Part shown: one piece after another, positions 1 through 59,280 of the stretch
How positions within the stretch are numbered: the first letter of the stretch is position 1
Layout of the letters: each line of letters starts with the position of its first letter
Source of the DNA: Treponema denticola
Lineage (GTDB): Bacteria; Spirochaetota; Spirochaetia; Treponematales; Breznakiellaceae
NCBI GenBank assembly: GCA_020719845.1
Contig: DYPP01000006.1
Location: 1-59,280 of the forward strand
Direction of reading: 5' to 3'
Length of the DNA: 59,280 bases
Program-made: the position numbers and the translations under genes
Notes under the pieces: generated by a model
What the model saw: the letters and a program-made list of their open reading frames with translations, nothing else
The model's database searches: none
What the model was told of the DNA's origin: nothing

Positions 1-1
1 T

Positions 2-91
2 AAATATATACTCGTTGGCATCATCCTTATCGGGACTGTTTTGATTGATCAGTTTAAGCCGGAATTGAAGATGTCCGCAAAGGAGAACTAA
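2..91 (+). CDS. Sugar-type ABC transporter permease, C-terminal end (partial)
   Basis: An open frame enters from the left edge and stops with TAA at 89-91. The 29 visible residues are a hydrophobic segment rich in I, L, V and G followed by a short charged tail ending in KEN. This is how ribose/xylose-type permeases (BPD_transp_2 family) usually end: a last membrane helix and a short cytoplasmic tail. The next gene is a sugar-type ATPase starting two bases later, which supports the call. The substrate cannot be read from this fragment. Confidence 0.55.
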   Translation, partial: KYILVGIILIGTVLIDQFKPELKMSAKEN

Positions 92-92
92 A

Positions 93-842
93 ATGGAGCC
101 CTTGCTCGAAGTACGCAATATTACCAAACGTTTTGGTGGATTGACCGCTGTGGACGATGTCAGCATGTCGGTAAATACTGGTGAAATTGTTGCGTTGGTC
201 GGCGACAATGGGGCCGGAAAATCAACCTTGGTCAAGGTTATATCGGGCGTACATGAAGCCGAGGATGGAGAGATATACTTTCTGGGAGATAAGAAAGATA
301 TACGCACTCCAAAGGAGGCGCTCGGTTTGGGGATCGAAACGATATATCAAGATCTCGCATTGGCCGAGAACCTGAATGTATACTCAAATATATTTCTTGG
401 TCGGGAAAAAACCAAAAAATACCTTGGCTTTCTGAATGTGTTGGATCACGAATATATGTTCGACGAATCTGCCAAAGTTCTTGAAAAACTGGAAATCAAG
501 ATACCTTCCCTGAAAAGCAGGATACGGAACCTGTCAGGGGGACAAAGGCAGGCGGTAGCTATTTCACGTTCCACCTATTGGAACGCGAAACTTCTCATCA
601 TGGATGAACCCACCGCGGCACTGGGAGTGGCTCAGCAAAGCCAGGTTCTGGAACTTGTTCGATCCTTGAAAAACCATGGCCTTGGAATAATTTTGATCAG
701 TCACCAAATGCACGACATTTTTAAAATTGCCGACAGGATACTCGTTATGAGAAGAGGTAAATTGGTTGCTGATATTCCGAGAAAAGAAACAAACCCTGAT
801 GAAATCGTCAGCTACATAGTCGGAAGTGAAGATGTGAAATAG
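93..842 (+). CDS. ABC transporter ATP-binding protein, RbsA/FrcA-like single domain
   Basis: This 249-residue protein is the cytoplasmic ATPase that powers a carbohydrate-type importer. It has a Walker A motif GDNGAGKST at residues 37-45, a Q-loop glutamine at 86, the signature LSGGQ at 147-151, Walker B LLIMDEP at 167-173 and the switch histidine at 204 (SHQ). RbsA and XylG have two fused ATPase halves of about 500 residues; this has one, like FrcA-type ATPases, so the active form would be a homodimer. AAGGAG at 80-85 precedes the ATG, and the gene follows the permease stop by one base. The gene is visibly richer in A and T than the rest of the window. The substrate is unknown. Confidence 0.88.
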   Translation: MEPLLEVRNITKRFGGLTAVDDVSMSVNTGEIVALVGDNGAGKSTLVKVISGVHEAEDGEIYFLGDKKDIRTPKEALGLGIETIYQDLALAENLNVYSNIFLGREKTKKYLGFLNVLDHEYMFDESAKVLEKLEIKIPSLKSRIRNLSGGQRQAVAISRSTYWNAKLLIMDEPTAALGVAQQSQVLELVRSLKNHGLGIILISHQMHDIFKIADRILVMRRGKLVADIPRKETNPDEIVSYIVGSEDVK

Positions 843-847
843 GGTCC

Positions 848-869
848 ATAGCGGCAAGAGGGCTGCTAT
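848..869 (+). terminator. Hairpin after the sugar ABC ATPase gene, possible terminator
   Basis: ATAGCGGC (848-855) pairs with GCTGCTAT (862-869) around a six-base loop, with one G-T pair. It starts six bases after the stop codon. No T-run follows, so it may only stabilise the 3' end rather than act as a classical intrinsic terminator. Confidence 0.3.
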
Positions 870-946
870 AAACAGAAACGGCCAGACTCTGTGGACGGAG
901 AAAGCGCTTGGTTGTTTACATATTCCGATCCAACCTGCCAGGGATT

Positions 947-1008
947 CCGGCCAGTACCTGCCGGCAATACCGATCGGAGCCTCCCTCAGGAGCGCTCCGG
1001 CCTGGTAT
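947..1008 (+). other. GC-rich self-complementary region upstream of nqrB
   Basis: Two stems are visible in this non-coding stretch. CCGGC (947-951) pairs with GCCGG (960-964). ATACC (967-971) plus CGGAGC (975-980) pairs with GCTCCG (994-999) plus GGTAT (1004-1008), leaving small internal loops. No known riboswitch motif was recognised. No T-run follows, so it is not an obvious terminator. It lies upstream of the candidate nqr promoter, so it could belong to a longer leader transcript or be the debris of a rearrangement. Confidence 0.3.
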
Positions 1009-1051
1009 CGGCCAGGACCCCCGGAAAAGGTCCTAATACGCTCCGGCTCTG

Positions 1052-1081
1052 TTGCAAATTAGGAATGATTGCATATATAAA
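1052..1081 (+). promoter_or_regulatory. Candidate sigma-70 promoter of the nqr operon
   Basis: TTGCAA at 1052-1057 and TATAAA at 1076-1081 are 18 bases apart, in an AT-rich island inside a GC-rich region. Transcription would begin near 1088, just before the ribosome-binding site at 1091-1095, giving a very short leader. Assigned from sequence only. Confidence 0.45.
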
Positions 1082-1100
1082 TAACCGACAGGAGGCCCCC

Positions 1101-2057
1101 TTGTTTCAAAAACAACCCATCATGCGCCGGGTGCTGTACAGCCTGGCGCCGATCTTTTTGTTTTCCGTATACCTGTACGGATTGCGGCCGATCATTACGG
1201 CTCTGGTGGTCTTCCCCCTGGGGATTCTGACGGAGTACCTGATCGAGAAAAAGCGGGGCAAGAAGGTAAGCGAAGCGGTCCTGGTCACCTGTGCGCTGTA
1301 CACGCTGTCCATGCCGCCGGTGGTTCCGCTGTGGATCGTGGGCGTGGGCATCATGTTCGCCGTGTTCATGGCCAAAGAAGTGTACGGCGGTTTCGGCCGT
1401 AATATTTTCAACCCCGCCATCGCGGGCCGCCTCTTCGTTTACATTTCTTTTGCCACGGCCTTGCAGATGGGCTTTGTCCAGCCCGGCAACTTCGGGGCCA
1501 AAGCCGGCTTGTTCGGGTACCCCGTGGACGGCATGAGCGCCGCTACCCCCATGGCGCTGATGCGCGGCGGACAGGAAGTGCCTTTCATGGATTTGTTGCT
1601 GGGCTTCCGCATGGGGTCCCTGGGTGAAAGCGCGACGATCCTGATCCTGCTGGCCGCGGTCTACCTGATCGCCACCAAGACGGCGAGCTGGCGCCTGATC
1701 GTTTCCACCCTGGGTTCCGCGGTGGTGTTGAACGCCCTGTTGCTGGCCGCGGGCGTAGCCAAAGCCCTGCCCATGCAGTCCCTCCTGGGAGGGAGCTTTC
1801 TCTTCGTGGCCGTCTTCATGGCCACCGACCCGGTCAGCGCGCCGAAAAAGCCCGCGTCCCAGTGGTGGTACGGTGGCTTGATCGGCGCCGTCATCGTGCT
1901 GATCCGCACCTTTGCCCTCTTTCCGGAGGGCACCAGTTTTGCCGTCCTGCTGGGGAATACTGCGGCGTCCATGATCGACGAGCTGACGTCGAAGAAGGCT
2001 CAGGCCAAAAAAGCCGCCGCCGGCCCGGCCGCGGCGCCGAAGGGGGCGGCCGAATGA
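1101..2057 (+). CDS. nqrB: Na+-translocating NADH:quinone oxidoreductase subunit B (NqrB/RnfD family)
   Basis: This integral membrane subunit of the sodium-pumping NADH:quinone reductase carries a covalent FMN. It has about ten hydrophobic segments. The motif DGMSAATP, near residue 140, fits the Asp-Gly-x-Ser-x-Ala-Thr site to which ApbE attaches FMN through threonine. The frame is open upstream to 891, but TTG at 1101 has GGAGG at 1091-1095 and begins right before the conserved part, so I chose TTG. The protein is 318 residues, shorter than typical NqrB (about 400) and closer to RnfD; the NqrF at the end of the operon decides for Nqr. The C-terminal tail is rich in Ala and Lys. ATGA overlap joins it to nqrC. 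No nqrA precedes it. Confidence 0.85.
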   Translation: MFQKQPIMRRVLYSLAPIFLFSVYLYGLRPIITALVVFPLGILTEYLIEKKRGKKVSEAVLVTCALYTLSMPPVVPLWIVGVGIMFAVFMAKEVYGGFGRNIFNPAIAGRLFVYISFATALQMGFVQPGNFGAKAGLFGYPVDGMSAATPMALMRGGQEVPFMDLLLGFRMGSLGESATILILLAAVYLIATKTASWRLIVSTLGSAVVLNALLLAAGVAKALPMQSLLGGSFLFVAVFMATDPVSAPKKPASQWWYGGLIGAVIVLIRTFALFPEGTSFAVLLGNTAASMIDELTSKKAQAKKAAAGPAAAPKGAAE

Positions 2058-2668
2058 AGCGCGATTCCATGCTCTACACCGTCCTTTTTACCTTTGTGGT
2101 GTGCGTCGGCTTCGTCTTCTTTTTGGCCCTGGCCAACGAGCTGACCAAGGAGCGGGTGGCCGCCAACCAGCGGTTTACCGAAAGGTCGGCCATCCTGGCC
2201 GCCCTGGGGGTCCCCTTCGAGGCTAGCCAGGTGGACCAGCGCTATGAAGGCGAGGTCCAGACCGTGGATTCGGAGCGGGGTCCGATCTACGTCGCCCGGG
2301 TCGACGGCGCGGCGCGCTACGCCCAGCGCTTTGCCGGTCCCGGCCTGTGGGGTACGATTACGGTCATCCTGGCGGTGGACGCCGCCATCGAGCGCGTCGC
2401 CGGATTGCGCCTGGTCTCCCAGAACGAAACCCCCGGTCTGGGCGGCCGCATCGAAGAAGCCTGGTTCCTGAGCCAGTTTTCGGGCGAAAAAATCGGCGGC
2501 CAGGGTATCCGGGTGCGGGAAGGCACGGGCAAGGGCGATCCGGACCCGGACAACGGTGAACTGGACGCCGTCACCGGCGCTTCCCGCACCAGCCAGTCCA
2601 TGCAGGCCATCGTCAACGGGGGCATCGATGCCTTCCGGGATGCCCGGAAAGAGGGGGTGCTGAAATGA
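2054..2668 (+). CDS. nqrC: Na+-translocating NADH:quinone oxidoreductase subunit C (FMN-binding)
   Basis: A 204-residue protein with one N-terminal membrane anchor (residues about 7-27) and an extracytoplasmic FMN-binding domain. The segment NETPGLGGRIEE is typical of NqrC/RnfG. The covalent flavin site reads DAVTGASRTS near residue 175. The acceptor position is serine, where NqrC usually has threonine; the published ApbE consensus allows either. The ATG overlaps the nqrB stop (ATGA), so translation is probably coupled. It belongs to the same transcript as nqrBDEF. Confidence 0.88.
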   Translation: MKRDSMLYTVLFTFVVCVGFVFFLALANELTKERVAANQRFTERSAILAALGVPFEASQVDQRYEGEVQTVDSERGPIYVARVDGAARYAQRFAGPGLWGTITVILAVDAAIERVAGLRLVSQNETPGLGGRIEEAWFLSQFSGEKIGGQGIRVREGTGKGDPDPDNGELDAVTGASRTSQSMQAIVNGGIDAFRDARKEGVLK

Positions 2669-3330
2669 GCGGCACAAAAAAACGGGGCCCCGTGGCGGAA
2701 ATTCTGGTGCAGAATCTCTGGTGGAACAACCCCATCTTCATCCAGGTGCTGGGCATCTGTTCCACCCTGGCGGTGACCAACAACCTGACCAACACCTTCA
2801 TCATGACCCTGGGGGTCAGCCTGGCCACGGCCTTTTCCAGCTTTACCCTGTCAGGGATGAACAAGCTGATCCCCAACAAGGTGCGCATGATCGTGCAGGT
2901 GCTGGTGATTTCCTTCTACGTCATCATCATCGACATCATCCTGCGGGCTTATTTGCCGGACGTTTCCCGGTCCCTGGGGCCCTACGTGGGCTTGATCATC
3001 ACCAACTGCATCATCATGGGCCGGGCCGAAGGTTTTGCCCGCTCCAACCCGCCGCTGCTGTCCTTCTGGGACGGCATCACCAGCGGCTTCGGCTACATGG
3101 CGGTCTTGATGGCCATCGCCGTGGTGCGGGAATTGCTGGGCTTCGGCAGCCTCTTCGGCATCCCGGTGCTGACCAGGCTGCTGGGGGACGCCTTTACGCC
3201 CTGGACCATCATGATCATGGCCCCCAGCGCCTTCTTCCTGGTAGCCATGGTGGTATGGGCGGCCAAAACGATCCAGGAACGGCAGAAAGCCGCACCCCAA
3301 GCCGCGAATGCCCAAGGAGGGTCCAAATGA
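2665..3330 (+). CDS. nqrD: Na+-translocating NADH:quinone oxidoreductase subunit D
   Basis: A 221-residue membrane protein of the NqrD/RnfE family, with six predicted helices and the characteristic TNCIIMGRAEGFA segment near residue 112. NqrD and NqrE form an antiparallel pair that holds an iron centre and makes part of the Na+ path. This centre uses cysteines in the first and fourth helices; the Cys of GICSTLAVTNN and that of TNCIIMG are present. It overlaps nqrC and nqrE by ATGA. Length is normal for the family. Confidence 0.9.
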   Translation: MSGTKKRGPVAEILVQNLWWNNPIFIQVLGICSTLAVTNNLTNTFIMTLGVSLATAFSSFTLSGMNKLIPNKVRMIVQVLVISFYVIIIDIILRAYLPDVSRSLGPYVGLIITNCIIMGRAEGFARSNPPLLSFWDGITSGFGYMAVLMAIAVVRELLGFGSLFGIPVLTRLLGDAFTPWTIMIMAPSAFFLVAMVVWAAKTIQERQKAAPQAANAQGGSK

Positions 3331-3920
3331 GTCCCGCCGTAGATCCGATCACGCTGCTGTTCGCTTCCATGTTCACCAGCAACATCCTGCTGTCCAACTT
3401 CCTGGGCATGTGTTCCTTCATTTCCATCTCCAAGGACCAGAAAAGCTCCTTTGGGCTGGGCTTCGCGGTGACCATCGTCATGACCATCACCATGGTCGCT
3501 TCCTGGGCGGTGCTCAAGCTGGTGATCGAGCCCCTGGGGCTGGAATACCTGTCCTTCATCATCTTCATCATCGTCATCGCCGCCATCGTGCAGATTCTGG
3601 AAATGGTCATCGACCGGGTGTCCCCGGCGCTCTACATGGCCCTGGGCATCTTTCTGCCGCTGATCACCGTCAACTGCGCCATTTTGGGGGCCATCCTCTT
3701 CATGCAGATCCGCAACTACAACTTCCTGCAGACCCTGACCTTCGGCATCGGGTCCGGCGCGGGCTGGTGGCTGGCCATCATGCTGCTGTCAGCCATCCGC
3801 AAGAAGGTGGACGTCGCGCCGGTGCCGGCGGGACTCAAGGGCCCGGGGATCACCATCATCACCATCGGCTTCATGGCCATGGCGTTCATCGGTTTTTCCG
3901 GCATGCTGAACGTACAGTGA
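3327..3920 (+). CDS. nqrE: Na+-translocating NADH:quinone oxidoreductase subunit E
   Basis: A 197-residue membrane protein of the NqrE/RnfA family. It shows six hydrophobic helices, the early LSNFLGMC segment and TVNCAILGAILF near the fourth helix; the two cysteines match the pair that, with NqrD, binds the intramembrane iron centre. The ATG overlaps the nqrD stop, and GGAGG lies just upstream. It is ten bases from nqrF. Confidence 0.9.
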   Translation: MSPAVDPITLLFASMFTSNILLSNFLGMCSFISISKDQKSSFGLGFAVTIVMTITMVASWAVLKLVIEPLGLEYLSFIIFIIVIAAIVQILEMVIDRVSPALYMALGIFLPLITVNCAILGAILFMQIRNYNFLQTLTFGIGSGAGWWLAIMLLSAIRKKVDVAPVPAGLKGPGITIITIGFMAMAFIGFSGMLNVQ

Positions 3921-3930
3921 GGAGCCCCGT

Positions 3931-5064
3931 ATGCATCCATTGATCGCCGGACCCCTGGTCGTCGCCCTGGTTTCGTCCGTCCTGGCCTTGCTCATCGCCA
4001 TCGTCGACCGCATCGTCAACGACTACGGCGACGTGGTCATCGACATCAACCAGGGCAAGAAGGTACTTACCGTCAAGGGCGGGTCGCCGCTGCTGGGCAC
4101 GCTGGCTTTTCAGGACATCTTTGTGCCTTCCGCCTGCGGCGGCCGGGGTTCTTGCGGCGCCTGCAAGGTCCGGGTGTTGTCCGACGTGGGTCCCCACCTG
4201 CCCACGGAGCTGCCCTACCTGACGCCGGAAGAAGTGGCCCGGAACGTGCGCCTTTCCTGCCAGATCAAGCTTAAAAAAGACATCGCCGTCGAATTGCCGG
4301 AAGCCCTGTTCAACATCCGCAAGTTCGGCGCCACCGTGGAAAGCATCCGGGATCTGACCTACGACATCAAGGAAGTCTACCTGCGGCTGAGCGACGAGGC
4401 GGTGGCCGCAGGCGGCGTTTCCTTCAGTCCCGGGCAGTACGCCCAGCTGGTGGTGCCCCCCTACGGCGAAGTCAAGAGTTCGGTGCAGCGGGCCTATTCC
4501 CTGTCTTCCACCCCCCAGGACAAGAACCATATCGAACTGCTGGTCCGCCTGGTGCCCGGCGGCATCGCCACCACCTGGGTGCACCAGTTCCTGAAGGAAG
4601 GCCAAAAGGTCGAGGTCATCGGACCCTTCGGGGAATTCGGCATCCGGGAAACCGACGCGGTCATGCTCTTCGTGGCCGGCGGTTCGGGCATGGCGCCCTT
4701 CAAGAGCATGCTCAACCACATGGCCCAGACCGGCGCCTGGACCAACCGGGAAATCTGGTACTTCTTCGGCGCCCGGTCCAAGCGGGACATGTTCTACCTG
4801 GACGAAATGGCCGCCCTGGCGGAAAAATTCCCCAACTTCCACTTTGTGCCCGCCCTTTCGGAACCCAAGCCCGAGGACGAATGGAAAGGGCCGACGGGGC
4901 TGATCACCAACGTGCTGGACGCCTACATCAAAGAACGGATCACCAAAGGGAAGCCGCTGGAAGGCTACCTGTGCGGCAGTCCGGGCATGATCGACGCCTG
5001 CAACAAGGTCATGAACAACAACGATATCGGCCAGGACAAGATCTATTACGACAAATTCGCCTAG
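3931..5064 (+). CDS. nqrF: Na+-translocating NADH:quinone oxidoreductase subunit F (NADH dehydrogenase)
   Basis: The electron-input subunit: it oxidises NADH and passes electrons through FAD to a 2Fe-2S centre. Domain order is an N-terminal membrane helix (residues about 5-25), a ferredoxin domain with C69, C75, C78 and C110, then a ferredoxin-reductase module with the FAD motif RAYS at 187-190 and the NAD loop GGSGMAPF at 250-257, ending in CGSPGMID and an aromatic tail. At 377 residues it is slightly shorter than NqrF of Vibrio (about 408). All expected ligands are present. This subunit distinguishes Nqr from Rnf. Its stop codon lies in the first bases of the repeat at 5063. Confidence 0.93.
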   Translation: MHPLIAGPLVVALVSSVLALLIAIVDRIVNDYGDVVIDINQGKKVLTVKGGSPLLGTLAFQDIFVPSACGGRGSCGACKVRVLSDVGPHLPTELPYLTPEEVARNVRLSCQIKLKKDIAVELPEALFNIRKFGATVESIRDLTYDIKEVYLRLSDEAVAAGGVSFSPGQYAQLVVPPYGEVKSSVQRAYSLSSTPQDKNHIELLVRLVPGGIATTWVHQFLKEGQKVEVIGPFGEFGIRETDAVMLFVAGGSGMAPFKSMLNHMAQTGAWTNREIWYFFGARSKRDMFYLDEMAALAEKFPNFHFVPALSEPKPEDEWKGPTGLITNVLDAYIKERITKGKPLEGYLCGSPGMIDACNKVMNNNDIGQDKIYYDKFA

Positions 5065-5219
5065 GAGTTTGTCGGACTTGTCCGTTTTGAATTAGAAAAA
5101 TTGCGGCTCGCCGCAATTTTTACCTTGCAAACTCCCAAAGGAGCCGAGTTTATCGGGATTTTCAGGTCCCAAGGGTCCCCTTGAAACCTGAAAATCCACT
5201 AGTTCGACAGGCTCCCAGG
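5063..5219. repeat. Multi-hairpin dispersed repeat, copy 1
   Basis: This stretch is repeated at 7234-7392. Positions 5063-5156 match 7236-7329 with only four differences in 94 bases. Visible pairings are: GGAGTTTG (5064-5071) with CAAACTCC (5127-5134); CGGAC with GTCCG around 5073-5084; a perfect 12-base hairpin at 5096-5121; GGAGCC (5140-5145) with GGCTCC (5210-5215); and an 18-base arm at 5158-5175 pairing with 5178-5195 with two mismatches. The second long hairpin differs in sequence from copy 2 but keeps pairing. There is no open frame. It looks like a small palindromic element or structured RNA cassette. Confidence 0.85.
5096..5121. terminator. Bidirectional intrinsic terminator-like hairpin inside repeat copy 1
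   Basis: AAAAATTGCGGC (5096-5107) and GCCGCAATTTTT (5110-5121) pair perfectly around TC. The arm ends in five Ts on either strand, so it could stop transcription both ways. It lies 32 bases after the nqrF stop codon. The identical hairpin occurs in copy 2. Confidence 0.6.
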
Positions 5220-5235
5220 GCACCGGAGGCTATCC

Positions 5236-5682
5236 ATGAAGATGCTGTATGACGACAAGAACGCCGCGGAAAGAATGAAGCCCGGGGTCATCACCAGCGG
5301 CGGGTTTTTGGGCACCGATATCCGGCCGCTCGCGGACATCATCCAGGCGGACGAAGAAATGTTCCAGGTCCTGGGGCTGGATTTTGAGGCCGTCGCCGAC
5401 GCGCTGACCCGCCTGGAGCGGGAAGGCGCGCGGGGTTTGGGCGAACCGATCACCGTAGACTCGGTCTGGTTGGTAAAAAGCGACGAAGCCCGGGGCAAGT
5501 TTCCCTGCCCCTACGGCGACGGCCTGTTCCACAAGAATGCGGTCAGCGTGGAACGCGGCGCGGACCGGATCGTCTATTCGGACCTTTCCGTCCACCTGCT
5601 GCGGGCGCACCATTTCTGCCAGGGTGAGGGCAGTCCTTTCCGGCTGGACCCGGTGGCGGTAAAGAGGATACTCGCGGAATAA
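5236..5682 (+). CDS. Protein of unknown function, 148 residues
   Basis: I do not recognise the family. The product is soluble and mixed in charge, with no signal peptide or membrane segment. Visible blocks are SGGFLGTDIRPLADII near the N-terminus and FPCPYGDGLFHKNAV near residue 90, then a region with paired histidines (LLRAHHFCQGEG). The first block recurs in start-anchored small proteins of uncertain role, so I assign no function. ATG at 5236 has CGGAGG about seven bases upstream. It follows repeat copy 1 and has the same base composition as its neighbours, so it looks like a real gene. Confidence 0.6.
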   Translation: MKMLYDDKNAAERMKPGVITSGGFLGTDIRPLADIIQADEEMFQVLGLDFEAVADALTRLEREGARGLGEPITVDSVWLVKSDEARGKFPCPYGDGLFHKNAVSVERGADRIVYSDLSVHLLRAHHFCQGEGSPFRLDPVAVKRILAE

Positions 5683-5697
5683 GATCAAGGGTGCGGG

Positions 5698-5876
5698 GAT
5701 GCCAAAAAAAAGCGGGAGGATTACCGGCGGCTTAAGAAACTGGACACCAACTACCAGGTTTTTTCGGCGGCCGGAAAAAAGTCACCATTTCCAGCAACCT
5801 GGAAGCGACCAAGCGGACCATTGAAGGCTGTGAAGCCGGAGGCGCGCAAAAACTGACCGACTACGTGGCTGATTGA
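5698..5876 (+). pseudogene. Remnant of an FAD-dependent oxidoreductase (phytoene desaturase-like)
   Basis: Two reading frames that meet at the A-run 5775-5780 give a continuous protein-like text: EDYRRLKKLDTNYQVF in one, then VTISSNLEATKRTIEG and a stop at 5874-5876 in the other. The pattern 'LD-x-x-Y-x-VF ... G-K-x(2)-ISS-x-LE' resembles an internal stretch of CrtI-like NAD(P)/FAD oxidoreductases. There is no start codon in a good context, no FAD-binding GxGxxG, and a frame change, so it would be a decayed fragment. The likeness is recalled, not searched. It ends exactly where the palindrome at 5872 begins. Confidence 0.35.
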
Positions 5877-5918
5877 GGCTGTCCCGTAACTCAGGGAGTT
5901 ACGGGACAACCTCAATCA
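5872..5918. repeat. Near-perfect 45-base palindrome
   Basis: ATTGAGGCTGTCCCGTAACTC and GAGTTACGGGACAACCTCAAT are inverted copies (21-base arms, one mismatch) around AGG. No T-run follows it directly. It separates the gene remnant from the small gene at 5948. It may be a dispersed hairpin unit, a transcription stop, or a scar of a small palindromic element. Only one copy was seen in this window. Confidence 0.7.
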
Positions 5919-5947
5919 GGTATTGTCGTACGACAGGAGCGGGATCC

Positions 5948-6217
5948 ATGTTCAGTGCCCTGGAATTGCAAGAAAAAAAATACGAAGAAACCTTTGAACA
6001 GGAAGTGCGCGGCCTGGAACGCCGTCGTGCCTACGACCCGACCTGCACCGTCGAGGATCTGGACGGCATCCTGCAGAATCTGTACAAGATGGAAGGCGCC
6101 GACTGGACCGGCCGGGGTGAACTGCAGGACGCCATCCTGCAGGCCACCATCGCCGCCTACGAGCACGTCATCGCCGAATGGCGGACAGAAGAAGCGGCTC
6201 CGGGCGCCGATATTTAA
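5948..6217 (+). CDS. Small protein of unknown function, 89 residues
   Basis: An unrecognised, mainly helical and acidic protein. It begins MFSALELQEKKYEE and contains a conserved-looking YDPTCTVEDLDGILQNLY block near residue 30, then alternating helical segments to an acidic tail. No signal peptide or membrane segment is visible. The frame is open upstream to 5873, but that part runs through the palindrome; ATG at 5948 has CAGGAG at 5934-5939 and is the better start. It sits alone upstream of the phosphate uptake genes and may be independent of them. Confidence 0.6.
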   Translation: MFSALELQEKKYEETFEQEVRGLERRRAYDPTCTVEDLDGILQNLYKMEGADWTGRGELQDAILQATIAAYEHVIAEWRTEEAAPGADI

Positions 6218-6326
6218 CCGAAAGCTCACACTATTCAAACCTTCGATTCATACCGCCCCCGTATATTTCAGCTGTGCTAAAAAGGAAGGCCGTTCAGGCT
6301 TTTCAAACCTTATTCGGAGGAAACAG

Positions 6327-7214
6327 ATGAAGAAAATTCTAATGATCGTTGTATCGTTTGCGGTCGTGGCCGCCGCAGTAATGGCCGGCGGATCCAAGGA
6401 TGCCGCTCCCGCCCCCGCCGCCCCCGCCGCTGCTCCCGCTGCTCCGGCTGCCCCGGCTCTTTCCGGTACCTATACGTTCGGTGGTTCCACCACCGTGTCC
6501 CCCATTGCCTTCAAAGCGCTTGAAGCTTTCCAGAAAGACAATCCGGGCGTCAAGATTTCCTATGAAAGCGTCGGTTCTTCCACCGGCCTCAAGCAGCTCC
6601 AGGCCGGCGTCTACAGCCTGGCCGGTTCCAGCCGCCACATCACGGACGCTGAAAAGACCGCCGGCGTCGTGCCCTATCCGATCTGCCTGGACGGTCTGAC
6701 CATCGTCGTCAACAAGGACGTGAACATCAGCAGCCTGACCCTCGAGCAGCTGGCCAAGATCTACTCCGGCCAGATCAGCAACTGGAAGGACGTCGGCGGT
6801 ACGGATGCGGCCATGGTGGTCCTGAATCGGGATGAAACCTCCGGCACCTACGCGGCCATGAAAGAAATGGTGCTCGATCCGGCCAAGCTCAAGTACCGCG
6901 CCGACGCCCTGGTGGCCAAAGAGAACGGTGAAATCGCCGCCAAGGTTGCTTCCACGCCCCATTCCATCGGCTACATCGGCATGGCTTTTGTGGATCAGGT
7001 CATCAGCGCCGGCGGCAAGACCGTGCTCATCGGCGGCGTGGAACCCAACATGGCCAACGTGATCAGCAAGTCCTACCCCCTTTCCCGGAACCTCTTCGTG
7101 GCCACCAAAGGCGAGCCCGCCGCCGGTACCGTCGAGAAGGCCTTTGTCGACTTCCTGCTGTCCCCCAAGGGCCAGGCCATCGTCAAGTCCGTCGACTACA
7201 TCCCGCTCCCCTAA
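6327..7214 (+). CDS. pstS: Phosphate ABC transporter, periplasmic phosphate-binding protein
   Basis: A 295-residue PstS-family protein that captures inorganic phosphate outside the inner membrane and delivers it to PstCA. A signal peptide (residues 1 to about 20) is followed by an Ala/Pro-rich linker, then the family motifs GSTTVSPIA (phosphate-contacting loop) near residue 53, a helix with SSRHIT, the LAKIYSGQISNWKDVGG block and NRDETSGTYAAM. Many PstS proteins in other bacteria are lipoproteins; here the cleavage region is VMAGGSKD with no cysteine, so it is probably soluble. ATG at 6327 follows CGGAGG at 6315-6320. Phosphate-starvation control is expected, but no regulator site was recognised. 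Confidence 0.92.
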   Translation: MKKILMIVVSFAVVAAAVMAGGSKDAAPAPAAPAAAPAAPAAPALSGTYTFGGSTTVSPIAFKALEAFQKDNPGVKISYESVGSSTGLKQLQAGVYSLAGSSRHITDAEKTAGVVPYPICLDGLTIVVNKDVNISSLTLEQLAKIYSGQISNWKDVGGTDAAMVVLNRDETSGTYAAMKEMVLDPAKLKYRADALVAKENGEIAAKVASTPHSIGYIGMAFVDQVISAGGKTVLIGGVEPNMANVISKSYPLSRNLFVATKGEPAAGTVEKAFVDFLLSPKGQAIVKSVDYIPLP

Positions 7215-7233
7215 TCAAGGGATCAGGTTCGTT

Positions 7234-7392
7234 CCAGGAGTTTGTCGGACTTGTCTGTTTTAAATTGAAAAAATTGCGGCTCGCCGCAATTTTTACCTTG
7301 CAAACTCCCAAAGGAGCCGAGTTTATCGGCATTTTGGCAACCCAAGGGGCACCCTTGGGTTGCCAAAATCCACCAGTCCGACTGGCTCCTGG
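7234..7392. repeat. Multi-hairpin dispersed repeat, copy 2
   Basis: Second copy of the element at 5063-5219. Its ends are imperfect inverted repeats: CCAGGAGTTTGTCGGACT (7234-7251) against the complement of the last 18 bases (7375-7392), with three mismatches. The first hairpin (7269-7294) is identical to copy 1. The second has perfect 18-base arms, 7331-7348 with 7352-7369, around GCA. Five consecutive positions in the left arm differ from copy 1, and all five are compensated in the right arm. It occupies the pstS-pstC gap. Confidence 0.85.
7269..7294. terminator. Bidirectional intrinsic terminator-like hairpin inside repeat copy 2
   Basis: Same perfect 12-base stem with TC loop and flanking A5/T5 as at 5096-5121. 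Placed after pstS, it could let part of the transcripts end there so that the binding protein is made in excess of the permease. That role is inferred. Confidence 0.55.
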
Positions 7393-7462
7393 CTTAAAGT
7401 TTCCTTCCAGCAGTTCTGCCGGGCCCCGCCCGCCGGAACGGCTGGAAAATGAGGGACCCTTG

Positions 7463-8329
7463 TTGAAAACGAAGTACCTGAAAGACCGGCTGTTCGAAAA
7501 CTTTTTTCTGATCAGCGCCTTCATTTCGGTGGTGAGCGTCATTTTCATCACCTTTTTTATTCTGCAGAGCGGTCTTCCGCTTTTCAAGAAGGTTTCCGTC
7601 ATTGAGTTCCTCTTCGGGAACGTCTGGGCTCCCGTCGACGAACCCGCCAAGTTCGGCATCCTGATGTTCATCGTCGGTTCGTTCTACGTGACCCTGCTGG
7701 CCCTGTTGATTTCCGTGCCCATCGGCCTGGCGGTCGGCATTTTCCTGGCGGAGTTCGCCAGGGGGCGCTACGCCCGGTTTCTGAAAAGCACGGTTGAACT
7801 GCTGGCCGGCATCCCGTCGGTCATCTACGGGCTGTTCGGCATCGCCTTCATCGCCTTCTCCGTGCGCAACCTGTTCGGCGGCAACGGGTACAGCGTGCTG
7901 TCGGCGGCCATCATTCTTTCAATCATGACTCTGCCTACCATCATCAGCATTACCGAGGTCTCGCTGCGCGCGGTTCCCTCGGAATTGAAAGAGGGGTCCC
8001 TGGCCCTCGGCGCGACCCACTGGGAAACGATTTACAAGGTGCTGTTGCCGGCAGGGCGCTCGGGAATCCTGGCTGGCGTGGTGCTCGGCATGGGGCGGGC
8101 CATCGGCGAGACCATGGCGGTCCTGCTGGTCGCGGGCAACGCCCCGATCATGCCCACCGGACCGCTTTCCATGACCAGGACCCTGACCATGAACATTATC
8201 ACCGACATGAGCTACGCCTCGGGCGACCACATGACGGCGCTTTTTACGACCGGTATTGTGCTGTTCTTTTTTATCCTGGTGCTTAACCTGCTGGTGCAGC
8301 TGATTCTTAAAAAAGCCGTGCACTTATAG
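7463..8329 (+). CDS. pstC: Phosphate ABC transporter permease PstC
   Basis: An inner-membrane permease of about 288 residues with six hydrophobic helices and the ABC-permease coupling loop [20 protein letters not shown], which contacts PstB. It is homologous to the downstream pstA product and pairs with it. The frame is open to 7265, but that part runs through the repeat element. TTG at 7463 (or the adjacent TTG at 7460) follows GAGGG at 7451-7455 and starts the family-like region, so I chose it. The gene is 17 bases from pstA. Confidence 0.85.
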   Translation: MKTKYLKDRLFENFFLISAFISVVSVIFITFFILQSGLPLFKKVSVIEFLFGNVWAPVDEPAKFGILMFIVGSFYVTLLALLISVPIGLAVGIFLAEFARGRYARFLKSTVELLAGIPSVIYGLFGIAFIAFSVRNLFGGNGYSVLSAAIILSIMTLPTIISITEVSLRAVPSELKEGSLALGATHWETIYKVLLPAGRSGILAGVVLGMGRAIGETMAVLLVAGNAPIMPTGPLSMTRTLTMNIITDMSYASGDHMTALFTTGIVLFFFILVLNLLVQLILKKAVHL

Positions 8330-8346
8330 AGATAGGAGAATTTACG

Positions 8347-9972
8347 GTGGCAAACAACGCTACGCAAAGCGCGCTGCATATCCAGGGTAGAAAGCGGTCC
8401 CAGAATATTGCGCATTTTATTATCTGGGGTGCCTCGATTTTGACCATCGGGGTGCTGTTTGTCATCATCGGCTATATTCTATTCCGCGGCTTCTATTCCA
8501 GCAACATCAAGAATTATAGCGTGCTATCCATAGAAGAAGCTTCTTTTGAAGGCTACATGCTGGTGGTCAACCGAAAGATACGGCTGAAGGAGATGCCGAT
8601 CAGTTCTACCGTGGACGCCTACGTCGGCGAGCACATCGACTGGGGCAAGCTGAGCGAACAGGAGTACGAACTTGCGCCCTGCCTGGTGGATCCTGCCTTG
8701 CCCGACGGCGGACGCATGCTCGACTCCCTGGGTATTTCCACCGACGATCTAACGCCCTTGGCGCTGGTTTTTCCGGATGCCGCCCAGGCTCTGGCGACCG
8801 TAGCCCGCAATCTGGGGGCCTTTGCCGTTGTCCCCGTCGACACGCCCTTGCCGCGGAATACCAAACGGTTGAATATCCGGCGCGTTTCCATCGCCGTCAA
8901 TCCGGAGGTCGTCAAGCTGGTGGACAACACCAAATTGCGCATACTGGACCAGTCCCAAATCAAGGCCCTTTTTTCCGGCCGGATCGCCAACTGGCGGGAG
9001 CTCGGCGGGCTTGACTTGCCCGTCACCCTGGTGCTTCCTTCCGAGTCGTCCTCATTGGCCGCGTTGGCGGCGGCTCAGGGCTATTTTCCGGCGGATGCAA
9101 CGCCTGCGGCCAAACGGCTGAAAGCGGCGTCGATACCGGACCAGCTGGAACTGCTCAAGTCTGAACCGGGAGCGGTAACCCTGTTCTATACAGCCGATGC
9201 GCTCCGCAGTCGCGCGGTGCTTCTGTCCGTCGAGCGGCGGGAACGGGGGACAAACCTGACCCTGGACTTCTTGATTGAAGAGCCCAAGATGTCCGGTCGG
9301 GTAGGTGGAATTTCCACGATTATCATCAATACCCTGATCATGATTCTGCTTACCCTGTCGATTGCGACGCCGATCGGCGTATCTGCGGCGATCTACCTGG
9401 TGGAATATTCGCGCCAGAGCCGGCTGGTCAATTTGTTGCGCCTGGGCACCGAAACCCTGGCGGGGATTCCTTCCATTATTTTTGGCCTCTTCGGCATGAT
9501 CTTCTTCGTCAACATTCTCGGCTGGGGCATCGGCCTTTTCTCCGGCGTGCTGACGCTGACCCTGATGATCCTGCCCACCATCGTGCGCACCAGCGAAGAA
9601 GCGCTCAAATCGGTGCCCATGTCCATGCGGGAGGGCAGTCTGGCGCTGGGAGCCTCCAAGCTGCAGACCGTGCTGCGCGTCGCGGTTCCCGCGGCCATGC
9701 CGGGCATCCTGACCGGCGTCATACTCAGCCTGGGCCGGGCGGTCGGAGAAACCGCGGCCCTGATCTTTACCATGGGGTCCAACTACGAGGTGGCAGGCAA
9801 CCTGTTTTCTTCCGCCCGGGTGCTGGCGGTGCACGTGTACCTGATCGTCGCCGAGGGTATATCCATGGACAAAGCCTTCGCTACGGCGACCATTCTGGTG
9901 TTCATCATTTTATTCGTCAATCTGACCACTACCCATCTCATCGGTCGATTCAATACGATGGCCGGGAAATAA
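8347..9972 (+). CDS. pstA: Phosphate ABC transporter permease PstA with large inserted extracytoplasmic domain
   Basis: At 541 residues this is almost twice the usual PstA length (about 280-300). It has one N-terminal helix (about 25-47), then about 265 non-membrane residues, then the ordinary permease core from about residue 318 with the coupling loop [21 protein letters not shown]. The inserted part contains [21 protein letters not shown] near 201-221, which aligns with TLEQLAKIYSGQISNWKDVGG of the neighbouring PstS and is followed by a Ser-rich LPSESSS where PstS has NRDETSG. So a PstS-like domain seems inserted after the first helix, facing the periplasm. GTG start with AGGAG upstream. 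The permease role is secure; the insert's role is not. Confidence 0.85.
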
Positions 9973-9989
9973 GAGGAGCACTTTCGACT

Positions 9990-10751
9990 ATGCAAGATAC
10001 CACCCCGATCTTCGAGACCCGTGATCTGGATCTTTACTATGGACCGACTCAGGCGCTCAAGAAGGTCAACATAGCGATCCTGCCCAACAGCGTTACTGCT
10101 CTGATCGGCCCTTCGGGATGCGGAAAGTCCACCTTTTTGCGTACCCTGAACCGCATGAACGATCTGATCGACGGTGTGGTCATCACCGGGCAGGTGTTGT
10201 TCGAAAACCAGGACATATACGCCGACTACGACTTCATCGAGCTGCGCAAGCGCATCGGCATGGTATTCCAGAAGCCCAACCCCTTTCCCATGAGCATCTT
10301 CGACAACGTCGCCTACGGGCCGCGGGTACACGGGATCAACAAGCACGCGGAATTGAACGAAGTCGTGGAACGGTGCATCAAGGACGTGGCGCTCTGGGAC
10401 GAAGTCAAGGACCGCCTGCACAAGCCGGCGCTGGGCTTGTCCGGCGGCCAGCAGCAACGGCTCTGCATCGCCCGCTCGCTGGCGGTAGAACCCGAAGTGT
10501 TGCTCATGGACGAACCGACCAGCGCGCTGGATCCCATCTCCACCAGCCGGATTGAAGATCTGCTGGATGTTCTCAAGAAGAAATACACCATCGTCATCGT
10601 GACCCACAATATGCAGCAGGCCGGTCGCGTTTCGGATATGACCGGCTTTTTTCTCAACGGAGAAATGCCGGAATACTCGAAGACCAAGGATCTTTTTTTC
10701 AACCCCAAGGATACCCGGACCGAAAATTATATATCCGGCAAATTCGGTTGA
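9990..10751 (+). CDS. pstB: Phosphate ABC transporter ATP-binding protein
   Basis: The 253-residue ATPase of the Pst importer. It shows Walker [10 protein letters not shown] at 40-48, the Q-loop in [11 protein letters not shown] (a PstB hallmark), the signature LSGGQQQRL near 149, Walker [13 protein letters not shown] and the switch histidine in THNMQQA. Length and motifs are standard. ATG at 9990 follows AGAGGAG. No phoU gene follows; a terminator comes next, so the operon ends here. Confidence 0.96.
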
Positions 10752-10759
10752 ACCTCTGC

Positions 10760-10781
10760 CGTCCGGCAACGGACGTTTTTT
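10760..10781 (+). terminator. Intrinsic terminator of the pst operon
   Basis: CGTCCG (10760-10765) pairs with CGGACG (10770-10775) around GCAA, and six Ts follow. It is nine bases after the pstB stop codon. Confidence 0.8.
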
Positions 10782-10885
10782 CGGGTTTTTCTGCTTCCCC
10801 TGTTACCACCGGGGACTTGCTTTGTTTACCTTGATGACGGCAAAAGTGCCGCTCTTCATCTCCTTCCTCCTTTTCCCTTTTCTCC

Positions 10886-10930
10886 GGCTCCCCGGGTTTC
10901 GACTCCTTTTCCCGGGGAGCCTCTTTTTTT
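10886..10930 (+). terminator. Second intrinsic terminator before the pdh operon
   Basis: GGCTCCCCGGG (10886-10896) pairs perfectly with CCCGGGGAGCC (10911-10921), and TCTTTTTTTT follows. It backs up the terminator at 10760 and insulates the downstream promoter. The stretch 10782-10885 between the two is pyrimidine-rich and shows no gene. Confidence 0.8.
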
Positions 10931-10959
10931 TGACTAATATATGACATATTCAGTATTAT
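10930..10959 (+). promoter_or_regulatory. Sigma-70 promoter for the pyruvate dehydrogenase operon
   Basis: TTGACT at 10930-10935 and TATTAT at 10954-10959 are 18 bases apart in an AT-rich island immediately after a terminator. The first gene starts at 10996 with AGGAGG at 10983-10988. This is the only promoter-like sequence seen before the four pdh genes. Confidence 0.65.
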
Positions 10960-10995
10960 ATATTCGTGCCATCTCAGCGGACAGGAGGTTTCAGG

Positions 10996-11442
10996 GTGAA
11001 CGCGAACGAATTGACGGGCAGGCTGGAGCGGCTGCTTTCCCTTTCCAAAGTAGGTTTGTTGACCACCGTAGACGCGGAGGGCTATCCCCGCAGCCGGTGG
11101 ATGACCCCGGCCATGGTCAAGGGGCGTCCGGAATATTTGTACGCCGTAACCGCGCCGGACTCGCCCAAGGCCGGCCAGATCTCTGCCCATCCACGGGTAG
11201 GCTGGACTTTTCAGAGCCGTGTGCTGGACGAGATCGTGTCCGTAGCGGGCAGCGCCGAATTGGTCGTCGACCCGCAGCTGCGGGCGGAAGTCCTGGAAGC
11301 CATCGGCCCCAACCTGCAGATCTTCTGGAAGGTCAACGGCGATTCCCGAAACCTGGTCATCGTCGAGACGCGGATACTGGAAATTGGCTGTTTTCTCCCG
11401 TTGGAAGGCCGGCAGTACCGGTCCGGGGTAGGCCGGGTATGA
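10996..11442 (+). CDS. Pyridoxamine 5'-phosphate oxidase-like flavin-binding protein
   Basis: A 148-residue protein of the split beta-barrel FMN-binding superfamily (general stress protein 26 type). Early segments VGLLTTVDAEGYPRSRWM and LYAVTAPDSPKAGQI, followed by HPRVGWTF and a SAELV strand, follow the order seen in that group. Real PNPOx enzymes are longer and have additional PLP residues, so this is more likely a flavin- or haem-binding protein of unknown substrate. GTG at 10996 has AGGAGG at 10983-10988. It overlaps pdhA by four bases, so it is the first gene of the pyruvate dehydrogenase operon. Confidence 0.72.
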   Translation: MNANELTGRLERLLSLSKVGLLTTVDAEGYPRSRWMTPAMVKGRPEYLYAVTAPDSPKAGQISAHPRVGWTFQSRVLDEIVSVAGSAELVVDPQLRAEVLEAIGPNLQIFWKVNGDSRNLVIVETRILEIGCFLPLEGRQYRSGVGRV

Positions 11443-12431
11443 AGATGACCAAGGAAAAACGTAAAAGCCTTTTGCGGACCATGATGCTGATCCGCCGCTT
11501 TGAAGAAGAAGCGGGCAAGATGTACGGACTCCGCAAGATTGGCGGCTTCTGCCACCTGTACAACGGTCAGGAGGCCATCGCCGTGGGCACCGCCGCGGCG
11601 CTGGACCTTTCCAAGGATTATGTGCTGACCGGATACCGGGACCACGGCCACGCGCTGGCCTGCGGCATGGAACCCAAGGCGGTGATGGCCGAATTGTTCG
11701 GCCGGGCGACGGGATCGTCCCGGGGCAAGGGCGGATCCATGCACCTGTTCGACGAGGAGCGCCATTTTCTGGGCGGCAACGGCATCGTCGGCGCCCAGAT
11801 CCCGGTGGCTACCGGGGTGGCCTTTCAGCAGCAGTACGACGCCTCGGGCGGCGTTACCGCCGTCTTCTTCGGCGACGGCGCCATCCATCAGGGCGCTTTT
11901 CATGAAAGCCTCAACATGGCCAGGATCTGGTCGCTGCCGGTGATCTACGCCTGCGAGAACAACCAGTTCGGCATGGGCACCAGCTGGAAGCGGGTATCCT
12001 CGGTGCAGGATTTCAGCATCATGGGAGCCAGCTACGGCATCAGCGGACGCCAGGTGGACGGCATGGACGTCATGGCGGTGTATGACGCCTTCACCGCCGC
12101 CGCCGAGTCGGCCCGCAAGGGGGAGCCCGTGTTGCTGGACCTGCGCACCTACCGCTACAAGGGCCACTCCATGAGCGACCCCCAAAAGTACCGCAGCAAG
12201 GAAGAAGTCGAATCCTATCGGGCCCACGATCCGCTGCTGATCTACCAGGATCGATTGGTCTCGGAAAAATTGATCGGCCCCGAGGACGTTCAAACTATGG
12301 AGGCCGAAATGGACGCCCTGGTGGCGGAAGCGGTGGCTTTTGCCGAAAACAGTCCGGAACCGTCGCTTTCCTCGCTCTACGATGACGTCTATTCAGGCCC
12401 TTATCCGCGGGCCGCGCTGGAGGGGAATTAA
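11439..12431 (+). CDS. pdhA: Pyruvate dehydrogenase E1 component, alpha subunit
   Basis: The alpha chain of the thiamine-diphosphate-dependent E1 enzyme that decarboxylates pyruvate and transfers the acetyl group to lipoyl-E2. Of 330 residues, the ThDP motif runs from GDG at about 145 to NN at about 175 (GDGAIHQGAFHESLNMA...ENN). The conserved YRDHGHALACG and RGKGGSMH segments and the phosphorylation-loop-like YRYKGHSMSDP are also present. ATG at 11439 overlaps the preceding stop; ATG at 11445 is an alternative. Pyruvate rather than a branched-chain keto acid is inferred from overall likeness to PDH-type E1. Confidence 0.88.
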   Translation: MKMTKEKRKSLLRTMMLIRRFEEEAGKMYGLRKIGGFCHLYNGQEAIAVGTAAALDLSKDYVLTGYRDHGHALACGMEPKAVMAELFGRATGSSRGKGGSMHLFDEERHFLGGNGIVGAQIPVATGVAFQQQYDASGGVTAVFFGDGAIHQGAFHESLNMARIWSLPVIYACENNQFGMGTSWKRVSSVQDFSIMGASYGISGRQVDGMDVMAVYDAFTAAAESARKGEPVLLDLRTYRYKGHSMSDPQKYRSKEEVESYRAHDPLLIYQDRLVSEKLIGPEDVQTMEAEMDALVAEAVAFAENSPEPSLSSLYDDVYSGPYPRAALEGN

Positions 12432-12434
12432 GCC

Positions 12435-13415
12435 ATGGCGACAATCAGTTACCGGGAAGCCCTCAATCGGGCCCTGGACGAAGAAATGGCCCGGGACGCG
12501 GGCGTGTTCCTGATGGGTGAAGAAGTAGCCGAATACGACGGGGCCTACAAGGTCAGCAAGGGCCTGCTGGCCAAATACGGCGCCCGGCGGGTCATCGACA
12601 CGCCGATCACCGAGCTCGGCTTTACCGGGATCGGCGTGGGGGCGGCCCAGGTCGGCCTGCGGCCGGTGATCGAGTGGATGACCCACAACTTTGCCCTGCT
12701 GGCGCTGGACCAGGTGGTCAACAACGCCGCCAAGATGCGCTACATGTCGGGAGGGCGCTTCAAGATGCCCCTGGTGTTCCGGGGACCCAACGGCCCGGCG
12801 GAATTTCTGGCCGGCCAGCATTCCCAGTCCTTTGCCTCCTACTGGGCCCACGTGCCGGGCCTCAAGGTGGTGGCGCCGTCCACGCCCGCCGACGCCTACG
12901 GCCTGCTCAAGAGCGCCATCCGGGACGACGATCCGGTGGTGGTGCTGGAATCGGAAATGCTGTACGGCATGACCGGAGAGGTGCCGTCTGAAGAATACCT
13001 GGTGCCCATCGGCAAAGCGTCGGTTCTGCGGGAGGGCGGGGACGTGACCCTGGTCAGTTTTTCCAAACCCGTGCGCTACTGCCTGGACGCGGCGGCGGAA
13101 CTAGCCAAGCAGGGTATTCAGGCGGAAGTAGTCGACCTGCGATCCCTGCGGCCCCTGGATATGGAGACCGTGCTGGCTTCGGTGGGCAAGACCAACCGGG
13201 CGGTGGTGGTGGATGAAGCCTGGCCGGTGGCCAGCGTGGGCAGCCACGTGGCCTGGCGCATTTCCCGGGACCGGTTCGACCGGCTGGACGCGCCGGTGGA
13301 GCTGGTGTCGTCCGCGGACGTGCCCATGCCCTACAACCATACCCTGGAACTTTCGGCCCAGCCGAATGTGGAGAAGATCATCAACGCGGTCAAGCGCGTT
13401 CTGTACCGGGAGTAG
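12435..13415 (+). CDS. pdhB: Pyruvate dehydrogenase E1 component, beta subunit
   Basis: The 326-residue beta chain of E1. The N-terminus SYREALNRALDEEMARD, the acidic MGEEVAEYDGAYKVSKGL segment that contacts ThDP, DTPITELGFTGIGVGAA, and the C-terminal VDLRSLRPLDMETV block are all standard for E1 beta. It forms a heterotetramer with PdhA. It starts three bases after pdhA stops and is followed three bases later by the E2 gene. Confidence 0.92.
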   Translation: MATISYREALNRALDEEMARDAGVFLMGEEVAEYDGAYKVSKGLLAKYGARRVIDTPITELGFTGIGVGAAQVGLRPVIEWMTHNFALLALDQVVNNAAKMRYMSGGRFKMPLVFRGPNGPAEFLAGQHSQSFASYWAHVPGLKVVAPSTPADAYGLLKSAIRDDDPVVVLESEMLYGMTGEVPSEEYLVPIGKASVLREGGDVTLVSFSKPVRYCLDAAAELAKQGIQAEVVDLRSLRPLDMETVLASVGKTNRAVVVDEAWPVASVGSHVAWRISRDRFDRLDAPVELVSSADVPMPYNHTLELSAQPNVEKIINAVKRVLYRE

Positions 13416-13418
13416 AAG

Positions 13419-14771
13419 ATGGCGGAAGCGATACCCATGCTGGCCCTGTCCCCGACCATGACCGAAGGCACCATCGCCGCCTGGAAGTACGCGGAAGGAC
13501 AAGCCGTAAAGAAAGGTTCCGTGCTCTGCGAGGTGGAAACCGACAAGGCGGTCATGGACTATGAAGCCCCGGTGGCCGGGACGCTGCTTAAAATTGTGGT
13601 GCCTTCCGGAGAAGGCGCGGCGGTGGGCACGCTGATCGCCGTCATCGGCCGGGAAGGGGAGGAGTACGCCAGCCTGATCAAGGCAGCCGGCGCGGCTCAG
13701 GCAGCCGCCCCGGCGACCAAACCCGCCGCCGCGTCCCCTCCCGTTCCGGCGGTTGCGGGAACCGTGTCCGCGCCGCCCCCTGCCGCCACACCGGATCCGA
13801 CTCAGGCGGCCACGGTTCCGGGCGGCGGTCCGGCGCTGGCCCCGGGGTATCCGCCGTCGTCGCCCCTGGCCCGGGTTCTGGCCCGGGAAGCGGGCCTGGA
13901 CCTGCGCTCCCTGCGGGGCAGCGGACCCCACGGACGGGTGGTTAAACGGGACGTCGAAGCCGGCTTGGAGTCCGGCCTGTCGGCGGCATCGGTCCGGCCT
14001 GCTGCCGGCGTCTCCGGTGCTGTTCACGCTGGTCTTGAAAGTGCCGACCCAGGCCCCGGCGCGGCGTTGCTCGCGGACCGGGTGGTGCCCCTGTCCCGGC
14101 TGCGGGCGGTGATCGCCAAACGGCTGGGCGATTCGATGCGCGACGCGCCGCACTTCTTTCTGCGCGCCGCGGTGGCCACGGACCGGCTGGCCCAGCTGCG
14201 CCGGAGCGCCAACGAAGACCGAGCAGAACCGGACCGGCTGTCGCTGAACGCCTACTTCGTCAAGCTGTCCGCCGCAGCCATCGCGCTCAACCCGGGCATC
14301 AACGCCATCTGGCGGGGCGACGGCATCGAATACCGCCGCTCCGTGGACGTCGCCCTGGCGGTGGCCGTGGGCGACGGCCTGGTGGCGCCGGTGGTGCGGG
14401 ATTGCGTCCACAAGAGCGTCTCGGAAATCGAAGCCGAGTTTCGTGGTCTGATCGCCCGGGCCAAGGCGGGCGCCCTCAAGCCGGAAGACTACGAGGGCGC
14501 CACCTTCACCATTTCCAACCTGGGTGCCTGGGGCGTGGAGGAGTTCACCGCCATCATCAACCCGCCGGGTTCGGCCATTTTGGCCCTGGGGGCGATGGTC
14601 AAGGAGCCGGTGGTGGAGCAGAACCGGGACGGGAAAGACGTGGTGCACATTCGTTCTCGTCTCCGGGCTACGCTTTCCTGCGATCATCGGGTGATCGACG
14701 GCGCGCTGGGCGCCGCCTTTTTGCGGGATCTGAAGACCATCATGGAAGAGCCCGCCCGGGCGCTGGTATAG
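13419..14771 (+). CDS. pdhC: Dihydrolipoamide acetyltransferase (E2) of pyruvate dehydrogenase
   Basis: The E2 core enzyme carries the acetyl group on a lipoyl arm to coenzyme A. Domain order in 450 residues: a single lipoyl domain with the lipoyl-lysine in ETDKAVMD (K43); an Ala/Pro-rich linker; an E3/E1-binding domain at about 145-181 (PLARVLAREAGLDL...GSGPHGRVVKRDV); a second Ala-rich linker; and the catalytic domain ending with the active-site motif HRVIDG at about 424. The start at 13419 lies three bases after pdhB. Confidence 0.94.
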   Translation: MAEAIPMLALSPTMTEGTIAAWKYAEGQAVKKGSVLCEVETDKAVMDYEAPVAGTLLKIVVPSGEGAAVGTLIAVIGREGEEYASLIKAAGAAQAAAPATKPAAASPPVPAVAGTVSAPPPAATPDPTQAATVPGGGPALAPGYPPSSPLARVLAREAGLDLRSLRGSGPHGRVVKRDVEAGLESGLSAASVRPAAGVSGAVHAGLESADPGPGAALLADRVVPLSRLRAVIAKRLGDSMRDAPHFFLRAAVATDRLAQLRRSANEDRAEPDRLSLNAYFVKLSAAAIALNPGINAIWRGDGIEYRRSVDVALAVAVGDGLVAPVVRDCVHKSVSEIEAEFRGLIARAKAGALKPEDYEGATFTISNLGAWGVEEFTAIINPPGSAILALGAMVKEPVVEQNRDGKDVVHIRSRLRATLSCDHRVIDGALGAAFLRDLKTIMEEPARALV

Positions 14772-14780
14772 GAGGGTGGG

Positions 14781-16211
14781 GTGAACTACGACTACGACAT
14801 TCTGTTTATCGGCGCCGGACCGGCGGGCTACGTCGGGGCGATCCGCGCCCGGCAGCTGGGACTCAGGGCGGCGCTGGTGGAGCGGGATAAAGCCGGGGGC
14901 GTGTGCCTCAACATCGGCTGCATCCCGTCCAAGGCCTTGATCGAGCAGGCTACCCGCTTCCGCGTCCTGGACGAATTGGCCGCCTTCGGCGTCCAAAGCG
15001 ATCGGACGGCCTTCGACTACGCCAAGGTCAACGCGGTCAGCCGCGCCGCCGCGGACCGGCTTTCCCGGGGAGTGGATTTCCTGATCAAGAAGAACGGCAT
15101 CGACTACCTGGCGGGTACGGCCACGCTGGACGATGCCCACACCGTGACCCTCCGGCGGGAGGGGTCGGCGGATCGCCGGATCAGCGCCTACGCCGTGGTG
15201 CTGGCCACGGGGTCGCGTCCCCGGCAGGTGCCGGGCTTTGAATTCGACGAGGACCGGGTCATGTCCTCCACCGGCTTCCTTTTGCGCAAAAAACTGCCCC
15301 GCAGCCTGATCATCCTGGGCGCCGGCGCCATCGGCCTGGAAGCCGCCTACGTCATGAACGCCTTCGGCGTGCAGGTAGCGGTGGTGGAAATGCTGGACCG
15401 GATCCTGCCCATGGAAGACGGCGAGGCCGCCGCAGTGGTCCGTGGGGAATTCGAAAAACGGGGTGTCCGCTTTCATACCGCCACCCGGGCTTTCAGCCTG
15501 GATACGTCGGCGCCGGATCGGATCAAGCTGGCCATCGGCGGCGCGGCGGCGGCGACGGCGGCGGAAAGCATCGAAGCCGAAGCGGTACTGGTGTCCGTCG
15601 GCCGCAGCCCCAACACCGAGGGGCTGGGCTTGGAGGGTCTGGGCGTGCGTCTGCAGAAGGGCTGCGTACCGGTAGGCGACTACTACGAGAGTTCCGCCGC
15701 CGGGCTTTACGCCGTCGGCGACATCGTCTCCGGCGAGGCCCAGCTGGCCCATGTGGCTTCCGCCCAGGCCGAATTGGTCGCCGCAGGGGTAGCCTGGCGG
15801 CTGGGCAAGGCGCCGGAACCCCGGGAGCGGCGCGTGCCGGCGGCCTTGGTGCCCCAGGCGGTCTATTGCGAACCCCAGGTGGCTTCTTTTGGTCCGCGGG
15901 AAGAGGCCCTCAAAGCCGCAGGCCGCGACTTTCGGTCGTCCCGGTTCCCCTTCCGGGGCGTCGGCAAGGCGGTGGCGGTGGGCATGAGCGAAGGGTTCGT
16001 CAAAATATTGTCCGACCCGCGTACGGGTGAAATCCTGGGTGCCGGCGTCGTCGGCGCCCAGGCGACGGAACTGATCCACGAGCTTTTGCTGGCCGCGGCG
16101 TCCGAATTGACCCTGTACGAAGTAGCCGACCTGGTGCACGCCCATCCTACCTTTTCCGAGGGTGTAAAAGAAGCGGCCCTGGCCGCGCTGGACCGGGCGC
16201 TACACGTCTGA
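14781..16211 (+). CDS. lpdA: Dihydrolipoyl dehydrogenase (E3)
   Basis: This flavoenzyme reoxidises dihydrolipoyl-E2 using NAD+. Its 476 residues show the FAD-binding GAGPAGYVGA at 11-20, the redox-active disulfide in CLNIGCIPS (C42 and C47), the NAD-binding GAGAIGLEAAYV near 181, the second FAD contact YAVGDIV and the C-terminal catalytic HAHPTFSE. There is no N-terminal lipoyl domain. GTG at 14781 has GGAGG nine bases upstream. It ends the pdh operon and overlaps the convergent gene at 16200 by 12 bases. Confidence 0.95.
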   Translation: MNYDYDILFIGAGPAGYVGAIRARQLGLRAALVERDKAGGVCLNIGCIPSKALIEQATRFRVLDELAAFGVQSDRTAFDYAKVNAVSRAAADRLSRGVDFLIKKNGIDYLAGTATLDDAHTVTLRREGSADRRISAYAVVLATGSRPRQVPGFEFDEDRVMSSTGFLLRKKLPRSLIILGAGAIGLEAAYVMNAFGVQVAVVEMLDRILPMEDGEAAAVVRGEFEKRGVRFHTATRAFSLDTSAPDRIKLAIGGAAAATAAESIEAEAVLVSVGRSPNTEGLGLEGLGVRLQKGCVPVGDYYESSAAGLYAVGDIVSGEAQLAHVASAQAELVAAGVAWRLGKAPEPRERRVPAALVPQAVYCEPQVASFGPREEALKAAGRDFRSSRFPFRGVGKAVAVGMSEGFVKILSDPRTGEILGAGVVGAQATELIHELLLAAASELTLYEVADLVHAHPTFSEGVKEAALAALDRALHV

Positions 16212-16706
16212 GGGCGCCTCTTCCCGGGGTTCAAACTCGGGAAACCGGTAGGCGGCGATGCCCGTCTGCCGGTCGGCGTCGATATAGGCGCTGCCCTTGG
16301 CGGCGCATTCGTCCAGGGCCGCTTCAGCCTGATCGATGGGAACGTTCAATTCCATGGCCGTCTGGGCTACCGTCAGCCGCCCCTGGTGCTGGACGGCGCA
16401 GCGAAGCACCCGCACGGCCAACAGTGGGTCTGTATTTTTTGGCTTGGCGGGACCGGATTCCTGGTTTTCAGGGTTTGTGGCCGACCCCATGAGGCGCAAT
16501 TTCAGCAAACGGCCGATATCATCCGGACGAAGTTTGCCCAGACGGTTCTGTCCGGCCCGGAGGTAGAAGCCGGCGCCGAGAAAAAGGAGCCCCACGAAAA
16601 AAGCGGAAACGCCGACGGTGGGAATCGGCCGGGGCGCCCAGAAGTTGAGCAGATTCAGGGTTCCGAAAAAAATGAATACCGAACCCAGCGCCTTGCGGAT
16701 GGTCAT
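16200..16706 (-). CDS. Membrane-anchored protein with C-terminal winged-helix-like region, function unknown
   Basis: I do not recognise a named family. The 168-residue product begins with two hydrophobic helices (about 2-20 and 28-46) around a short PRPIPTVG turn, continues with a basic GKLRPDDIGRLLKLRL stretch, and ends in a helical domain (VLRCAVQHQGRLTVAQTAMELN...) that resembles a winged-helix repeat. That could be a DNA-binding or protein-interaction domain attached to the membrane. ATG at 16706 has GGGAG eight bases upstream; the frame is open to 16748 but without a better start. It is divergent from ppiC and convergent with lpdA. Confidence 0.6.
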   Translation of the reverse strand: MTIRKALGSVFIFFGTLNLLNFWAPRPIPTVGVSAFFVGLLFLGAGFYLRAGQNRLGKLRPDDIGRLLKLRLMGSATNPENQESGPAKPKNTDPLLAVRVLRCAVQHQGRLTVAQTAMELNVPIDQAEAALDECAAKGSAYIDADRQTGIAAYRFPEFEPREEAPSDV

Positions 16707-16748
16707 GAACGTTCTCCCGGGGTGCGGGAATTCTCTTGCCCCCGACAC

Positions 16749-16800
16749 CGAATTTATGACATTATAACAATACTATAGTATCGTTTCCCGTAGTCCGGGA
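16749..16800. promoter_or_regulatory. Divergent promoter region with a 12-base palindrome
   Basis: The AT-rich gap between the minus gene ending upstream at 16706 and ppiC at 16815 contains the perfect palindrome ATACTATAGTAT at 16770-16781 and several TATA-like hexamers on both strands (TATAAC near 16764, TATAGT at 16774-16779). It probably holds promoters for both directions; the palindrome could be an operator. No clear -35 box could be paired with confidence. Confidence 0.4.
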
Positions 16801-16814
16801 CAAGGAGCATGGAT

Positions 16815-17093
16815 ATGGAATGGCGGGCAAGTCACATTTTGGTCCGGGACCGGGCGCTGGCCCTGGAAGTGCAGAAAAAGCTGAAGCAGGGTGCGGGGTT
16901 TGAAGCCCTGGCCCGGGCGCATTCCACCTGTCCTTCCCGATCCTCCGGCGGCGACCTGGGCTGGTTCGGCCCGGGCAAGATGGTGGCCCAGTTCGAAGCC
17001 GCCGTGAAGCGTCTGTCCCCCGGTTCGGTCAGCGATATCGTACAAACCCAATTCGGATATCATATAATCAAGTGTACCGGCCGAAAAGAATAG
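16815..17093 (+). CDS. Parvulin-type peptidyl-prolyl cis-trans isomerase
   Basis: A minimal 92-residue parvulin domain that speeds cis-trans rotation at prolyl bonds. Family motifs are ASHILVRDRALALEV at the N-terminus, FEALARAHSTCPSRSSGGDLGWFGPGKM (split here for length: the SGGDLGWF core is about residue 48) and the terminal FGYHIIKC. There is no signal peptide, so it is probably cytoplasmic, unlike PrsA or SurA. Of the two ATG codons at 16809 and 16815, the second is seven bases after AAGGAG and is preferred. Confidence 0.9.
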   Translation: MEWRASHILVRDRALALEVQKKLKQGAGFEALARAHSTCPSRSSGGDLGWFGPGKMVAQFEAAVKRLSPGSVSDIVQTQFGYHIIKCTGRKE

Positions 17094-17114
17094 ATATCGT
17101 AGTTGGGGGAAGGC

Positions 17115-18353
17115 ATGGCCAAACGGACGGACTTGAAGTCGATCATACGCATCGATTCTGAACTGAATCAAATCCAGGACCTGGATCTGCTCCTGGAGCG
17201 TATACTGCTTGAAGCCCGAAACGTAGTCCGCGCCGATGCGGGTTCCATTTATGTCAAGGAAGGGAACCGGCTGGTCATCAAATACGCCCAGAACGATACC
17301 AAGCAGAAAGAGCTTCCCTCCGGTCAAAAGCTTATCTATTCGGTATTTACCGTTCCCATTGATGAGAAGACCATCTCCGGCTACTGCGCCTTGACCCAGA
17401 AACTGGTCAACGTGCCGGACGTGTACGAGATTCCCCGGGACGCGCCCTATTCCTTCAGTACTTCCTTCGACAAGATTTCGGGATACAAGACTTCGTCCAA
17501 CCTGACCGTGCCCCTGAAGACGGCGGAAAACAAACTGCTCGGGGTCATCCAGATCATCAATTCCCGCAACCCCCAGGGGGTCACCGTTCCCTTTACCAAA
17601 GAGGACGAAATGCTGATCACCCATTTTGCGGCCAACGCCACGGTGGCGCTGCAGCGGGCGTACATGACCCGGGCCATGATTCTGCGCATGATCAAGATGG
17701 CCGAGTTGCGGGACCCCAAGGAGACCGGCGCCCACGTCAACCGGGTCGCCGGCTACGCGGTGGAAATCTACGAACGCTGGGCCTTCAGCCACGGCGTCAA
17801 GGATCAGGAACGGGAAAAAACGCGGGATACGCTCAAGATCGCCGCCATGCTCCACGACGTGGGCAAGGTGGCCATCTCGGATCTGATCCTCAAAAAGCCG
17901 GCCAAGTTCACCCCGGAAGAATACGCGGTCATGCAGGCCCACACCTACTACGGCGCCCGGCTCTTTGACGATCCCCAGTCCGCCCTGGACTCGATCGCCG
18001 CCGACGTGGCCCTGACGCACCATGAAAACTGGGACGGCACGGGCTATCCCGGCTGGATCGATCCGATGTCGGCGGCGCCGCTCAAGACCGACGCGGCGGG
18101 CAAGGCGCTGGGCCGGAAAGCCGGTGAGATTCCCCTGGGCGGCCGCATCGTCGCCCTGGCCGACGTCTTCGACGCCCTGTCGTCCCACCGGGTCTACAAG
18201 CAGGCCTGGAGCGAACAGGACGTCTACGACGAGATCCGTCGTCTGGCGGGCACCAAATTCGACCCCGAACTGGTGGAAATATTCTTTGAGATCCTGCCCA
18301 ACATCAAGCAGATCCGGGCGCTGTATCCGGAGCAGGAGGAAGAACGGAAATAG
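17115..18353 (+). CDS. GAF domain / HD-GYP cyclic-di-GMP phosphodiesterase
   Basis: A 412-residue cytoplasmic signalling protein. Residues about 12-190 form a GAF-type sensor domain (GSIYVKEGNRLVI, NLTVPLKTAENKLLGVIQIINS). From about 195 it is an HD-GYP domain with the HD pair at 247-248 (MLHDVGK), HHENWDGTGYP from 302 (carrying the GYP triplet) and DVFDALSSHRVYK near the C-terminus. HD-GYP proteins hydrolyse c-di-GMP; metal-binding residues look intact. No receiver domain or membrane segment is present. It follows ppiC by 21 bases and is probably co-transcribed with it. The last 50 bases overlap the convergent YaiI-family gene. Confidence 0.9.
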   Translation: MAKRTDLKSIIRIDSELNQIQDLDLLLERILLEARNVVRADAGSIYVKEGNRLVIKYAQNDTKQKELPSGQKLIYSVFTVPIDEKTISGYCALTQKLVNVPDVYEIPRDAPYSFSTSFDKISGYKTSSNLTVPLKTAENKLLGVIQIINSRNPQGVTVPFTKEDEMLITHFAANATVALQRAYMTRAMILRMIKMAELRDPKETGAHVNRVAGYAVEIYERWAFSHGVKDQEREKTRDTLKIAAMLHDVGKVAISDLILKKPAKFTPEEYAVMQAHTYYGARLFDDPQSALDSIAADVALTHHENWDGTGYPGWIDPMSAAPLKTDAAGKALGRKAGEIPLGGRIVALADVFDALSSHRVYKQAWSEQDVYDEIRRLAGTKFDPELVEIFFEILPNIKQIRALYPEQEEERK

Positions 18354-18813
18354 CGGCGGGGCGCCGGTCTTCCCGGATCAGCCGCGCCAGTTCCCGGTCA
18401 AAGCCGTCGGCGAAGGCTTTGAGCTCTTTTTTGCCGTAGGCGGCGGTCCGCACCGGGCCCAACCCGCTCTGCGCCAGGTCGACCATAAAATCCCGCAGCG
18501 AAAGCCGTTCCCGGATGTTTTCCGCCGTATAGACCCGTCCCCGGTCGTCGACGACCCGAATAGCCGCCGCCACCAGCCGGGCGGCCAGGGGGATGTCCCG
18601 GGTTATGGCCAGGTCTCCGGGTTCGGCCAGCGCCACGATCCGGTCGTCCGCCGCGCCTTCTCCCGGGGGGCACAGCTCCATGCCGTCGCCCTGGATGCCC
18701 GGGATGGACCGATTGGCCGCAAAAACGGCCCGGACGCCGGTGCGCTGCGCCGCCCGGAGGATGGCTTCCCGGGTCGGCCGGGGGCAGGAATCGGCGTCCA
18801 CCAGGATTTTCAT
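18304..18813 (-). CDS. YaiI/YqxD family protein (DUF188)
   Basis: A 169-residue protein of the conserved UPF0178/YaiI family. It begins MKILVDADSCPRPTREAIL, with the DAD triad found in the PIN-like fold, and continues with AANRSIP, DDRIVALAEPGDLAITRDIPLA (a second acidic pair) and RGRVYTAENIRERL, the usual family signature. The biochemical role is not established; a nuclease has been suggested from the fold. It starts inside the manA stop (four-base overlap), and its C-terminal tail lies in the 3' end of the convergent HD-GYP gene. Confidence 0.88.
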   Translation of the reverse strand: MKILVDADSCPRPTREAILRAAQRTGVRAVFAANRSIPGIQGDGMELCPPGEGAADDRIVALAEPGDLAITRDIPLAARLVAAAIRVVDDRGRVYTAENIRERLSLRDFMVDLAQSGLGPVRTAAYGKKELKAFADGFDRELARLIREDRRPAAISVLPPAPDTAPGSA

Positions 18814-20018
18814 GGCTCGCCGGGTCCGGTGGCTGCGGCGTAGGCGGTAAACGCGCCGTTCAGCACCGTTCGGGCGTCGGCGGCGCTGAAGCAACTCTGG
18901 CCGGGCTCCAGGCGCATCCGTTCTCCCTGGGCCGCCAGGTCGGCGCTGCCGGAAGTAACCAGCAGGATGCTCGGTTTGCCCGGCGCGTAGTCCACCGGGC
19001 CGCCCTTGCCCTGCAGGACGGTGAGGGAAAATTCCCGGGCCGGCGTCGGATAGGTGTACCGGTCCGGTGCCGGGGCGGGGAGACGCAAAATCGGGGGACG
19101 GAAGGCTCGGAACGAAACCACGCGTTCCAGCTCCGCCGTGTCCATGTGCTTGGCGGTCAGTCCGCAACGCAGCACGTTGTCCGAATTGGCCATCAATTCG
19201 ACGCCGAAACCCGCCACGTAGGCGTGCAGAATACCGGCCTCAAGATATATCGCCTCCCCGGGAACCAGATCCAGCACGTTCAGGTAGAGGGGCGCCAGCA
19301 GGGAGGGATCTTCCGGGTGAAAACGGGCAAATTCGGCGGTCAGCCGCCATTCCCGGCGGTACGCGGGATCGGCTTGGGCCAAGTCCGCCGCGGCGGCCCG
19401 GACCAGGGTGCCCAAACGCCGGCGCTCCGGGCCGTCCAGGCCGAAAAGGGCGCGCAGCAAGCCGCGCAGGCCCACCGCTTCATCCCCGCCCCGCAAAGCG
19501 GCGACGGCGGGCGCCAGCAGGGGCGTCTTCAGCCTGTCCAGCAGCGCGGCGCTCTCCGGGGGCGGCCGGAAGCCGCAGAGGGCGCGGAAGGGGCTCAGGG
19601 CGCAGAGGATCTCCGGTTTATGGTTGGCGTCCTTGTAGTTGCGCCGGGGATCGTCCACGGCGATGCCCGCGGCGTTTTCCTTTTCCCAGCCTTCCCGGGC
19701 CTGGCGCAGGTTCGGATGGGTCTGGATGGACAGCGGTTTGGCGGCGGCCAGCAGCTTGAACAGGTAGGGGAGGGTGTGGAATTCCCGGGCGCACGCCGCT
19801 CCCAGGTAACGGGGGCCGTCCTGCTCCAGGAGCCGCGACAAGGGCTGCGCTCCGTCGGTGGTCAGGACCGACGACGCCGCGCTGGGATGCACGCCCATCC
19901 ATAACTCCGCCCAGGGCCGTTGGTCGGGGTTGCTCGTTCCCGTCAGTTCGGGTATCCACCGGGGGGAACCCCAGTCGTAGTGTTGTACCGGATTGGAAAG
20001 TCTCAGCAGCCGCTGCAT
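18810..20018 (-). CDS. manA: Mannose-6-phosphate isomerase, type I
   Basis: Converts mannose 6-phosphate and fructose 6-phosphate, linking mannose use and mannose-containing glycans to glycolysis. In 402 residues the zinc ligands are recognisable: SIQTHPN near 97-103, the glutamate of HKPEILCAL, and the histidine of EAGILHAYVAGFG. The start MQRLLRLSNPVQHYDWGS is typical of the family. It lies 11 bases after zapA in the minus-strand infC-led cluster and overlaps the YaiI-family gene. Confidence 0.92.
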   Translation of the reverse strand: MQRLLRLSNPVQHYDWGSPRWIPELTGTSNPDQRPWAELWMGVHPSAASSVLTTDGAQPLSRLLEQDGPRYLGAACAREFHTLPYLFKLLAAAKPLSIQTHPNLRQAREGWEKENAAGIAVDDPRRNYKDANHKPEILCALSPFRALCGFRPPPESAALLDRLKTPLLAPAVAALRGGDEAVGLRGLLRALFGLDGPERRRLGTLVRAAAADLAQADPAYRREWRLTAEFARFHPEDPSLLAPLYLNVLDLVPGEAIYLEAGILHAYVAGFGVELMANSDNVLRCGLTAKHMDTAELERVVSFRAFRPPILRLPAPAPDRYTYPTPAREFSLTVLQGKGGPVDYAPGKPSILLVTSGSADLAAQGERMRLEPGQSCFSAADARTVLNGAFTAYAAATGPGEP

Positions 20019-20029
20019 GGCGTCCGGAC

Positions 20030-20320
20030 CTACTTCGGCCCGAGGGCTTCGTCGATGCGGGCGATCAGGTCCAGGGTCAGCCGCTCCGCGTCGTCCGTAC
20101 CCCGGGGCAAGCCGCGGCGGGCCTTTTCGGCGTCGTCGCTGAGCATGATGCCGGCGACGATGGATAATTTCAGGGGATCTTCCAGACCGGTGGAACGCCG
20201 CGCGGCTTCGACGAAGGTGCTGTACCGCTTCATGAGGGCGTCCAGGTAGACCTGGTCCTCATCGGCGCTGATGGAAAATGCCGTGCCGAGGATATCGATG
20301 CGCAGACGACCCGTCGGCAT
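20030..20320 (-). CDS. zapA: Cell division protein ZapA
   Basis: A 96-residue protein with the ZapA pattern: an N-terminal strand pair (LRIDILGTAFSISADED), a helix with YLDALMKRY, and a helical C-terminus. ZapA bundles FtsZ filaments at mid-cell. Family members in Gram-positives and spirochaetes are short, as here. It follows the coiled-coil gene by nine bases and precedes manA. Confidence 0.78.
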   Translation of the reverse strand: MPTGRLRIDILGTAFSISADEDQVYLDALMKRYSTFVEAARRSTGLEDPLKLSIVAGIMLSDDAEKARRGLPRGTDDAERLTLDLIARIDEALGPK

Positions 20321-20329
20321 GGCTTCCTT

Positions 20330-20710
20330 CTAGAAGATATCGAGTTCGGCGGTTGGTTCCGGAGGGTCCGCAGCGACGATCTCCGCAGCCCGGGCCGCCG
20401 CTTCTTCCGCTTCCAGGGCGGCCAGAATGTCGTCCTCGGAAGGGCTTGCGGCGATGGCCGTGGGCGCACCCTGCTCCAGGGTGTCTTCAAACTGGTTGAG
20501 CCGATTCAAGGCGGACACGATGCCCGCCTCGATATGGCTCTGGTCAGCCTTGAACTGTTCCACCAGAACCTCAAGCTCGCCGATCCGGTTCTGGTAACCC
20601 TCCAACTTCTGCCGCAGCAGGGCATTTTCGTCGGACAGTTGCCGGACGTAGTCGATCGCCTTGACAACTTTGGTTTCCAGAAGTTTGACTTGCTCGAGGG
20701 TAACCATCAT
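20330..20710 (-). CDS. Small coiled-coil protein, ZapB-like
   Basis: A 126-residue protein. Residues about 1-75 are a continuous coiled coil (LEQVKLLETKVVKAIDYVRQ, then LLRQKLEGYQNRIGELEVLV), followed by an acidic Ala-rich tail ending in LDIF. Small coiled-coil proteins next to ZapA are often ZapB-like division factors; the family assignment is inferred from shape and from the neighbouring zapA. There are two adjacent ATG codons (20710 and 20707); GGAGC lies eight bases before the second. It directly abuts rplT. Confidence 0.62.
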   Translation of the reverse strand: MMVTLEQVKLLETKVVKAIDYVRQLSDENALLRQKLEGYQNRIGELEVLVEQFKADQSHIEAGIVSALNRLNQFEDTLEQGAPTAIAASPSEDDILAALEAEEAAARAAEIVAADPPEPTAELDIF

Positions 20711-21070
20711 TTACGCTCCCAGGTTTGCTTTGGCTTGGGCCACCACCGCCTTGAAGGCGGCCTTGTCTTCCGTCGCCAGCCACGCCAGGGCCTTGCGGTC
20801 TATGGCCACTCCCGCTTTCAGCAAGCCGTTCACCAGGCGGGAATAGGACAGTCCCTCTTCCCGGCAGGCGGCGTTGATGCGGATGATCCACAGGCGGCGG
20901 AAGTCGGCCTTCCGGTCGCGGCGGTCGCGGTAGGCGTAGAAGAGGCCCTTGGTCACGGCGTCCTTGGCTACCTTGAAGTTCGAGTGGCGGCGGCCCCAAT
21001 AGCCTTTCGCCAATTTGAGAATTTTCTTGCGATGGTCCTTTCTACGGGTACCGTCTACTGCTCTTGACAT
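20711..21070 (-). CDS. rplT: Ribosomal protein L20
   Basis: L20 is a primary assembly protein of the large subunit. The 119-residue sequence shows the basic N-terminus RRKDHRKKILKLAKGYWGRR, RRLWIIRINAACREEGLSYS and the C-terminal LAWLATEDKAAFKAVV. It begins MSRAVDGTRRK where most start MARVK, so the first residues deviate slightly. It is the third gene of the infC-rpmI-rplT cluster. Confidence 0.97.
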   Translation of the reverse strand: MSRAVDGTRRKDHRKKILKLAKGYWGRRHSNFKVAKDAVTKGLFYAYRDRRDRKADFRRLWIIRINAACREEGLSYSRLVNGLLKAGVAIDRKALAWLATEDKAAFKAVVAQAKANLGA

Positions 21071-21088
21071 GGGGGAACCGCTCCTTGC

Positions 21089-21289
21089 TTAACCGTAGGG
21101 TAACAGCTTCTTTCTGATCACCGGTACGTTGTCGCTGGACAGGATACCGGCGTGGCGGAGATTCCGCTTGCGCTTGCTCGTCTTCTTGGTCAGGATGTGG
21201 CGAAGGTTTTGTTTCTTGTACTTGACCTTGCCCGTCCCGGTGAACGAATAGCGCTTGGCGGCGCTCTTCTTGGTCTTCATCTTCGGCAT
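21089..21289 (-). CDS. rpmI: Ribosomal protein L35
   Basis: A 66-residue basic protein: [20 protein letters not shown] followed by a [12 protein letters not shown] segment and a C-terminal [10 protein letters not shown], the complete L35 pattern. It lies 16 bases after infC and 18 before rplT. Confidence 0.97.
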
Positions 21290-21305
21290 GGCGCCATCCC
21301 TCTGC

Positions 21306-21824
21306 TTATTTCTTGGTCTTCGGGCTCAACACCATGGACATGAACCGGCCTTCCATTGACGGCGGTTTATCCATGACGTATTCCCCTTCGATCCGTTTAA
21401 GGACGTCCTTAAGGACATCCAGTCCGAGTTCGGTGTGGGCAAGTTCGCGGCCCCGGAAACGGACCGTGACCTTTACCTTGTTGCCTTCAGCCAGGAAATC
21501 GCGGACGTGCTTTGATTTGAAATCCAAATCGTGGTCGTCAATTTTGGGTTGCATCCGGATTTCCTTGAGCTTCAACAGTTTCTGCTTTTTTTTGGAATCC
21601 CGGACTTTCTTTTCATTCTCAAATTTGAACTTGCCGTAGTCCAGTATCTTGCAGACCGGAGGAACCGCCTGCGGGGCGACTTCCACCAGGTCCAAGGCCT
21701 GTTCCTTGGCCATCCGAAGCGCTTCCAGCATCGGCAGAATGCCCTGCTGCTCGCCGTCATCGCTGATGAGACGTACCTCGCGCACCCGGATCTGTTCATT
21801 GATCCGCAAATCCTTGTCCGCCAA
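21306..21824 (-). CDS. infC: Translation initiation factor IF-3
   Basis: IF-3 binds the 30S subunit and proofreads the start codon. The 172-residue protein has the N-domain ([20 protein letters not shown]), the linker with [11 protein letters not shown] and the C-domain ending in [11 protein letters not shown]. The frame is open to 21860, but TTG at 21824 follows GAGGAGG at a normal distance and begins just before the conserved residues, so I chose it. Many bacteria begin infC with a rare AUU codon as part of autoregulation; TTG is a milder version of that. Confidence 0.95.
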
Positions 21825-21839
21825 CTGACCTCCTCGTGA

Positions 21840-21871
21840 GCCGTCGGTGCAACGGGGCAAGCACCGCCGAC
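21840..21871 (-). promoter_or_regulatory. Leader hairpin just before the infC ribosome-binding site
   Basis: The arms 21861-21871 and 21840-21850 pair around a ten-base loop; the inner CGGTGC/GCACCG is perfect and the outer part has one mismatch and one wobble. The stem fills most of the short 5' leader between the promoter at 21881-21910 and the Shine-Dalgarno sequence. IF-3/L20 operons are often controlled by such leaders in other bacteria. The specific mechanism here is unknown. Confidence 0.5.
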
Positions 21872-21880
21872 TTTCCGAAA

Positions 21881-21910
21881 ACTATACCAAACAAGGACCT
21901 TCTCTGTCCA
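21881..21910 (-). promoter_or_regulatory. Sigma-70 promoter for infC-rpmI-rplT and following genes
   Basis: On the minus strand, TGGACA (21910-21905) and TATAGT (21886-21881) are 18 bases apart. The start site would be near 21874, about 50 bases before the infC TTG codon. Confidence 0.6.
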
Positions 21911-21973
21911 GCCCTGAAGAAAACGGGACGCCGGCGCTTGCGAAGCCCCCGGAGGCCGTGCTAGGCTTGGCGC

Positions 21974-22588
21974 ATGATCCTTTTCTGCCTGTTCTGGCTG
22001 CCATCGATTTACTTTTTGCGGCGATCCCTGACGGAGGACCGGACGACGGGGGGCAATCTGGCGCTGATCGTCACCCTCGGCTTGGCGGCCGCGGGCATCC
22101 GCTTGTATTTCGGCGACCTGGTGCCAAACCGGGGTTTTGGTTTGATCGCCTGGCTGCACGTGCTGCTGGATGTGATCGGGCTGCCCCTGCTGTTGCCCCT
22201 GGGCGTCCACGCGGCGCTGTCGCTGCGCCGGCGCCCGCCGGCGGGAAAGCCCGAATTTATGCTCCAGTGGCTGATGCCCGCCGCGGTGCTGGGCGCCCTG
22301 CGCTGGAGCGCCGCGGGCGACCCCCTGGCGCTGGTGCTGGCGCCGCTCTTGTGGTCCGCCGGGGCTTTCGGCGTGCCCCTGCTCATCGCCCTGGCCAAGG
22401 ACGAAATCGGGTTTAAATACTACGCCGCCCTCTTTGCCGCCCTGTTCTTCGTTCCCCTGCTGACCACCGTCTACTGGGCATTCTTTACCCAACGCGGTCT
22501 TCTGGGGCTGCTTCTTGCCCTGCCCGCGCTGGCGCCCCTGGGCTGGTGGTCGGCGAGGAATTTGACGGCCAGGCTGCGGCGGCGCTGA
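21974..22588 (+). CDS. Polytopic membrane protein of unknown function
   Basis: A 204-residue hydrophobic protein with about six to seven membrane segments. There is a basic turn (SLRRRPPAGKP) in the middle and a basic C-terminus (RNLTARLRRR) that probably stays in the cytoplasm. No conserved catalytic motif was recognised. It stands alone, divergent from infC and convergent with fba. No strong ribosome-binding site precedes ATG 21974, so the start is uncertain. Confidence 0.6.
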   Translation: MILFCLFWLPSIYFLRRSLTEDRTTGGNLALIVTLGLAAAGIRLYFGDLVPNRGFGLIAWLHVLLDVIGLPLLLPLGVHAALSLRRRPPAGKPEFMLQWLMPAAVLGALRWSAAGDPLALVLAPLLWSAGAFGVPLLIALAKDEIGFKYYAALFAALFFVPLLTTVYWAFFTQRGLLGLLLALPALAPLGWWSARNLTARLRRR

Positions 22589-22607
22589 GCGCGCCGGAAC
22601 GGCCGCA

Positions 22608-22624
22608 CCCGGACGGAGTCCGGG
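22608..22624. terminator. Hairpin between convergent genes
   Basis: CCCGGAC (22608-22614) and GTCCGGG (22618-22624) pair perfectly around GGA, in the gap between the membrane-protein gene and the end of fba. No T-run is present on either strand, so it would be at best a weak bidirectional terminator. Confidence 0.35.
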
Positions 22625-22637
22625 GCGGCGGGAGCGG

Positions 22638-23636
22638 TCAGGCGTGTCCGGCGGAGCCGAGCACGTTGATGTTCTTGTGCATGTAGAGTTTCTTCAATTC
22701 ATCCCGGGCGGGGCCCAGGTACTTGCGCGGATCGAATTCGTCCTTCTTTTCCGCAAAAACCTTGCGGATCGAGGCGGTCATGGCCAGCCGGCCGTCGGAA
22801 TCGATGTTGATCTTGCAGACCGCGCTCCTGGACGCCCGGCGGAGCTGTTCTTCCGGAATGCCCACCGAATCCTTGAGGCTGCCGCCGAACTGCTCGATCA
22901 TGCGGACGTATTCCACGGGCACCGAAGAGGACCCGTGCAGGACGATGGGGAAGCCGGGAATGCGTTTCTCGATTTCTTCCAGAATGTCGAAGCGCAGGGG
23001 GGGCGGGAGGAGGATGCCGTTGGCGTCCCGGGTGCACTGCTCGGGTTTGAACTTGGTGCGGCCGTGGCTGGTGCCGATGGAGATGGCCAGGGAGTCCACG
23101 CCGGTTTTCTTGACAAAGTCTTCCACTTCCGCGGGTTGGGTATAATTGCTGTGTTCCGAAGACACGTCGTCCTCCACGCCGGCCAGTACGCCCAGTTCGC
23201 CTTCCACGCTGACGTAATCCTTGCGGGAATGGGCAAACGCGCAGACCTTCTTGGTGAGGGCCACGTTTTCGTCGTAGGGCAGGTGGGAACCGTCGATCAT
23301 GACCGAAGAAAAGCCCGATTCGATGCAGTCCTTGCAGATCTCGAAGCTGTCGCCGTGGTCCAGGTGCAGCACGATGGGAATATCGAAGCCCAGCTCATGG
23401 GCGTATTCCACCGCCCCCGCCGCCATGTGGCGGAGCAGCGTCTGGTTGGCGTACTTGCGCGCCCCCGAGGACACCTGCAGGATGACCGGGGACTTGGTTT
23501 CCACGCACGCCTGGACGATGGCCTGCATCTGCTCCATGTTGTTGAAGTTGTATGCCGGGATCGCGTAGCCGCCGCTCACCGCCTTTTTGAACATCTCAAC
23601 CGTGTTGACGAGTCCGAGTTCTTTATAGCTGGTCAT
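22638..23636 (-). CDS. fba: Class II fructose-bisphosphate aldolase
   Basis: Zinc-dependent aldolase of glycolysis and gluconeogenesis, splitting fructose 1,6-bisphosphate to DHAP and glyceraldehyde 3-phosphate. Of 332 residues, motifs include PAYNFNNMEQMQAI, VLHLDHGDSFE (metal histidine and catalytic Asp, about 91-101), VMIDGSHLPYDENV, GTSHGRTKF (zinc histidine) and IVLHGSSSVP (zinc histidine and phosphate loop). This is the long class IIA/B form. AAGGAG precedes the ATG, and a promoter lies at 23669-23697. Confidence 0.95.
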   Translation of the reverse strand: MTSYKELGLVNTVEMFKKAVSGGYAIPAYNFNNMEQMQAIVQACVETKSPVILQVSSGARKYANQTLLRHMAAGAVEYAHELGFDIPIVLHLDHGDSFEICKDCIESGFSSVMIDGSHLPYDENVALTKKVCAFAHSRKDYVSVEGELGVLAGVEDDVSSEHSNYTQPAEVEDFVKKTGVDSLAISIGTSHGRTKFKPEQCTRDANGILLPPPLRFDILEEIEKRIPGFPIVLHGSSSVPVEYVRMIEQFGGSLKDSVGIPEEQLRRASRSAVCKINIDSDGRLAMTASIRKVFAEKKDEFDPRKYLGPARDELKKLYMHKNINVLGSAGHA

Positions 23637-23668
23637 GGAATCGCTCCTTGATGCGATGGGATTGTTCG

Positions 23669-23697
23669 ATTTTACGCTTCGGCTCCGGCTTGGTCAA
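23669..23697 (-). promoter_or_regulatory. Sigma-70 promoter for fba
   Basis: On the minus strand, TTGACC (23697-23692) and TAAAAT (23674-23669) are separated by 17 bases. The start site would be about 25 bases before the fba start codon. A promoter for the opposite direction begins 14 bases away. Confidence 0.65.
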
Positions 23698-23710
23698 CAC
23701 GGGCGGAGGC

Positions 23711-23739
23711 TTGACCCGATCCGGGGCGGCGCGCATAGT
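23711..23739 (+). promoter_or_regulatory. Promoter for the secreted-protein gene at 23749, divergent from fba
   Basis: TTGACC (23711-23716) and CATAGT (23734-23739) are 17 bases apart. Transcription would start around 23746, only a few bases before the ATG at 23749, which has no Shine-Dalgarno sequence; the mRNA may be nearly leaderless. Confidence 0.45.
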
Positions 23740-23748
23740 TCCAGTCCT

Positions 23749-24669
23749 ATGACCGACGCAAAGCTGGACCGAAAATGCGGAAGAAACCGCCGTCTCCTGT
23801 CCGCCCTCCTGACCGTCGTCGCGGCGCTGGCCCTGACCTGGGCGTCCCGGGCGCCGGTGGTGCTGGTGGCGGACGACGCCTTCCTGGCCCTGTACGGACG
23901 CTCCGCCGCGGCGCAGAGGATGGCGCTGGCGGCGCTGCGGTTGTGGCGGCGGGTAAAGCTGGCGGAACTGGCGGTGGACGCCGATCCCCGGGCGGCGGCG
24001 GACGCTGTGGAATTCAGCTCCCGCCGGCCTTTCTGCGCGGTGTTTCCGGACCGCTACCGGCAGGCCGCCGGGGAGTACGCCCGGCGCAATCCCGGGGTGC
24101 GCACCGTCCTGTTCGGATCGGGGCCCGAAATAGCGGAGAATCTTCTTTTCGTGGCTACCGACGGGGCGGCGGATTTGTTCCGCGCCGGTCGGGCCGCGGC
24201 GGCGTTGGCCGCCGGGGGCGGCGGACCGCCGGCCTGGATCGGCGGGCCTGCGGCCGGCGCGGCGGAACGCTCCGCCTTCGCCGCGGGCCTGGCGGCGGGG
24301 GGCTATGATGGCCCGCCGCACCTGGTCGGGCCGTCGGTTCCGGTCCCGGCCGACGCGTGCTGCCTGGTCGTTTCCCGCACCGCCGGGGAGCTGCCCGAAT
24401 TGGCCGGGACCGGCCCGCTGATCGTTTTTTCCTGGCTGGAGGCCGAACTTTTGCCCCGCCGCACGATTCTGCGCTTCGACGATTCGCCGCCGGCGCTGCT
24501 GGTGCCCGCCGTCCGGGCCGCCGCTGCGGGCAAGCAGGGCCTTTCCGTGCCTTCGGCGGCGGAATTGTTCCGTTCCCGGGTTCCGGATTCCCGGCCTGGC
24601 CGAAGGCTGCGGGCCGGATTGACGCGTTTTTCCGGCGGATACCCTGAAAGGAACAATAATTCCTTGTAA
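23749..24669 (+). CDS. Secreted or membrane-anchored protein of unknown function
   Basis: An unrecognised 306-residue protein. A basic N-terminus (KLDRKCGRNRR) precedes one hydrophobic segment (LLSALLTVVAALALTWA), so it is exported or anchored. The remainder alternates short strands and Ala/Gly-rich helices, with VRTVLFGSGPEIAENLLFVAT and PLIVFSWLEAELLP, loosely recalling type 1 periplasmic-binding folds. No metal or catalytic motif is clear. The frame is open upstream, but MTDAKLD at 23749 is the only start near the promoter. Composition is very GC-rich, like the surroundings. Confidence 0.5.
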   Translation: MTDAKLDRKCGRNRRLLSALLTVVAALALTWASRAPVVLVADDAFLALYGRSAAAQRMALAALRLWRRVKLAELAVDADPRAAADAVEFSSRRPFCAVFPDRYRQAAGEYARRNPGVRTVLFGSGPEIAENLLFVATDGAADLFRAGRAAAALAAGGGGPPAWIGGPAAGAAERSAFAAGLAAGGYDGPPHLVGPSVPVPADACCLVVSRTAGELPELAGTGPLIVFSWLEAELLPRRTILRFDDSPPALLVPAVRAAAAGKQGLSVPSAAELFRSRVPDSRPGRRLRAGLTRFSGGYPERNNNSL

Positions 24670-24673
24670 AGGT

Positions 24674-24702
24674 TTGACAAAGGTATCGCAAGGAAATATA
24701 AT
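24674..24702 (+). promoter_or_regulatory. Consensus sigma-70 promoter for the flaA genes
   Basis: TTGACA (24674-24679) and TATAAT (24697-24702) are both perfect and exactly 17 bases apart, the best promoter in the window. The start site would be near 24709, about 39 bases before the first FlaA gene. Spirochaete flaA genes are known to use sigma-70 rather than the flagellar sigma-28. Confidence 0.88.
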
Positions 24703-24747
24703 CTTACCCGACTACGATTCCGCGATGATCGGCAAAAGGAGTATGGG

Positions 24748-25503
24748 ATGAAACACGGCGGTTTCAAAGCTGCTTGCCTGGCTCTCTCGGCTTGTATTGT
24801 GGTTTTCTCCGTTTCGGCGGACGATAAAACCGTCAATCTCGAATCAAGGGTACTGGAAAGCTTCGACGGCGATTCAAATTATGTCTGGAAGGTATCCGCC
24901 AGCAAGTTCGCGACCAAGACTGACGACGAGACGTTCCCGAAGCTGTCCTATGTTCCCAGCTGGCCTGCGGCCCTGCACGGAACCAACCGGGACGGCAAGG
25001 AGCTGAAAAGTCTGGGCATCTGGGGACGTTTTGACCGCAAGGGTTACAACTGGATCGATATGTACCCCGTCGCCAAGGATGCGGCCGAGGATGCGCCGCC
25101 TGCGGAAATTCCGTTTCCGGGCCGGGTAAGCCTTCTGGACGTCTGGGTCTGGGGCGCCAATTTCAACTACTATCTTGAAGCCTACGTGCGGGACTACAAA
25201 GGCGTGGTGCACATCATCGAAATGGGCGATCTGAGCTTCGAGGGCTGGAAGAACCTGCGGATCAATATTCCCTCCAATATCCCGCAATCCAAGCGCACCC
25301 TCCCCAAGCGGGAAGGCTTGACGCTGATCAAATTCCGTCTCTGGACCCGTCCCATGGAACGGGTTGATGATTTCCAGGTTTATTTTGACCAAGTAAAAGT
25401 CTTGACCGACACCTTCGAATCCTTGTTCGACGGTGACGAGCTTGCGGATCCCGCGCGCGTCCAAGAATATTGGGGTGCCGGTTCATCCAGTGCCAGTAAA
25501 TAA
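24748..25503 (+). CDS. flaA2: Flagellar filament outer layer (sheath) protein, FlaA family, paralogue 1
   Basis: A 251-residue FlaA-family protein that coats the periplasmic flagellar filament of spirochaetes. A signal peptide (about 1-24, ending VSA) is followed by the FlaA core: LLDVWVWGANFNYYLEAYV, then MGDLSFEGWKNLRINIP and IKFRLWTRPME, each with a counterpart in the next gene (SVWAVGRNYNHELRI, MGRLNFQGWKKLTVAIP, VIGFRVICDPME). It is the more divergent of the two. ATG at 24748 follows AAAAGGAG by six bases. The number in the symbol is a guess from T. pallidum, which also has two adjacent FlaA genes. Confidence 0.82.
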   Translation: MKHGGFKAACLALSACIVVFSVSADDKTVNLESRVLESFDGDSNYVWKVSASKFATKTDDETFPKLSYVPSWPAALHGTNRDGKELKSLGIWGRFDRKGYNWIDMYPVAKDAAEDAPPAEIPFPGRVSLLDVWVWGANFNYYLEAYVRDYKGVVHIIEMGDLSFEGWKNLRINIPSNIPQSKRTLPKREGLTLIKFRLWTRPMERVDDFQVYFDQVKVLTDTFESLFDGDELADPARVQEYWGAGSSSASK

Positions 25504-25513
25504 GGAGGCCGTC

Positions 25514-26239
25514 ATGAAACGTATAACCGTTGCCGCCATCCTGCTCTTGTCCCTTGCCGGCTTTTCCTTTGCCCAGAGTACCGAGATCGGGGCGCCGGAT
25601 CCGGAAAAGATCGGCATAGAAGCGGCGCAGCAGAAACTGAAGGAAGTATCCGTCGACAAGTTCGAGAATGCCGGCTTCTGGCTGTCATCCATGTCTACCG
25701 ACGAAGGATATACCACCACCCGCCTGTTTGAAGGCACCCCGGCGGGCAAAGTCCCGGTTCCGGAAGAAAAGGACCTCAATATCCCGGACAAGTACGTTCT
25801 GGGCACGCGGGTCGACTTTCTCCGCCGCGGGGCTACCAATTTTGTCCTGTACCCGATCCGGCCCATCCCCATCGAGGGAATTTCCAAAACCATCTCGGTA
25901 TGGGCGGTAGGCCGAAACTACAACCACGAACTGCGGATCATCGTTCAGGACTTTTTCGGCAACCAGTTCGAGTTGTTCATGGGCCGCTTGAACTTTCAGG
26001 GCTGGAAGAAGCTGACCGTCGCCATTCCGCCGCAGGCGCCGGACGGCCGGAACGGCATCATCCAGCGCAACTACCACTACAACAGCATGATGGGGTTGAA
26101 GGTCATCGGCTTCCGGGTCATCTGCGATCCGATGGAAGCCTACGGCAGCTACTACTTCTATCTTGACGACCTGCGGGCAGTTTCGGATCTGTTTGCCGAA
26201 GACAACCGCGATCCCGACGACATGGTCGATTCCTGGTAA
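25514..26239 (+). CDS. flaA1: Flagellar filament outer layer (sheath) protein, FlaA family, paralogue 2
   Basis: A 241-residue FlaA with a clear signal peptide (MKRITVAAILLLSLAGFSFA) exported to the periplasm. The core shows YVLGTRVDFLRRGATNFVLY, GRNYNHELRIIVQDFFGNQF and YYFYLDDLRAVSDL, the usual FlaA end. ATG at 25514 follows TAAGGAGG at 25501-25508, which includes the stop of the upstream paralogue, so the two are translated from one message. The frame is open upstream inside the first gene; that part is not used. A terminator follows at 26261. Confidence 0.9.
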   Translation: MKRITVAAILLLSLAGFSFAQSTEIGAPDPEKIGIEAAQQKLKEVSVDKFENAGFWLSSMSTDEGYTTTRLFEGTPAGKVPVPEEKDLNIPDKYVLGTRVDFLRRGATNFVLYPIRPIPIEGISKTISVWAVGRNYNHELRIIVQDFFGNQFELFMGRLNFQGWKKLTVAIPPQAPDGRNGIIQRNYHYNSMMGLKVIGFRVICDPMEAYGSYYFYLDDLRAVSDLFAEDNRDPDDMVDSW

Positions 26240-26260
26240 AACCTGTCTTATTGCCGATAG

Positions 26261-26304
26261 AGACCGTCCTGGGGGTGCAAACCCGTCGGGCGGTCTTTTT
26301 TTTT
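26261..26304 (+). terminator. Intrinsic terminator of the flaA operon
   Basis: AGACCGTCC (26261-26269) pairs with GGGCGGTCT (26288-26296) with one G-T pair, and a run of nine Ts (26296-26304) follows. It is 21 bases after the flaA stop codon. Confidence 0.85.
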
Positions 26305-26317
26305 GCCGGCACCCCGT

Positions 26318-27025
26318 TCAGGCTGGATCCACAACCCGGGCGTACAGCCAGGCGTTGCCCTGCTTGCCCGTACGCTCCAGCAGGTTCATGGCGGTCAGCA
26401 CGTATACCGCTTTTCCCGCCAGGGCGACGCGTATCGAGGCGGTTTCCGCCAATTCGCGCACGGTAAACGTTTTTTCCGGGGGAAAAGGCAAGAAACGATC
26501 GTAGTCCCGAAGCGTTCCCAGGACGATGCTTTCCCGGGTGGCGGTCAGCAGCTTTTCGCGCACGCTTGCGCCGCCGCGCCGCCAGGACCCCCTTCCGTCC
26601 TGGACCCGGCGTTCCACCATTTCGATCAAGGCCAGCTCGATGATGACGTTCGGCAGCAGCGCCAGGGTCGGCGCGTAGACCAACGCGGCAAAGAGGTCCC
26701 AGGGATTTCCCCGGCGGGGACTGCGCCGACGGCGCAGCAGGGCTCCGTCCACGTCGTAGACTTCAATCTGCCGCAGCACCGGGATGGGATGCACCACCCG
26801 GACCCGCCTGCCCGCCACCAGGGCGGCTACCTTGCCCTTGAGCGGGCCGAAACTGCCGGTCTGCACTTCGATGATCTCCCCGGCGTCGGTGACGGCGTCG
26901 CATACGTACCCTTCGGCGGCGACCTCGACCGCTCCGGAGGGCCCGGCGTAGCCCAGTTTGAGCGCCCGGTGCAGCGCGCTTTCCCGTTCCGTCCCGATGG
27001 AACGCCGGGCGCCGTCAGCGGACAT
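26318..27025 (-). CDS. Conserved-type unknown protein with PD-(D/E)xK-like segment and C-terminal winged helix
   Basis: A 235-residue soluble protein. The N-terminal half contains E14 in a helix (TERESALHRALK), D43, and IIEVQTGSFGPLKGK, where E53 and Q55 sit on a strand followed by lysines. The order helix-Glu, Asp, Glu-x-Gln/Lys is the layout of restriction-endonuclease-like folds, with Gln in place of the usual Lys. The C-terminal part (FTVRELAETASIRVALAGKA) looks like a winged helix. Nuclease activity is an inference and may be lost. It overlaps the next minus gene by 11 bases. Confidence 0.6.
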   Translation of the reverse strand: MSADGARRSIGTERESALHRALKLGYAGPSGAVEVAAEGYVCDAVTDAGEIIEVQTGSFGPLKGKVAALVAGRRVRVVHPIPVLRQIEVYDVDGALLRRRRSPRRGNPWDLFAALVYAPTLALLPNVIIELALIEMVERRVQDGRGSWRRGGASVREKLLTATRESIVLGTLRDYDRFLPFPPEKTFTVRELAETASIRVALAGKAVYVLTAMNLLERTGKQGNAWLYARVVDPA

Positions 27026-27269
27026 AGGCCGACAGATCCGCGGCGCCGACCAGTTCCAGGTGGTGATAGGTTTCGCTGCCGCCGCGGCTTTCCTGGACCG
27101 AGATCCGTTCTACCCGGAAAGCGATGATCCGGTTGGTCGCCAGCGGCAAGGGTAGGAGCCGGCCGTTGACGTCCACCAGTGCATTGATGCCCAGCCGGGC
27201 CGCGACTTCCTGCGTATCCCCTTCGGGAAAGACGATATAGAACTCCTGGGTGAACATAACCGCCAGCAT
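27015..27269 (-). CDS. Small protein of unknown function, 84 residues
   Basis: I do not recognise the family. The product is mostly beta-strand-like: FTQEFYIVFPEGDTQEVAARLG, VNGRLLPLPL and TNRIIAFRVERISVQESRGG, ending HHLELVGAADLSAYVR. Two in-frame starts are possible, 27269 and 27257; neither has a strong ribosome-binding site. It lies first in a two-gene minus-strand unit with the nuclease-like gene and is divergent from mraZ. Confidence 0.55.
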   Translation of the reverse strand: MLAVMFTQEFYIVFPEGDTQEVAARLGINALVDVNGRLLPLPLATNRIIAFRVERISVQESRGGSETYHHLELVGAADLSAYVR

Positions 27270-27309
27270 ACCAGCCGGACACGGGTTTTGGCAAGTTTAC
27301 GCGCCGAAT

Positions 27310-27327
27310 ACTACACGAGCGTGTAGT
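27310..27327. promoter_or_regulatory. 18-base palindrome, possible operator
   Basis: ACTACACG (27310-27317) and CGTGTAGT (27320-27327) are perfect inverted copies around AG. They lie in the AT-rich gap between the minus gene at 27269 and mraZ. The size and symmetry suit a dimeric repressor site. Confidence 0.45.
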
Positions 27328-27376
27328 TCTATCGGTATAAAAATACTATTAATAATTTTTTCTTGCAGCCTTCTTA

Positions 27377-27407
27377 TTGACGGACAAAATTTATGTGTAA
27401 ATAATGT
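27377..27407 (+). promoter_or_regulatory. Candidate promoter of the mraZ operon
   Basis: TTGACG at 27377-27382 is followed by overlapping AT-rich -10 candidates (TAAATA at 27398-27403 or TAATGT at 27402-27407). The exact -10 cannot be fixed, but the position is right for an MraZ-controlled promoter. Confidence 0.5.
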
Positions 27408-27413
27408 AGATAA

Positions 27414-27449
27414 GTGGGAGAAAGTGGGAAATAATAGGAAAAAGTGGTA
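27414..27449 (+). promoter_or_regulatory. MraZ-binding box: four 10-base repeats
   Basis: GTGGGA at 27414, GTGGGA at 27424, ATAGGA at 27434 and GTGGTA at 27444 are spaced exactly ten bases apart. This matches the known TGGGN-type repeats through which MraZ represses its own operon. The last repeat runs into the mraZ start codon at 27449. Confidence 0.85.
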
Positions 27450-27892
27450 TGGAGTTGTTGACCGGAGAGTTTAAGAATACGTTGGATGACAAGGGCCGCG
27501 TCAGCTTGCCCTCCCGGCTCCGTGGGGAGTTGGCCGGAAACATCCTTATTCTCACCCAGGGCGTAGACCGTTGTCTGTGGCTTTTTGCGCCGGACCAATG
27601 GAAGCTGCTGTCCCGAAAACTGATGGAGACCACTTCGCCCTTTCAAGCCCGCTCCCGCCTGGTGCAGCGCCGCATCATCGCGCCGGCCCAGGAGATCGAG
27701 ATCGACAAGGCCGGCCGGATCGCCGTCCCTCAAAGTCTGCGGGAATTTGCCGGTCTGACCAAGGATTGCGTCATTCTGGGCATCGACAAGTACATCGAGA
27801 TCTGGGACGGGGATCAGTACCGTCTGTACTGGGAAGAAAACGAAGCCGAATTCCGGGCTGCGGCGGAAGAGCTGGGTTCGGTGTTTTTATAG
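27449..27892 (+). CDS. mraZ: Transcriptional regulator MraZ
   Basis: A 147-residue AbrB-fold DNA-binding protein that represses the division and cell-wall operon. Both repeat motifs are present: LDDKGRVSLPSRLR near the start (about 13-26) and EIDKAGRIAVPQSLREFAGL (about 84-103). Length is typical. It opens the 23-kb co-directional block and has its own operator in front. Confidence 0.95.
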   Translation: MELLTGEFKNTLDDKGRVSLPSRLRGELAGNILILTQGVDRCLWLFAPDQWKLLSRKLMETTSPFQARSRLVQRRIIAPAQEIEIDKAGRIAVPQSLREFAGLTKDCVILGIDKYIEIWDGDQYRLYWEENEAEFRAAAEELGSVFL

Positions 27893-27901
27893 GGGAGCGC
27901 C

Positions 27902-28858
27902 GTGGGGGATATCGTCCATACGCCGGTATTATTGAACGAAACCCTGACCTATCTGGCTCCCCGCGGAGCGGGCGAGCTGATGGTGGACGCGACCCTCGGG
28001 GAAGGCGGGCACAGTTGCGCCTTTCTGGAGCGGTACCCGGGGCTCAGGATCATCGGCGTGGACGCGGATGCCGAGATTATGGCCATCGCCCGGCAACGCC
28101 TGGCTGAGTTCGGCGAACGGATACATTTCTACAACGGCTGGTCCCATGCTTTCTTTGCCGATCTGCCCGTGGACATCAAACGCCCGGACACGATCCTGAT
28201 CGACCTGGGGGTCAGCGTTTTTCACTACGAAAAAAGCGGCCGGGGATTCAGCTTCAAGCGGGACGAAGCGCTGGACATGCGGATCGACCCGCTCCGGGGG
28301 CCCAGCGCCGCGGACCTGGTGGCCCAATTGCCGGAAAAGGAACTGGCGGACCTGATTTTTCAGAACGCCGAGGAACGGTATTCCCGGCGCATCGCCCGGG
28401 CCATCGTGGCCGCCCGGTCCCGGTCCCGGATCGTCACCGCCTCGGCCCTGGCCGCGGTGGTGGAAGCCGCGGTGCCTGCCGCGTACCGCCGGGGACCGAG
28501 CCACGCGGCTACCAAGACGTTCCAGGCTCTGCGCATCGCCGTCAACGGCGAATTGTCGGGTTTGACGGAGTTGTTGTCCACCGCATTGCGGGTGCTGGAA
28601 GGCGGCGGACGGATGGGGGTGATCACGTTTCATTCCCTGGAAGACCGAATCGTCAAGAATTTCTTCCGGGATAAAAACAAGGACTGCATCTGTCCGCCGG
28701 AAGCGCCGATATGTACCTGTGGGGGGCGCCGAACGGTGAACCTGGTGACCAAAAAAGCGGTAGCTCCGACCGAAGCGGAAGTGCGGGCCAACCCGCCGTC
28801 CCGGAGCGCAAAACTGCGGGTGGTGGAAAAACTGCTCGACGAGGACGGAGCATCATGA
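27902..28858 (+). CDS. rsmH: 16S rRNA (cytosine-1402-N4)-methyltransferase
   Basis: RsmH (MraW) methylates C1402 of 16S rRNA using S-adenosylmethionine. Of 318 residues, the start HTPVLLNETLTYL, VDATLGEGGHSCAFL (SAM loop), DLGVSVFHYE, RGFSFKRDEALDMRID and the ending ITFHSLEDRIVKNFF are all family signatures. GTG start at 27902 with GGGGAG upstream. It overlaps the ftsL-like gene by ATGA. Confidence 0.96.
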   Translation: MGDIVHTPVLLNETLTYLAPRGAGELMVDATLGEGGHSCAFLERYPGLRIIGVDADAEIMAIARQRLAEFGERIHFYNGWSHAFFADLPVDIKRPDTILIDLGVSVFHYEKSGRGFSFKRDEALDMRIDPLRGPSAADLVAQLPEKELADLIFQNAEERYSRRIARAIVAARSRSRIVTASALAAVVEAAVPAAYRRGPSHAATKTFQALRIAVNGELSGLTELLSTALRVLEGGGRMGVITFHSLEDRIVKNFFRDKNKDCICPPEAPICTCGGRRTVNLVTKKAVAPTEAEVRANPPSRSAKLRVVEKLLDEDGAS

Positions 28859-29145
28859 GACGGCGCATCCTGCTGTATGCCTGCGCAATCAGCATTCCCC
28901 TGTTCCTGGCCCTGGACGCGTGGCAGGCCTCCCGGTACGCCGCGATGAGCGCCGAACTGGCCCGCCTGGAAGCGGCCCAGCGGGAATGGCTGGAAAACAA
29001 CAAACGCCTGATCGCCGGCATCGCGGTCCTGTCCGCTTCGGAGCGCATCGAACGCATCGCCCGCAACGAATTGGGATTGACGCTGAAAAGCCCGGAAGAA
29101 GTGTTGCAGATTCGCGTTGGGGCGGGGGAGGGCCACGATGGCTGA
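28855..29145 (+). CDS. ftsL: FtsL-like cell division protein
   Basis: A 96-residue bitopic protein: short basic N-terminus, one membrane helix (about 5-22) and a periplasmic coiled coil (ELARLEAAQREWLENNKRLI), then IERIARNELGLTLKSPEEV. That is the FtsL/DivIC layout, and position between rsmH and murF is where ftsL normally sits. Sequence conservation in this family is low, so the name rests on shape and place. Confidence 0.78.
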   Translation: MRRRILLYACAISIPLFLALDAWQASRYAAMSAELARLEAAQREWLENNKRLIAGIAVLSASERIERIARNELGLTLKSPEEVLQIRVGAGEGHDG

Positions 29146-30574
29146 CCCGCTGTTGATGACCCTGCGCGGTCTGGCGGACGCGGTGGGCGGCGAAATCCGC
29201 GCCGCCGACGCCGGTTCGACGGGATTTTCGTCGGTCTGCATCGATTCCCGGCAAGCTGCGGCGGGCGCCCTCTTTGTCGCCCTGGCCGGTTCCGCGCAGG
29301 ATGGGCACGACTACCTGGAAGCGGCCTTGGCGGCCGGAGCGGGCAGTGCCCTGGTGGCCCGATCCCGCATGCAAAAGGACGGTGCCGCGCTGACCGCCGC
29401 CGCGGACCGCCATGGCGCCGCGCTGGTGGTGGTTCCGGATACGCTGGCGGCCCTGCAGGCTGCGGCCGCCGCTTATCTGGATGGTTTTCCGGACCTTATG
29501 AAGATCGGCATTACCGGCTCATCCGGAAAAACCACCACCAAGGAACTGGCGGCGGCCATGCTGGCCGGGGAACGCCGGGTGGTCATGAACCCGGGCAACT
29601 TCAATTCCGAAACCGGCCTGCCGTTGTCGGCCTTTATGGTGCGCCGGGAACATCAGGTGGGCGTCTTTGAGCTGGGCATGAACCGGGTCGGGGAAATCGG
29701 CGAGCTGGCCCGGGTGCTCCGGCCGCGTATCGCGTTGATCACCAACGTCGGGTCTGCCCATATCGGTATTCTCGGCAGCAAGGACGCCATTGCCAAGGAA
29801 AAAAAAGAAGTATTTTCCCGGTTCACCGGTTCCGAGCTGGCGCTGATCCCCGACGGGGATGCCTACGCGGCCTATTTGGCCCAGGGCGTGCAAGGCCGGG
29901 TGCGGGCGTTCGGTCCGGACGTGATGTCCGCCTTCGGCGGCACCCGCAGCCTGGGGTTGGACGGCACGGAAGTGCTCTGGGCCGGCGTGCCGGTCCGCCT
30001 GGCCCTGCCCGGGCGCTTCAACCTGCTCAACGCCCTGGGGGCGGCGGCGATCGCCGAAGAAGCGGGCGTCTCCGCCGACGCCATCCGCCGGGGTATGTCC
30101 GCCGTTGCGCCGCTTTTTGGCCGGGGAGAAATCCTACGGGGCAGCGTGACCGTGGTGCGGGACTGCTACAACGCCAACCCGGAAGCCACCGCAGCCGCCC
30201 TTGAATTCTGCGATTCCCTGGACTGGCCGGGGCGCCGGATTTACGTCATCGGTTCCATGCTGGAGCTCGGCGCGGCATCCGCAGGGGAGCATCGCCGGAT
30301 CGGGCAGGCTTTGGCCGGTTCCCGGGCGGATCTGGTTTTTTTGTACGGACCGGAAACCGAATCGATCCGGCAGTATCTGCGGGAGCAGGAAGAAGCGTCC
30401 GCCGCGCCGCGCCCGGCGCTGGTGTTCAGGACCGACGATATGGAGACGTTGAAGCGGGAAATTTCCGCCGCGGCGCGGCCGGGAGACCTGGTGTTGCTGA
30501 AAGGCTCCCGGGGTACCGCCCTGGAACGTTTGACCGACCTTTTTGACGTAAAGGAGAGCGGCCCGTGTTCCTGA
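29138..30574 (+). CDS. murF: UDP-N-acetylmuramoyl-tripeptide--D-alanyl-D-alanine ligase
   Basis: Adds D-Ala-D-Ala to the UDP-MurNAc tripeptide in peptidoglycan synthesis. Of 478 residues, the Mur-ligase ATP loop is GITGSSGKTTTKEL near 124; other motifs are NFNSETGLPLS, FELGMNRVGEI, TNVGSAHIG, RDCYNANPEA and VIGSMLELG. ATG at 29138 has GGGGGAGG upstream; the frame opens a little earlier at 29117. It overlaps ftsL by eight bases and mraY by ten. MurC, D, E and G genes are absent from the block. Confidence 0.95.
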   Translation: MADPLLMTLRGLADAVGGEIRAADAGSTGFSSVCIDSRQAAAGALFVALAGSAQDGHDYLEAALAAGAGSALVARSRMQKDGAALTAAADRHGAALVVVPDTLAALQAAAAAYLDGFPDLMKIGITGSSGKTTTKELAAAMLAGERRVVMNPGNFNSETGLPLSAFMVRREHQVGVFELGMNRVGEIGELARVLRPRIALITNVGSAHIGILGSKDAIAKEKKEVFSRFTGSELALIPDGDAYAAYLAQGVQGRVRAFGPDVMSAFGGTRSLGLDGTEVLWAGVPVRLALPGRFNLLNALGAAAIAEEAGVSADAIRRGMSAVAPLFGRGEILRGSVTVVRDCYNANPEATAAALEFCDSLDWPGRRIYVIGSMLELGAASAGEHRRIGQALAGSRADLVFLYGPETESIRQYLREQEEASAAPRPALVFRTDDMETLKREISAAARPGDLVLLKGSRGTALERLTDLFDVKESGPCS

Positions 30575-31644
30575 AACTCATCTACCCTCTGGTTAAATTC
30601 TTTACCCCCCTCAACGTATTCCGCTATATCTCTTTCCGCAGCGCCTACGCAGCGCTGACCGCCCTGGTGATCGCCTTTCTTTTCGGCCCCCGGATCATCG
30701 AAGCCCTGCGCAAACTGAAAGTCGGCCAGGCCATCCGGGACGACGGACCCCAGAGCCACCTCAAAAAGGGCGGGACGCCCACCATGGGCGGCGTGCTGGT
30801 CATCGTTTCCGTGGTGTTCGCCGCGATTCTCTGGCAGGACCTGGACAGTTTCAACGTCTGGCTGACCCTGGCGGCCTTTGTCGGCTTTGGAGCCGTCGGA
30901 TTCGTGGATGATTATTTGAAGGTGAGCCGCCGGAACTCCGAAGGCTTGCCGGCCTGGGCCAAACTGGTCGGCCAGTTCGCCGTCGCCCTGGCGGTTTCGG
31001 TGACGCTGTACAATGCCGGGGACCAGCGCATCACCTACCTGTATCTGCCTTTCTTCAAAAACCCGGTGATCGACCTGGGGCTGCTGTGGATCCCCTTTGC
31101 CATGCTGCTGCTGGTCGGCGAATCCAACGCGGTCAACCTGACCGACGGGCTGGACGGACTGGCGACGGGTTTGGTGATCATGGTGTTCATCACCCTGGCC
31201 GTGCTGACCTACCTTTCCGGAAGGGCCGACTATTCGGAATACCTGGGTATACCCTACATCAAGGGTTCGGGAGAACTGACGGTGTTTTCCCTGGCCATGG
31301 TCGGCGCCTGCGTCGGGTTCTTGTGGTTCAACGCCCACCCGGCGGAAGTCTTTATGGGGGATGTGGGCAGTCTGGCCTTCGGCGGGGTCATCGCTACCCT
31401 GTCGTTGATCATCAAGAAAGAAATTCTGGTCCTCATCGTGGGCGGCGTCTTTGTCCTGGAAGCCGCGTCGGTGATTCTGCAGGTGGCTTCCTATAAATTG
31501 CGGAAGAAGCGGATCTTCAAGATGGCGCCGCTTCATCATCATTTTGAACTGTCCGGCTGGGCGGAGACCAAGGTGGTCGTCCGCTTCTGGATCCTGGGGG
31601 GCTTGTTCGCCATTATCGCCCTCTCGACGCTGAAAATCCAATGA
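30565..31644 (+). CDS. mraY: Phospho-N-acetylmuramoyl-pentapeptide-transferase
   Basis: The membrane enzyme that makes lipid I from UDP-MurNAc-pentapeptide and undecaprenyl phosphate. In 359 residues and about ten helices, it shows KKGGTPTMGGVLV, VGFVDDYLKV (catalytic Asp pair), VNLTDGLDGLATG, FMGDVGSLAFGG and FKMAPLHHHFELSGW, which contains the HHH motif. GTG start at 30565. It overlaps ftsW by four bases. Confidence 0.96.
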   Translation: MFLKLIYPLVKFFTPLNVFRYISFRSAYAALTALVIAFLFGPRIIEALRKLKVGQAIRDDGPQSHLKKGGTPTMGGVLVIVSVVFAAILWQDLDSFNVWLTLAAFVGFGAVGFVDDYLKVSRRNSEGLPAWAKLVGQFAVALAVSVTLYNAGDQRITYLYLPFFKNPVIDLGLLWIPFAMLLLVGESNAVNLTDGLDGLATGLVIMVFITLAVLTYLSGRADYSEYLGIPYIKGSGELTVFSLAMVGACVGFLWFNAHPAEVFMGDVGSLAFGGVIATLSLIIKKEILVLIVGGVFVLEAASVILQVASYKLRKKRIFKMAPLHHHFELSGWAETKVVVRFWILGGLFAIIALSTLKIQ

Positions 31645-32786
31645 GCGGCTACCGGTTCGACGTCGAACGGCCGGGGGGCAAGCTTTCTTCCGACCCGGTG
31701 CTGGTCAGCGCCGTTTTGCTGTTGGTGGGCGTCGGTTTGGTCACCCTGTATTCCGCCTCTTTCCCCTTCGCGGAGCGTTTCTTCGACGACGGGCTCTATT
31801 TTATCCGCAAGCAGGTCGTCTTTGCCGGTCTGGGGTTCGTCGTGTTCCTGATCGCTTCCCGGGTCAACCTGGAACTGCTGCGCCGGTTCATCAAACCCCT
31901 GGTGCTCGGATCGATCCTGCTCTGTCTGCTGACCTTTATTCCCGGCATCGGGGTCATGAAGAACGGCGCGGCGCGCTGGATCCGGCTCGGTTCGTCTACC
32001 TACCAGCCCTCGGAGCTGGTAAAGGTGATTTTGCCCCTGTACCTGGCGCACATTTTTGACAAGAAACAGGACCGCCTGACCGAGCTGTCCGGCGGCGTGC
32101 TGCCGCCGGCGCTGGTAACCCTGTTTTTCTTCCTGCTCATCTATCTTCAGAACAATTTTTCCACCGCCGCTTTCATTACGATCAACGCCCTGGCCGTCTT
32201 TTATTTTGCCGGCGTCGGGCTGCGCTATTTTGCGGCCTCCGCGCTGGTGATCGCGCCGGTTTCGCTGCTGCTGATCCTGACCAAGGAACATCGTCTCCGC
32301 CGGATCGTATCGTTCATCAAGCCCGAATGGGACCCCCTGGGGGCGAGCTATCAGGTACGCTCTTCCGTCGCCGCCATCGCTTCCGGCGATCTGTGGGGCA
32401 AAGGCTTCGGCCAGGGTACGCGCAAGATCGCCAACGTGCCGGAAGTGCATTCGGATTTTGTCTTTTCCGCCTACGCCGAGGAGCTCGGACTGATCGGCGT
32501 CGCCCTGGCTTTCGCGCTGTTCGCGCTGTTCCTGCACCGCGGCTTCCGGGCGGCCCGGGCGGCGGAAGGCAACTTCCGTCGGCTCCTGGCCTGCGGCCTG
32601 GTCACCACGATCGCGTCCCAGGCCTTATTGAACGTCGCCGTCGTAGTCGGCGCGCTCCCGGCTACCGGGATCCCCCTACCTTTCTTTTCCGCGGGTGGCT
32701 CTTCTTTGGCTACCACCTTGTTCGCCGCCGGCCTCATCGTCAACGTTTCCCGGCTTCCCCGGGCCCAGGAGGCCCTCCATGCCTGA
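31641..32786 (+). CDS. ftsW: Septal peptidoglycan polymerase FtsW
   Basis: A SEDS-family glycosyltransferase of 381 residues with about ten membrane helices. Diagnostic parts are KNGAARWIRLGSSTYQPSEL, PEWDPLGASYQVRSSV, GFGQGTRKIANVPEVHSDFVFS and GIPLPFFSAGGSSL. Position between mraY and ftsQ favours FtsW over RodA. It works with a class B penicillin-binding protein, which is not encoded here. Confidence 0.92.
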   Translation: MSGYRFDVERPGGKLSSDPVLVSAVLLLVGVGLVTLYSASFPFAERFFDDGLYFIRKQVVFAGLGFVVFLIASRVNLELLRRFIKPLVLGSILLCLLTFIPGIGVMKNGAARWIRLGSSTYQPSELVKVILPLYLAHIFDKKQDRLTELSGGVLPPALVTLFFFLLIYLQNNFSTAAFITINALAVFYFAGVGLRYFAASALVIAPVSLLLILTKEHRLRRIVSFIKPEWDPLGASYQVRSSVAAIASGDLWGKGFGQGTRKIANVPEVHSDFVFSAYAEELGLIGVALAFALFALFLHRGFRAARAAEGNFRRLLACGLVTTIASQALLNVAVVVGALPATGIPLPFFSAGGSSLATTLFAAGLIVNVSRLPRAQEALHA

Positions 32787-33594
32787 AGCCTACCTGTATT
32801 TCGACGAAGCGCCGCAGGCGGAAAAAGAAGACACTTCCCGGATGGAACGGCTGCTGAAACGGCTGGTGCTGGCGCTGGCCGTCATCCTGTCGATGGAATT
32901 GGCCTGGTATTTTGCCGTGACGCCCTGCCTGCCCCTGGCCACGGTGGAACTGGCCGGCGCGGCCGGACTGGACCGGGAGGCGGCGCTGGCCATGGCGGGC
33001 ATCTCCGACCGGACCTCGTTCATCACCCTGGATGCGGCGGCGGCGGCCCGGGCCCTGGGCGCGATTCCGACGGTGGAATCGGTGCGGGTCGTCAAGCGGT
33101 TTCCCGACGGGGTACGGATTGCCCTGACGCCGCGCAGCGCCGCCGCCGTGGCGCTGACGGTGATCGAGGGCCGGACGGTTCCGCTGTTTCTGGACCGGCA
33201 GGGCGTCGTATTTGCCGTCGGGACGGAAAACACCGACTCTTTGCCGATCATCTCCGGGCTGGTGTTCGAGAATGTCAGCCTGGGCATGCGCCTGCCGCCG
33301 GAGTTTACGCCCTTGCTGACCGCCCTGGATCGGATCCGCCTGAGCGCGCCGGAATTGCTGGGCGGGGTGTCGGAAATCCGCGTCCAGCGGCGTCCGTATG
33401 ACGGTTACGAGCTGGTCGTGTACCCCGCGCATCACCCGGTGCGGGTCAAAATCGGCGCCGAGTTGAACGAAGCAGGGCTTCGGTATATGATGCTGGTTCT
33501 CGACGTGCTCGCTTCCCGGGGAATCGAGGCCGACGAGATAGATTTCAGGACCGGTACAGCCTCGTATCGGACCAAGGAGGCCTCCTCTGGCTAG
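32779..33594 (+). CDS. ftsQ: Cell division protein FtsQ
   Basis: A 271-residue bitopic protein: cytoplasmic N-terminus (about 1-28), one membrane helix (about 29-48), a POTRA-type domain (ATVELAGAAGLDREAALAMAGI...VESVRVVKRFPDGVRIALTPR) and a FtsQ beta domain. It bridges early and late divisome proteins at the septum. ATG at 32779 follows AGGAGG and overlaps the ftsW end by eight bases. It overlaps the proposed ftsA start. Confidence 0.88.
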   Translation: MPEAYLYFDEAPQAEKEDTSRMERLLKRLVLALAVILSMELAWYFAVTPCLPLATVELAGAAGLDREAALAMAGISDRTSFITLDAAAAARALGAIPTVESVRVVKRFPDGVRIALTPRSAAAVALTVIEGRTVPLFLDRQGVVFAVGTENTDSLPIISGLVFENVSLGMRLPPEFTPLLTALDRIRLSAPELLGGVSEIRVQRRPYDGYELVVYPAHHPVRVKIGAELNEAGLRYMMLVLDVLASRGIEADEIDFRTGTASYRTKEASSG

Positions 33595-34846
33595 CGACGG
33601 ATTGGTGGTCGGCCTCGATATCGGCACGACCAAGGTGTGCGCCGTCATCGGCGAACGAATGGAAAACGGCAACCTGGAGATCACCGGCGTCGGCGTCAGC
33701 CCGTCTACGGGACTCCGCAAAGGGGTGGTCGTCAATATAGAAGCCACCCTCAGGTCCGTCGCCGCGGCCATCGAAGCGGCGGAGATGATGAGCGGCCGGG
33801 AAGTCCACGCCTGCTGGACGGGCATCGGCGGCGCCCACATCGAAGGCCTCAATTCCCGGGGCGTGGTGGCGGTGACGGGCAAGAACCGGGAAACCCGGGA
33901 GATCGCCAAAGAAGACGTGGATCGGGTCATCGAAGCCGCCCGGGCGGTGGTGATACCCATGGACCGCCAGGTCCTGCACGTCATTCCCCAAACCTACATC
34001 GTGGACGACCAGAAGGGCATCCGCAATCCCCTGGACATGATCGGCGTCCGCCTGGAGGCGGAGGTGCACATCATCACCGGTTCGGTCTCCAGCGCCCAGA
34101 ACCTGGTCAAGTGCGTCAACCGGGCCGGGTTCCGGGTCAACGATCTGGTTTTGCAGTCCCTGGCCGCAGGGCGTTCCACGCTGACGGCGGAAGAACGGGA
34201 ACTGGGCGTGGCCCTGATGGATCTGGGCGGCGGCACGACGGACCTGCTGGTCTACCTGGACGGCGCGCCGTATTCCACCTTTACCATTCCCGTCGGCGGC
34301 ACCCAGGTCAGCAGCGACCTTTCCATCCTCAAGAACCTGTCCTTCGAGACGGCGGAAAAAATAAAAATCGAAGCCGGCTGCTGTTGGGAAGACCTGCTGG
34401 AAGGGGATGACGACATCATCGTCCCCGGCGTGGGCGGCCGGCCGCCCTTGCCGATACCCAGGTCCCAGATTTTACGCATCATTCAGCCCCGAATGGAAGA
34501 AATATTCCATCTGGCCAAGGAAAAACTGGATAAACTGGCTCTGTCCCGGCCCCTGGGCGGTGGGATCGTACTGACCGGCGGCGGCTCGCAGCTGCCCGGA
34601 GCGGCGGAGCTGGCGGCCCATATTTTCAGGCTGCCCGTGCGGGTCGGGGTGCCGCTGTCTTTGGGGGGATTGGTGGAAGAATACCGCAGTCCCGTCTACG
34701 CCACCGCCGTCGGCCTGATCCTGGAAGGAGCCGACCGGGAAGGACCCAGGAATCAGGAACGGGGCCAGGAAGGCCGGCCCCGGGAAAAGAATCAAACCGC
34801 CTTGTTCGTTAAATTGGCGGACTGGCTCAAAAAGGAATTTTTTTAG
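33587..34846 (+). CDS. ftsA: Cell division protein FtsA
   Basis: An actin-like ATPase of 419 residues that tethers FtsZ to the membrane. Motifs: VVGLDIGTTKVCAVIGE (phosphate 1), LMDLGGGTTDLLVY (phosphate 2), VLTGGGSQLPGAAELA (adenosine), and a C-terminal amphipathic helix (LADWLKKEFF). AAGGAGG at 33574-33580 points to CTG at 33587, giving (M)ASDGLVVGLDIG, the normal FtsA beginning. The nearest common start, TTG at 33602, is 21 bases from the ribosome-binding site. CTG is therefore preferred but unproven. Confidence 0.93.
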   Translation: MASDGLVVGLDIGTTKVCAVIGERMENGNLEITGVGVSPSTGLRKGVVVNIEATLRSVAAAIEAAEMMSGREVHACWTGIGGAHIEGLNSRGVVAVTGKNRETREIAKEDVDRVIEAARAVVIPMDRQVLHVIPQTYIVDDQKGIRNPLDMIGVRLEAEVHIITGSVSSAQNLVKCVNRAGFRVNDLVLQSLAAGRSTLTAEERELGVALMDLGGGTTDLLVYLDGAPYSTFTIPVGGTQVSSDLSILKNLSFETAEKIKIEAGCCWEDLLEGDDDIIVPGVGGRPPLPIPRSQILRIIQPRMEEIFHLAKEKLDKLALSRPLGGGIVLTGGGSQLPGAAELAAHIFRLPVRVGVPLSLGGLVEEYRSPVYATAVGLILEGADREGPRNQERGQEGRPREKNQTALFVKLADWLKKEFF

Positions 34847-34914
34847 AAAGCCGTACATCCGGTGGGGACCGGATCGCGGGATAGCCTGAACAGGGCGCCA
34901 ATGGGGAGGGGGAC

Positions 34915-36117
<1,203 letters not shown>

Positions 36118-36121
36118 AAGC

Positions 36122-37024
36122 ATGGACACCGGAACGCTGCTGGATCGGTACCATTCGCGACTCATCGCCCTGGAACGGCGTGCGCCCCTGACGGCGACGG
36201 CCTACGAGGGTGAACTGCGTCGTTTTATCGAATGGATGAACCGGGAGCAGCTGGACGTGGCCACGGTGGACAGCGCCGGGATATCCCGCTATCTGGACCA
36301 ACGCCGCTTTCTGGACGGCATCGAGGCGCGTTCGGTGGCCAAGTCCATCTCCGCCTTGCGTTCCTTTTTTCGTTTTGCCGAAGATGAGGCCCTGCGGATC
36401 GACAACCCCGCGGCCATCCTGGAACCCCCCCGCCGGAGCGTCCGTCTCCCCCAGGTCCTGTCCCGCAAGACGGTGGAGCGGGTCCTGGACGCGGTGGCCG
36501 TGGATACGCCCACCGGCATCCGGGACCGGGCCCTGTTCGAGCTGATCTATTCCGCCGGGTTGCGGGTTTCCGAGCTGGTGGCCCTGGACCTGACGGACCT
36601 TTCCTTTAAAGAGAATATCGCCCGGGTCACCGGCAAGGGCAACAAACAGCGGCTGGTGCCCTTCGGCGGCGAAGCGCTGCACTGGCTGGGCCGCTACCTG
36701 GCCGAAGCGCGGCCGAAGCTGGCGGGCAACCGCCGCAGTCCCGCCCTGTTCATCGGCCGCTCGGGCAAACGGCTTTCCCGCAAGGGAATTTGGAAGAACT
36801 ACGCCGCCGTCGCCGCCCTGGCGGGCACGGGATCCAAGCTGCATACCCTCCGGCACAGCTACGCCACGGAGCTGCTGGCGGGGGGCGCGGATCTACGTTC
36901 GGTGCAGGAGCTGATGGGCCACGCCGATCTGGGCACGACCCAGATCTATACCCACGTGGACAATGCCCAGCTGCGGGAAAACCACCGCCGCTACCTGCCT
37001 CGTTTGCGGGGGTACACGGAATGA
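36122..37024 (+). CDS. xerD: Tyrosine recombinase, XerD-like
   Basis: A 300-residue site-specific recombinase. N-terminal SAM-like domain (residues 1 to about 90), then the catalytic domain with Arg in SAGLRVSELVAL, Lys in GKGNKQRLVP, HTLRHSYAT (His and Arg), GHADLGTTQ (His) and the nucleophile Tyr in QIYTHV. All catalytic residues are intact. A second recombinase gene lies at 40811, so the two may form a XerC/XerD pair acting at dif for chromosome dimers. Which is C and which D cannot be told from the sequence; the symbol is provisional. It starts four bases after ftsZ. Confidence 0.82.
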   Translation: MDTGTLLDRYHSRLIALERRAPLTATAYEGELRRFIEWMNREQLDVATVDSAGISRYLDQRRFLDGIEARSVAKSISALRSFFRFAEDEALRIDNPAAILEPPRRSVRLPQVLSRKTVERVLDAVAVDTPTGIRDRALFELIYSAGLRVSELVALDLTDLSFKENIARVTGKGNKQRLVPFGGEALHWLGRYLAEARPKLAGNRRSPALFIGRSGKRLSRKGIWKNYAAVAALAGTGSKLHTLRHSYATELLAGGADLRSVQELMGHADLGTTQIYTHVDNAQLRENHRRYLPRLRGYTE

Positions 37025-37779
37025 AGCCGGTCCACAAGAATTCCCTGGCCGTCGTCGGCGTGGTCATCGCCCTTATTGCGCTGGCCATCGCGGCCTTGCT
37101 CTATTTCCGCCGTTCCACCGCCCGGGGCGAACTGGCCGGGCGGATCGTGGAGATGGGCCCCGCCGGAGCGCCGCCGGAAACCCTCGAGGGCTTGAAGTCG
37201 GCCATCGCCGTCTACGAGGACCGGCTGGAAGCCCACGTCAAGGACGCGGCCCAGGCGGGGATCTACTGGAAGATTTTGGCGGTGCGGCTGATCGACCGGC
37301 AGATGTACGGCGAAGCCCTGGAAGCGTTGAACCGGGCCGTGGCCTATTTCCCCGATGACGCCACGCTCTTCTACCTGCGCGGCCTGTCCGCGGCCAGCGT
37401 GGCCAAGTCGCTGAACGAGGCGGCGGGACCGGATCAGAGAAATGAAAAGACGCGACTTTTCGCCATGGCGGAAAAGGACCAGCTGCGGTCCATCGCCCTG
37501 CAGGATCGGTATGCCCGACCCCGCTACGCCCTGGGGGTGCTCTATATCTTTGAACTGGGTCGACCCGACGCGGCCCTTCCCCAGCTGGAACGCTATCTGG
37601 AGTTGGAGTCCCGGGACGTGGACGCCATGTTCCTGTTGGCCCGGGCGTATTACGAGCAGGGCGGAAACGAGCAGGCTCTGGACTGGTACGAGCGGATTAT
37701 CGGCCTGACCAAGGACGAAGTGCGCCGGACGGAAGCGGAGAAGAACAAAAAAACGCTGCTGGACCTGCTCTATGAATGA
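37021..37779 (+). CDS. Membrane-anchored TPR-repeat protein
   Basis: A 252-residue protein: one N-terminal membrane helix (about 9-28), then helical repeats of TPR type (YGEALEALNRAVAYFPDDATLFYLRG, RPDAALPQLERYLELESRDVDAMF, EQALDWYERIIGLTKDE), probably in the periplasm. TPR arrays mediate protein binding; the partner is unknown. The corresponding position in Treponema has a similar gene. It overlaps its neighbours by four and eight bases, so it is translationally coupled to the recombinase and dprA genes. Confidence 0.78.
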   Translation: MKPVHKNSLAVVGVVIALIALAIAALLYFRRSTARGELAGRIVEMGPAGAPPETLEGLKSAIAVYEDRLEAHVKDAAQAGIYWKILAVRLIDRQMYGEALEALNRAVAYFPDDATLFYLRGLSAASVAKSLNEAAGPDQRNEKTRLFAMAEKDQLRSIALQDRYARPRYALGVLYIFELGRPDAALPQLERYLELESRDVDAMFLLARAYYEQGGNEQALDWYERIIGLTKDEVRRTEAEKNKKTLLDLLYE

Positions 37780-38689
37780 GCGCGGTTTGCTGGACCTGGC
37801 GCTGGCCAGGATTCCCCAGTTGAAGGGAGTGGACCGCGTCGGCCTGGCCCGGAACCTGCGGTCCGAAGGCGACCTGACCGGCCTGTCCCGCCTGGACCTG
37901 GAACGGCTGGTCGGGCACGCCCTGGGCGGCGGACCCTGGAACCCCCAGGCTCTGCTGGAAGCTGCCCGGCTGGATCAAGCCGCAGCGGCGCGGCTGGGCA
38001 TAGCGTTGGTGTCCATCGCCGACTCCCGCTATCCGCCGCTGCTGCGGGAAATGGCGGACCCGCCGCTGGTTCTGTACTATCGCGGCGTCCTGCCCGATCC
38101 GGAGCGGCCGCTGGCGGCGGTGGTGGGCACCCGCAAGCCCAGCGGCGCGGGGTCCGCCCTGGCCTACCGGTTCGGCCGGGAATTCGGCGCCGCAGGCATC
38201 CCGGTGGTTTCCGGCCTGGCCCTGGGCATCGACGCCATGGCCCACCGGGGCAACGTGGAAGCCGACGCGCCCAGCGTAGCCGTGCTCGGCTCCGGCCTGG
38301 ATGGGGTCTATCCGGCTTCCAACCGTGGCCTGGCGCGGCGCATCCTGCAAGCCGGCGGCGCCCTGGTCAGCGAATATCCGCCCGGCACGCCGCCGCAGAA
38401 ATGGCATTTTCCGGCCCGGAACCGGATCATCGCCGGGTTGGCCCGGGCGACGCTGGTCGTGGAGGCTCCGGAAAACTCAGGCGCCCTGATCACTGCCCAG
38501 TTTGCCCTGGATATGGGGCGGGACCTATGGGTCTCCGCGGTGGGCCTCGTGTCGCCGGCAGGCGCGGGCAGTCGGGCTTTGGCGGAGCAGGGCGCCCGGA
38601 CCGCCGGGAACGCGGCGGACATCACCGCCGACTGGCTGTATCCGGCGGTTGCCGCCACCGCCCGAGAATTTGAGCTTCTTCAGGAGTAG
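37772..38689 (+). CDS. dprA: DNA processing protein DprA (Smf)
   Basis: DprA protects incoming single-stranded DNA and loads RecA during transformation. Of 305 residues, the Rossmann core has VVGTRKPSGAGSALAYRFG, SGLALGIDAMAHRGN, VLGSGLDGVYPASNRGLA, SEYPPGTPPQKWHFPARNRIIAGL and VVEAPENSGALITAQFALDMGR, the usual order. The SAM-like N-terminal part is present. It precedes topA by two bases. No other competence gene is in the window. Confidence 0.94.
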   Translation: MNERGLLDLALARIPQLKGVDRVGLARNLRSEGDLTGLSRLDLERLVGHALGGGPWNPQALLEAARLDQAAAARLGIALVSIADSRYPPLLREMADPPLVLYYRGVLPDPERPLAAVVGTRKPSGAGSALAYRFGREFGAAGIPVVSGLALGIDAMAHRGNVEADAPSVAVLGSGLDGVYPASNRGLARRILQAGGALVSEYPPGTPPQKWHFPARNRIIAGLARATLVVEAPENSGALITAQFALDMGRDLWVSAVGLVSPAGAGSRALAEQGARTAGNAADITADWLYPAVAATAREFELLQE

Positions 38690-38691
38690 AC

Positions 38692-40827
38692 ATGGCTACG
38701 ACGCGCGTCAGGAAAAATACGGAAAAGAAAAAAACGCTGGTGATCGTGGAATCTCCGGCCAAGGCTAAAACCATAGAGAAGTATCTGGGCAGCAAGTATA
38801 TCGTCAAGGCTTCCATGGGGCACCTCATCGATCTGCCCAAGTCCCGCATCGCCATCGACGTGGACCAGGATTTTGAACCCGAGTACATCACCGTCCGGGG
38901 GCGGGCCAAGCTGCTCAAGGAGTTGCAGGCGGACGCCAAAAAGGCGGAAGCCGTGCTGCTGGCCAGTGATAACGACCGCGAGGGCGAAGCCATCGCCTAC
39001 CATCTGCGCAACGCGATCCGGGCCAAGAACCAGGATCTGTCCATCCGGCGCATTTCCTTCAACGAGATCACCCCGCCGGCCATCAAGGACGCGGTAGCCC
39101 ATCCCACGGACATCGACGAGGCCAAGGTGAACGCCCAGAAGGCGCGCCGGGTGCTGGATCGACTGGTGGGCTACAACCTGTCGCCCCTGCTGTGGAAGAA
39201 GGTCAAGAACGGCCTGTCCGCCGGGCGGGTCCAGTCCGTCGCCCTGCGTCTGGTCTGTGATCGCGAGAAGGAAGTGGAATCCTTCATTCCTGAAGAATAC
39301 TGGACCCTGGACGCGGATTTCAAAAAGGGCCGGGTCTCCTTCATGGCCCAGCTGGTCAGCTGGGAAGGAAAAAAGCCGGTGCTGGAGCAGGAAGCCGCAG
39401 TCCGGAAGATCGTCGACGCCATCGGCGCCGCGCCCTGCACCGTGCTGGAGCTCAAGGAAACGGAAAAATCCGTCCGCCCCAAGCCGCCGTTCACCACCTC
39501 CAAACTGCAGCAGACCGCCGCCAACCGGCTGGGTTTTACCAGCAAGAAGACCATGCAGCTGGCCCAGCAGCTGTACGAAGGCGTCAACATCGGCAACAAC
39601 CGCGTCGGTCTGATCACCTACATGCGCACCGATTCGGTCCGGGTTTCCCAGGGGGCGCTGGATGAAGTCCGGGCCTGGATCAGCGCCCGGTTCCCGGACG
39701 ACCTTCCGGCCCAGGCCGTGGAATACGCGATTGAAAAGAAGGCCCAGGACGCCCACGAGGCCATCCGGCCGACCTACGTCGCCTACACGCCGGATGAAGT
39801 CAAAGATTCGCTTTCCAAAGATCAGCTGCGCCTCTACGCCATCATCTGGGAGCGGTTTGTGTCCAGCCAGATGAACGCCGCCCGGACCAAGACGGTCAGC
39901 ATCGACATCGGCGCCGGGGCAGGGGTATTCCGCATCTCGGGCACCAAGATCATCGACAAGGCCTTCTACCGGGTAATCAAGGTCCTGGCGGGCAAAGAGG
40001 ACAAATCCACGCCTTTGCCGGACCTGACGGTCGGGGAAACGCTGGATCTGCTCCGCTTTCACCCGGAACAGCATTTTACCCAGGGGCCGGCCCGCTATAC
40101 CGACGCGTCGATCGTCAAAACGCTGGAAGAAAAGGGCATCGGGCGGCCCTCCACCTACGCGCCGATCATCTCGGTGCTGCTGGACCGCTTTTACATCAAC
40201 CGCGCCAACAAGCAGCTCGTGCCCACCCTGCTGGGCCGCATGATCTGCGACATGCTGGTGGAGTACTTTCCCGACGTGGTGGAGGCGGGCTTTACGGCGG
40301 CCATGGAAACCAGGCTGGACGAGGTGGAAGAGAACCGCATCCGCTGGCCCGACATGATCCGGGATTTCTATACGCCCTTCAAGACCCGGGTCGACGAAGT
40401 GGGCAAGACGCTGGAATCCTTTAAAGGATCCCTGGACGAGGTCACGGACTACGTCTGCGAAAAATGCGGCCGGCCCATGGTCAAGAAACTGGGACGCTAC
40501 GGCTACTTCCTGGCTTGCTCGGGCTTTCCGGAATGCCGCAATACCCGCTCCATTCCCCTGGCCAAGTGCCCCCGTCCGGGCTGCGACGGCGAGATCGTCG
40601 CCCGCCGGACCAAGGGCCGGGGCAAGGAATTCTACGGCTGCACCCGCTACCCGGACTGCGATTTCATCACCCACTTCAAGCCCCTGGCCATGAAGTGTCC
40701 CCAGTGCGGTCAATTTCTGGTGGAAAAATACGACAAGAAGAACGGTTCCCACAAGGCGTGCATCAACCCGGACTGCGACTATCTGCACAGTCCGGAAGAG
40801 GAAGGGCAGCATGACGGCGAGGATTGA
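38692..40827 (+). CDS. topA: DNA topoisomerase I
   Basis: A type IA topoisomerase that relaxes negative supercoils. In 711 residues it has the TOPRIM motif VIVESPAKAKTIEKYLGS near 19, ASDNDREGEAIAYHL, the active-site tyrosine Y310 in LITYMRTDS, and IGRPSTYAPIISVL. Three C4 zinc modules follow from about 588 (VCEKCGRPM...CSGFPEC; CPRPGCDG...CTRYPDC; CPQCGQF...CINPDC). Length and layout are normal. It overlaps the second recombinase gene by 17 bases. Confidence 0.97.
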   Translation: MATTRVRKNTEKKKTLVIVESPAKAKTIEKYLGSKYIVKASMGHLIDLPKSRIAIDVDQDFEPEYITVRGRAKLLKELQADAKKAEAVLLASDNDREGEAIAYHLRNAIRAKNQDLSIRRISFNEITPPAIKDAVAHPTDIDEAKVNAQKARRVLDRLVGYNLSPLLWKKVKNGLSAGRVQSVALRLVCDREKEVESFIPEEYWTLDADFKKGRVSFMAQLVSWEGKKPVLEQEAAVRKIVDAIGAAPCTVLELKETEKSVRPKPPFTTSKLQQTAANRLGFTSKKTMQLAQQLYEGVNIGNNRVGLITYMRTDSVRVSQGALDEVRAWISARFPDDLPAQAVEYAIEKKAQDAHEAIRPTYVAYTPDEVKDSLSKDQLRLYAIIWERFVSSQMNAARTKTVSIDIGAGAGVFRISGTKIIDKAFYRVIKVLAGKEDKSTPLPDLTVGETLDLLRFHPEQHFTQGPARYTDASIVKTLEEKGIGRPSTYAPIISVLLDRFYINRANKQLVPTLLGRMICDMLVEYFPDVVEAGFTAAMETRLDEVEENRIRWPDMIRDFYTPFKTRVDEVGKTLESFKGSLDEVTDYVCEKCGRPMVKKLGRYGYFLACSGFPECRNTRSIPLAKCPRPGCDGEIVARRTKGRGKEFYGCTRYPDCDFITHFKPLAMKCPQCGQFLVEKYDKKNGSHKACINPDCDYLHSPEEEGQHDGED

Positions 40828-41719
40828 AGAATACCTGGCCTACCTGGGCGCGGTGCGCCGGGTCTCCGCGCGCACCCTGCTGGCCTACGGCCGGGACCTG
40901 GAGCACTACGCCGCCTACTGCGCCAACCGCGGCCTTTTGCCCGAAACCGCCTCGGCCTACGAGGTGCGGGGCTTCATCGCCGACCTGTCCGCCGAGGGCG
41001 CCGCCGCGGTCAGCGTCAACCGGGCCCTGTCCTCGCTGCGCGGGTTCTACCGCTGGCTGTCCCGGTTCGGCCTGCGCGCCGACGATCCCGCGGCGGTGCT
41101 GCGCAACCTGAAGACGCCCAAACAGCTGCCGGCCTTTCTTTGGGAAGGCGAAATGGCCTCCTTTGCCAAGCTGCCCGAGACGGCGGGCATCCTCTGGCCG
41201 CTACGGGACCAGGCGCTGATCCTGACCCTGTATTCCGCGGGACTGCGCATCTCCGAACTGGCGTCCCTGCGGCTGGATTCGCTGGACGACGACCTGGGCG
41301 GCGCGCGGGTCGTCGGCAAGGGCGACAAGGAACGGCGGGTCTTCTTTTCCGAAGAAGGCCGGGAAGCCCTGGCCGCCTGGCTGCCGGCGCGGAGCGCCCG
41401 GCTGCGTTCCGACCGGATGACGGATTGCCTGTTCATCAACCGCAACGGCGGTCCCCTGTCCATCCCGGGCATCCGCTGGATCATCCGGCGCTACGCCGAG
41501 CGCTCGGGCATCCCCAAGAACATCCATCCCCACGCGCTGCGCCACAGCTTTGCCACCCATCTGGTGAACGCCGGCTGCGACGTCCGGGTAGTGCAGGAAC
41601 TCCTGGGCCACGCCAGCCTTTCCACCACCCAGCGCTACGCCCACGTGGACATCGAAACCCTGAAGCGCGTCTACAGCCACGCCCATCCCCACGGGGCGCG
41701 GAAAAGGAAAGAACGATGA
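40811..41719 (+). CDS. xerC: Tyrosine recombinase, XerC-like
   Basis: A 302-residue recombinase with a SAM-like N-domain ([25 protein letters not shown]) and a full catalytic set: Arg in [12 protein letters not shown], Lys in [30 protein letters not shown] and Tyr in QRYAHV. Position after topA and before hslVU is where codV/xerC sits in many Firmicutes and spirochaetes, hence the C designation. It overlaps hslV by four bases. Confidence 0.88.
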
Positions 41720-42249
41720 AGATCAGAAGCACCACGGTCATCGCCGTCCGTCGGGACGGCAAGGTGGCCATGGCCGGCGACGGCCAGGTTACGGTCGGCG
41801 CCACGGTGATGAAGAACAACGCCCGCAAGGTACGCCGTCTTTTGGACGGCAAGGTGCTGTGCGGCTTCGCCGGCGCCACCGCCGACGCCTTTACCCTTTT
41901 TGAACGCTTCGAAGTGCGGCTCAAGGAATATTCCGGCGACCTGGCCCGGGCGGCGGTGGAGCTGGCCAAAGACTGGCGGACCGACCGGGCGCTGCGCCGC
42001 CTGGAAGCCATGCTGCTGGTGGCCGACCAGTCCAAGACCCTGCTCGTCTCCGGCACCGGCGACGTGGTGGAGCCTGCGGACGACGTGCTGGCCATCGGTT
42101 CCGGCGGCCCCTACGCCTACGCCGCCGCCCTGGCCTACCTGGACGGGAGCAGCCTTTCGGCCCGGGAAATAGCGGAGCGCAGCCTCAAGGTGGCCGGCGC
42201 CATCTGCATCTACACCAACGACCACATCACCCTCGAGGAGCTGCCCTAA
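41716..42249 (+). CDS. hslV: ATP-dependent protease subunit HslV
   Basis: The proteasome-like peptidase of HslUV. The 177-residue sequence starts [20 protein letters not shown]; alignment with TT(I/V) of other HslV makes T6 the catalytic N-terminal threonine after removal of five residues, in contrast to E. coli where only Met is removed. [26 protein letters not shown] and [13 protein letters not shown] are conserved. It is separated from hslU by one base. Confidence 0.95.
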
Positions 42250-42250
42250 G

Positions 42251-43645
42251 ATGGAAGAGCGCAACCTGGACCGCCTGACGCCGCGGGAAATCGTCGCCGA
42301 GCTGGACAAATACATCATCGGCCAGAAGAAGGCCAAACGGGCGGTGGCGGTGGCGCTGCGCAACCGGATCCGGCGGCTCAAGCTGCCGGCGGAAGTGCGG
42401 GACGACATCGCGCCCAAGAATATCCTCATGATCGGTCCCACCGGCGTGGGCAAGACGGAAATCGCCCGGCGGCTGGCCAAACTGGCGGCTTCGCCGTTCA
42501 TCAAGGTGGAAGCCACCAAGTATACGGAAGTCGGCTACGTCGGCCGGGACGTGGAATCCATGATCCGGGACCTGATGGCCGCGGGCGTGCAGATGGTCAA
42601 GCTCGAGATGCAGGACGGGGTCAAGGCGGAAGCGGAAAAACGCGCCGAAGAAGCCCTGCTGGACCTGCTGCTGCCCGGGACGGGCAAAAAAAACGGTCCC
42701 GCCGCGCCCCCGGCGGCCACCGTCGAGAACACGCCGGCGATCGCCCCGCCGCCGGCGGGGGATGTTTCCAGCCGGGAAAAATTCCGGACCCTGCTCCGGG
42801 CGGGCAGCCTGGACGACCGGATGGTGGAGATCGCCGTGCACCAGGGGCCGGCGGTTCCGGCCATGGAGTTGATGCCCGGCGCGGGCATGGAAGACCTGGA
42901 GGCGGGCATTTCCGGCCTGGTGGGCCTGTTCGGCGGCGGCAAGAAGAAAAAACTGGTCACCGTCAAACGCGCCCGGGAAGTGCTGACCGCCGAAGAAGCG
43001 GAAAAACTGGTGGATCGGGACCGGGTCAACGAGGAAGCCCGGCGGCGGGTAGAGGAGACGGGCATCGTCTTCATCGACGAGATGGACAAGATCGCCGTCA
43101 AGGGCGACCGCGGCGGCGGCCCCGACGTATCCCGGGAAGGCGTACAGCGGGACATCCTGCCCATCGTGGAAGGCTCCACGGTCAGCACCAAGTGGGGTCC
43201 GGTGGACACCAGCCATATCCTGTTCATCGCCGCCGGAGCCTTCAACGTCAGCAAGCCCTCGGATCTGATCCCCGAACTGCAGGGCCGCTTTCCGCTGCGG
43301 GTGGAACTGGAAGCCCTGGGCAAGGATGAATTCCTGCGCATCCTGAAGGAACCCAAGAACGCGTTGACCAAGCAGTACCATGACCTGTTGGCCACCGACG
43401 GGGTGGAGATCAACTTTGAGGACGACGCGGTGGAGCGCCTGGCGACGCTGGCGGCGGAAGTCAATTCCCGGCTGGAGAACATCGGCGCCCGGCGCCTGCA
43501 CACCATCATGGAAGCCCTGCTGGAAGAAATTTCCTTTGAGGCTCCGGATATCGCGCCGGCCAGGATCCCGATCACCGTGGCGTACGTGGACGAGCGGCTC
43601 AGGGACCTGGCGGTGGATCAGGACCTGGGCCGCTACATTCTCTAA
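42251..43645 (+). CDS. hslU: ATP-dependent protease ATPase subunit HslU
   Basis: The unfoldase of HslUV. Of 464 residues, the start is typical (LTPREIVAELDKYIIGQ), Walker A is GPTGVGKT at 62-69, then EATKYTEVGYVGRDVESMIRDL, a variable intermediate domain rich in Ala, Pro and Glu (about 115-250), Walker B FIDEMDKIA, and sensor region LQGRFPLRVEL. The C-terminus ends DLGRYIL, the tail that opens HslV. All expected parts are present. Confidence 0.97.
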   Translation: MEERNLDRLTPREIVAELDKYIIGQKKAKRAVAVALRNRIRRLKLPAEVRDDIAPKNILMIGPTGVGKTEIARRLAKLAASPFIKVEATKYTEVGYVGRDVESMIRDLMAAGVQMVKLEMQDGVKAEAEKRAEEALLDLLLPGTGKKNGPAAPPAATVENTPAIAPPPAGDVSSREKFRTLLRAGSLDDRMVEIAVHQGPAVPAMELMPGAGMEDLEAGISGLVGLFGGGKKKKLVTVKRAREVLTAEEAEKLVDRDRVNEEARRRVEETGIVFIDEMDKIAVKGDRGGGPDVSREGVQRDILPIVEGSTVSTKWGPVDTSHILFIAAGAFNVSKPSDLIPELQGRFPLRVELEALGKDEFLRILKEPKNALTKQYHDLLATDGVEINFEDDAVERLATLAAEVNSRLENIGARRLHTIMEALLEEISFEAPDIAPARIPITVAYVDERLRDLAVDQDLGRYIL

Positions 43646-43705
43646 AAGGGAAGCGGATTTATGCCGATGCTGTACGTAGGCAGTGGTTCAAGAGGAGGCT
43701 TAAGG

Positions 43706-44125
43706 GTGCGGATCGACAATGATTTTACCAAGACGACGGATATCCTGCATCGGGCGATGGACGCCAGTCTGGTGCGCCGGGACGTCATCGCCAACAATAT
43801 GGCCAACGCGGACGTGCCCAATTTCAAACGCTCGGTGGTCAATTTTGAAAGCGAGCTCAAGCGCGCCCTGGATACGGAACAGCGGCGGCCCGCCCTGGCG
43901 CTCAGCCTGACCAACGAAAAGCACATCCCCAACTGGCGGGAGCGGGATTACCGCAGCGTCGAGCCGCGGCGGGTCCTGGACTACGTCACCACCGCCAAGA
44001 ACAACGGCAACAACGTGGATCCGGAAGAAGAGATGATGCTGGCCCTTGAAAACCAGCTCATGTATACCCTGATGGCCCAGGCCGAGACCTTCGAGTTCGG
44101 CCAGGTCAACCTGGTGTTGAGGTAG
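43706..44125 (+). CDS. flgB: Flagellar basal-body rod protein FlgB
   Basis: A proximal rod protein, 139 residues from GTG at 43706. It has the rod-protein N-terminal motif LVRRDVIANNMANADVPNFKR and a C-terminal helix for polymerisation (EEEMMLALENQLMYTLMAQ). AGGAGG at 43693-43698 is seven bases before GTG 43706. An earlier in-frame ATG (43661) with a weaker site would add 15 residues not usual in FlgB. It begins the flagellar part of the co-directional block. Confidence 0.92.
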   Translation: MRIDNDFTKTTDILHRAMDASLVRRDVIANNMANADVPNFKRSVVNFESELKRALDTEQRRPALALSLTNEKHIPNWRERDYRSVEPRRVLDYVTTAKNNGNNVDPEEEMMLALENQLMYTLMAQAETFEFGQVNLVLR

Positions 44126-44133
44126 GATAGGCC

Positions 44134-44592
44134 ATGGGATTATTCAGTTCGATCAACATCGCGTCCTCGGGCATGACCGCCGAACGGCTCCGTTCGGACG
44201 TCATCGCCGACAATATCGCCAACGCGTCCACCACCCGCACCGCCGAGGGCGGCCCCTTCCGGCGCAGCCGGGTGGTGCTGCGCCCCCGGGTCGACCAACC
44301 CTACTGGCGGTCCCCCTTTCTGCCGGACATGATGGACAACGGCGTCGGCCAGGGTGTCCGGGTGGTCACGGTGGAAAAGGACGACGCCAAGCCCCGGCTG
44401 GTCTACGATCCCACCCATCCGGACGCCATCAAGACCGGCGCCCGGGCGGGCTACGTCGAGATGCCCAACGTCAATATCGTGACCGAAATGGTGGACCTGA
44501 TCGCCGCTTCCCGGGCGTATGAAGCCAACGCGGCGGTGGTCAACGGGTCCAAGGCCATGTTCATGAAGGCCCTTGAGATCGGCGGGAGGTAA
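44134..44592 (+). CDS. flgC: Flagellar basal-body rod protein FlgC
   Basis: A proximal rod protein of 152 residues. Starts MGLFSSINIASSGMTAERLR, followed by SDVIADNIANASTTRT, and ends in a helical EMVDLIAASRAYEANAAVVN, the usual FlgC C-terminus. It is between flgB and fliE as in most bacteria. Confidence 0.96.
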   Translation: MGLFSSINIASSGMTAERLRSDVIADNIANASTTRTAEGGPFRRSRVVLRPRVDQPYWRSPFLPDMMDNGVGQGVRVVTVEKDDAKPRLVYDPTHPDAIKTGARAGYVEMPNVNIVTEMVDLIAASRAYEANAAVVNGSKAMFMKALEIGGR

Positions 44593-44595
44593 TAG

Positions 44596-44973
44596 GTGAA
44601 CATCTACAAACCCGAACTGGTGTCGGGAGACCGGATTCTGATGAACGTCACCAATCCCCGACACCTGGTGCCCGCCGACGGCCGGGCCAAGGCTTCCGGG
44701 GAAGCCCTGTCCCTGCTGGGCGCCCAGGTGGGCTCCGAAGCCGTCACCCGTACGGGCAGCTTTGAAGACGCCATGCTGCAGGCCCTGGACGCGGTCAACG
44801 CCGACCAGAACGAGTCTTCCACGCTGATGCAGGACATGGTCACCGATCCGGATTCGGTGGACCCCCACGACGTCACCATCGCCATGGCCAAGGCCAACTT
44901 GTCGCTCAATATCACCCGGACCGTACTGGACCGGATCGTGAAGGGATGGAAAGAGATCATCAATACGCGTTAG
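44596..44973 (+). CDS. fliE: Flagellar hook-basal body complex protein FliE
   Basis: The 125-residue protein joins the MS ring to the rod. GTG start at 44596. The C-terminal half (MLQALDAVNADQNESSTLMQDMVTDP... then HDVTIAMAKANLSLNITRTV) is typical of FliE; the N-terminal half is variable. Three bases after flgC and 41 before fliF. Confidence 0.92.
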   Translation: MNIYKPELVSGDRILMNVTNPRHLVPADGRAKASGEALSLLGAQVGSEAVTRTGSFEDAMLQALDAVNADQNESSTLMQDMVTDPDSVDPHDVTIAMAKANLSLNITRTVLDRIVKGWKEIINTR

Positions 44974-45014
44974 ACGGTTGAGGTTGCAAGGGATGTTCTT
45001 CTGGGGAGGGGAAT

Positions 45015-46721
45015 ATGAACGAATGGTTGAAGAAGTTCCTGGAGCAGATCAGAATGCTCTGGGGAAAGTGGTCGCTGGTGCAGAAATTGATCCTGGGCGG
45101 CATCGTCGCCGCCGCGCTGGCGGGCCTGGTGGCCCTGCTGGCGGTCTCGTCGGCGCCGACCATGGTACCGGTCATCGACGCGCCGATCCGCGACCAGACC
45201 GCCCTGGACCGCATCACCACCCGCCTCAATGAAGAGGGCATAAAGACGACCATCAGCGCCGCCGGCGTGGTCATGGTCGCCGACGAAGCCACGGCCAAAC
45301 GCATGCGGGGCATCCTGATCCGGGAAGACCTGATTCCCTCGGGCACCGATCCCTGGGCGCTGTTCGACCGGGAACGCTGGACGATCACCGACTTTGAGCG
45401 CAACGTCAACCTGCAGCGTTCCATCACCCAGATGGTCACCGACCACGTCACCGCCCTGGACGACGTGGACGACGCCAACGTCACCATCGTGATGCCCCAG
45501 ACCGAACTGTTCCAGGCCGACCAGAATCCCGTCACCGCCAGCGTCATCCTGACCCCCCGGCCGGGCAGCGACATCGGCGCCAACCGCAAAAAAATTGAAG
45601 GCATCCAGAAGATCCTCAAGTTCGCCGTGGAAGGCCTGGCGGACGAGAATATCGTCATCACCGACCAGAACGGCATCATCCTCAACGACTTCGCGGGCAT
45701 GGAAAACCTGGACCGGCTGGAACTGTCCCGGCGGGAACAGCGGCACATCCAGTCCCTGGAAGCCCAGTACCGCGCCTCCGTGCTGCGCGCCCTGCAGCAA
45801 ATCTACACCCCCGACCGGGTGCGGGACCTGAACATCAAGATCGACATGGACATGTCCAAAAAAGCGGTGCAGACCGAAGAATTCTTCCCCATCACCGTCA
45901 AGGCGGACAATCCCCAGACGCCCTACGACGATTCGGAGATCGTCAAGTCGGTGACCCGTTCGCTGTCCAATTCGTCCACCAAGTGGGAAGGCACGGGGTT
46001 CAACCCCGAAGGGCCCGCGGGCGTGGAAGGGCAGACCGCTCCAGCCTTCAAGGATATGTCCAACCTCTACGGCAAGGTGGAACAGCAGACCCTGACCCAG
46101 AACGAAGAGATCAACCGGCGCCAGGTGCAGGAAGAGCGCAGTCCCGCCATGGACCGGTTGACGGTCTCGGTCAACATCGACGGCCGATGGAAGCTTAAAT
46201 ACAACGAAAAGGGCGAGCCCATTCTCGGCAGCGACAAGGCGCTGGAACGGGAATACCTGCCCATCTCCGCTGCGGAGCTCAAGCAAGCCCAGGCTCTGGT
46301 GCAGGACGCGGTCGGGTTCAACCGCAACCGGGGCGACTCGGTCACGGTCCAGAATATCCAGTTCGACCGCACCAGGCAGTTCGCCGAAGAAGACGCCGCC
46401 CTGCTCCGGGCCCGGCAGGTGCAGAGCACCATCCTCATCTTCCTGGCCGGACTGGCGGTGCTGCTGGTGGCCTTCATCATCTTCCGGATTTTCTCCCGGG
46501 AACTGGAACGGCGGCGCCGGCTGCGGGAAGAAGAACTGTCCCGGCAGCACCAGATGATGCGGGAAAGCGCGCTGCGCCAGGCGGAAGAAGAGGGCGTGGA
46601 AGTCTCCATGTCGGTGGAGGAGCGCAAACGGATGGAACTGCAGGAAAACGCCATCAACATGGCCAAAGACCATCCCGAGGACGTCGCCCAGCTGATCCGC
46701 ACCTGGCTGCTGGAGGAATAG
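45015..46721 (+). CDS. fliF: Flagellar MS-ring protein FliF
   Basis: This 568-residue protein forms the membrane ring that carries the rod and rotor. Two membrane helices, about 24-44 and 473-494, bracket a large periplasmic part with RBM-type domains (AKRMRGILIREDLIPSGTDP, and VTIVMPQTELFQADQNPVTA). The cytoplasmic tail (about 495-568) ends in DHPEDVAQLIRTWLLEE, which binds FliG. ATG at 45015 follows GGGGAGGGG. Length is normal. Confidence 0.97.
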   Translation: MNEWLKKFLEQIRMLWGKWSLVQKLILGGIVAAALAGLVALLAVSSAPTMVPVIDAPIRDQTALDRITTRLNEEGIKTTISAAGVVMVADEATAKRMRGILIREDLIPSGTDPWALFDRERWTITDFERNVNLQRSITQMVTDHVTALDDVDDANVTIVMPQTELFQADQNPVTASVILTPRPGSDIGANRKKIEGIQKILKFAVEGLADENIVITDQNGIILNDFAGMENLDRLELSRREQRHIQSLEAQYRASVLRALQQIYTPDRVRDLNIKIDMDMSKKAVQTEEFFPITVKADNPQTPYDDSEIVKSVTRSLSNSSTKWEGTGFNPEGPAGVEGQTAPAFKDMSNLYGKVEQQTLTQNEEINRRQVQEERSPAMDRLTVSVNIDGRWKLKYNEKGEPILGSDKALEREYLPISAAELKQAQALVQDAVGFNRNRGDSVTVQNIQFDRTRQFAEEDAALLRARQVQSTILIFLAGLAVLLVAFIIFRIFSRELERRRRLREEELSRQHQMMRESALRQAEEEGVEVSMSVEERKRMELQENAINMAKDHPEDVAQLIRTWLLEE

Positions 46722-46724
46722 AAG

Positions 46725-47789
46725 ATGGCCAAGGCAAGCAACCCGGCGGCGGCCGGCGCCGCCGGCGGCGCCAAGAAAAACAAATCCCTCAAGGAACTGA
46801 CCGGACGGCAGAAGGCGGCCATCTTTCTGGTGACCATCGGTTCGGAAATATCCGCGGAAATCTTCAAGCACCTGCGGGAAGACGAGATCGAAACCCTGAC
46901 CTTCGAGATCGCCCGGCTGGAAACGATCGAGTCCGACCAGAAAGACGCCATCCTGATGGAGTTCCAGGAACTGATGATGGCCGCCGAATTCATCACTACC
47001 GGCGGCATCGACTACGCCCGGGAGCTGCTTGAAAAATCCCTGGGCAGCCAGAAGGCCATCGACATCATCAACCGGCTGACCTCGAGCCTGCAGGTCCGGC
47101 CCTTCGACTTCATCCGCCGGACCGATCCGGCGCACCTCTTGAACTTCATCCAGCAGGAACACCCCCAGACCATCGCCCTGATCCTGGCCTACCTGGAGCC
47201 GAACAAGGCGTCCATCATCCTGCAGAGCCTGCCCCACGAGGTGCAGAGCGACGTGGCCCGGCGCATCGCCACCATGGACCGGACCAGCCCGGAAGTTCTG
47301 CGCGAGGTGGAGCGGGTGCTGGAAAAGAAATTGTCCACCCTGTCCAGCGAGGACTATACCGCCGCCGGCGGCGTGGAAAGCATCGTCGAGATCCTCAACC
47401 TGGTGGACCGGTCTTCGGAAAAGCAGATCATCGAAGCCCTGGAAGACGAGGACCCCGAACTGGCGGAGGAGATCAAGAAACGGATGTTCGTGTTCGAGGA
47501 TATCGTCATGCTGGACGACCGGGCCATCCAGAAGGTCATGCGGGAAGTGGATTCCCAGGAGTTGGCCAAGGCGCTCAAGTCGGTGGACACGGAAGTACAG
47601 GACAAGATCTTCCGGAACATGTCCAAGCGGGCGGCGGGCATGCTCAAGGAAGACATGGAATACATGGGGCCCATACGGCTCAAGGATGTGGAAGAAGCGC
47701 AGCAGAAGATCGTGTCCATCATCCGGCACCTGGAGGATACGGGCGAAATCGTCGTGGCCCGGTCCGGCGAAGACGAGTTGGTGGTATAA
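46725..47789 (+). CDS. fliG: Flagellar motor switch protein FliG
   Basis: The rotor protein that contacts the stator. The 354-residue product has an Ala/Gly-rich start, LTGRQKAAIFLVTIGSEISAEIF (FliF-binding domain), the EHPQ motif in QQEHPQTIALIL, and the C-terminal motor domain with FVFEDIVMLDDRAIQKVMREVD, carrying the charged residues for torque. Three-base gaps on both sides fit one operon. Confidence 0.97.
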   Translation: MAKASNPAAAGAAGGAKKNKSLKELTGRQKAAIFLVTIGSEISAEIFKHLREDEIETLTFEIARLETIESDQKDAILMEFQELMMAAEFITTGGIDYARELLEKSLGSQKAIDIINRLTSSLQVRPFDFIRRTDPAHLLNFIQQEHPQTIALILAYLEPNKASIILQSLPHEVQSDVARRIATMDRTSPEVLREVERVLEKKLSTLSSEDYTAAGGVESIVEILNLVDRSSEKQIIEALEDEDPELAEEIKKRMFVFEDIVMLDDRAIQKVMREVDSQELAKALKSVDTEVQDKIFRNMSKRAAGMLKEDMEYMGPIRLKDVEEAQQKIVSIIRHLEDTGEIVVARSGEDELVV

Positions 47790-47792
47790 CCC

Positions 47793-48746
47793 ATGTCCAA
47801 AGCGGTGTTCCGGGGTACCGAGCTGGTTTACAGCCAGAAGAAAGTCGTGCTGGAGCCGCCGCCGGCCTTTGCGGTACCCTACCAGTCCAAACAACACCAG
47901 GCCGAAGAAATCGAGCCCGAGGAAATCCAGGAATACTCAGGTCCGACGGCGGATGATCTGCGCCGGGAGGCGGAAGCCTTCAAGGCCGACTGGGAGCGCG
48001 AAAAGGAAGCCCTGATCAACGCCGCCCGGGCGGAAGCCGAGGCGATCGTCAAGGACGCGGAGAACGCGGCTTTTCAGGAAGTCAAGCGCAAATCCGACCA
48101 GGCCCAGAAAACGCGGCGGGACGCGGAGGACGAAGCGGAGCGCGCAGTCGCCGAGGGCAAGCGCAAGGCCCAGGAAATCGAAGCCGCGGCCAAGGCGGCG
48201 CTGGAAAAAGACCTGAAGGACGCCGAGGCCCGCGGTTTTGAGAGCGGGCGCGAAGCGGGTTACACCGAGGGCAAATCCGAGGTGGAGCGGCTGGTGCAAA
48301 GGCTGCACACGGTGCTGGAACGCGCCCAGGACAAGCGGGCGGAAATACTGGCCGAAACCGAACAGCAGGTGGTGGATCTGGTCTTGCTGATTTCCCGCAA
48401 GGTGATCAAGGTCATTTCCGACAACCAGCGCAACGTGGTGGTTTCCAACGTGGTGCAGGCCCTGCGCAAGGTCAAAGGCCGGGGGGACATCACCATCCGG
48501 GTCAACGTGGAAGACATCAAGATGACCAGCGAGCATATCGCCGAGTTCATGCAGTTGATCGAAGGGGTCAAGAACATCCGGGTGCTGGAAGATTCTTCCG
48601 TCGACCGGGGCGGCTGCATCATCGAGACCGAGTTCGGCGAAATCGATGCCCGCATCAGCAGCCAGCTGGCCGAGCTGGAACAGAAGATCCTGGAAATTTC
48701 CCCCATCAAGGCCCGGGCGCGCACCACGCCCATCGACGAGCGCTGA
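47793..48746 (+). CDS. fliH: Flagellar assembly protein FliH
   Basis: Regulator of the export ATPase FliI. The 317-residue protein has a long central coiled coil of charged and Ala-rich residues (about 55-170) and a conserved C-terminal domain (VVDLVLLISRKVIKVISDN, then VEDIKMTSEHIAEFMQLI, ending in an FliH-type ISSQLAELEQKIL). It is longer than the E. coli protein, as usual in spirochaetes. One base separates it from fliI. Confidence 0.92.
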   Translation: MSKAVFRGTELVYSQKKVVLEPPPAFAVPYQSKQHQAEEIEPEEIQEYSGPTADDLRREAEAFKADWEREKEALINAARAEAEAIVKDAENAAFQEVKRKSDQAQKTRRDAEDEAERAVAEGKRKAQEIEAAAKAALEKDLKDAEARGFESGREAGYTEGKSEVERLVQRLHTVLERAQDKRAEILAETEQQVVDLVLLISRKVIKVISDNQRNVVVSNVVQALRKVKGRGDITIRVNVEDIKMTSEHIAEFMQLIEGVKNIRVLEDSSVDRGGCIIETEFGEIDARISSQLAELEQKILEISPIKARARTTPIDER

Positions 48747-48747
48747 C

Positions 48748-50121
48748 ATGGAATCGGTGGTCGAAAAATACCTGGAAGCCGCGACCCGGGTGGACCCCAT
48801 CAAGTGCCTGGGGCGGGTGGTCAAAGTCCAGGGTCTGCTGATCGAAAGCCGCGGTCCCCAGGCCATCATCGGCGAAATCTGCCGCATCGACGCGCCCAAG
48901 GGCCGCGGCATCATCCGGGCCGAGGTGGTTGGCCTGCGGGGCGACATTGTCCAGCTGATGCCCTTCGACGAAACCTCGGGGATCGAGGTGGGCAACCGGG
49001 TGGTGGCTTCCGGAGAGCTGCTTTCGGTGGCCGTATCGCCCAAGCTGCTGGGCCGCACCCTGGATTCCCTGGGCAATCCGGTGGACGACAAGGGGGATAT
49101 CGAATCTATCCTGCGCTACCCCGCGCTGGCCAGCCCGCCGGATCCGCTCAAGCGGAAACGGATCACCCAACGGATCACCACCGGGGTCAGGTCCATCGAC
49201 GGCTTGCTGCCCGTGGGCAAGGGCCAGCGCCTGGGCATCTTTGCCGGATCGGGGGTGGGCAAATCGACGCTGCTGGGCATGATCGCCCGCAACACCAACG
49301 CCGACGTCAACGTGGTCGCCCTGATCGGCGAGCGCGGCCGGGAAGTGAACGACTTTATCCAGAACGACCTGGGACCAGAAGGGCTGGCCCGGTCGGTGAT
49401 CATCGTCTCGCCGTCCAACTCGCCGCCCCTGGCGCGTCTGCGGGGCGCCTACGTGGCCACTGCGGTGGCCGAGTATTTCCGGGACCAGGGCCTGGACGTG
49501 ATGCTGCTTTTCGATTCGGTCACCCGGTTTGCCCGGGCGCAGCGGGAAATCGGCCTGGCCGTCGGCGAGCCGCCGGCGACCCGGGGCTACACGCCCAGCG
49601 TCTTCGATTCCATGCCCAAACTGCTGGAGCGCTGCGGCACCGCCGAGAAAGGCAGCATCACCGGATTCTTTACAATCCTGGTGGACGGCGACGACATGGA
49701 CGAGCCCATCGCCGACACCGTCCGGGGTATCCTGGACGGCCACCTGGTGCTGTCCCGGGCCTTGGCCCAGCGCAACCATTACCCTGCGGTGGACGTGCTG
49801 GCCAGCATTTCCCGCCTGGCGCCGGTCGTGTCCGGGCCGGCCAGCAGAAAGGCCGCGGGCTACGTGCGCCGCTTGATCGCCGTACATTCGGAGTCCGCGG
49901 ATCTGATCGACGTCGGCGCCTACCGGCCGGGCTCCAATCCGGCCATCGACGAAGCCATCGCCAAAAAGCCGCAGATCGACGAATTCCTGGTGCAGGCTAT
50001 CGAAGAAAAAGCGGCCATGCCGGATACGCTGGGGGCTTTGGCGGCGTTGGCGGACATGGAAATACCGCCGGAAGAGAGAGGAAGCTATGATTCGGCGGTC
50101 TCCAGGGCGCCCTCGCCGTGA
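48748..50121 (+). CDS. fliI: Flagellum-specific ATP synthase FliI
   Basis: The hexameric ATPase of flagellar type III export. In 457 residues, the Walker A is GSGVGKST near 168-175, followed by ALIGERGREVNDFI, Walker B LDVMLLFDSVTRFARAQREI and the type III signature PPATRGYTPSVFDSMPKLLERCG. Start ATG at 48748. It overlaps fliJ by four bases. Confidence 0.97.
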   Translation: MESVVEKYLEAATRVDPIKCLGRVVKVQGLLIESRGPQAIIGEICRIDAPKGRGIIRAEVVGLRGDIVQLMPFDETSGIEVGNRVVASGELLSVAVSPKLLGRTLDSLGNPVDDKGDIESILRYPALASPPDPLKRKRITQRITTGVRSIDGLLPVGKGQRLGIFAGSGVGKSTLLGMIARNTNADVNVVALIGERGREVNDFIQNDLGPEGLARSVIIVSPSNSPPLARLRGAYVATAVAEYFRDQGLDVMLLFDSVTRFARAQREIGLAVGEPPATRGYTPSVFDSMPKLLERCGTAEKGSITGFFTILVDGDDMDEPIADTVRGILDGHLVLSRALAQRNHYPAVDVLASISRLAPVVSGPASRKAAGYVRRLIAVHSESADLIDVGAYRPGSNPAIDEAIAKKPQIDEFLVQAIEEKAAMPDTLGALAALADMEIPPEERGSYDSAVSRAPSP

Positions 50122-50567
50122 AGCGCTTCCGCTTTGACCTGCAGAAATTGCTGGAGCTGCGGGCCTACGCCGAGCGGGACGCCGAGCTGAACCTGGCGCG
50201 GGCCCTGGGCGAGGCCGGCGGAATTCAGGAACGCCTGCGCGCTGTAGCCCAGGAGCGCGTTGCCGTCGCCGCGGAGCGTTTCAAGGGCGGCCGCAGCGTG
50301 GCGGAGATCAAAAGCGTCGACCTGTACCTGCTGCGCCTGGACCACACCAAAGAAACCCTGCTGGACGCCGCCGCCAAGGCGGAGCTCAAGGTGGCGCAGC
50401 TGCGGGAAGTCTTCATCGAGGCTTCCCGGGAACGGCGGGTGCTGGACAAATTGCGGGAAAAACGGTTTTCCGAATATCGCAAGAACGCAAGCCGGGAAGA
50501 AATCAAGACTCTGGACGACCTTTCTTCGGGTACCCGGGCCCGGCAAAGCGCCCTGGAGGGAATTTAA
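50118..50567 (+). CDS. fliJ: Flagellar export protein FliJ
   Basis: A 149-residue coiled-coil protein associated with FliI and the export gate. It starts KRFRFDLQKLLELRAYAE after GTG, then runs as two long helices rich in Glu, Arg and Ala, as FliJ does. Its stop overlaps the convergent minus-strand gene by four bases, so it ends the 23-kb block. Confidence 0.88.
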   Translation: MKRFRFDLQKLLELRAYAERDAELNLARALGEAGGIQERLRAVAQERVAVAAERFKGGRSVAEIKSVDLYLLRLDHTKETLLDAAAKAELKVAQLREVFIEASRERRVLDKLREKRFSEYRKNASREEIKTLDDLSSGTRARQSALEGI

Positions 50568-52222
50568 TACTTGAATTCGCTGTCCCCGATGAATTCCCGC
50601 AGAATGCTCTGGGGGGGTACCAGCTGGGGCGGTATAGGGGCAAAATTCTCCAGAAAGGACAGGATGCGCACCGCCTCGGCGTACTCGGGCATGGTCGGCT
50701 TGACCGAACGGAGCAGGGGCTCGGCGTACACCTTGAGCACCGCCAGTTCATAGTCCAGGGCCGAGTTGAAGGCCACGTCCGCGCCGTCCTGAAAGGGAAA
50801 AATGTGCTTCAATTCGCCCTTTTGCACGCTGGGCCACATCTTGAGCGTCCCGGCGGCTGAGTTTCCCCGGAACTGGTAGTCCCGCACCATGCGGCGGATA
50901 AGCCGGTTGTCGCTGGTGGGAATCCGGTTGTGGTCGTCCAGGTTGAGCTGGGTCAGGGCGGACACGTAGAGTTTGAATTTGCGGTCCCGTTCGATCTGGG
51001 GCGTCAGTCCGTCGTTCAGGCCGTGGATGCCCTCGATGATCAGCATGCTCCGCCGGCCCAGCTTGATCCGTTTGCCGCCGCCGACCCGCCGTGTACCCGT
51101 CTTGAAGTCAAAAACCGGAATATCCACGGCTTCATCCCGGAAAAGGGCAAGCAGCTGTTCGTTCAGGTAGGGCACGTCCAGGGCTTCCAGGCACTCCAGG
51201 TCGGGCTCGCCGTTTTCGTCCCGCGGGGTCTGATCCTTGCCGACGTAGTAGTCGTCCAGGCTGATGGCGATCGGTTCGATGCCCAAAACCTTGAGCTGGA
51301 TCGCCAAGCGCTTGGCGGTGGTGGTTTTTCCGGAGCTGGACGGTCCGGCGATGAGCACGATGCCCACCGCATCCCGGCGTTCATAGATGCGGTCCGCTAT
51401 TTCGCCCAGTTTTTTGGCCTGGAAGGCTTCCGCAACCTGGATATAGTTCTTGATTTCCCGGGACGCGACCAGCCGGTTCAGGTGCCCCACCGCCTGCACG
51501 CCGATGATGCGGCCCCATTTCTTGTATTCCCGGTAGACGGAAAAGATGCGGGGGCTGTCCTCAAAATCCCGCACCAGGCTCTCGCAGCCCACGCCGGGAA
51601 AGCGCAGCAAGAATCCGTTCTCGTAGGGCAGCAGGTCGAACCGGGTCAGCAGTCCCGTGCGCGGGACCAGCGGCGCGATCGCCAGGTCCAGGTAATCACG
51701 GCATTCGTTGACCGGCACCTTGGCTTCGCTGCGCTGCTCCAGCAGCAGGGCCGTATCGGTCTGATGGTTGCCGCCGAAGTGGGCCAGAGCATCGGCGTAG
51801 CTGATGTACCGGAACCGGATGGGCAGGTCCGCGGCGACCAAAGCGCGCATCCGGGCGGCGATCTCGGCGATCTCGTCCTCCGTCAGTTTGCGCTCTTCCA
51901 CAAAACTGTAATAATAGCTGTTGCCCAGGGAATGGCCGACGTAGAGGCTGCGGTCCGGAAACAGTTCCCGTGCCGATAGGGCCAGGATGAACGAAAGCGA
52001 GCGCCGGTAGATCATCGCGCCTTCGGCGCCGGCCAGGGTAACCGGCTCCAGGACGGTGTTGACTTCCAGCCGGGTAGAGATGGGGATGATTTCGTTGTTG
52101 GCCCGCACCGCCGCCAGCTCGCAGGGTTGGGGTCCAAAATGATCGATCAGCGATTCCGCCCGGGTGCCGTAGGGGCAGCGTATTACGCCGCCGTCGTTGA
52201 ACTGTACGGTTATTTCGTTCAT
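50564..52222 (-). CDS. TGS and ThrRS-like domain protein with C-terminal uridine-kinase-like domain
   Basis: A 552-residue protein of the group annotated as nucleoside kinase or AAA ATPase. Domain order: TGS domain (1 to about 65), an alanyl/threonyl-tRNA-synthetase-like second domain (about 65-190, with VGHSLGNSYYYSF), a middle region with GQAVGHLNRLVA-like VQAVGHLNRLVASREI, and a P-loop kinase domain with GPSSSGKTTTAKRL near 292 and SLDDYYVGKDQTPRDENGE. Its substrate is not established. ATG at 52222 has AGGAG seven bases upstream. It ends convergently with fliJ. Confidence 0.85.
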   Translation of the reverse strand: MNEITVQFNDGGVIRCPYGTRAESLIDHFGPQPCELAAVRANNEIIPISTRLEVNTVLEPVTLAGAEGAMIYRRSLSFILALSARELFPDRSLYVGHSLGNSYYYSFVEERKLTEDEIAEIAARMRALVAADLPIRFRYISYADALAHFGGNHQTDTALLLEQRSEAKVPVNECRDYLDLAIAPLVPRTGLLTRFDLLPYENGFLLRFPGVGCESLVRDFEDSPRIFSVYREYKKWGRIIGVQAVGHLNRLVASREIKNYIQVAEAFQAKKLGEIADRIYERRDAVGIVLIAGPSSSGKTTTAKRLAIQLKVLGIEPIAISLDDYYVGKDQTPRDENGEPDLECLEALDVPYLNEQLLALFRDEAVDIPVFDFKTGTRRVGGGKRIKLGRRSMLIIEGIHGLNDGLTPQIERDRKFKLYVSALTQLNLDDHNRIPTSDNRLIRRMVRDYQFRGNSAAGTLKMWPSVQKGELKHIFPFQDGADVAFNSALDYELAVLKVYAEPLLRSVKPTMPEYAEAVRILSFLENFAPIPPQLVPPQSILREFIGDSEFKY

Positions 52223-52284
52223 GGACCGCTCCTTGCCATCGGTATAGTATAGGGCATCCCCGGGGGCATTGCACAGCAAACCGC

Positions 52285-52482
52285 TTATTTTTTTGCCGTC
52301 TCCCGGATCGTATCCAGCCAGACGCCGGGCCCCAGGTAACGGACCGCCGGCGGAAGTTCCCGCTCCAGGTCAAGCAGGTCGTCCAGGGGAAGCAAGACCG
52401 CCTCCAGGCGGTCGACTCCCCGACCATGGACGGCATCCCTGGATCGGGAGCGCAGCGTGGCCAGCAGCAGTCGACTATCCAT
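52285..52482 (-). CDS. Possible small protein of 65 residues
   Basis: A short frame starting ATG at 52482 that overlaps the TAG stop of the preceding gene (52475), a pattern used for coupled translation. The product MDSRLLLATLRSRSRDAVHG... ends DTIRETAKK, soluble and amphipathic. I do not recognise it. The frame lies in a 250-base gap that would otherwise hold little. It could be a real small gene or the broken end of the larger one. Confidence 0.4.
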   Translation of the reverse strand: MDSRLLLATLRSRSRDAVHGRGVDRLEAVLLPLDDLLDLERELPPAVRYLGPGVWLDTIRETAKK

Positions 52483-53347
52483 ACAGCGCCTCGGAGGAAA
52501 AGAGGTCCAACTGCGCCGGGAGGCGTCTGTTGGCAGCGGGCTTCAGGGGGTACGATTCGGCCTTGCCGGGTGGGGACACGGCGGCTTCCAGCAGGGTGAC
52601 CAAGTCGGCCAAGACTTGCTGCAGGCCGGCGTCCACCAATTGGCCGTCCGAGGCTTCCAGCGCACCCCGGAAGGCCGCGGCGGCGGCGGATTTGTCGCTC
52701 TCCAGCATGGCCAGCCCCAGGGCTAGAAATCCATCCCCCCGGCCGAGGGCGCGCAACACCACGGAGAAGTAATCATTGCCGGCGTAGCCGGATTCTTCCA
52801 GGGAGCGCAGGCTGCGCACCGCGTAGCGCACCGCCAGCGCGGGGCCTTCGCCGCGCTGCCGGCCCTGCAGGTCCCGCATGATGCGGAAAGTCAGTCCCTC
52901 ATAATGCTCGGTCATGCCCTGGCGCAGGGCTTCTTCCGCCTGTTCCGCCAGAATGACCAAGGGATGGGTACCCGCGATCAGACGCTGGAACAACGCCGCC
53001 ACCGCCGCCGGGGCGTCGGCCAAAGCCGGGAGGGCGGCTCCCCCGGGGCCACGGGTTTGCATCCAGGCTCTGAACAGCGGCTTGAGCCGCGCCGGGGGAG
53101 CGGCGTCGTCCATCCGCTCCAGCTGGGCGGCGCAGAGCGATTCATCCTGGGCGTAGACGGCCCGGATGGCCGCGACCAGGGCCTGCCAGGGCGCCAGGGC
53201 GGGATCCCGGGCGGCGGCCAGCCGGGCAAAAGCTTCCGGATTTTCCAGTCCGTTGGTGGCCGCGTCGAAGGCGTCGATCAGCGCCCAGTAGGGGGAATCG
53301 GGCGGCGCGGAGCTGAGCAGGGTGCGGGGATCGTCGATGTGTTTCAT
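52475..53347 (-). CDS. Protein of unknown function, Ala/Leu-rich helical
   Basis: A 290-residue soluble protein made almost entirely of helices (LVILAEQAEEALRQGMTEHY, VLRALGRGDGFLALGLAML, FRGALEASDGQLVDAGLQ), suggesting a TPR or alpha-solenoid type scaffold. No catalytic motif was found. The C-terminal end reads LDLFSSEALYG. ATG at 53347 (MKHIDDPRTLL) has no strong ribosome-binding site; the frame stays open upstream into the next gene, so the start is uncertain. It sits between the PAP2-like gene and a small ORF. Confidence 0.55.
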   Translation of the reverse strand: MKHIDDPRTLLSSAPPDSPYWALIDAFDAATNGLENPEAFARLAAARDPALAPWQALVAAIRAVYAQDESLCAAQLERMDDAAPPARLKPLFRAWMQTRGPGGAALPALADAPAAVAALFQRLIAGTHPLVILAEQAEEALRQGMTEHYEGLTFRIMRDLQGRQRGEGPALAVRYAVRSLRSLEESGYAGNDYFSVVLRALGRGDGFLALGLAMLESDKSAAAAAFRGALEASDGQLVDAGLQQVLADLVTLLEAAVSPPGKAESYPLKPAANRRLPAQLDLFSSEALYG

Positions 53348-53408
53348 GGATGTGGCCAGAGCATACCGCAAAAGTCGGGTCCGTTCCAAGGGGTGGCGCG
53401 CCGAAGGC

Positions 53409-54281
53409 TCATACCCGGCGGCGCACCGCCGATTTGAGGGGAAGGGCGCGCAGAAAATCCAGCAGCGGCGTCTGCCATTCCCCGGACATCCGGCCGGCGT
53501 CGATGAATTGCCGGTAGAGGGAACGGATATGCTCCCGCAGGGCCGAACCATCCGCCGGAGCAAGCGACCGGTCCCGGAACAGACTATCCGTGAACCGTTC
53601 CGCCTCGGATTCATCAAACAGTTCGTAGTCAAAACGGGTCATGGCGTACAGGGCCGCGGGGATGCAATTGATGCTGTGCTGCTTGACGAACAGGATGGTT
53701 TCGGTAATTTCCCGCGCTCCGTCCAGCAATTCCCGGATGCGGGGCGCGCTGTTTTCCGCGTCCCCCAGCCGGCTGACGATGCTTCGAAACGCCGTGTAGG
53801 TCCGGATGACGACCATGACGTGCAGGCTGGGAACGCACATCAGATGGGGATCAAAGGCGTGGATCAACAGGAAGCGGGGTCGGGCAAAGTAGCGGGGACG
53901 TTGGGTGGTGGATAGATTGCGGGCGTATACGTCGTCGGCAAACGCGTAGAGCCGTCCCATGGCGTCCACAAAGTCCGCCGCCGCCCGCTCTGCCCGCCGA
54001 CCGTAGGTAATGGTCAAGAAAGCCACCGCCCGGATCCAGAAGACGATGAAGGTCAGGTAGACCTTGACGCGCCGGGGCTCAAAGGTGACCCGTTGGTCCA
54101 GGGGATGGTCCACCGACGTGACCGGCACCCGACCCGGGGTAAGCGCAGCCCGCAGCTGGGGATAGAAAAAGTGCCAGGAGGCGGATAGGGCGCAACGAAT
54201 ACCCGCCCGGCGCAGGGCGGGCACGGACAGGACCCGGTAGACCGCGCGCAGGGTTGACAGTTCGGCGAGGCGTAGGGGCAT
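53409..54281 (-). CDS. Membrane-associated PAP2-like protein lacking the catalytic Asp
   Basis: A 290-residue protein with moderately hydrophobic segments (VYLTFIVFWIRAVAFLTITY near 74-93). Residues about 118-225 carry remains of the three PAP2 phosphatase motifs: R-x6-RP (RNLSTTQRP), PSLH (CVPSLHVMVV, about 150) and KQHSINC. The third normally reads H-x3-D; here the D is C. PSLH with KQH is typical of inositol-phosphorylceramide-type transferases and PAP2 phosphatases. The role is therefore uncertain: an altered enzyme or a lipid-binding protein. ATG at 54281 overlaps the preceding stop (TGATG). Confidence 0.55.
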   Translation of the reverse strand: MPLRLAELSTLRAVYRVLSVPALRRAGIRCALSASWHFFYPQLRAALTPGRVPVTSVDHPLDQRVTFEPRRVKVYLTFIVFWIRAVAFLTITYGRRAERAAADFVDAMGRLYAFADDVYARNLSTTQRPRYFARPRFLLIHAFDPHLMCVPSLHVMVVIRTYTAFRSIVSRLGDAENSAPRIRELLDGAREITETILFVKQHSINCIPAALYAMTRFDYELFDESEAERFTDSLFRDRSLAPADGSALREHIRSLYRQFIDAGRMSGEWQTPLLDFLRALPLKSAVRRRV

Positions 54282-54598
54282 CACAACTCCCAGTCAAGCT
54301 CCAGCAGGGGGCCGTGCTGTTGGGCGCCGTAGATGTCCCGGTCCCCGGGAGCGCCGGAAACGCAGGGCCGACGGAAGGTGGCTTTGACCGCGTTGGCCGG
54401 TTCGAACCAGACCACGGAGAGTACGTCCTGTTCGGGGATCCGGTACAATGTGGCCACCAATGCCTTGTCGATCAGCTGCCGGTCCCGGAATTGCTCAAAG
54501 GTCGGGCGATCCTGGAACATGACGTCCAGGGTCAGTTCGTAGGGGCCTGAATTTTTGGACCGGATGACCCGGGCGACGTCGATGAGGCGTACTTTCAT
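54281..54598 (-). CDS. DUF4387 family protein
   Basis: A 105-residue protein of the DUF4387 family: MKVRLIDVARVIRSKNSGPY followed by LTLDVMFQDRPTFEQF and a PAN-AVKATFRRP segment near the C-terminus. The family usually lies beside, or is fused to, AtuA-type (DUF1446) proteins, as here (four-base overlap). Function is not established; the pair is often next to amino-acid fermentation genes. No signal peptide. Confidence 0.8.
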   Translation of the reverse strand: MKVRLIDVARVIRSKNSGPYELTLDVMFQDRPTFEQFRDRQLIDKALVATLYRIPEQDVLSVVWFEPANAVKATFRRPCVSGAPGDRDIYGAQQHGPLLELDWEL

Positions 54599-55992
54599 GG
54601 TTCGATCCTTCCTTTGCGGACGTTCAGCACGCGCCGACGCTCTGGTCCGGGAAAATACGACGGGTTATCGATGGGCATCAAGTGGTACAGGGAAAATTCG
54701 TAGACTTCGCCCATGGAAACGTCGGAAGGCGAAAAGGGGAAGGCCAGGTTGCCCGCCGTGGAGATGCGTCCGGGGTAGCCGTAGTGCAGCAGGGTGGAGC
54801 GGGTGACGCCGGCCAGGGTGTCGGCTTCTTCTTGGGTCGGGGCGACGGCCTCCAGCACGATGCCCAGCTCGTGGGGCGGCGGTGTCGCCGGGTTTAACCG
54901 GCGCGGTTCGGCTTCGCCCATGACGCCATCCCGGCCGTAGACGTGAAAATAGACCCTGCCCCGGCCGCCGCCGCCCATGGCGGCCACCTGGGCGCGCACG
55001 GTTTCCAGAATTTCGCCGATCCCGGCGATCATGATCGGGTCCCGGATGCCGGCGATGCTGATGGTCCGGAACCCCACCGGCCGGGCGCCTTCCAGTTTGA
55101 CCTTGTAGGGCACCGTCTTGACGTGCCGGCTGCCGGAAACCTCCACCGTGCCCGCGTCCAGTTCGGCAAAGGCGCAGCCGTGCAGGTCCAGCACGCCCCC
55201 CGGGCCGGGCAGGCGGTAGGGATCGCTCTTTTCGTACAGCGTGTGCGCCGCGGCGGAAGCCGGGGTAAAGCGCCGGGCCGGGTTCAGGGCTTCAAGCACA
55301 AAGGATCGGTCGGTCAGCGTGGCGAAGGCGCAGTCCGACCCGGACCCCGGGGTGGCGGCGATGGCCCCGCACTCCAGGATCTTGCCCAGGTGGATGGCCA
55401 GCCCCTCGTCGTAGCCCGAAAGGATGGGCAGGGCGGCAAAATTGGCCGGATCGTAGGCCCGGCCCGCCAGCACCACGTCGGCGCCGTCGGCCAGGGCCTG
55501 CATCAGCGGTTCGACGCCGACCTGGGCTACCAGGTTGGTCGTCGCGTCCAGGGCTTCTTCGGTCAGGGGCGGCACGAAGGTCAGGCTTTCGACGGCGCCC
55601 CGGCGCAAGGCCGCCCGGACCGTCTCCTTGTCGACGTCGCTGGGCAGCACCGCCATGCGGAAGGAAAGGTTTTCTTCCGCCGCGATTTCCAGGATGATGG
55701 CCTGCGTCCACGCCAGATGGGGCGCCGCCCCGGACCCGCCGGCGCTGCCGACGATCACCGGGATGCCCAGTTTGCGTCCCGCCGTCAGCATGTAGCGCAG
55801 GTCCCGCTTGACGAATTCCCGGTTGGTGAATGATTTTCCGCTGCCCAGGTAGTAGGGGCCCGGATCGGTGGACCCCGCGTCCACGGCGATGACGTGGGGT
55901 TGGCGGTCCAGTCCGGCCTGGAAGGAAGCTTCCGGAAACCCGTAGCCCAGGATGGCCGTCGGCGACAGAACGCGGAATTCCTGGTTAGGCAT
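54595..55992 (-). CDS. AtuA-family protein (DUF1446)
   Basis: A 465-residue cytoplasmic protein of the AtuA/DUF1446 family, named for acyclic terpene use in Pseudomonas, though the broad family has no proven reaction. Recognisable parts: VIAVDAGSTDPGPYYLGSG, VIVGSAGGSGAAPHLAW, VVLAGRAYDPANFAALPI and HLGKILECGAIAATPGSGSD, with two conserved cysteines. Its tight overlap with the methylaspartate ammonia-lyase gene (eight bases) suggests a role in the same glutamate or mesaconate pathway. That is an inference from context. Confidence 0.82.
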   Translation of the reverse strand: MPNQEFRVLSPTAILGYGFPEASFQAGLDRQPHVIAVDAGSTDPGPYYLGSGKSFTNREFVKRDLRYMLTAGRKLGIPVIVGSAGGSGAAPHLAWTQAIILEIAAEENLSFRMAVLPSDVDKETVRAALRRGAVESLTFVPPLTEEALDATTNLVAQVGVEPLMQALADGADVVLAGRAYDPANFAALPILSGYDEGLAIHLGKILECGAIAATPGSGSDCAFATLTDRSFVLEALNPARRFTPASAAAHTLYEKSDPYRLPGPGGVLDLHGCAFAELDAGTVEVSGSRHVKTVPYKVKLEGARPVGFRTISIAGIRDPIMIAGIGEILETVRAQVAAMGGGGRGRVYFHVYGRDGVMGEAEPRRLNPATPPPHELGIVLEAVAPTQEEADTLAGVTRSTLLHYGYPGRISTAGNLAFPFSPSDVSMGEVYEFSLYHLMPIDNPSYFPGPERRRVLNVRKGRIEP

Positions 55993-57262
55993 GGTTCCCC
56001 CTCAGGGCAAAGACGGCCGCGATGCGGGCCATTTCATTGGTGGCGATGCTGAATCCTTCGTCGAAGCCCATTCCCGGTTTGGCCAGCATCCGTTCCGGAC
56101 GGGAAGCCATGGCCAGGTGGACGCAGGCCCGGGCGGACAGGTCGGTTTCGTTGCAGGTCCCGCCCTGGTAGGCTTCTATGCCCGCTTTTTTGCAGTACAG
56201 CACGGCGTCCACGATGTCCTGCAGACCGCCCAGGTCGGGCGTCTTGATCTGGATCATGTGGCAGGACGCGGCGTCGGCGAAATCCCGGATGTCCTCAAGG
56301 GTGTTGCACCATTCGTCGGCGACGATTTTGACCGGCGAGCCCAGCGCGTTCAGGCGGCGGGTGATTTCAGCCAGCGCTTCGATCTGCCGTTCCCGGTGGT
56401 CCACGTCCACCGGCCCCTCGATGTACAGGGCAAAGGGCGCCGCGTCCAGCCCCAGGGAGGCGACGTAGTCCGCCACCCGGTGGGGGTCATCGTCGAAAAT
56501 TTTGCCGATGGTGCCGTAGACGTCGACGTGCAGGGCGGGAACGTAGCCCGGGTCCATGCGCAGGTCCCGCACCCGGCGGGACAGCCAGCGCAGGTATTCC
56601 CGCAGCTTGCCGCCGTCCCGGCCGAGCTTTTCGTCCACGTTGTTGATCAGGGCGTGGGGCAGGGCGGCCACGCCCTTCAGGATCATTTTATCCGCGTTGG
56701 CGTAGCGGTCGTCGCCGGTCTGGCCGAACAGGGGTACCGGCGCGGCGATCAGGGGCAGGTCCCATTCCGCGGCGACGACTTCGGCGGGAATCCTGGCTTC
56801 CGCTTCCGCCTGGGCGTAGAGCAGCGCCTGGGTCAGGCCGTAGCGCAGGGCCGTATGCAGCCGCCGCGGGGCATTGCTTTCTCCCGGCCCGGGATCGGGG
56901 AAGCGGAGCGTGTCCAGCCAGGAGGCGGTCTTCCGGAACGCGGTAAGCTCCATCCCTTCCAAAAAGGGCCGGAGATTGCGCTCCAGGTAGGGAATGTAGC
57001 GGCCCGGCTCCAGCAGCGGGTCCCGGCCGCCGGCCCCCGAGTACTGGACGGCGGCGCAGTCGCCGAAGGCCACGCGGCCGTTCTCCAGTTCCAGGGCGAC
57101 GCAGATAGCCTTGCCCGGTTGGCGAACGCGCACAAAGCCCGGAGTAAGCGGATCCCCCGCGTAGGCAAAGCCGTCATGGGCGGCTCCGGCCTTGATCGCC
57201 CGCTGATCGTCGAAGAAAAAGGCGCCGGCGCCTTCCTTGAATGCCGCCCGCCGAATTTTCAT
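55985..57262 (-). CDS. mal: Methylaspartate ammonia-lyase
   Basis: Eliminates ammonia from L-threo-3-methylaspartate to give mesaconate (enolase superfamily, Mg2+-dependent). Of 425 residues, motifs include PVPLFGQTGDDRY, HVDVYGTIGKIFDDD, FALYIEGPVD (metal ligand Glu), IVADEWCNTLEDI (metal ligands) and IQIKTPDLGGLQDI (the catalytic Lys). They match the order in the Citrobacter and Clostridium enzymes. ATG at 57262 overlaps the glmE stop. Confidence 0.95.
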   Translation of the reverse strand: MKIRRAAFKEGAGAFFFDDQRAIKAGAAHDGFAYAGDPLTPGFVRVRQPGKAICVALELENGRVAFGDCAAVQYSGAGGRDPLLEPGRYIPYLERNLRPFLEGMELTAFRKTASWLDTLRFPDPGPGESNAPRRLHTALRYGLTQALLYAQAEAEARIPAEVVAAEWDLPLIAAPVPLFGQTGDDRYANADKMILKGVAALPHALINNVDEKLGRDGGKLREYLRWLSRRVRDLRMDPGYVPALHVDVYGTIGKIFDDDPHRVADYVASLGLDAAPFALYIEGPVDVDHRERQIEALAEITRRLNALGSPVKIVADEWCNTLEDIRDFADAASCHMIQIKTPDLGGLQDIVDAVLYCKKAGIEAYQGGTCNETDLSARACVHLAMASRPERMLAKPGMGFDEGFSIATNEMARIAAVFALRGNHA

Positions 57263-58707
57263 TTTGGCCTCCCTACCAGTCGGCCCTTGCCGATGGCGTA
57301 GATATCGTCGGTCACCATGCGCAGTCCCACCGGGCGCCCCTCCGTCCGGCCCCGGGCTTCCAGCCGCAGGCGGTGGAAGTCCAGTATGTCCGCGCCCAAA
57401 GGCAGGGCGCCGGCTTTGAAGATGCGCACAAAGCCGTCGTCGTCCCGCATGGGCAGGATCTGGCCCCGGTTTTCCCGGGAAGGCGCGAAGGGCACGTCGA
57501 CGACGCCCGCCTCAAAGGCCCGGACCGCCGCCTCTTCCGGGTCCCGGCCCGGCGCCAGCGCAAAGGCCCCTTCCAGGAGCGCCCTGGTTTCCCGGCCGAT
57601 CAAGTCCGACTCCCGGTCCACGGCGGCGGAATCCAGCACGCCCTGGTCGGAGAGCATGTTCACGATTTGCCGGGTGGTCCGCAGCCCCTGGGCGTTGGCT
57701 TCCTTGGTGGGAATGCCCATCGCCTCGTGGGGCGACTTGACGATGACTTTGACGGCTCCGGCAAAGCGGGCGGCCACGGAACCCCAGGCGATGACGCCGA
57801 AGGCCTGGGCTTCGTCATCCGGGAAGCCGCCCATCCACTGGTGAAAAACCGTCGTCAGTTCGTAGTCGGTAAAACCTGCGGCCCGGAAGTATTCGTCCGC
57901 CAGCGGCGGCAGGCTGCGCAGGGCAGCCACGTCCTGGACCAGGTTGCCGCACTGGCCATAGCCGAGGGTCAGCGACTTTACGCCCTGCTCCAGGGCCAGC
58001 AGCCCCTCCAGAATGGCGACGGCGTGGGAAACGCAGGGCGGTACCAGGGTGCCCGTCAGCGGACCGAAGGGTTCCCGGTTGATGCGTACCCCCCGTTCTT
58101 CGTAGCGGCCGACCAGGCGGTCCACGTACTTCCAGCTCTGGATGGAAGCCCGCAGGGGCACGTTTTTGGCGTAAGGGATGTTGTAGCTGATGCCGCCGCC
58201 CTCAAAGGCGGTGAATCCCGCGGCCAGGCTGATTTCCGCCAGCAACCGGGCGTCCGGGGTGCCGTGCCGGACTTGCACCGGTTTGGAGACCGCTTCAGTC
58301 AGGCGCCGGCACTCCTCAACCCCGTAATTGACCGCCGGAAAGCCGTTCAAAAGGCTGGCGCCGGCGGCTTGGGATTTTTCGATTCCCTTGGCGGCTTCTT
58401 CATACCGGTTCTGCCGGGTATAGGCGTCGATGGTCGTAGGCAGCAGATCCGCGCCGCCCTCGGTTTCCAGGTACTTGAGCAGGCGGATATGTTCGTCCAG
58501 CAGGGCGACGCCGGCCCGGGGCTGCAGCAGGGTTTGCCCCGCGTCCCGGGCTTTGCGCATGGCCAGGGCGAAATTTTTGGACTCCGGCTGGGCCAGCTGG
58601 CGGCGGACGGCGTCTTCAAAATCCACCGCCCCGCCGGTGGGCCAGGTGCCCAGGGCTTGGGCTCGTTCCCGTTCAAAAACGTCGTCGGGCATTTTTCGGT
58701 CGATCAT
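57259..58707 (-). CDS. glmE: Glutamate mutase, epsilon subunit
   Basis: The large subunit of the adenosylcobalamin-dependent glutamate mutase (methylaspartate mutase), which rearranges glutamate to 3-methylaspartate. In 482 residues, QPRAGVALLDEHIRLL, AVNYGVEECRRL, VQVRHGTPDARLL (substrate-binding Arg) and AFEGGGISYNIPYAK are recognisable and match GlmE. The small B12-binding subunit GlmS is not in the window and would lie further right. ATGA overlap joins it to glmL. Confidence 0.95.
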   Translation of the reverse strand: MIDRKMPDDVFERERAQALGTWPTGGAVDFEDAVRRQLAQPESKNFALAMRKARDAGQTLLQPRAGVALLDEHIRLLKYLETEGGADLLPTTIDAYTRQNRYEEAAKGIEKSQAAGASLLNGFPAVNYGVEECRRLTEAVSKPVQVRHGTPDARLLAEISLAAGFTAFEGGGISYNIPYAKNVPLRASIQSWKYVDRLVGRYEERGVRINREPFGPLTGTLVPPCVSHAVAILEGLLALEQGVKSLTLGYGQCGNLVQDVAALRSLPPLADEYFRAAGFTDYELTTVFHQWMGGFPDDEAQAFGVIAWGSVAARFAGAVKVIVKSPHEAMGIPTKEANAQGLRTTRQIVNMLSDQGVLDSAAVDRESDLIGRETRALLEGAFALAPGRDPEEAAVRAFEAGVVDVPFAPSRENRGQILPMRDDDGFVRIFKAGALPLGADILDFHRLRLEARGRTEGRPVGLRMVTDDIYAIGKGRLVGRPK

Positions 58708-59279
58708 ACCGGTTCTCCCTGCGGAGTACGCTCCGCCGGCTTTGCTGCTTCTTCGATTAAACTGCCGCGGACCAAGCCCCGGGCGATCTCCGGATGCCGC
58801 AACGCCAGGTTGGCCGCCAGGGGCAGGATGTAGGCCGCGTCCCGGTAGTAGCCGAGGCCTGCGGGCGGGGGCACCAGGCTGCGGCCGCCGGGAACCCCGG
58901 GCTGCTGGGGGCCTGCTTCGCCGACTTCCCGCAAGGCCCGGAAAAACACCGCCGCCGAGCCCGGCTGGGCCAGGTAGCCGCCGCTGCCGATGACGGTGTC
59001 CACTGCGGAAATATCCTTGCCCGTCTGCAGCCAGACCAGGCCGGAGGCGGTAAAAACCGGGTCCAGACGCCCGGCGTGGCGCCCAAGGGCGTGGCGGAGG
59101 CAGATCCGGGCCAGGGCGGCGTCCCGGTCCGCTTCCCGGGCTGTGCGGGGCAGGATTCCGGGATCCGTCGCCGCCCGTTCCGCCCAGGCTGTCAGCTCCG
59201 CATCCTGCTCCAGGGCGGCGACGTACCGGGCGCTGACCCGCAGGCCCAGGTCCCCTTCGACGCTGCGCTTGACCCGGCT
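58704..59279 (-). CDS. glmL: Glutamate mutase reactivating ATPase-like protein GlmL/MutL (5' end beyond window)
   Basis: The C-terminal 191 residues of a GlmL-type protein, translated from the right edge without a stop: SVEGDLGLRVSARY, WLQTGKDISAVDTVIGSGG, then GYYRDAAYILPLAANLALRHPEIA. This matches the end of MutL/GlmL, an actin-fold ATPase in the glutamate mutase operon thought to repair or load the enzyme. The frame extends past 59279, so the gene is truncated by the window, not broken. Its stop overlaps the glmE start. Confidence 0.88.
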   Translation of the reverse strand, partial: SRVKRSVEGDLGLRVSARYVAALEQDAELTAWAERAATDPGILPRTAREADRDAALARICLRHALGRHAGRLDPVFTASGLVWLQTGKDISAVDTVIGSGGYLAQPGSAAVFFRALREVGEAGPQQPGVPGGRSLVPPPAGLGYYRDAAYILPLAANLALRHPEIARGLVRGSLIEEAAKPAERTPQGEPV

Positions 59280-59280
59280 T

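Follow-up and report, generated by a model that had tools for sequence, protein, structure and literature searches.

The ISMac2 MITEs of Methanosarcina acetivorans, which belong to the IS1182 family, are listed in an excerpt of their published description as a 160 bp form with 14 copies and a 169 bp form with 7 copies, with an IR of 25-26 and a 4-bp direct repeat given for one of them (PMC3852290). IS1272, of the same family, is reported to replace a stem-loop on insertion without duplication (PMC5678879). Here we describe a short, multi-copy repeat without a transposase gene that is present twice in a 59,280-nucleotide stretch of Treponema denticola DNA (hereafter the window). We consider it very likely that this repeat is a non-autonomous MITE of IS1182-family DDE transposases which, as we infer from sequence, would mobilise it in trans.

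Copies, layout and distribution

The two copies form the only dispersed direct repeat of at least 40 bases in the window. Both had been recognised in a first-pass annotation and their boundaries needed only slight correction, to 5061-5218 and 7234-7392, which includes the terminal tetranucleotides. The reported four mismatches over the first 94 aligned bases were borne out, as were the exchange of CAGGT (5163-5167) for GGCAA (7336-7340) with matching sequence on the opposite arm (ACCTG and TTGCC, respectively) and the perfect 18-bp stem in the second hairpin of copy 2. Further in, the same stem carries two C.A mismatches in copy 1 that had gone unreported. Copy 2 lies between pstS (6327-7214) and pstC. 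The features are as follows.

5061-5218, + strand: element copy 1, terminal tetranucleotides CTAG (5061-5064) and CCAG (5215-5218)
5062-5064, + strand: TAG stop codon of the upstream NqrF-like gene (3931-5064), inside the left CTAG of copy 1
5064-5135, + strand: unit A of copy 1 (covariation, 37 sequences), closing stem GGAGTTTG...CAAACTCC, small hairpin CGGACTTGTCCG, inner hairpin AAAAATTGCGG/CCGCAATTTTT
5136-5139, + strand: central CAAA of copy 1, joining the units as CTCC-CAAA-GGAG and kept across genera
5140-5215, + strand: unit B of copy 1, closing stem GGAGCC...GGCTCC, small hairpin, long inner hairpin of the CAGG subtype with the two C.A mismatches
7234-7392, + strand: element copy 2, terminal tetranucleotides CCAG (7234-7237) and CTGG (7389-7392)
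7237-7308, + strand: unit A of copy 2
7309-7312, + strand: central CAAA of copy 2
7313-7389, + strand: unit B of copy 2, closing stem GGAGCC...GGCTCC, perfect 18-bp stem ATTTTGGCAACCCAAGGG/CCCTTGGGTTGCCAAAAT

G5064 is both the last base of the left CTAG of copy 1 and the first base of its unit A. Each unit has its own GSAG/CTSC closing stem and an enclosed hairpin, and the inner hairpins are bordered by runs of A and runs of T.

The genome of the window (G000) carries 9 full-length copies at E <= 5e-42, plus fragments, and the element is 146-160 bp in length. Its terminal inverted repeats had been called imperfect; they are better than claimed, with ends of about 20 bases, CYAGGAGTTTGTCGGACTTGT / CYAGGAGCCTGTCGGACTKGT, in most copies from this genome. 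When 120 genomes of the family were searched with a model of the first half, 67 of them, representing 38 of 57 genera, had this layout; about 147 spirochaetes from outside the family gave no match. Positive genomes have from 1 to at least 37 copies, and the number differs strongly inside a single genus (for instance, 2, 2 and 27). No plasmid matches were found for the element, and viral contigs gave no match to the core pattern although they did match the end motif. A core-pattern match in Burkholderiaceae (L133) was a chance match within other sequence. The element is a repeat of termite-gut-type Treponema.

Insertion site and terminal ends

The element inserts at CTAG, a rare, depleted word that is frequently the stop codon of a gene, and roughly half of its copies coincide with the TAG stop of a gene. 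The flanking CTAG contains a TAG stop in 32 of 66 cases, whereas other CTAGs do so in 20 of 143 (p = 2e-7). Of 84 cases, 54 have CTAG as the terminal tetranucleotide on each side, 3 have CCAG/CCAG and 2 have CCAG/CTGG, and the last kind (copy 2, L005) are not direct repeats. CTAG is self-complementary, and a 4-bp duplication is indistinguishable here from ends owned by the element. Opposite the filled site L090, the homologues L231 and L239 are empty, with four bases separating the conserved flanks. A second empty site, from comparison of G098 with G124, indicates that the CTAG pre-exists insertion; the left side is clear while the right flank has diverged. An IS481-type duplication of 6 bp (NCTAGN) is a misfit because the bases beside the two CTAGs differ.

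The element and IS1182 insertion sequences have the same ends, CTAG-SAGYYTGTNGSRCTT. The end motif is present in 28 viral contigs, mostly close to contig ends, and intact ORFs directly inside it are IS1182 transposases, scoring 367 and 363 bits with NF033551 (cut-off, 270 bits), and the intact transposases of L361 and L368 lie within CTAGSAGYYTGTNGSRCTT ends with CTAG on both sides, the L361 element measuring 1538 bp from CTAG to CTAG. The end CTAGGAGCCTGTCGGACTT of IMG/VR contigs such as L374 is the B end of the element in the genome of the window. In Treponema sp. Kf353_bin150 (G095), IS1182 and the element have 19-22 identical terminal bases (L417, L418, L421, L390). IS1182 fragments in this genome have a left end, CTAGGAGCCTGTGGGACTTTGG, that is complementary to the B end of the element, and at L418 one such fragment and an element copy have one CTAG in common; at L417 the IS1182 right end CTAGGAGTTTGTGGGGCTTCAGC matches the element's A end CTAGGAGTTTGTGGGGCTT, and L390 is a decayed 1770-bp IS1182 copy with both ends. 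Facing ends of the element's type occur at 9 of 49 IS1182 loci versus 0 of 32 Y1 loci (p = 0.008); G095, G063, G047 and G073 have IS1182 genes with such ends.

The first-pass annotation had suggested that transposase genes with matching ends would point to a MITE. Such genes were found in relatives but not in the genome of the window, a 252-contig draft in which NF033551 detected no IS1182 gene. A MITE may outlive its autonomous partner, and a partner in the same genome is a supporting rather than a defining feature. The single unpaired ends C107, C169 and C155 of that genome reached no IS, and the ORFs between adjacent ends in Treponema contigs were ordinary host genes, with no transposase among them. 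IS1182 genes are also not enriched at high copy number (8 of 26 genomes with at least 10 copies, 35 of 120 overall). Draft assemblies lose repeated insertion sequences, so both observations are weak yet real counter-evidence.

In the mechanism that we propose, the outer ends (about 20 bp) would serve as IS1182 recognition ends and insertion at CTAG would leave CTAG on either side of the element, so that a TAG stop codon that was hit would stay intact. The interior is made up of two palindromic units, A and B, joined to each other, and the full transposase motif is kept by just the outer end of each, so that the pair would move as one. The element itself may have originated by fusion of two such units.

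Pairing in the interior

A model based only on the ends leaves the constrained interior of the element unexplained, and to our knowledge most MITEs have no comparable constraint there. Pairing covaries strongly between genera, in each half on its own. The covariation score over 37 diverse sequences was 0.301 versus 0.092 for shuffled sequences, exceeding both shuffled and slid controls, and this signal is common to RNA and DNA folding. Pairing held in 67 of 70 and 68 of 70 within the units and in 48 of 70 for the outer ends. Between genera, covariation is seen in the short closing stems and the small hairpins, which are embedded in almost unchanging sequence. Copies within the genome of the window are mosaic: in copy 1, unit A shares 99% identity with its counterpart in L002, while unit B reaches only 74-82% with each of the other copies in that genome. 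The five-base block had been read as five double changes; the paired block is real and the covariation is genuine between genera, but five events is an over-count within this genome. Because the A and B halves are mosaic among its copies, the block is probably one event, a single replacement or conversion.

It is quite possible, although we lean slightly against it, that the pairing reflects arm-to-arm correction by template switching in quasi-palindromes, together with swapping of whole hairpins between copies, and that the fold is unselected. This explanation is restricted to the interior and does not conflict with an IS1182 MITE. The mosaic of A and B units favours it, as do the interiors of L147, L117 and L150, which are visibly patched with other hairpins, and the reported replacement of stem-loops by IS1272 (PMC5678879); however, covarying short stems amid near-invariant sequence suit selection at least equally. 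We also entertain, more tentatively, that the interior fold is selected along with the ends, the A and B units folding separately and being compensated over dozens of genera. The fold might act as cruciform or single-stranded DNA for a structure-dependent transposase of the IS1182 type, or at the level of the transcript, where it would render insertions at stop codons tolerable.

We regard it as improbable that the repeat is a conserved structured RNA (a cis-acting 3' UTR element, terminator or stabiliser) with a selected fold and secondary or past mobility. The covariation over the 37 sequences is what such an RNA might display, and the predicted RNA folding of both copies lies far below that of shuffled controls (z = -8.2 and -9.3), with A and T runs around the inner hairpins and a location directly after stop codons. 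However, the stop of the flanking gene is at the left end in 16 cases and at the right end in 20, giving no orientation bias, no Rfam family was matched and a terminator scan of the copies gave nothing. Genomes of one genus differ strongly in copy number, and empty homologous sites exist. Further, identical ends surround interiors that are unrelated (C179, C236) or nearly absent (C202, 46 bp). The first-pass annotation had allowed for a structured RNA and for a palindromic mobile unit, singly or together. Inverted repeats, copies, empty sites and IS1182 ends uphold the mobile unit, whereas the RNA part has neither an Rfam match nor an orientation relative to genes in its favour.

Other transposases and comparison with known systems

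A spread like that of REP/REPIN palindromes, in which a RAYT (Y1, HUH) transposase would act on hairpins of single-stranded DNA, is very unlikely and largely refuted by the lack of flanking, co-occurrence or common ends. Two tailed inverted palindromic units with GSAG at the unit foot do resemble GTAG-tagged REP dimers (PMC3733652), and the genome of the window has two Y1 genes, but neither is flanked by an element copy and the L047 flanks are GGGGACAG, the motif of another RAYT group. Y1 matches are missing from 12 of the 26 genomes with at least 10 copies and present in 68 of 120 overall, so there is no association. The end motif is at none of the 32 Y1 loci, and the tag is CTAG on both sides (CTAG-SAG ends), neither GTAG nor CGTC. 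IS630 inserts at the TA within CTAG and IS5 at CTAG, and the site would suit a MITE of either family; this origin is nonetheless hardly credible, as every intact transposase examined within these ends is IS1182 by NCBIfam, IS5 models score far under cut-off for them and a search of the genome of the window found no IS630 DDE_3 gene.

These data identify a very abundant repeat of Treponema MAGs, one that breaks many of their contigs, and link it to a transposase family. Insertion at CTAG, depleted and often a stop codon, offers a way to spread through gene-dense genomes with little damage. The many hundreds of copies in dozens of genera are a natural data set for asking whether selection or mutation bias maintains the hairpins of bacterial MITEs.

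Compared with IS1182 insertion sequences (NF033551; L361, L368), the element has the same terminal sequence with CTAG on both sides, but they are autonomous, 1.5-1.8 kb long and transposase-encoding. The bcr1 repeat of the Bacillus cereus group is, like the element, mobile, about 155 bp long and folded like an RNA, whereas its hosts are unrelated and its ends are not known to be related. The first-pass annotation knew of no described family with this layout, and we likewise know of no earlier case of a two-module MITE interior with its fold kept over dozens of genera; as a class, however, IS1182-family MITEs are already described (PMC3852290). REP/REPIN sequences, the GTAG- or CGTC-tagged palindromes with RAYT, are also dispersed, paired and sited behind genes, but the element has another tag, no Y1 link and a longer composite unit (PMC3733652). 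Stem-loop replacement in the style of IS1272 was not seen at the element's empty sites (PMC5678879). The ISMac2 MITEs, compared by description, differ in their archaeal host and in that the excerpt describes no two-unit covarying interior, but they resemble the Treponema element in size, in being non-coding, in their IS1182-family partner and in their similar copy number (PMC3852290).

The window copies and their divergence

Both copies of the repeat described in the first-pass annotation were recovered, and with their terminal tetranucleotides they span the following positions:

5061-5218: element copy 1, its start overlapping the TAG stop of an NqrF-like gene (top model TIGR01941, 278 bits, slightly below the cut-off of 295)
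7234-7392: element copy 2, between pstS and pstC

The four differing positions over the first 94 aligned bases, the CAGGT/ACCTG (copy 1) versus GGCAA/TTGCC (copy 2) arms of the second long hairpin and the perfect 18-bp stem of that hairpin in copy 2 were all found as that annotation had read them; copy 1 carries two C.A mismatches deeper in the same stem. Both copies fold far better than shuffled sequence (z = -8.2 and -9.3). A palindrome, TGATTGAGGCTGTCCCGTAACTCAGGGAGTTACGGGACAACCTCAATCA, lies between them at 5871-5920, after a short degraded-looking stretch.

The five double changes had been counted as five compensations, a count that comparison of the copies does not uphold. The palindromic halves of the element, units A and B, are decoupled within its own genome: unit A of copy 1 is 99% identical to that of L002, and its unit B reaches just 74-82% identity to any other copy, while L006, L007 and L009 combine a divergent unit A (79-84% to copy 2) with an ordinary unit B (92-94%). 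Because of this decoupling, the five-base block most likely arose as a single event, through sequence exchange among copies or the replacement of a hairpin.

Layout, distribution and pairing of the element

The search for other copies in the same genome (3.3 Mb, 252 contigs) yielded nine full copies and several halves at the DNA level. Their alignment gives a constant layout of CYAG, unit A (GGAGTTTGTCGGACTTGTCCG...hairpin...CTTGCAAACTCC), CAAA, unit B (GGAGCC...hairpin...CCACCAGTCCGACAGGCTCC) and YRG, with outer ends forming a 20-bp inverted repeat. Identical ends also enclose other interiors, in two 225-bp elements and in a 46-bp element (contig C202) whose interior is nearly absent; since the ends are common to differing interiors, it is the ends that define the element. 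The longer variants in this assembly are:

C179, 14903-15127: 225-bp second element type (L075), IS1182-type ends, unrelated interior
C236, 7488-7712: 225-bp second element type (L076), nearly identical to L075
C157, 3373-3539: element (L077/L342) with similar ends CTAGCCGCCTGTCGGACTTGAG...CTCAAGTCCGACAGGCTGCGAG and a different interior

One of the two 225-bp elements is located on the stop codon of a gene. C157 is a 3.75-kb contig whose genes appear proteobacterial by eye (a phosphatase-kinase fusion, a transporter); it is probably a contaminant, and its element hints at MITEs of such a kind in other phyla. A minimal 40-bp palindrome consisting of two ends only, CTAGGAGTTTGTCGGACTTTGGAGTCCGACAAACTCCTAG, was seen in IMGVR_UViG_3300049914_000257 (L384, 1695-1734). 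In Treponema sp. Kf353_bin150, other palindromes (for instance, GCGGACACGAAGTGTCCGCGGCTGCTAG and TCGAACC...GGTTCG) are inserted in the element or substitute parts of it (L117, L128, L150, L136), and CTAGCAGCCGCGGACACGAAGTGTCCGCGGCTGCTAG occurs by itself as a CTAG-bounded hairpin.

At least 115 stretches match a pattern drawn from the conserved centre (TTGCAAACTSCCAANGSAGCC); Kf353_bin150 accounts for dozens of them and Gracilinema caldarium for a single one, and nearly all come from MAGs labelled 'Treponema sp.' or 'Spirochaetaceae'. Judging by how the isolates are named, these MAGs are probably from termite-gut spirochaetes. A covariance model built on unit A (R1) detected the element in 38 of 57 genera of the family (67 of 120 genomes), with 1 to at least 37 copies each, 37 being the ceiling of the scoring, and found no element in about 147 genomes sampled from the remainder of the phylum. 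Copy number varies even inside one genus (2, 2 and 27 in g6).

In a set of 37 diverse unit A sequences, both partners vary at 11 of the 27 pairs, and the covariation score is 0.301 versus 0.092 when shuffled and at most 0.087 with the partner slid; these sequences are related, so that the shuffles are no strict test, and their MAFFT alignment, with a structure that we named, possibly leans towards that structure. At the second position of the closing stem, which is occupied by either G or C, pairing holds inside unit A in 67 and inside unit B in 68 of 70 elements, compared with only 48 between the outer ends and 52 across the centre. In the Im510_bin12 lineage this position is C/G in unit A and G/C in unit B. 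The units are therefore kept paired separately.

Target site and probable partner transposase

CTAG stands on both ends of 54 of the 84 complete elements, adjacent copies have one CTAG in common, and the tetranucleotide is rare in these contigs (291 observed versus 1988 expected from base composition). Among elements with sufficient flank, 32 of 66 have a TAG stop (of ORFs of at least 100 aa) within a flanking CTAG; for other CTAGs the figure is 20 of 143 (p = 2e-7). The stop lies on the left of the element in 16 cases and on the right in 20. Insertion there would keep the stop in place, which is probably why such insertions survive. Empty sites are known: within a Y1-transposase-like gene, CTAG-element-CTAG stands where intact homologues have four bases (TTGA, ATGA); at a second site, on a stop-codon CTAG, the homologue in a relative (G124) has CTAG without the element, its right flank being too diverged for reading. 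A true 4-bp target duplication is likely, falling short of proof because CTAG is its own complement. Deviating terminal tetranucleotides, in copies 1 and 2 and others, are mostly CCAG or CTGG; one thought is that very-short-patch repair of CTAG(G) contexts would produce this change.

Y1/RAYT transposases, the first suspect, fail as a partner, with no element copy beside the Y1 genes of this genome, the element's ends at 0 of 32 Y1 loci and no co-occurrence, and an IS630 gene was sought in the element's own genome and none was found. A RAYT-like Y1 transposase gene in that genome (L047, C241, 18725-19060) has GGGGACAG motifs flanking both sides, resembling the arrangement of the 'TIRYT' genes (PMC3733652).

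Transposase genes with matching ends, which the first-pass annotation had proposed as support for a MITE, do occur: they are IS1182 genes in IMG/VR contigs and Kf353_bin150. The end motif CTAGSAGYYTGTCGGACTT matches in 28 IMG/VR contigs, the majority near a contig end, where repeats are expected. NCBIfam identifies the ORFs that start just inside it as IS1182 family transposases (366.9 and 363.1 bits; cut-off 270). The element at L361 is complete, measuring 1538 bp from CTAG to CTAG. In Kf353_bin150, the element's B end, CCAAAGTCCCACAGGCTCCTAG, is complementary to the left end of IS1182, CTAGGAGCCTGTGGGACTTTGG, and its A end matches the IS1182 right end, CTAGGAGTTTGTGGGGCTT; one IS1182 fragment and an element copy have a CTAG in common, and both ends are also present on a decayed IS1182 copy of 1770 bp. 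Facing ends of the element type were found at 9 of 49 IS1182 loci. The IS1182 model NF033551 matches in 35 of 120 genomes of the family; weak points of the link are that it has no match in the 252 contigs of the element's own genome and that the gene shows no enrichment in element-rich genomes (8 of 26 versus 35 of 120).

Mobility, kept pairing and known IS1182 elements

The most probable mechanism is that the outer ends are bound by an IS1182 transposase, which carries the fused A and B pair into CTAG. Units A and B resemble a pair of miniature elements joined at CTCC-CAAA-GGAG, after which the outer ends alone would have retained the full end motif. Two reasons for the kept pairing remain: selection, if the fold is needed for transposition or for transcripts, and mutation bias, through arm-to-arm copying and hairpin swapping. 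For IS1272, of the IS1182 family, targeting and replacement of stem-loops has been reported (PMC5678879), which makes structure-dependent behaviour of the element plausible. A one-directional RNA role is disfavoured, as the element has no orientation bias relative to gene stops.

No description of this Treponema family was found in the literature searched, the coverage of which is incomplete. PMC3852290 already describes IS1182-family MITEs in Methanosarcina acetivorans, and PMC3281130 reports a 4-bp direct repeat for another IS of the same family, ISPse1. What is novel in the Treponema element is its composite two-unit interior, with a fold conserved over dozens of genera.
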